This document shows positions 1-16,869 of a DNA stretch of 16,869 nt, piece after piece (position 1 is the first letter of the stretch; every line of letters starts with the position of its first letter). The notes under the pieces were generated by a model. The model did no database searches. It was not told the DNA's origin and saw only the letters and a list, made by a program, of their open reading frames with translations. A program made the position numbers and the translations under genes. This DNA is from Thermoguttaceae bacterium. GTDB taxonomy: Bacteria; Planctomycetota; Planctomycetia; Pirellulales; Thermoguttaceae. Where the stretch lies: assembly GCA_017454585.1 (NCBI GenBank), contig JAFTCU010000350.1, positions 1 through 16,869 on the forward strand, written 5' to 3'.

Positions 1-341
1 ACTGACAATTCGGTTCTTGTCAGATTTGGTTATTGATGTTGATCTTATCAACAACCCACTTGTTGACTTTACTCAAATTCTATCAAGGTTCCCGATAAAA
101 TTTTTGTGCTTCATGAAAAATTCATCTAATTGTCAAAGATATACTTGGTGATTTCTCACTCAAGTGAACGCATAATATACCACATTCCGAAATTCTTTCA
201 AGGGGGTACTGACAAAAAATCTTAAAAATTTTCAAAATTCTGAAAGTAGATGTGAGAAGGCTGTCTGCCAAACTTTTCCCATCGTGAAACAAAATCTCTT
301 TCAATCTTCTTAAATTTTTAAAATTTCCGGGGCGGGGGGGC
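1..341. other. AT-rich intergenic region, no gene seen
   Basis: No convincing gene lies here. The only open frame (122-304, minus) has low-complexity AT-driven composition and no ribosome binding site. Two small perfect hairpins can be seen near the left edge: 2-8 pairs with 17-23 (CTGACAA/TTGTCAG, 8-nt loop), and 37-43 pairs with 47-53 (TGTTGAT/ATCAACA, 3-nt loop). A 15-base odd palindrome of A and T runs covers 312-326, and a G-rich run covers 329-340. The hairpins could be the tail of an upstream gene's terminator, but no T-tract follows them, so I do not call one. Confidence 0.5.
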
Positions 342-369
342 TTTACAAAAATTCAGCTTTGTGTAAAAT
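342..369 (+). promoter_or_regulatory. Sigma-70-type promoter for rpmG
   Basis: TTTACA at 342-347 and TAAAAT at 364-369 are separated by 16 bp. They lie about 70 bases upstream of the rpmG start codon, after a strongly AT-rich stretch. Each box matches the consensus in five of six positions. The call is by pattern only. Confidence 0.55.
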
Positions 370-398
370 GTAACACGTTAATATTATTTTTGAAACTA

Positions 399-416
399 TC
401 GGAGGGAAACCTTCGA
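399..416 (+). promoter_or_regulatory. GNRA-capped hairpin in rpmG leader
   Basis: TCGGAGG (399-405) pairs with CCTTCGA (410-416) through seven base pairs, one of them G-U, closed by a GAAA tetraloop (406-409). It lies in the predicted rpmG leader and encloses a GGAGG sequence that resembles a ribosome binding site. The real rpmG ribosome binding site is a separate GGAG at 426-429. It may stabilise the mRNA or take part in ribosomal-protein feedback; that role is speculation. Confidence 0.4.
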
Positions 417-437
417 GTAATCTCTGGAGACTTAAAA

Positions 438-602
438 ATGGCCAAAAACAAAAAGAAAGCAGAACCGATTTTCCTCGTGTGCTCTGAGTGTGGCGCCTAT
501 AACTACGTTCTGCGCCGGAAGCCGGGAAGTGAAAAACTCAACATCAAAAAATTCTGCGCGTGCGAACGCAAACACACCCTTCACAAGGAAAAGAAAAAAT
601 AA
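438..602 (+). CDS. rpmG: Large-subunit ribosomal protein bL33
   Basis: This is a 54-residue basic protein of the 50S ribosomal subunit. The family signature is visible: VCSECG near residues 14-19, a central NYVLRRKPG segment, and the C-terminal KKFC...RKHTLHKEKKK. The ATG at 438 is preceded by GGAG at 426-429, 8 nt away. A longer frame back to a TTG at 390 would add 16 residues unlike bL33 and run through the leader hairpin, so I reject it. An oddity is that the usual second zinc-knuckle pair (CxxC, as in YCPRC) is replaced by C-A-C followed by E. The first pair, CSEC, is intact. Zinc binding may therefore be altered or lost. A terminator follows, so it is probably transcribed separately from recJ. 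Confidence 0.95.
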   Translation: MAKNKKKAEPIFLVCSECGAYNYVLRRKPGSEKLNIKKFCACERKHTLHKEKKK

Positions 603-618
603 TTTTCTTTGCTCTTTA

Positions 619-657
619 GGGAAACGAGGTTTTTACGAATTTCGTTTCCCGTTTTTC
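619..657 (+). terminator. Rho-independent terminator after rpmG
   Basis: GGGAAACGA (619-627) pairs perfectly with TCGTTTCCC (642-650), with a 14-nt loop, followed by a T-rich tail (GTTTTTCTT). It lies 17 bases after the rpmG stop and before recJ. Confidence 0.8.
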
Positions 658-685
658 TTGTACACCTTTTTCCTCTTTTCAGAAT

Positions 686-2659
686 ATGGCGAAGCATTTG
701 GCAAAACGTTGGCGCATTCGGCTCGGTGAACGTGACGTTGCCAGCATTACAGATGTAGTGCGTTTTGCTCAAATTCCGCCAGTTCTAGCGAAGCTGCTGA
801 TTTCCCGTGGTGTTTCGCACCCGAATGAGGTCGCACGTCATCTTGACCCGCGCCTGATCCATCTTCACGAGCCGAATCTCCTGCATGGCTGTGCTCGCGC
901 TGCCTGGATCCTGTTTCAAGCGGCCCGGGAGGGAAAGAAAATTGCCGTGTACGGGGATTATGACGTCGATGGAATGACCGCAACGTCCATTCTATTTAAA
1001 TGTCTGCGCATGGATTTCCACGGCGACGACGCCAATCGGCCTATCTACTTCATTCCTAACCGGCTGCGGGACGGTTACGGCCTGAACATCGAGTCCATTC
1101 GGGATTTGAAGGAGCGAAAGGTCGAAGTCATTGTGACCGTGGACTGTGGTATCACTGCGGTGGAAGAGGTCGCGTTGGCCAAAGAACTCGGCATGACGAT
1201 CATTGTCACGGACCATCATCAACCGGGTGAACACCTTCCGGACGCGGACGCCATTGTGCACCCGGACCTTTTTTCTCACCCGGAATTTCAGACTTGCGGG
1301 AAATTCGAGGCGTTTCCGGACGATGAATTTCTGCGCCTTTACGCTGAACCGGAAGTGAACGCACCGGAACCGACCGTACACGTGGTTGGGCGGCCAAAGA
1401 TATTGATTCGTTATCCCCGAACAGACACGCAGTACCCGTTCGCGTACTTGAGCGGCGCGGGCGTGGCGTTCAAGCTGGCGTGGGCATTGGCGCAGCGATT
1501 TGCGAACAGTCCGCGCGTGGGGGACCGGCGTCAAGCGTTCATTTTGGAGGCGATCTCGCTAGCCGCGATCGGGACGATTGCCGACGTGGTTTCGCTGACG
1601 GATGAAAACCGTGTGATCGTCGTTTCGGGTCTGAAACAACTGCGGACGAAGCCCTCGGTTGGGCTGGAAGCGCTTCTGAAAGTCAGCAAACTATACGACA
1701 AAAATTTTTTTGAGGCGGAAGACGTTGGTTTCGGTCTGGCTCCGCGTCTGAATGCCGCCGGCCGGCTCGAGCAGGCGTGGCTCGGGGTGGACCTTTTGAC
1801 TACCGATGACCCGGAATCTGCGCGGGAAACGGCGGTTTATCTCGATGAACTGAATGAAAAGCGCCGTAATCTCGAAACGACCATGCAGCGTGAAGCCACG
1901 AAACAGCTCAAAGAGCTTTACCCCGGGCAAACCGAGGCGCCGCCGGCGATCGTGCTGGCGAGTCATAATTGGCACCCGGGGGTCATTGGGATCGTTGCGG
2001 GTAAACTTGCTGAACGCTACAACGTACCGACGGTCCTCATTGCGCTGAGCAAAACCGGAGCACAAAGCGGAACGGGGTCAGCGCGTGGAATTCCAAACGT
2101 CCCGGAGTTTAACCTTCACGACGCACTGTCTCTCTGCTCCGAACATCTGGAACGGTTCGGCGGTCATGCGGGTGCGGCGGGGCTGAGAATCGCGGCCTCG
2201 AACGTGGAAACTTTCCGCGAAGCGTTTTGTGAAGTGGTGGAGCGGCTTCTCCCAAAAGACGCGAAGATTCCGGAGCTTTGGATCGATTCGGAGGAGATCC
2301 TTTCGATTTTCACGCTTTCGGCCGTACAAGCCATTAATCGTCTGGCACCGTTTGGGACGGATAATCCCGCGCCGGTTTTCTGCACGACGGACGTGAAACT
2401 TTGCCGCGAGCCGGGAGCCCTTGGGAAACAGCGTTACGATGGGGATCCGCAAAGACCAGTGCATCTGATCCTTCACGTCGAACAGTTCCACCGGACTTTT
2501 CGACTCGTCGCGTTCAATATGGGTGAGCACCTCGACGAGCTCCTTCAACTGTACCAGACCAAAACGCCGATCGACGTGGCGTTCCGGCCGATTTTGAACT
2601 CCTTTAACGGTCAGATGAAGGTCGATTTTCATCTCGTGGACTGGCGGAAGCACATTTAA
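686..2659 (+). CDS. recJ: Single-stranded-DNA-specific exonuclease RecJ
   Basis: RecJ degrades single-stranded DNA 5' to 3' in recombination, mismatch and base-excision repair. The 657-residue protein has the DHH phosphoesterase motifs in order: YGDYDVDG (89-96), TVDCGI (151-156), VTDHH (174-178), LSGAGVAFKLAW (255-266), IGTIADVV (295-302) and APRLNAAGRL (352-361). The DHHA1 nucleic-acid domain follows, with GSARG (464-468) and the glycine-rich FGGHAGAAGL (491-500). A C-terminal OB-type domain begins around 530. About 55 residues (roughly 193-247) are inserted between the DHH motif and the SGAG motif, where most RecJ proteins have only a short loop ending in a proline-rich YPF segment. The ATG at 686 is the most upstream start in frame, and no Shine-Dalgarno precedes it. 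The gene faces the Bax-inhibitor-like gene tail to tail. Confidence 0.95.
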   Translation: MAKHLAKRWRIRLGERDVASITDVVRFAQIPPVLAKLLISRGVSHPNEVARHLDPRLIHLHEPNLLHGCARAAWILFQAAREGKKIAVYGDYDVDGMTATSILFKCLRMDFHGDDANRPIYFIPNRLRDGYGLNIESIRDLKERKVEVIVTVDCGITAVEEVALAKELGMTIIVTDHHQPGEHLPDADAIVHPDLFSHPEFQTCGKFEAFPDDEFLRLYAEPEVNAPEPTVHVVGRPKILIRYPRTDTQYPFAYLSGAGVAFKLAWALAQRFANSPRVGDRRQAFILEAISLAAIGTIADVVSLTDENRVIVVSGLKQLRTKPSVGLEALLKVSKLYDKNFFEAEDVGFGLAPRLNAAGRLEQAWLGVDLLTTDDPESARETAVYLDELNEKRRNLETTMQREATKQLKELYPGQTEAPPAIVLASHNWHPGVIGIVAGKLAERYNVPTVLIALSKTGAQSGTGSARGIPNVPEFNLHDALSLCSEHLERFGGHAGAAGLRIAASNVETFREAFCEVVERLLPKDAKIPELWIDSEEILSIFTLSAVQAINRLAPFGTDNPAPVFCTTDVKLCREPGALGKQRYDGDPQRPVHLILHVEQFHRTFRLVAFNMGEHLDELLQLYQTKTPIDVAFRPILNSFNGQMKVDFHLVDWRKHI

Positions 2660-2685
2660 GCCCTCTGCAGATTTTCCGTCCGATC

Positions 2686-2745
2686 AAAAAAAGAACCTTC
2701 CTGAAGATTCTGTTTTGAATTAAAGCAGATGATTCAGGAAGGTTC
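2686..2745 (-). terminator. Terminator between convergent recJ and BI-1 gene
   Basis: A 13-bp perfect stem pairs 2693-2705 (GAACCTTCCTGAA) with 2733-2745. The 27-nt loop contains a further 4-bp pairing (2709-2712 with 2726-2729). Read on the minus strand it is followed by seven T residues (2686-2692), a classic intrinsic terminator for the minus-strand gene. On the plus strand the sequence after the stem is not T-rich, so it would stop recJ transcripts less efficiently. Confidence 0.85.
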
Positions 2746-2772
2746 AAAACGTTTCTGGGAAACCCCAATTAA

Positions 2773-3471
2773 TCACGAATCACGATTCAGGTAAAGCTGG
2801 AGAATGTACCAGAAGAGCAGCGCGACCGAGGCGAAGAGCGCGAGGGCGGCACCAACGTACTGATCCGTGCGGCAGTAAAGCAAAACGTTTGACGTGTCGT
2901 ACAGAATGTACAGGCAGGCGAACGCGATCATCAGGTACGTGAAAATCGGTCCGAGCGCGAATCCAAAAATAATCGACGCGACAATGAATCCCAACGCGGC
3001 CAGCCCGGCGAAAATCAGACCGGTCCGCAGGAAAGAAAAGTCAAAGCGCGTTACCATGACGGCGACCGTCAGGAAGCAGAAAAGTGCGACCGTTGCGGTG
3101 GCGGCCTGCGGAATGACGCCCGGGTGGTAGTTTTTCGCGATGAACAAAATCGGAACGAAAATGACCGCTTCCGCAGCAACGTAAAGACCAAGCCCCAAGT
3201 ACTGTGTTACGAGACTGGTCGAGCTGAACGCCCATTTATCCGCGATCCAGCTCACAAACATAAAAGCGCCAAGCACAATGAGCCAGGAATACTTGCCGCT
3301 GAGCATCATCGCAACAAGGTTTTCGATTCCCGGAATGTTCAGAAGCAACGCTTCCAGAGCGACGAAGGCGCCGACCGCTCCAGCCAGATGCAGGTACGTG
3401 CGTGTGATGAACTTCCCACGCTCCTCAGCTGACCAAACTTCAGCTGCTTCGTACTGTTCCATACTGCTCAT
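2773..3471 (-). CDS. Bax inhibitor-1 / YetJ-YccA family membrane protein
   Basis: This 232-residue integral membrane protein has about seven hydrophobic segments after a soluble N-terminus of about 25 residues, the layout and size of the bacterial BI-1 (TMBIM) family. Members such as Bacillus YetJ are pH-sensitive calcium leak channels. The signature near the C-terminus is present: LYDTSNVL followed by TDQYVGAALALFASVALLFW. It includes the two aspartates (in YDTS and TDQY) that form the pH-sensing pair in YetJ. The start ATG is preceded by AAGGAG (plus-strand 3478-3483) with 6-nt spacing. The gene has its own promoter and a strong terminator, so it is probably monocistronic. Calcium transport here is inferred from the family only. 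Confidence 0.9.
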   Translation of the reverse strand: MSSMEQYEAAEVWSAEERGKFITRTYLHLAGAVGAFVALEALLLNIPGIENLVAMMLSGKYSWLIVLGAFMFVSWIADKWAFSSTSLVTQYLGLGLYVAAEAVIFVPILFIAKNYHPGVIPQAATATVALFCFLTVAVMVTRFDFSFLRTGLIFAGLAALGFIVASIIFGFALGPIFTYLMIAFACLYILYDTSNVLLYCRTDQYVGAALALFASVALLFWYILQLYLNRDS

Positions 3472-3533
3472 GGTTTTCTCCTTAATCTGATTATTTGGTT
3501 AAATTTGGAATTCTTCTTTTGAAAAGTAAACTT

Positions 3534-3561
3534 ATTTTAACCTATTAATTCAAAAAGTCAA
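3534..3561 (-). promoter_or_regulatory. Promoter of the BI-1 family gene
   Basis: Read on the minus strand, TTGACT (3556-3561) and TAAAAT (3534-3539) are separated by 16 bp, about 60 bases upstream of the start codon. Flanking DNA is very AT-rich. Confidence 0.6.
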
Positions 3562-3622
3562 GCCTTTTCAAGAGTTTTTTTTCATAAATTTTGCTTGTTC
3601 CTCAAGAGAACGACCTTTCCTG

Positions 3623-4990
3623 TCACGCATCTTCATTCAGGTTTCTGCAAAAGACGGCCAAAAAACTCTCCGCATCGTCCGGAGTGAGAAAATTGTGGTC
3701 GTATCTCAGGCACAGGCGCAGGGCGTGAGCGTACGTCAGCGCCGAGAAAGAAATCATCGTTTGGGATCGGATCGGCGGTGCTGCGTCGATAAACTCCAGA
3801 CGGCTGGAACCAAGCTGGATCGTGCCGTCCTCATTTCGCGGGACGGGCGCCAGTTCCATCACTCGCCCCAGATTGGAAAGGACCCCTGTGGACCGGCAGC
3901 GGCGGCTTTTGAGCGAAAGGGAAAGAATATTCCCCAGTTTGCGGCCGATATTCAGAATGAGCACGAAGACGTACTTCTGATCGTGGCACTTGACCCACTC
4001 CATTTCGCGGTGGATCCCCTCCAGCAGCCTCTGCGGATCCCCGGCCATTTCACGCTTTTTCCGGTCCAGAAAAACCGATGAGACGACGTTCACCGAGGGA
4101 AGATCGTCGTGCTCCGGTCCACGGACGCTCATGGGAACCATAACACGCGTGGCACCTTTGGGAAAATCCTTTTTTTCCTGCGCCCGCCACTGGTCCATCG
4201 TCCGGAAAAAATCACGCAAAAGCAGGTCGTTTACCGTGACGCCCAGTTTTTTGGCCTTTTGGACGTACTTCCGCGTTTCGTCCTGCGTCAGTTGCAGCGA
4301 CTGAAGGAACGGGTAAACCCCGGTCGGCTCCGTCCTCGGTTTCGGCGTATGCGGGATCAGGGGATTGCAACGTCCAAAGATCAACGCCCGCGTCGTCCGT
4401 GCCGTATGAAAATAGTTGTGCAAATAGCTCGCCAAAGACCACCCCACCCGGCGGGTTTGTGGGAGTTTCGAGAAATCAAGCGGTCTGAGCTGCGTATCCG
4501 GCGGAATCAATCCGGCGGCGATAGAGTAAAGGGTCACGAAGTCGCCGAGGATCTGCATCTCGCCGAGCCCATCTGAAACGCTGTGGTGAAACTGGAAAAG
4601 GATCTTCGTCCAGTTTTTCCGCTCCGACTCAATGACGTACACGCGGCAGCCGGTTTCCTGAAAAAGATCGATGGAGCGCATGGAAGGGAAGCCACTGGCG
4701 TTGAGTGCGTCGGGCGTGACGTCGGCGTTTTCCCATAAGATTTCCGGGAGTTTTTCACTGGGGACCCACTCAAGACGCCGTCCCTTTCGGACCGCGTGGC
4801 TCCGCAAAAGCGGCTGGCGCTCCCAGACCCCTTTCAGCGCTTTTTCCACAGCCTCGTGATCCAGCCGTCCCGAAAAATGGAGCAGGCGCACCGAGTCCAT
4901 GGGGTACGCGGGGGAATGGTCGAGCAGCATGTACTCCTCGATTGCGGAAAAGGGCAGACGGCCGAATTCAAACCGGTTTTGAGCCTCCAT
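3623..4990 (-). CDS. Condensation-superfamily (HHxxxDG) acyltransferase
   Basis: This 455-residue stand-alone protein belongs to the CoA-dependent acyltransferase superfamily, which includes NRPS condensation domains, PapA-type transferases and wax-ester synthase/DGAT. The catalytic motif HHSVSDG is at residues 135-141; the second His acts as general base in the family. The N-terminus (LPFSAIEEYMLLD) and the VTVNDLLL segment at about 251-258 also fit the fold. There is no carrier or adenylation domain and no neighbouring biosynthetic cluster, so the substrate cannot be named; transfer of an acyl group to a lipid or alcohol is possible. The ATG at 4990 is chosen because AAGGAG (4998-5003) lies 7 nt upstream. 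An in-frame start at 5017 would sit inside polA. Only one base separates it from the polA stop, and its ribosome binding site is inside the last polA codons. Confidence 0.75.
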   Translation of the reverse strand: MEAQNRFEFGRLPFSAIEEYMLLDHSPAYPMDSVRLLHFSGRLDHEAVEKALKGVWERQPLLRSHAVRKGRRLEWVPSEKLPEILWENADVTPDALNASGFPSMRSIDLFQETGCRVYVIESERKNWTKILFQFHHSVSDGLGEMQILGDFVTLYSIAAGLIPPDTQLRPLDFSKLPQTRRVGWSLASYLHNYFHTARTTRALIFGRCNPLIPHTPKPRTEPTGVYPFLQSLQLTQDETRKYVQKAKKLGVTVNDLLLRDFFRTMDQWRAQEKKDFPKGATRVMVPMSVRGPEHDDLPSVNVVSSVFLDRKKREMAGDPQRLLEGIHREMEWVKCHDQKYVFVLILNIGRKLGNILSLSLKSRRCRSTGVLSNLGRVMELAPVPRNEDGTIQLGSSRLEFIDAAPPIRSQTMISFSALTYAHALRLCLRYDHNFLTPDDAESFLAVFCRNLNEDA

Positions 4991-4991
4991 T

Positions 4992-7610
4992 TTACCACTC
5001 CTTTCCCACTTCCACATCGACCTTGAGCGGGACGGAAAGCGACCAGGCCGAGGTCATTTCCTCCTCCAGAAGCCGCTTGACCGTTTCGATCTCCTCGGGC
5101 GGGCACTCCAGCATCAGTTCGTCGTGGATCTGGAGCAGGAGGCGTGACTGGAGTTTTTCTCGCTTCACCCGGGCATAGACGCGGAGCATCGCGAGTTTCA
5201 TCAGGTCCGCGGCGGTTCCCTGGATCACCGTATTCACGGCCATTCGTTCGGCAAGCGTCAGCTGGCCCTTTCGGACCTCGCGCACGCCCTCGATGGTCCT
5301 GCGGCGGCCAAAGAGCGTCTGGACGTAACCGTTCGCTCTCGCGAAATCCAGCACGGAATCGAGGAAGGACTGAATGGCCGGGAACTGCATGAAGTACGCC
5401 TGAATGAACGCCCGGGCGTCATCCTGCGGGATTTTGAGCTGGGCGGCGAGGCCAAACGCGCTCTGGCCGTAAATCACGCCGAAATTCACCGTCTTCGCGG
5501 CCCGGCGCTGGTCTTTCGTGACTTCCTCAAGCGGAATTCCGTGGATCTGACTCGCCACACGCGCGTGAATGTCCTGGTCGTGCCGGAACGCCTCGCAGAG
5601 GTTTTCGTCGCCGCAGAAGTGCGCCAGAACGCGCAGCTCGATCTGACTGTAGTCGGCCGAAACGAAAGACCAGACCGGATTTTCCGGCACGAACGCGCTG
5701 CGGATGAGCTTTCCCTCCTCGCTGCGGACCGGAATATTCTGAAGATTCGGGTCGCTGGAACTCAGCCGGCCGGTCGCGGTCACAGTCTGGTTGAACGTCG
5801 TGTGGATTCGCCCGTCACGCTCCGAAATCAGCTTGGGAAGCGACTCGACGTAAGTGTTCTGCAGTTTCACCAGCTGCCGGTACTCGATGAGCTTCGCGGG
5901 AAATTCGTGCTGAAGGGCCAGTTCTTCGAGCGTCTGCGCGTCGGTACTCGGCCCGGTTTTCGTTTTATGCAGAACCGGGAGTTCGAGCGTTTCAAAAAGG
6001 ACTTTCCTCAACTGGACCGGCGAGTTCAGATTCACGGTCTCCCCGGCCAGCGCGTACAATTCCTGCGTCAGCTCGTCGATGCGTGCCGCAAAACGCGCTG
6101 AGATTTCGGCCAGCCGCTCACGGCGCACGAAGATCCCCCAGTACTCCATTTCCGCCAGGACCTCCATCAGAGGAAATTCCAGCCGGTAGCAGACCGTTTC
6201 CAGACCCGCGGCGTGAAGTTTCTCAACGAGCGAATGGTAAAGTTTCAGCGTCACTTCCGGCGGGTTTTTCCGGTCATCTTCGGCCTTTTCCGGCTCCAGA
6301 ATGTACCGCGCCACAAGCACGTCAAATTGAGGCCCGCGCATTTCAAATCCCGCAAGACGAAGCAGGTTCCGCGCTTTTTTCAGGTTCAAACCGATTTTAA
6401 CCATCGCAGGGTCTGCGAGTTTATCCCGGTTTTCGTTCAGAAACGCCTCCAGCTCGCCATTTGTTTTGGCCTCGAAGAGGCTGAAAAGGTCCGTCTGCGA
6501 TTCCCCGTGGATCAGCGGTTTGAACTGTTCGTCCGTGAAAAGCTCCGGCGGAAGGATCAGTGTTTTTTCGTCCTTCAGGTTCGCAGCCGGCGTGTACGTG
6601 CCATCAAATTCCGGCAGCTCGACGGTTTTTGTCACGAAATCCATAGCGTTTCCCGTCACGTTCACGGATTTTGGATCCGTGTCCGGTTCCGGGTTGTCAA
6701 AATCGATCATCAGAGGATTCTGCGTCTTTGTGGCGAATTGCTCGGCTTTCTGGATCATCGACTTAAAGGCGTACTGGCGGAAAATCGGCAAAGCGGCTCC
6801 AAAATCGAAATTCCGCACGTCACCCGCTTCCCAATCGACGTCGATCGGCACGTGACGGTCCAGCCGGACGAGCGTCTGGCACAGGCGCGCGGTCTCGGCG
6901 CCGTTCAACAGATTTTCCTTCTTTTTTGAGGGTTTCGGGCCGAAATACTCCTCCAGATTTTCAGGTTTCAGAATTTCTTCAAGACTCCCGAACCGTACGA
7001 GCAGATCCTTGGCGGCTTTCGGCCCGATCAGCGCAATTCCCGGCACATTATCGGACGAGTCCCCCACGAGCGCCTGGTAATCAACGACCTGTTCCGGCGT
7101 GATCCCCCAGTCCTGCAGAAGAAATTCACGGTCGAGGTACTTGTTTCGCCGGATGCTGAAAATCGAGACCGAGTCGGAAATGAGCTGGCGCGAGTCTTTG
7201 TCACTCGTCACAAGCACACACTTCCCGCCGAGCTGCGGCACACGTTCGGCCATCGTCGCCAGAATATCGTCTGCTTCGAACCCTTCAAGTGCCAGAACAG
7301 GGATTTTCAGCGCGTCGAGTAATTCCCTGATACGAGGGATCTGCTCGATCAGTTCCTCCGGCATTTTTTCCCGCGTCGCTTTGTAGTCGGAGTAGAGTTT
7401 CGAGCGGAATGTCGGCGCGTGCAGGTCGAAAGCGCAGAACAGGAAGTCCGGTTTTTGATGTTCCAGGATCATAAACAGATCGCGCGTGAACCCAAACACG
7501 GCGTTTACGATCTCGCCGCTTTTGCCGTACATTGGCGGGAGAGCGTGAAAAACCTGATACACGAGGCCGTAAGCGTCAATGACGAAAATTTTTTGATTGG
7601 TCAGGTCCAT
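4992..7610 (-). CDS. polA: DNA polymerase I
   Basis: This 872-residue family A polymerase works in repair and Okazaki-fragment processing. The 5' nuclease domain (about 1-290) keeps its metal-binding acids: EADD (112-115), SDKD (136-139) and GDSSDN (183-188). The polymerase domain keeps motif A (SADYSQIELR, Asp653), motif B (K706, F710, Y714 in KTVNFGVIYG) and motif C (QIHDEL, H829-D830). The middle 3'-5' exonuclease domain looks dead. There is no DxE exo I motif. Exo II reads GLNLKKARN, where the Escherichia coli enzyme has NLKYD, so the Asp is lost. The segment normally carrying the exo III YxxxD is largely missing. The ATG at 7610 is preferred over a TTG at 7622; neither has a Shine-Dalgarno. 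It leads a two-gene unit with the acyltransferase. Confidence 0.95.
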   Translation of the reverse strand: MDLTNQKIFVIDAYGLVYQVFHALPPMYGKSGEIVNAVFGFTRDLFMILEHQKPDFLFCAFDLHAPTFRSKLYSDYKATREKMPEELIEQIPRIRELLDALKIPVLALEGFEADDILATMAERVPQLGGKCVLVTSDKDSRQLISDSVSIFSIRRNKYLDREFLLQDWGITPEQVVDYQALVGDSSDNVPGIALIGPKAAKDLLVRFGSLEEILKPENLEEYFGPKPSKKKENLLNGAETARLCQTLVRLDRHVPIDVDWEAGDVRNFDFGAALPIFRQYAFKSMIQKAEQFATKTQNPLMIDFDNPEPDTDPKSVNVTGNAMDFVTKTVELPEFDGTYTPAANLKDEKTLILPPELFTDEQFKPLIHGESQTDLFSLFEAKTNGELEAFLNENRDKLADPAMVKIGLNLKKARNLLRLAGFEMRGPQFDVLVARYILEPEKAEDDRKNPPEVTLKLYHSLVEKLHAAGLETVCYRLEFPLMEVLAEMEYWGIFVRRERLAEISARFAARIDELTQELYALAGETVNLNSPVQLRKVLFETLELPVLHKTKTGPSTDAQTLEELALQHEFPAKLIEYRQLVKLQNTYVESLPKLISERDGRIHTTFNQTVTATGRLSSSDPNLQNIPVRSEEGKLIRSAFVPENPVWSFVSADYSQIELRVLAHFCGDENLCEAFRHDQDIHARVASQIHGIPLEEVTKDQRRAAKTVNFGVIYGQSAFGLAAQLKIPQDDARAFIQAYFMQFPAIQSFLDSVLDFARANGYVQTLFGRRRTIEGVREVRKGQLTLAERMAVNTVIQGTAADLMKLAMLRVYARVKREKLQSRLLLQIHDELMLECPPEEIETVKRLLEEEMTSAWSLSVPLKVDVEVGKEW
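4998..5003 (-). promoter_or_regulatory. Ribosome binding site inside polA tail for the acyltransferase
   Basis: AAGGAG on the minus strand lies 7 nt before the ATG at 4990, within the final codons of polA. It fixes the acyltransferase start and implies translational coupling to polA. Confidence 0.7.
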
Positions 7611-7809
7611 AATACTCGACAATAATCAATAGCAGAATAAAAGGCTCGGCGGAAAGGATACGAGAACTGTTTCACGATTCATCGGTTTTTTTCAGCCATC
7701 CAAACCCTCTTTTTTTGAACAAGATACTCTATTTTACTTCATTCTACATTATTTAATCGATAAAATTAGAAAAAAACTCAATAAATATTTAAAATTATAT
7801 GGGGAATCC

Positions 7810-7839
7810 TTGACAGACGATACGTAGATGGTGTATAAT
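7810..7839 (+). promoter_or_regulatory. Consensus sigma-70 promoter
   Basis: Perfect TTGACA (7810-7815) and TATAAT (7834-7839) are separated by 18 bp, with an A/T-rich UP-element-like stretch directly upstream (about 7740-7800). It is 58 bases before the start codon at 7897 and is the best promoter match in the window, so that gene is probably highly expressed. The rest of the polA-facing region (7611-7809) holds no other feature I can support; I found no clear polA promoter. Confidence 0.85.
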
Positions 7840-7896
7840 CAGATTAACCATAATATACATAAAAAGCAAACCGAATATTAACTAAAGGGGTCCTTC

Positions 7897-9423
7897 ATGA
7901 GAAAAAACCAGGCTCTTTCGATTGCGCTGATTCTTTTTGTGATCATCGCGTGCGTTCTGGGTGGGACGACATATTATTTCAAGAAAAACGCGGACGAACT
8001 GTTGATCGCCAAAGAACAGGCGGTCAAAGTTCTGCCGGGTAAAGACGCGAAGATTGAGGAACTCAGTAATGAAATTCAGGTTCTGAAGAGTTACCTCGGC
8101 ACCGAGGATGAACTGAGCGCGATCACGCAAAAGTATAACGAAAACATGAAAATCGTCGCCCGTGACGGAAACGCTCCGGCAGTACCTGACCTTGCTCCCA
8201 AAGATGATGATGAAGAAAAAGGCGAAGGGGAAGACGGTGAGAAGGAAGAGGGCGAAGACGGTGAAAAAGCTGATGCTGGTAAAGGCGCTGCCGGAATTGA
8301 TGAGGGCGCTGCCAAACCGAACTATCAGACGGTCATCGCTTATCTGAACGAAAAAATCAAGGACCAGAACGCCCTTAGCGCCAAAATTGAGGAACTGAAC
8401 ACCGAGATCGCTTCTCTTAAAGATCAGGTCGAGAAGGCCCGTGAAGAGGGTAAAAAAATCGGCGAAGATACTGTGAAGGAACAGCACGAGGCGGAAATTC
8501 AGAACCTCGAAAAACAGATCGCTGACCAGAAACGCTCCATCGACGAAACCATGGACCGTTTCAAGGAACAGAAAAAAGCCAAGGAAAAAGAACAGAGAAC
8601 TGTCCGCAGACTGGAAGGCGAGAAGAAAGAGCTGCAGAAACAGAATCAGGAACGGTCTGAAAAAATCGAAAAACTTGAAGAGATCCATCGTGAAAGCAAA
8701 CTCCCGCCGGCAGAAAGCAAAATGGGTGAACTCATTTATGTCGATCCGCTCGGGAAACAGGGGAACATCAACCTCGGCAAGAAAGACTTCCTCACCCGTG
8801 GAATCACTTTCAGCGTTTATGAACCGAACAACATGACGGAATACGGCATGAAGGGGACGATTGAGGTTCTGAGCGTTACGGAAGACCGCGAAGCTGAAGT
8901 CATCATTTATAATAATGACGAGTCGGATCCCATCAAAGTCGGAGATGTCATCTATACACCGACCTGGGCGCCGGGCTTCGAGGAGCACTTCGCGATCGCC
9001 GGTTTCGTCGATATTGACGGCGATAATGTAAGCGATCTGGACGAAGTGATCCGCCTGATTCGTCAAAATGGTGGTGTTGTTGATGCGTGGCAAAAGGCTG
9101 ATGGAAAGATGGAAGGCAAAATTACCTCCGAAACTTCCTGGCTTGTCCTTGGCAGAAAACCTGACGAGAAATCGTCTCAGGCTTCGCTGACCACCTACAC
9201 AAACATGGCTCGTGCGGCCGATCAGTTTGGCACGAAGGTTCAGCAGGTGAAAGACCTGCTTCGCAAGATGGGTTACCGTCCGCCGTCTGATACGACCAAC
9301 TTTGAGGTTCGTCCGACCATTGGAACCAAGGGGCGTTCATCAACTGGTAACGTTTCGGGGCTCTACTCGAAGGAACCGGATGAAAGCGCTCCCAAGCGCA
9401 AGCCGCCCAAGAGTGCTTACTAA
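7897..9423 (+). CDS. Membrane-anchored coiled-coil protein, planctomycete-type
   Basis: This 508-residue protein of unknown function has a short basic N-terminus and one transmembrane helix (about 5-27). A first heptad-rich segment (about 30-66) is followed by an acidic low-complexity stretch (102-125) with repeated E-D-G-E-K, and a long charged coiled coil (about 150-268). A globular C-terminal domain (about 275-420) comes next, then a basic proline-rich tail. The topology suggests one membrane anchor with a large domain on one side. The globular part carries VIYTPTWAPG...HFAIAGFVDIDGD and an ANGG-like NGGVVDAW segment that I associate from memory with planctomycete-specific proteins. Residues 372-383 also fit an EF-hand-like calcium loop. 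The start has AAAGGGG 6 nt upstream and a consensus promoter. A terminator follows, so it is probably monocistronic. Confidence 0.8.
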   Translation: MRKNQALSIALILFVIIACVLGGTTYYFKKNADELLIAKEQAVKVLPGKDAKIEELSNEIQVLKSYLGTEDELSAITQKYNENMKIVARDGNAPAVPDLAPKDDDEEKGEGEDGEKEEGEDGEKADAGKGAAGIDEGAAKPNYQTVIAYLNEKIKDQNALSAKIEELNTEIASLKDQVEKAREEGKKIGEDTVKEQHEAEIQNLEKQIADQKRSIDETMDRFKEQKKAKEKEQRTVRRLEGEKKELQKQNQERSEKIEKLEEIHRESKLPPAESKMGELIYVDPLGKQGNINLGKKDFLTRGITFSVYEPNNMTEYGMKGTIEVLSVTEDREAEVIIYNNDESDPIKVGDVIYTPTWAPGFEEHFAIAGFVDIDGDNVSDLDEVIRLIRQNGGVVDAWQKADGKMEGKITSETSWLVLGRKPDEKSSQASLTTYTNMARAADQFGTKVQQVKDLLRKMGYRPPSDTTNFEVRPTIGTKGRSSTGNVSGLYSKEPDESAPKRKPPKSAY

Positions 9424-9432
9424 TTAAATCCG

Positions 9433-9460
9433 AGCGCGGTCGTTTCAGGCCGCGCTTTAT
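9433..9460 (+). terminator. Terminator after the coiled-coil protein gene
   Basis: A GC-rich stem pairs 9433-9441 with 9448-9456 (AGCGCGGTC/GGCCGCGCT, one G-T pair). It has a 6-nt loop and a short T-rich tail, and begins 10 bases after the stop codon. Confidence 0.75.
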
Positions 9461-9467
9461 CATTAAT

Positions 9468-9544
9468 ACGGGGATAACGTTTCCAGCATCATCTTTTGAT
9501 GAGGAATGATGAAATCGGGACGAGGCAGAAGGCGTCGTCCCCGT
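9468..9544. repeat. Degenerate copy of the GC-hairpin repeat
   Basis: Two diverged inverted units can be recognised. 9468-9493 begins ACGGGGATAACGTTTCCAGC and 9519-9544 ends GGCGTCGTCCCCGT. They resemble the units at 12626-12750 and 15771-15945. The outer ACGGGG/CCCCGT ends are intact, but the hairpin stems carry mismatches and the AT linker is replaced by an unrelated ATGATG-rich stretch. It lies in the 311-base gap between the coiled-coil gene and the PEP-CTERM gene, between a terminator and a promoter. Confidence 0.6.
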
Positions 9545-9613
9545 AATTTTAATTTGTCTTTTCTGAAATTTTCTCTTGTTTCTCAAAAATTTTTGTCTTT
9601 TTTCGTCAAAAAT

Positions 9614-9642
9614 TTTACAAAACCTGGAAACCCGTGTATAAT
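9614..9642 (+). promoter_or_regulatory. Promoter of the PEP-CTERM protein gene
   Basis: TTTACA (9614-9619) and TATAAT (9637-9642) are separated by 17 bp. Like the promoter at 7810-7839, the -10 box sits in the context GTGTATAAT. It would give a leader of roughly 85 nt before the ATG at 9735. Confidence 0.7.
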
Positions 9643-9734
9643 AATATCATAATTTGATGTTTAAAAACAGATGGGATTTTATCCATTCTGATGAACAAAA
9701 TACGTTTTCGATGTCACAATTTTGAGGATAGAAG

Positions 9735-12614
9735 ATGAAAAACACCTTTGTAAACAGCGTGATTCGTATATCTTTCCTGCTTGGCGCTTTGATTTTGGGG
9801 AGCGCTGCCTGTCAGGCGGATATTGTGATGTCGCTCAACAAGATCACGACCGAACAGGACCTCTTTTCAAACGTCCCCAACGCGAGCAGCGTCAAATACG
9901 CCATCAACTACGGCGGAAAAGCGGTCGATAACCCCATTGACGGCGTGACTTTTGTCAACCAGAGCGGCTCAAGCTACTATACCGTTTATTCTCATACCGA
10001 GGGCGAGAGCGTGGTCCTCAACGGGTACAACACGCCCCAGCAGTCGTACACTTCGCGCAGCAAAACAGGAATTTCGTCTCATGGCGGCAACTCCTGGGCT
10101 GGCGCTCCAACGGCAGACATGAATAATCTTCTGTCCTCAATGATCTACGTTGGCGGTCAGATCCCGGATACTCCGACGGCGTTGACGTTAGGCAATCTGG
10201 AGACGGGTAAAACCTACACGGCCCGCGTTTTGACCCGCCCCTGGGATACGAACAACGCGAATCGGAAGCACACCTTTTCCATTGACCTGAACGCGGACGG
10301 CGTCGGCGATACGTTCCTCTATGGCGGAAATCAGGTGACCAGCCAGTTGGTCAGTGAAGATCAGCCCTTTGCGGGTGAAGCCTACAACGGTGCGTATGCG
10401 GTCGATTTTACCTTTACCGCACAAAGCAACACGGCAACGATCCAGCTTGTAGAGGGGGCAGTTGATAACCAGTCGTGGCACAATTACGCCGTCATGCTTG
10501 TGGAAAACAGCAACGCGCGGGTCAAGCCGGCGACGCCGACGATCTATAACGGCAGCTTCGAGGCGGACAAGTGGACCCTTCAGAATAATGCCGATAACGG
10601 TCACGGTTACTTGGACGGAAGCAATACGGGCGTCATTTCCGGCTGGCAGTTCACCAACCTGACCAATACGGCCATGCGCGCCGGTCTGGCGTGGGTCGGC
10701 TGCCCCTGCCAGCATTTCCTGAATAATCAGACCCCACCGGATGGGACCCAGGTCGCCTGGATCCAAAGTGGAACTAATGTTGACGCCCGCATCTATCAGA
10801 ACGTTTACGGGTTTGACCCCACGGATAAGGACACGGTGTACCGCGTTTCGATGGACCTTGGCGGAAGAACCGAGACCGGCAACCCGATCGCTTCGGTCTT
10901 TATCGGGGCGGATCAAGCCACAGAAAACGTATATATTAATTCCAAAACCATTACAAAAGGCCAATTTAAAGAATACGGCGCGGTTTTCGTTCCGAATGCC
11001 GAAACGCAGACGATCGCCATCCGGAACCTGACCGATGGGGACACGTCCCTGCTGGTGGATAACGTCCAGCTCAAGGCGTACAGCCTGAAGACCTTCTTCA
11101 CCGACAATTACGACGTCAACGGCAACGCGACCGGGAACAATATCGGCGGGCCTTCCGCCAACGACAAACCGGGCCGGTTCGGCGGTATACTGGGCGCGAT
11201 GGGATACACCTATAAAGCGAACGGCGCACATCAGATCCAGGTCGGAAACGCCAACGACTGCGGCGGCCAGTGCAAGGAGTCTCTTTTCCTGGTGGCCCAG
11301 GAAGGCAATACTCAAAGCCACACTTCACCGAACTGCAACTTCGCCAACATTGGTGCCCTGTCGGCTGCGGATGAAGGCGGACGCATGTACGACATGACCT
11401 TCCGCATCGCCCCGCAATTCGACGATAGTAACGCGTCGAACTGGGCGGCCATCATGTTTGGTACGACGGAAGCGGGCAGATACTCCAACGTGAACGGTAC
11501 CGACGGTCTTGGGATCCTGTTCCGTCAAAACGGCGGGATCCAGATTTTCGAACGTAACGCCCTGGTCAGCGGCGGCGATTTACCCGCGGGTACGTTTACG
11601 GTATCGCATAATTACCAGGAAGAAGGACTGGTCGGCTGGGCGGATGTGCGGATCGTCTATTACGTTCCTGATTTTAACGGCACATCTCCCGTTGATGTCA
11701 GTCTCTATGTGAACGATCAGCTGATCAAATCCTTCCAGACCACTAAAGGTTTTACCGACAACTTTATTCATTTTGAGGCATATTCCGCAACGGCCGGCGC
11801 CTGGTATCACAGCCTGATCGATGATTTTGCGCTGAAATCCTCCGCGGAACTTTATTATGACGTTCCCAGAATTACGGACATGAGTCGCGACTGGGAGACG
11901 AACGGCCTCGACAAGAAAGAGGAGATCACCTTTGACGCCCCGCGTGAAGGCTCCAACGAAGCGACGCATACCGGCGGCCTTGACATGAAAGTCGATACGA
12001 CGCTGGACGTCGGGCCGGACCTGACGTTCACCCAAGCCGGCGCGGTTACTGGAGGCAAAACCCTCACCAAGACCGGCGAGGGCAAGCTCGTGATCGATAC
12101 CGCGCCTGATACGGTCAATGAGGCCAATGTGGTCGTGGCCGAAGGCGAATTTGACCTGGAAGGCACCGTCGCGGGCAACGTCGAGATGAAGCCCGGCACG
12201 ACGTTCTCTCCCGGAAATGACGTCGGACCGGCGATCGTCGAAGGCGATTTCAAGGCGGGCGAGAACGTCACGCTGCTCATGGAGGGGGATTCGGACCAAT
12301 TTGACACGTTGGCTGCCAACGCGTTTGACATTGACGACGGGACGATCATCGAATTGGCGCTGGGGGCTATTACTCACGGCGCGGAGTTCGATTTGTTCAC
12401 CAATACGTCCGACGCCGGCTTTACCCCAGAGCAGGGCGCTCCTGATTTCTGGAAGAGCCTTCTGCTTGAAGAACTGCCTGTTTATATGGATTTGTCGGTT
12501 ATCGACAACCATATCGTCAGACTTGGCATCGACGGTAACGCCATCCCGGAACCAGCGACGTGGGCGTTGCTCCTGCTTGGCGCTTTTGGTCTGCTCTGCT
12601 GGCGGAAGAAATAA
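9735..12614 (+). CDS. Secreted PEP-CTERM surface protein with beta-strand repeat
   Basis: This 959-residue exported protein has no predicted enzymatic role. Residues 1-28 are a signal peptide, with likely cleavage after A28 (ACQA/D). An N-terminal domain (about 29-255) contains a DxNxDGxxD calcium-type loop at 184-192. A second domain (about 268-452) opens with YNGSFEADKW, typical of carbohydrate-binding-like modules in PEP-CTERM proteins. A third, lectin-like beta-rich region covers about 455-715. An autotransporter-associated beta-strand repeat (LTKTGEGKLVI...VVVAEGEFDLEG) lies near 775-815. The C-terminus (938-959) is a PEP-CTERM signal: PEPATW, hydrophobic helix, CWRKK. Such proteins are processed by exosortase and displayed or released at the envelope; the exosortase is not in this window. 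Five cysteines occur as GCPC (323, 325), CGGQC (509, 513) and C534. GAGGA lies 6 nt before the ATG. Confidence 0.88.
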   Translation: MKNTFVNSVIRISFLLGALILGSAACQADIVMSLNKITTEQDLFSNVPNASSVKYAINYGGKAVDNPIDGVTFVNQSGSSYYTVYSHTEGESVVLNGYNTPQQSYTSRSKTGISSHGGNSWAGAPTADMNNLLSSMIYVGGQIPDTPTALTLGNLETGKTYTARVLTRPWDTNNANRKHTFSIDLNADGVGDTFLYGGNQVTSQLVSEDQPFAGEAYNGAYAVDFTFTAQSNTATIQLVEGAVDNQSWHNYAVMLVENSNARVKPATPTIYNGSFEADKWTLQNNADNGHGYLDGSNTGVISGWQFTNLTNTAMRAGLAWVGCPCQHFLNNQTPPDGTQVAWIQSGTNVDARIYQNVYGFDPTDKDTVYRVSMDLGGRTETGNPIASVFIGADQATENVYINSKTITKGQFKEYGAVFVPNAETQTIAIRNLTDGDTSLLVDNVQLKAYSLKTFFTDNYDVNGNATGNNIGGPSANDKPGRFGGILGAMGYTYKANGAHQIQVGNANDCGGQCKESLFLVAQEGNTQSHTSPNCNFANIGALSAADEGGRMYDMTFRIAPQFDDSNASNWAAIMFGTTEAGRYSNVNGTDGLGILFRQNGGIQIFERNALVSGGDLPAGTFTVSHNYQEEGLVGWADVRIVYYVPDFNGTSPVDVSLYVNDQLIKSFQTTKGFTDNFIHFEAYSATAGAWYHSLIDDFALKSSAELYYDVPRITDMSRDWETNGLDKKEEITFDAPREGSNEATHTGGLDMKVDTTLDVGPDLTFTQAGAVTGGKTLTKTGEGKLVIDTAPDTVNEANVVVAEGEFDLEGTVAGNVEMKPGTTFSPGNDVGPAIVEGDFKAGENVTLLMEGDSDQFDTLAANAFDIDDGTIIELALGAITHGAEFDLFTNTSDAGFTPEQGAPDFWKSLLLEELPVYMDLSVIDNHIVRLGIDGNAIPEPATWALLLLGAFGLLCWRKK

Positions 12615-12625
12615 TCAAGATCTTT

Positions 12626-12750
12626 ACGGGGACGACGCTTCCAGCGTTGCCTCAAAAACCAACATCTACGGGGACGACGCTTCCAGCGTCGTCTTTCATT
12701 CATAATTCTTAATTCATAATTGGAGGACGACGCTGGAAGCGTCGTCTCCG
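12626..12750. repeat. Composite hairpin repeat element A
   Basis: The element has two direct units, 12626-12652 and 12668-12693. An AT-rich linker of the ATTCATAATT type follows (12694-12721), then an inverted unit (12726-12750). Each unit contains a hairpin core ACGACGCTTCCAGCGTCGT (or its complement) beside a GGGG/CCCC end. The two direct units are exactly 42 bp apart. 12669-12693 and 12726-12750 form a 25-bp inverted repeat with one mismatch. The element fills the gap between the 3' ends of the PEP-CTERM gene and the zinc-ribbon gene, so it may act as a two-way terminator. Open frames across it give repetitive Arg/Trp-rich or Asp/Ser-rich peptides and are not genes. Confidence 0.9.
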
Positions 12751-12754
12751 CAAA

Positions 12755-13063
12755 TCAACGGGATTGCATCTGACGGGCTTGATCCGCGGAAATGACCTGC
12801 GGGCCGTCGCCGGCAGTTTTCTCGTAAAAGCCGTCGCCGCTCTTTTTATACTGGGTGAAACCATGATCGGCAAGGTTCTTCGGGCTGAGCATATCCCGCT
12901 CGCTCTTGATCGACGCGACGCGGATGTTCAGCATCTTGCGCACGGGCCGCCCGCACGTCGGACAGACGGTCAGCTCGGCCTCGTCCCGATTCTGCAAAAC
13001 CTCAAAAACGTCCTGGCACTCCTCGCCTTTACCCTCGGTGTGGCCGTACTTGAAAAGTGGCAT
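12755..13063 (-). CDS. Small FmdB-like zinc-ribbon protein
   Basis: This 102-residue protein resembles the FmdB/CxxC-CxxC-SSSS family of putative regulatory zinc ribbons. It starts MPLFKY, continues VFEVLQNRDEAELTVCPTCGRPVRKML, and has a hydrophilic tail. Normal members begin with YEYxCxxCG; here that first knuckle is replaced by YGHTEGKGEEC, leaving His8 and Cys16. The second pair, C34 and C37, is intact. It could bind zinc with a His/Cys set or not at all. The start is supported by AAGGA, 6 nt upstream. The gene is divergent from rubrerythrin, and its 3' end abuts repeat element A. The molecular role is unknown. Confidence 0.7.
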   Translation of the reverse strand: MPLFKYGHTEGKGEECQDVFEVLQNRDEAELTVCPTCGRPVRKMLNIRVASIKSERDMLSPKNLADHGFTQYKKSGDGFYEKTAGDGPQVISADQARQMQSR

Positions 13064-13122
13064 TTTGGTCCTTCTTTCTGAATGATCGATCCTGTTTATC
13101 TGACCTCAAAAGAGATTAATTA

Positions 13123-13150
13123 AGTTTAGCACAAAGAGAGATTTTTTCAA
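13123..13150 (-). promoter_or_regulatory. Possible promoter of the zinc-ribbon gene
   Basis: On the minus strand TTGAAA (13145-13150) and TAAACT (13123-13128) are separated by 16 bp. A TGC immediately before the -10 box gives an extended -10 form. It lies 60 bases upstream of the ATG. Confidence 0.45.
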
Positions 13151-13277
13151 GAGGGGGCGGAGATGTAACGAGCACGACGTTTACAAGCATTGTCTTGGGT
13201 GTCCCACAAAAGTTTCTCAGATTTTTTCTTTTTTTTGAAAAAAACTTCCATTTGCGGTAGTCAAACGCGAGGAAATT

Positions 13278-13286
13278 TGTTATAAT
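13278..13286 (+). promoter_or_regulatory. Extended -10 promoter of rubrerythrin
   Basis: TGTTATAAT (13278-13286) is a perfect extended -10 element. A weak TAGTCA at 13258-13263 is 17 bp upstream of the TATAAT. It is preceded by long T and A runs (about 13220-13247) and predicts a leader of about 40 nt. I saw no PerR- or Fur-like operator. Confidence 0.6.
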
Positions 13287-13333
13287 AGATAAAAATTGCC
13301 CAGTTCCCACCCAGTTCAACCCCTCGAAAAGCC

Positions 13334-13906
13334 ATGAATATTCGCGGAACCCAAACGGAAAAAAATCTGATTCAGGCCTTTACTGGCGAGTCACAAGCGC
13401 AGAACCGGTATAAATTTTACGCGTCTCAGGCGGAAAAGGAAGGCTTTGATGTCATCGCCCGGACGTTTCACGAACTGGCGGCGCAGGAAGGCGAACACGC
13501 GAGATGTTTTTTTGAGTATTTGCAGGGTGGAAAAGTGGAATTCTGCATGACAATTCAGAGCACGAAAATTGGCGATACACGAGCGAATCTTCGCGCTGCG
13601 GCCCAGATCGAGCGGGTAGAATGGTCGGATCTGTACCCGAAATTCGCGGAGGAGGCCCGGTCCGAGGGTTTCGACGAGGTCGCCAACCGGTTCCAGTCCA
13701 TCGCGTTTTGTGAGCGACAGCACGAGATTCGTTTCTCGCAAATCCTCAAACGGCTTGAATCCAATACGCTTTTTCACTCTGATTCCTCCGTTAAATGGCA
13801 GTGTACCCGCTGCGGGTACGTCCTGGACGGGACCGACGCACCAGAAAAATGTCCGGCCTGTGATGGAAACAGAGGAGCGTTTCAAATGATCAATGATGAA
13901 TTATGA
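13334..13906 (+). CDS. rbr: Rubrerythrin
   Basis: This 190-residue non-haem iron peroxidase reduces hydrogen peroxide in anaerobes and microaerophiles. The N-terminal four-helix ferritin-like domain carries the di-iron ligands: E19 in GESQAQNRY, E52 and H55 (EGEH), E93 and E96, and E127 with H130 (ERQHE). The C-terminal rubredoxin-like domain carries C157, C160, C173 and C176 (CTRCGY and CPAC). Length and layout are normal for the family. There is an extended -10 promoter but no clear Shine-Dalgarno before the ATG. The last four residues (NDEL) and the stop codon are encoded by an AT-rich repeat module, so the C-terminus may have been rewritten by repeat insertion. It suggests a low-oxygen lifestyle. 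Confidence 0.95.
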   Translation: MNIRGTQTEKNLIQAFTGESQAQNRYKFYASQAEKEGFDVIARTFHELAAQEGEHARCFFEYLQGGKVEFCMTIQSTKIGDTRANLRAAAQIERVEWSDLYPKFAEEARSEGFDEVANRFQSIAFCERQHEIRFSQILKRLESNTLFHSDSSVKWQCTRCGYVLDGTDAPEKCPACDGNRGAFQMINDEL

Positions 13907-13963
13907 ATTCACTCGAACGTTTGAACTTAATAATTCGTCATTCTTCATTCATAATTCATAATT
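13892..13963. repeat. AT-rich repeat module overlapping the rubrerythrin stop
   Basis: 13892-13909 and 13946-13963 form an 18-bp inverted repeat with two mismatches, including a perfect 11-bp core (AATTATGAATT/AATTCATAATT). The sequence matches the AT linkers of repeat elements A and B, but without the GC hairpin units. The left arm contains the last codons and stop of rubrerythrin. The right arm ends 6 bases before the lipoprotein start codon. Confidence 0.65.
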
Positions 13964-13969
13964 AGAAAA

Positions 13970-14854
13970 ATGGTTTCCCGATTTTTTAATTCCATTCCGC
14001 TCATCCTCTTTTTCGTGGGGATCATGTGCCTTTCGACGGGGTGCAGGTCGGGAAATCCGTTCCGAAGGAATCCGGAGATACCTCCGGGCACGAAGCCAGC
14101 CATCTCGGGGCAGGCAACGATCTCGGAAATCATCTCGATGGTGAACGAGAACGTGTCGCGCATTGACAGCTTCTCGACCAAAGACGCGACCCTTAACGGC
14201 CCAGGCGTTTTCAATCTCAAAGGCGAAATTGCCTTTAAACGTCCGGGGTACTTCCGGCTCATTGGTCACCATGCCGTCACAGGACAGGAACTGGACGTTG
14301 GACGGAATGCGGACGTGATGTGGATGTGGATCGGAAAAGCCGAGCCGAAAGCGATGTACTACTGCAGGAATGTGGATTACCCGCAGTGTGAGGCGAATCT
14401 GGATCTTTCCATCAACCCGATGTGGGTGATCGACGCAATGGGGTTTGGGATGCTTGACCCTTCAGCCAGCTATGAGGGGCCAATCCCGGTTCCTAATGAT
14501 GCCAGACATCTGGAACTGCGTGTTCACGAAACGACTGCCAGCGGCGAGTCACGTACACGCTCGATCGTGATCAATCGTGACTATGGGCTTCCGGCTGCGG
14601 TGCGAATTTATGACAGGTTCCGATCGCTTGTAGCTGACTCTCGGGTCCTGAGTTTCCGCAAAGATCCCGCAACGGGAATCATCCTTCCGACGGGCGTCGA
14701 AATTAATTGCCCGAAAGAAAATGATGGCAAGGGGATGAAGTTTAGCATCCTGTACGGCTCGCCGACGTTAAATCAGCTGGACGCTTCCAACCCGCACTTG
14801 TGGTCGATGCCGCAATATCCTGGTTACCCGCCGACAAATATGGCGCAGAAGTAA
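13970..14854 (+). CDS. Lipoprotein, LolA/outer-membrane lipoprotein-sorting-like
   Basis: This 294-residue exported lipoprotein has a hydrophobic signal segment ending in the lipobox LSTGC, with lipidation at Cys25. The mature protein begins with a proline-rich linker. The next part has the pattern of LolA/LolB-like or LppX-type proteins: a repeated 'base state' helix (ISEIISMVNENVSRIDSFST), then beta strands such as LKGEIAFKRPGYFRLIG, DVMWMWIG and ILPTGVEINC. Such folds bind lipids or lipoproteins. I infer the fold from this strand pattern only and give no gene symbol. The ribosome binding site is weak because the AT repeat module ends just upstream. The downstream phosphoesterase starts 20 bases after the stop and probably shares the transcript. 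Confidence 0.7.
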   Translation: MVSRFFNSIPLILFFVGIMCLSTGCRSGNPFRRNPEIPPGTKPAISGQATISEIISMVNENVSRIDSFSTKDATLNGPGVFNLKGEIAFKRPGYFRLIGHHAVTGQELDVGRNADVMWMWIGKAEPKAMYYCRNVDYPQCEANLDLSINPMWVIDAMGFGMLDPSASYEGPIPVPNDARHLELRVHETTASGESRTRSIVINRDYGLPAAVRIYDRFRSLVADSRVLSFRKDPATGIILPTGVEINCPKENDGKGMKFSILYGSPTLNQLDASNPHLWSMPQYPGYPPTNMAQK

Positions 14855-14874
14855 TTTGTACCCTAAAGGAAATT

Positions 14875-15765
14875 ATGATGTTACGCCGTCATTTTCTCAC
14901 ACTTCCCGCCGCTGTGCTCTTGAGTCTTCGGGCTGGTTTGACTCTCGGAGCCGATGGGGTGGGCGTTGACCCGCACAAAATCGTTTTCATCGCCGACACG
15001 CACGTCGGGCCGGACGTCCCGAACCACGCGGCCAACCTGAAACGGATCGTGGACGAGATCCTCGCCATGGATCCGCGTCCCGCCATGATCTTCATTCTGG
15101 GCGACCTGGTTTCCACCTACGGGAAATCGGAGGAGTACCTCGAAATGAAGGGCCTCATGCAGCCGATCACCGACGCGGGCATCCCGTGGCATCTGGTCGT
15201 TGGAAATCACGACACGCGGGAGCGCATGTTCGAGGTCTTCCCGGAAAAACGCATGACCGTTGACGGGATCCCCGGTAAGCAGGTCGGCGTGGTCGAGGCG
15301 GACGGTGTGGACTTCATCATTCTGGATTCCCGCATGGACGATACGCGGGCGTATATGGCCGAAAAAGACAAATTCCCGGACCGGCGGCCGTGGGACGGAA
15401 CGATGGAGACCGAGTCGATCGCGTGGCTTGAAAAGACGCTTCCGGCACGCGAAAAGCCGTGCTTCGTGCTGGCGCACCACCCGCTCGAACAGACGAAAAT
15501 CGGTGAGCTGCTCGGGAAATTCCCGTGCGTTCAGGGTTACCTGTTCGGGCATAACCACCAGTATCGGCGTTACGATTTCACGTGTGAGCCTGGCCCCGTC
15601 CGTGCGTTTGCGTTTCCGACGACGTCGAACCGTCAGCTCACGCCGAAGGAGCCGAACGGGTTCATGGTGATGGAGATCCAACCAACGCAGTTCGAGTTCA
15701 CGCTCCACGCGCTTGACGAAAACCATCCGCTCGCCGGCGATGAAAAAGTGATGGAGAAAAAGTGA
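14875..15765 (+). CDS. Tat-exported metallophosphoesterase
   Basis: This 296-residue calcineurin-type phosphoesterase has all metal-binding motifs: ADTH (D41, H43), GD (D77), GNHD (N111, H112), AHH (H201, H202) and GHNH (H226, H228). The N-terminus MMLRRHFLTLPAAVLL is a twin-arginine signal (RRHFL), so the enzyme should be exported folded, perhaps already metal-loaded. The substrate is unknown; the family includes nucleotidases, phosphodiesterases and acid phosphatases. AAAGGA at 14865-14870 supports ATG 14875 or, with better spacing, ATG 14878. A longer frame from 14800 overlaps the lipoprotein gene and would bury the Tat motif, so I reject it. Repeat element B starts 6 bases after the stop. 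Confidence 0.88.
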   Translation: MMLRRHFLTLPAAVLLSLRAGLTLGADGVGVDPHKIVFIADTHVGPDVPNHAANLKRIVDEILAMDPRPAMIFILGDLVSTYGKSEEYLEMKGLMQPITDAGIPWHLVVGNHDTRERMFEVFPEKRMTVDGIPGKQVGVVEADGVDFIILDSRMDDTRAYMAEKDKFPDRRPWDGTMETESIAWLEKTLPAREKPCFVLAHHPLEQTKIGELLGKFPCVQGYLFGHNHQYRRYDFTCEPGPVRAFAFPTTSNRQLTPKEPNGFMVMEIQPTQFEFTLHALDENHPLAGDEKVMEKK

Positions 15766-15770
15766 TTCCT

Positions 15771-15945
15771 GCGGGGACGACGCATCCTGCGTCGTCTCTA
15801 ATTCATAATTCTAAATTTTTAATTCACAATTAAAAGACGACGCTGGAAGCGTCGTCCCCACAGAGGTTGGTTTTTGAGGCAACGCTGGAAGCGTCGTCCC
15901 CGTAGATGTTGGTTTTTGAAACGACGCTGGAAGCGTCGTCCCCGT
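15771..15945. repeat. Composite hairpin repeat element B
   Basis: One forward unit (15771-15796) and an AT-rich linker (15797-15835) are followed by three inverted units: 15836-15859, 15879-15903 and 15921-15945. The three inverted units are spaced exactly 42 bp apart: about 21 bp of hairpin, then about 21 bp of spacer with TTGGTTTTTGA. This is the order of element A read on the other strand, plus one extra unit. The middle unit has the same GGCAACGC variant as 12626-12652. The forward unit has GCATCCTGC where others have GCTTCCAGC, which keeps the stem paired. The element lies between the 3' ends of the phosphoesterase and MoxR genes, ending 5 bases before the MoxR stop. Confidence 0.9.
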
Positions 15946-15950
15946 ATTTT

Positions 15951-16869
15951 TTACTTCAAAATCTCTGCCAGGATCTGGTCTTTGGAAACCCCTTCCGCTT
16001 CGCCGCGGAAATTGAGGAAGATCCGGTGCCGGAGCGTCGGAAGGGCCATTTTCATCAGGTCGTTCTTCGTTACTTCCAGCCGCGTTTCAATGGCTGCGGA
16101 GAATTTTGCCGCAAGCACGAGTCCCTGTACGCCGCGCGGGCCAATGCCGTACCGGACGAAGTCTTTGACCGACTGCGGCGCCTTGGCCCCGGTCGGCTGC
16201 GACTTTTCCATCAGGGCGACACACCACTGGCACAAATCGTCCGAAATCGTAACGTTCCGGATGATGTCGCGCATCTTCAGCACACGCTTCCCGTCCATGA
16301 CGCTGCGGATCATGACCTTCTCGGCGCCCGTAGCCCGCTGAAGAATTTGCGCCATTTCCGCCCCGGTGGGCATTTTCATCTTTGTCTGGAAGAGGAAACG
16401 GTCCACCTGCGCCTCCGGAAGCGGGAACGTCCCTTCCTGTTCGAGTGGGTTTTGCGTCGCGATGACCGTAAACGGAGACGGAAGGTCAAACACCTCGGAC
16501 GAAACCGTTACGGCCCCTTGCTCCATCGCTTCAAGCATGGCCGACTGCGTGCGCGGCGTCGTGCGGTTGATTTGGTCCACGAGCACGATGCTCCCGAAAA
16601 TCGGGCCTTTCTGGAATTCAAACGCACGGCGTCCCTGCGCGGTTTCCATAATGACGTACGTCCCGATGATGTCGGTCGGCATCAGGTCCGGCGTACACTG
16701 GATCCGGGTCGAGGAAAGCGTGACGATCTGGGAGAGGGACGTCCCGAGGAACGTTTTCCCGGTCCCGGGCAGACCTTCCACGAGCACGTGCCCGCCGAGG
16801 ATCAACGCCGCCAGAGCCGTCCGAACGGCTTCGTCCTGGCCGATGACCGCTTTTTTCAGCTCATTTTCG
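15951..16869 (-). CDS. MoxR-family AAA+ ATPase (5' end beyond window)
   Basis: 305 residues are visible and the start lies beyond the right edge. The frame stays open to the edge and reads KKAVIGQDEAVR, the hallmark MoxR N-terminus, so a TTG at 16805 is not the start. Walker A GLPGTGKT, sensor 1 (VIATQNPLEQEGTFPLPEAQVDRF) and a C-terminal lid with GPRGVQGLVLAAK are in place. MoxR proteins are ATP-driven chaperones, often encoded beside a DUF58 protein and VWA-domain partners and linked to metal insertion or stress. Those partners are not visible; the gene ends at repeat element B. The Walker B motif reads LVDQINR where MoxR proteins have DEINR. The Gln codon is at 16572-16574, and its Asp neighbour is intact. 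This may reduce or abolish ATP hydrolysis. Confidence 0.9.
   Translation of the reverse strand, partial: ENELKKAVIGQDEAVRTALAALILGGHVLVEGLPGTGKTFLGTSLSQIVTLSSTRIQCTPDLMPTDIIGTYVIMETAQGRRAFEFQKGPIFGSIVLVDQINRTTPRTQSAMLEAMEQGAVTVSSEVFDLPSPFTVIATQNPLEQEGTFPLPEAQVDRFLFQTKMKMPTGAEMAQILQRATGAEKVMIRSVMDGKRVLKMRDIIRNVTISDDLCQWCVALMEKSQPTGAKAPQSVKDFVRYGIGPRGVQGLVLAAKFSAAIETRLEVTKNDLMKMALPTLRHRIFLNFRGEAEGVSKDQILAEILK

What the first reader, a model, noticed from the sequence alone, without database searches (positions are those of the whole stretch)
12626..15945. Two-module intergenic repeat element with 42-bp phasing, copied in opposite orientations at convergent gene ends
Elements at 12626-12750 and 15771-15945 share one architecture when one is reverse-complemented: single hairpin unit, ATTCATAATT-type linker, then two or three inverted hairpin units at exact 42-bp intervals. 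42 bp is four turns of B-DNA, so all tandem units face the same side of the helix. Both copies fill the gap between convergent genes, close to both stop codons. Neither carries an open frame that looks like a gene. The structure fits a REP/BIME-like or non-autonomous mobile element, possibly used as a two-way terminator or a binding site for a DNA-bending protein.
Basis: partly seen in the sequence, partly recalled or inferred. Interest (0 to 1): 0.7.

Follow-up and report, generated by a model that had tools for sequence, protein, structure and literature searches.

The report
REP-like hairpin repeats at gene ends
A 28-base hairpin sequence has spread to dozens of places in a rumen bacterium's genome, often just after the ends of genes and often in mirrored pairs around other repeats; it looks like a new family of a known kind of bacterial repeat rather than a helix-phased device.

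Summary
The two elements are real and far beyond chance. They belong to a dispersed family: in the nearest held genome, Thermoguttaceae MAG RGIG3279 (G001), the core has 72 sites at up to 1 mismatch, against 0 for the reversed control. The unit is about 28 nt: an unpaired tag (TTACGGG), then a 9-bp stem with a TCC loop. Of 15 close pairs, 11 are inverted with tags outward. In 26 of 61 units the tag side lies within 20 nt of a stop codon (random 5.3). The other side abuts another repeat or an inverted unit in 51 of 71 (tag side 8 of 71). This fits REP/REPIN-like elements with NIME-like mosaics. The 42-bp phasing is not a family trait: 0 of 21 close pairs in G001 show it, and the window's two arrays are copies of each other (69 of 72 nt). 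The "linker" is a separate 7-bp tandem repeat. A decayed third copy was missed, at 9467-9546. No RAYT carries the unit beside it (31 loci checked), and the GTAG and CGTC tags are lacking. A terminator role stays open.

The parts
12624..12753 (.). Element 1: two units (+), 7-bp-repeat linker, one inverted unit, between the convergent ORFs ending at 12614 and 12755
   Evidence: inner pair folds as one 30-bp hairpin
12624..12651 (+). Unit 1a: tag plus hairpin, with the GCGTTGCC variant
   Evidence: 2 mismatches
12666..12693 (+). Unit 1b
   Evidence: 0 mismatches
12694..12725 (.). Linker of element 1: (ATTCATA)n 7-bp tandem repeat
   Evidence: period 7, 12698-12721
12726..12753 (-). Unit 1c, inverted
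   Evidence: 0 mismatches
15769..15947 (.). Element 2: one unit (+), 7-bp-repeat linker, three inverted units at 42-nt spacing, between the convergent ORFs ending at 15765 and 15951
15769..15796 (+). Unit 2a, with a two-sided stem change (A-T for T-A next to the loop)
15797..15835 (.). Linker of element 2, (ATTCATA)n-like
15836..15863 (-). Unit 2b, inverted
   Evidence: 0 mismatches
15878..15905 (-). Unit 2c, inverted, same GCGTTGCC variant as unit 1a
15920..15947 (-). Unit 2d, inverted
   Evidence: 0 mismatches
9467..9546 (.). Decayed third element with TACGGGG...CCCCGTA ends, in the tandem gap 9424-9734
   Evidence: sequence; right core 9520-9538, 2 mismatches; 70% identity to a G001 composite at C63:11407-11502
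13930..13963 (.). (ATAATTC)n 7-bp tandem repeat without caps

Best explanation
The elements belong to a lineage-specific, REP-like family of dispersed palindromes. The unit is a 9-bp hairpin with an unpaired TTACGGG tag on its 5' side. It occurs singly or as REPIN-like inverted pairs, tags outward, around varied interiors: 7-bp tandem repeats, the repeat that flanks another RAYT gene, and other palindromic modules. This resembles dRS3 hairpins around RS elements in neisserial NIMEs. Shown: copy number, orientation, position just after stop codons, varied interiors, and similar composites at different sites. Inferred: the hairpins were moved as single strands by a Y1 (RAYT-type) transposase acting in trans or since lost; insertions just past stop codons are tolerated; once there the hairpin acts, if at all, as an RNA 3'-end structure (stabiliser or weak terminator). 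The 42-bp array is a local tandem duplication that was copied between the window's two sites.
For: 72 sites at up to 1 mismatch in G001, control 0. Tag side within 20 nt of a stop codon in 26 of 61 (random mean 5.3, maximum 13 in 2000 trials); foot side 3 of 61. 11 of 15 close pairs inverted with tags outward, 0 with tags inward (p = 0.0001). Foot side abuts a repeat or inverted unit in 51 of 71, tag side 8 of 71. Composites with similar (ATTCATA)n interiors at four G001 sites and both window sites. The copied block in the window ends at the unit edge. At the metallophosphoesterase 3' end the window has units plus 7-bp repeats, G001 C28 a decayed half-unit plus another module.
Against: No Y1 gene with the unit beside it: 0 of 2 in G001 and 0 of 29 others examined; the two G001 genes carry other repeats. 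No GTAG or CGTC tag. No clean empty site was found and no target duplication was seen by eye. The foot-side polarity is partly geometry, since the tag side is 57% coding. Of 72 sites, 7 lie in my coding calls. Bare-stem matches in 31 of 118 other family genomes exceed the control, 48 against 2, though 0 of the 29 read have the TTACGGGG tag.
Confidence: 0.6

Rival explanations
1. Two-way intrinsic terminator cassette kept by selection at gene ends: each unit stops transcription entering from its tag side.
For: Tag side hugs stop codons. Among 31 gene ends with a unit, 0 have another terminator-like hairpin within 90 nt, against 226 of 1136 ends without (p = 0.002). By my looser rule (4 T in 6) 10 of 31 unit hairpins pass.
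Against: T-run of 4 or more after 12 of 71 stems, near the random 10.8%. The window scan finds 0 terminators at 12500-16100. An insertion would push an older terminator out of the 90-nt view. The third element lies downstream of another 10-bp hairpin that already follows the upstream gene (9432-9457). Units also occur in divergent gaps (8) and coding calls (7).
Confidence: 0.2
2. Docking site, NIME-like: the hairpin is a fixed target beside which different mobile repeats insert and are exchanged by a recombinase or phage enzyme.
For: Varied interiors on the foot side. Units lie near four families more often than near random intergenic sites: 15 of 83, 10 of 49, 9 of 72 and 8 of 34 against 116 of 5000. 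The GCGTCG|TTTAAAGG join recurs. Same gene end, different cargo in the window and C28.
Against: Most copies of those families have no unit nearby, and six other families show little or no association: 1 of 27, 4 of 65, 0 of 16, 1 of 43, 1 of 13, 0 of 29. No PF02371 (IS110-type) transposase in G001. The tagged unit is absent from viral contigs.
Confidence: 0.15
3. Helix-phased array for a DNA-bending or binding protein: 42 bp is four helical turns and the spacing is selected.
For: All three window spacings are exactly 42.
Against: The two arrays are copies of each other. 0 of 21 close pairs in G001 are 42 apart, and the spacer 12-mers are absent from 2.56 Mb.
Confidence: 0.03

Closest known systems
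REP / REPIN (GTAG- and CGTC-tagged palindromes and inverted doublets; PMC3733652, PMC3116915, passages and named sections read)
   Same: 20-40-nt palindrome, many intergenic copies, inverted doublets with tags outward, position near 3' ends in tandem and convergent gaps, some copies inside ORFs.
   Different: Tag is TTACGGG, not GTAG or CGTC; no RAYT beside it; interiors include other repeat families.
Neisserial intergenic mosaic elements, dRS3/RS (PMC3898611, PMC9778887, passages read)
   Same: Short inverted hairpins flank varied repeat sequences in intergenic mosaics.
   Different: Different hairpin sequence and phylum; smaller copy number than the nearly 700 dRS3 reported in meningococci; no phage or integrase linked here.
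Atypical hairpins beside Y1 class 3 genes of Planctomycetes (PMC6006769, passages read)
   Same: Atypical 5' foot, high copy number possible, same phylum.
   Different: The foot reported there is CnGA; here no Y1 gene lies beside the unit.
Heptanucleotide STRR repeats of cyanobacteria (recalled; the search led to no paper that I read)
   Same: The linker belongs to a set of 7-bp intergenic tandem repeats.
   Different: Different sequences; here some copies lie between hairpin caps.

Membership tests
REP (sensu lato) | 20-40-bp palindrome in many copies, mainly intergenic | tested here: met
   72 sites at up to 1 mismatch; 61 intergenic, 7 in coding calls, 4 at segment edges
REP (sensu lato) | Position close to 3' ends of flanking ORFs | tested here: met
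   26 of 61 with tag side within 20 nt of a stop, random 5.3
GTAG or CGTC REP | Unpaired terminal GTAG or CGTC tag | tested here: not met
   Conserved unpaired flank is TTACGGG; the CGTC of this unit lies in the stem
REPIN / RAYT system | Inverted doublet as the common unit | tested here: met
   11 of 15 close pairs inverted, tags outward; many single units too
REPIN / RAYT system | Cognate Y1 transposase gene flanked by the repeat | tested here: not met
   0 of 31 Y1 loci examined, of more found in 81 of 119 genomes; the window's own genome is not held
NIME | Short inverted hairpin repeats flanking varied repeat sequences | tested here: met
   Pairs around (ATTCATA)n, the GGAGTGCGG module, the CGGAGGGCCGG module and unrelated short loops
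NIME | dRS3 sequence ATTCCC(N8)GGGAAT | tested here: not met
   Consensus of the unit
Intrinsic terminator | G+C-rich stem followed at once by a T-tract | tested here: inconclusive
   Stem present; T-run of 4 or more in 12 of 71; 0 in the window scan

The most novel reading that the evidence does not exclude
An independent counterpart of neisserial NIMEs in Planctomycetota: a hairpin cap that marks the boundary between a gene's stop codon and a changeable repeat cargo. Capping lets different mobile families, including the repeat of another RAYT, occupy the same gene end in turn without harming the gene, and a Y1 enzyme acting in trans exchanges cargo at the hairpin foot.
Probability: 0.2. Interest if true: 0.6.

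Novelty: new member of a known kind. Interest (0 to 1): 0.35.

Why it matters
It adds a family seen so far in one lineage to the REP-like repeats, with the mosaic capping known from Neisseria. No tagged copy was found in the other family genomes whose matches I could read, so the family may be young, and comparing strains could show how such hairpins and their cargo move, which is unresolved for REP families without a linked transposase.

Tried and rejected
Rfam: no match in the window at gathering scores. A viral-contig scan for the tagged unit found 0. The genome-contig scan found 23 stretches, 22 in RGIG3279; the Phycisphaerales one (L022) has no tag TTAC and I take it as chance. Other genomes of the family: 48 matches at up to 1 mismatch in 31 of 118, against 2 for the reversed control. 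Of 29 that I could read, 2 have a G-rich 5' flank and none the TTACGGGG tag; a distant relationship of the bare stem is not excluded. A composite with the (ATTCATA)n interior has no match in the other 7 genomes of the genus. One piece (79 bases) of the GGAGTGCGG module matches only G001 among 119; the CCTGAAAGG module also matches 3 relatives. Inversion between elements 1 and 2 was considered: in C28 the lipoprotein-metallophosphoesterase pair is inverted relative to the Zn-ribbon gene, but the breakpoint is not at element 1, so I do not claim it.

Limits and mended errors. Gene calls in G001 are my own, not a curated annotation. Tiles (2.56 Mb of about 4.8) were chosen partly because they hold hits, though they hold 72 sites at up to 1 mismatch, the number found in the whole genome. 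One unit near a contig end was dropped before the 71-unit counts; a further 10 were dropped before the 61-unit counts, being inside coding calls or lacking a neighbour gene. The counts at up to 3 mismatches (134 + 122, control 10 + 19) count many sites on both strands, because the core is nearly palindromic; I do not use them. My scripts read minus-strand units as plus with 3 mismatches; redid both, and only its numbers are used. Of 53 tile sites with 3 mismatches only 6 have the G-rich flank, so that level is mostly noise.
Full report
What is there. The window encodes ordinary bacterial genes: by Pfam a RecJ-like protein, a Bax1-I protein, a PEP-CTERM protein, a Zn-ribbon protein, a rubrerythrin, a metallophosphoesterase and an AAA_3 ATPase, among 10 proteins scanned. 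The tagged 24-base unit was sought in genome contigs: 22 of 23 stretches belong to one MAG, Thermoguttaceae RGIG3279 from goat reticulum. Blocks of the window match that genome (G001) at 83-95%, so the window comes from a near relative. The window's own genome is not held.

Observation. The 19-nt core occurs eight times in the window with up to 2 mismatches; shuffles give 0.01. Seven form elements 1 and 2. The 42-nt spacings are exact, but 72 nt of element 1 repeat element 2 in reverse with 3 differences, including an odd variant, and identity ends at the TACGGGG edge. The two arrays are therefore one observation, not two.

Anatomy. In 72 ungapped units the conserved block runs from TTACGGG (unpaired) through a 9-bp stem, GACGACGCT/AGCGTCGTC, with a TCC loop; beyond it no base reaches 60%. 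Among 80 tagged units with up to 3 mismatches, two-sided stem changes occur at 2 of 9 pairs, in 2 units each; one-sided G-T changes are commoner. That is weak support for selection on pairing.

Distribution. G001 holds 72 sites at up to 1 mismatch, reversed control 0: 38 in tandem, 15 in convergent and 8 in divergent gaps, 7 in coding calls and 4 at edges. By gap, 12 of 159 convergent and 34 of 1039 other gaps hold one (p = 0.014); without two gaps under 60 nt, 11 of 159 and 33 of 1039 (p = 0.037). The tag faces a stop codon within 20 nt in 26 of 61 (random 5.3, at most 13 in 2000 trials), the foot in 3 of 61. The unit hugs gene ends in a fixed orientation; convergence as such matters little.

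Pairs and interiors. Of 15 close pairs, 11 are inverted with tags outward, 4 point the same way, none has tags inward. With up to 2 mismatches there are 21 close pairs, none spaced 42. The four pairs spaced 60 hold (ATTCATA)n. Of four inverted pairs spaced 217-221, three hold a module with ends GGAGTGCGG and one a CGGAGGGCCGG module. The GGAGTGCGG module lies on both sides of one of the two Y1 transposase genes of G001, so it is probably that enzyme's REPIN; the other Y1 gene is flanked by a CCGTGGG family. Repeat coverage over 60 nt is 52% on the foot side, 13% on the tag side and 12% in intergenic DNA at large; the tag side is 57% coding, so part of this polarity is geometry. Units lie near four repeat families in 15 of 83, 10 of 49, 9 of 72 and 8 of 34 loci, against 116 of 5000 random intergenic places; six other families show 1 of 27, 4 of 65, 0 of 16, 1 of 43, 1 of 13 and 0 of 29. 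Unit loci also cluster: 12 of 56 lie within 2.5 kb of another (random 3.5, sd 2.5, maximum 14 of 2000 trials).

Same gene end, different cargo. After the metallophosphoesterase stop codon the window has a unit, 7-bp repeats and three units. G001 C28 has a decayed half-unit (TTCCAACGTCG) joined to the CCTGAAAGG module, a join seen at several of the 60 module ends printed.

Function. The inner pair of element 1 folds as a 30-bp hairpin and a G001 composite as about 27 bp; in element 2 the pair is interrupted by internal loops. T-runs of 4 or more follow 12 of 71 stems, random 10.8%, and the window scan names no terminator; by a looser rule 10 of 31 pass. Ends with a unit have no other terminator-like hairpin within 90 nt, 0 of 31 against 226 of 1136, but an insertion would displace an old one. 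I judge an RNA 3'-end role possible and a canonical terminator unproven.

Comparison. PMC3733652 (abstract, passages, sections 6, 7 and 15 read) reports that REPs lie mainly between tandem and convergent ORFs, that most convergent-gap REPs of two genomes lie under 20 bp from both 3' ends, that inverted dimers are common, and that CGTC REPs lack a dedicated transposase. Those traits match; the tags do not. PMC3116915 (passages) describes inverted doublets as the moving unit. PMC6006769 (passages) reports Y1 class 3 genes in Planctomycetes with atypical hairpins of foot CnGA. PMC3898611 and PMC9778887 (passages) describe 20-bp dRS3 repeats around diverse RS elements, the closest architecture. 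I found no paper on this family in the listings, which show only top hits; the ten listed have no occurrence of Thermoguttaceae. A resemblance of TTAC to the IS608 target site is recalled, not tested.

Verdict. A real, dispersed, REP-like repeat family with NIME-like capping. The phasing idea fails, the mobile-element idea stands, and the enzyme is unknown.

Noticed in passing
window 13930-13963; G001 tiles: Several 7-bp tandem repeat families fill intergenic gaps of G001: TGAATTA, GAATAAT/GAATAAC, ACTACTG and GGAGTTA types.
   Followed up: partly
L124:2628-2897 (G001 C43:22628-22897) and L198:13058-13405 (G001 C70:193058-193405): Two Y1_Tnp genes, each flanked by its own repeat family: GGAGTGCGG type and CCGTGGG type.
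   Followed up: partly
L103:12301-13571 (G001 C106:72301-73571) and L094:11416-13132 (G001 C63): Two single genes are each flanked on both sides by (ATTCATA)n composites; one product ends in an HNH-like stretch and starts like DUF262 (names recalled), the other has BspA-like repeats (recalled).
   Followed up: no
L111:18738-18846 (G001 C70:138738-138846): Two units 90 nt apart inside a called 1208-aa ORF, so some units may be translated.
   Followed up: no
L235/L236 (G001 C12:2676-3476) against window 2701-2780: G001 has about 700 bp more than the window in the RecJ/Bax1-I convergent junction; its content was printed but not analysed.
   Followed up: no
L093 (G001 C28) against window 12754-15761: The lipoprotein-metallophosphoesterase pair is inverted relative to the Zn-ribbon gene, and no match to the rubrerythrin gene was listed there.
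   Followed up: partly
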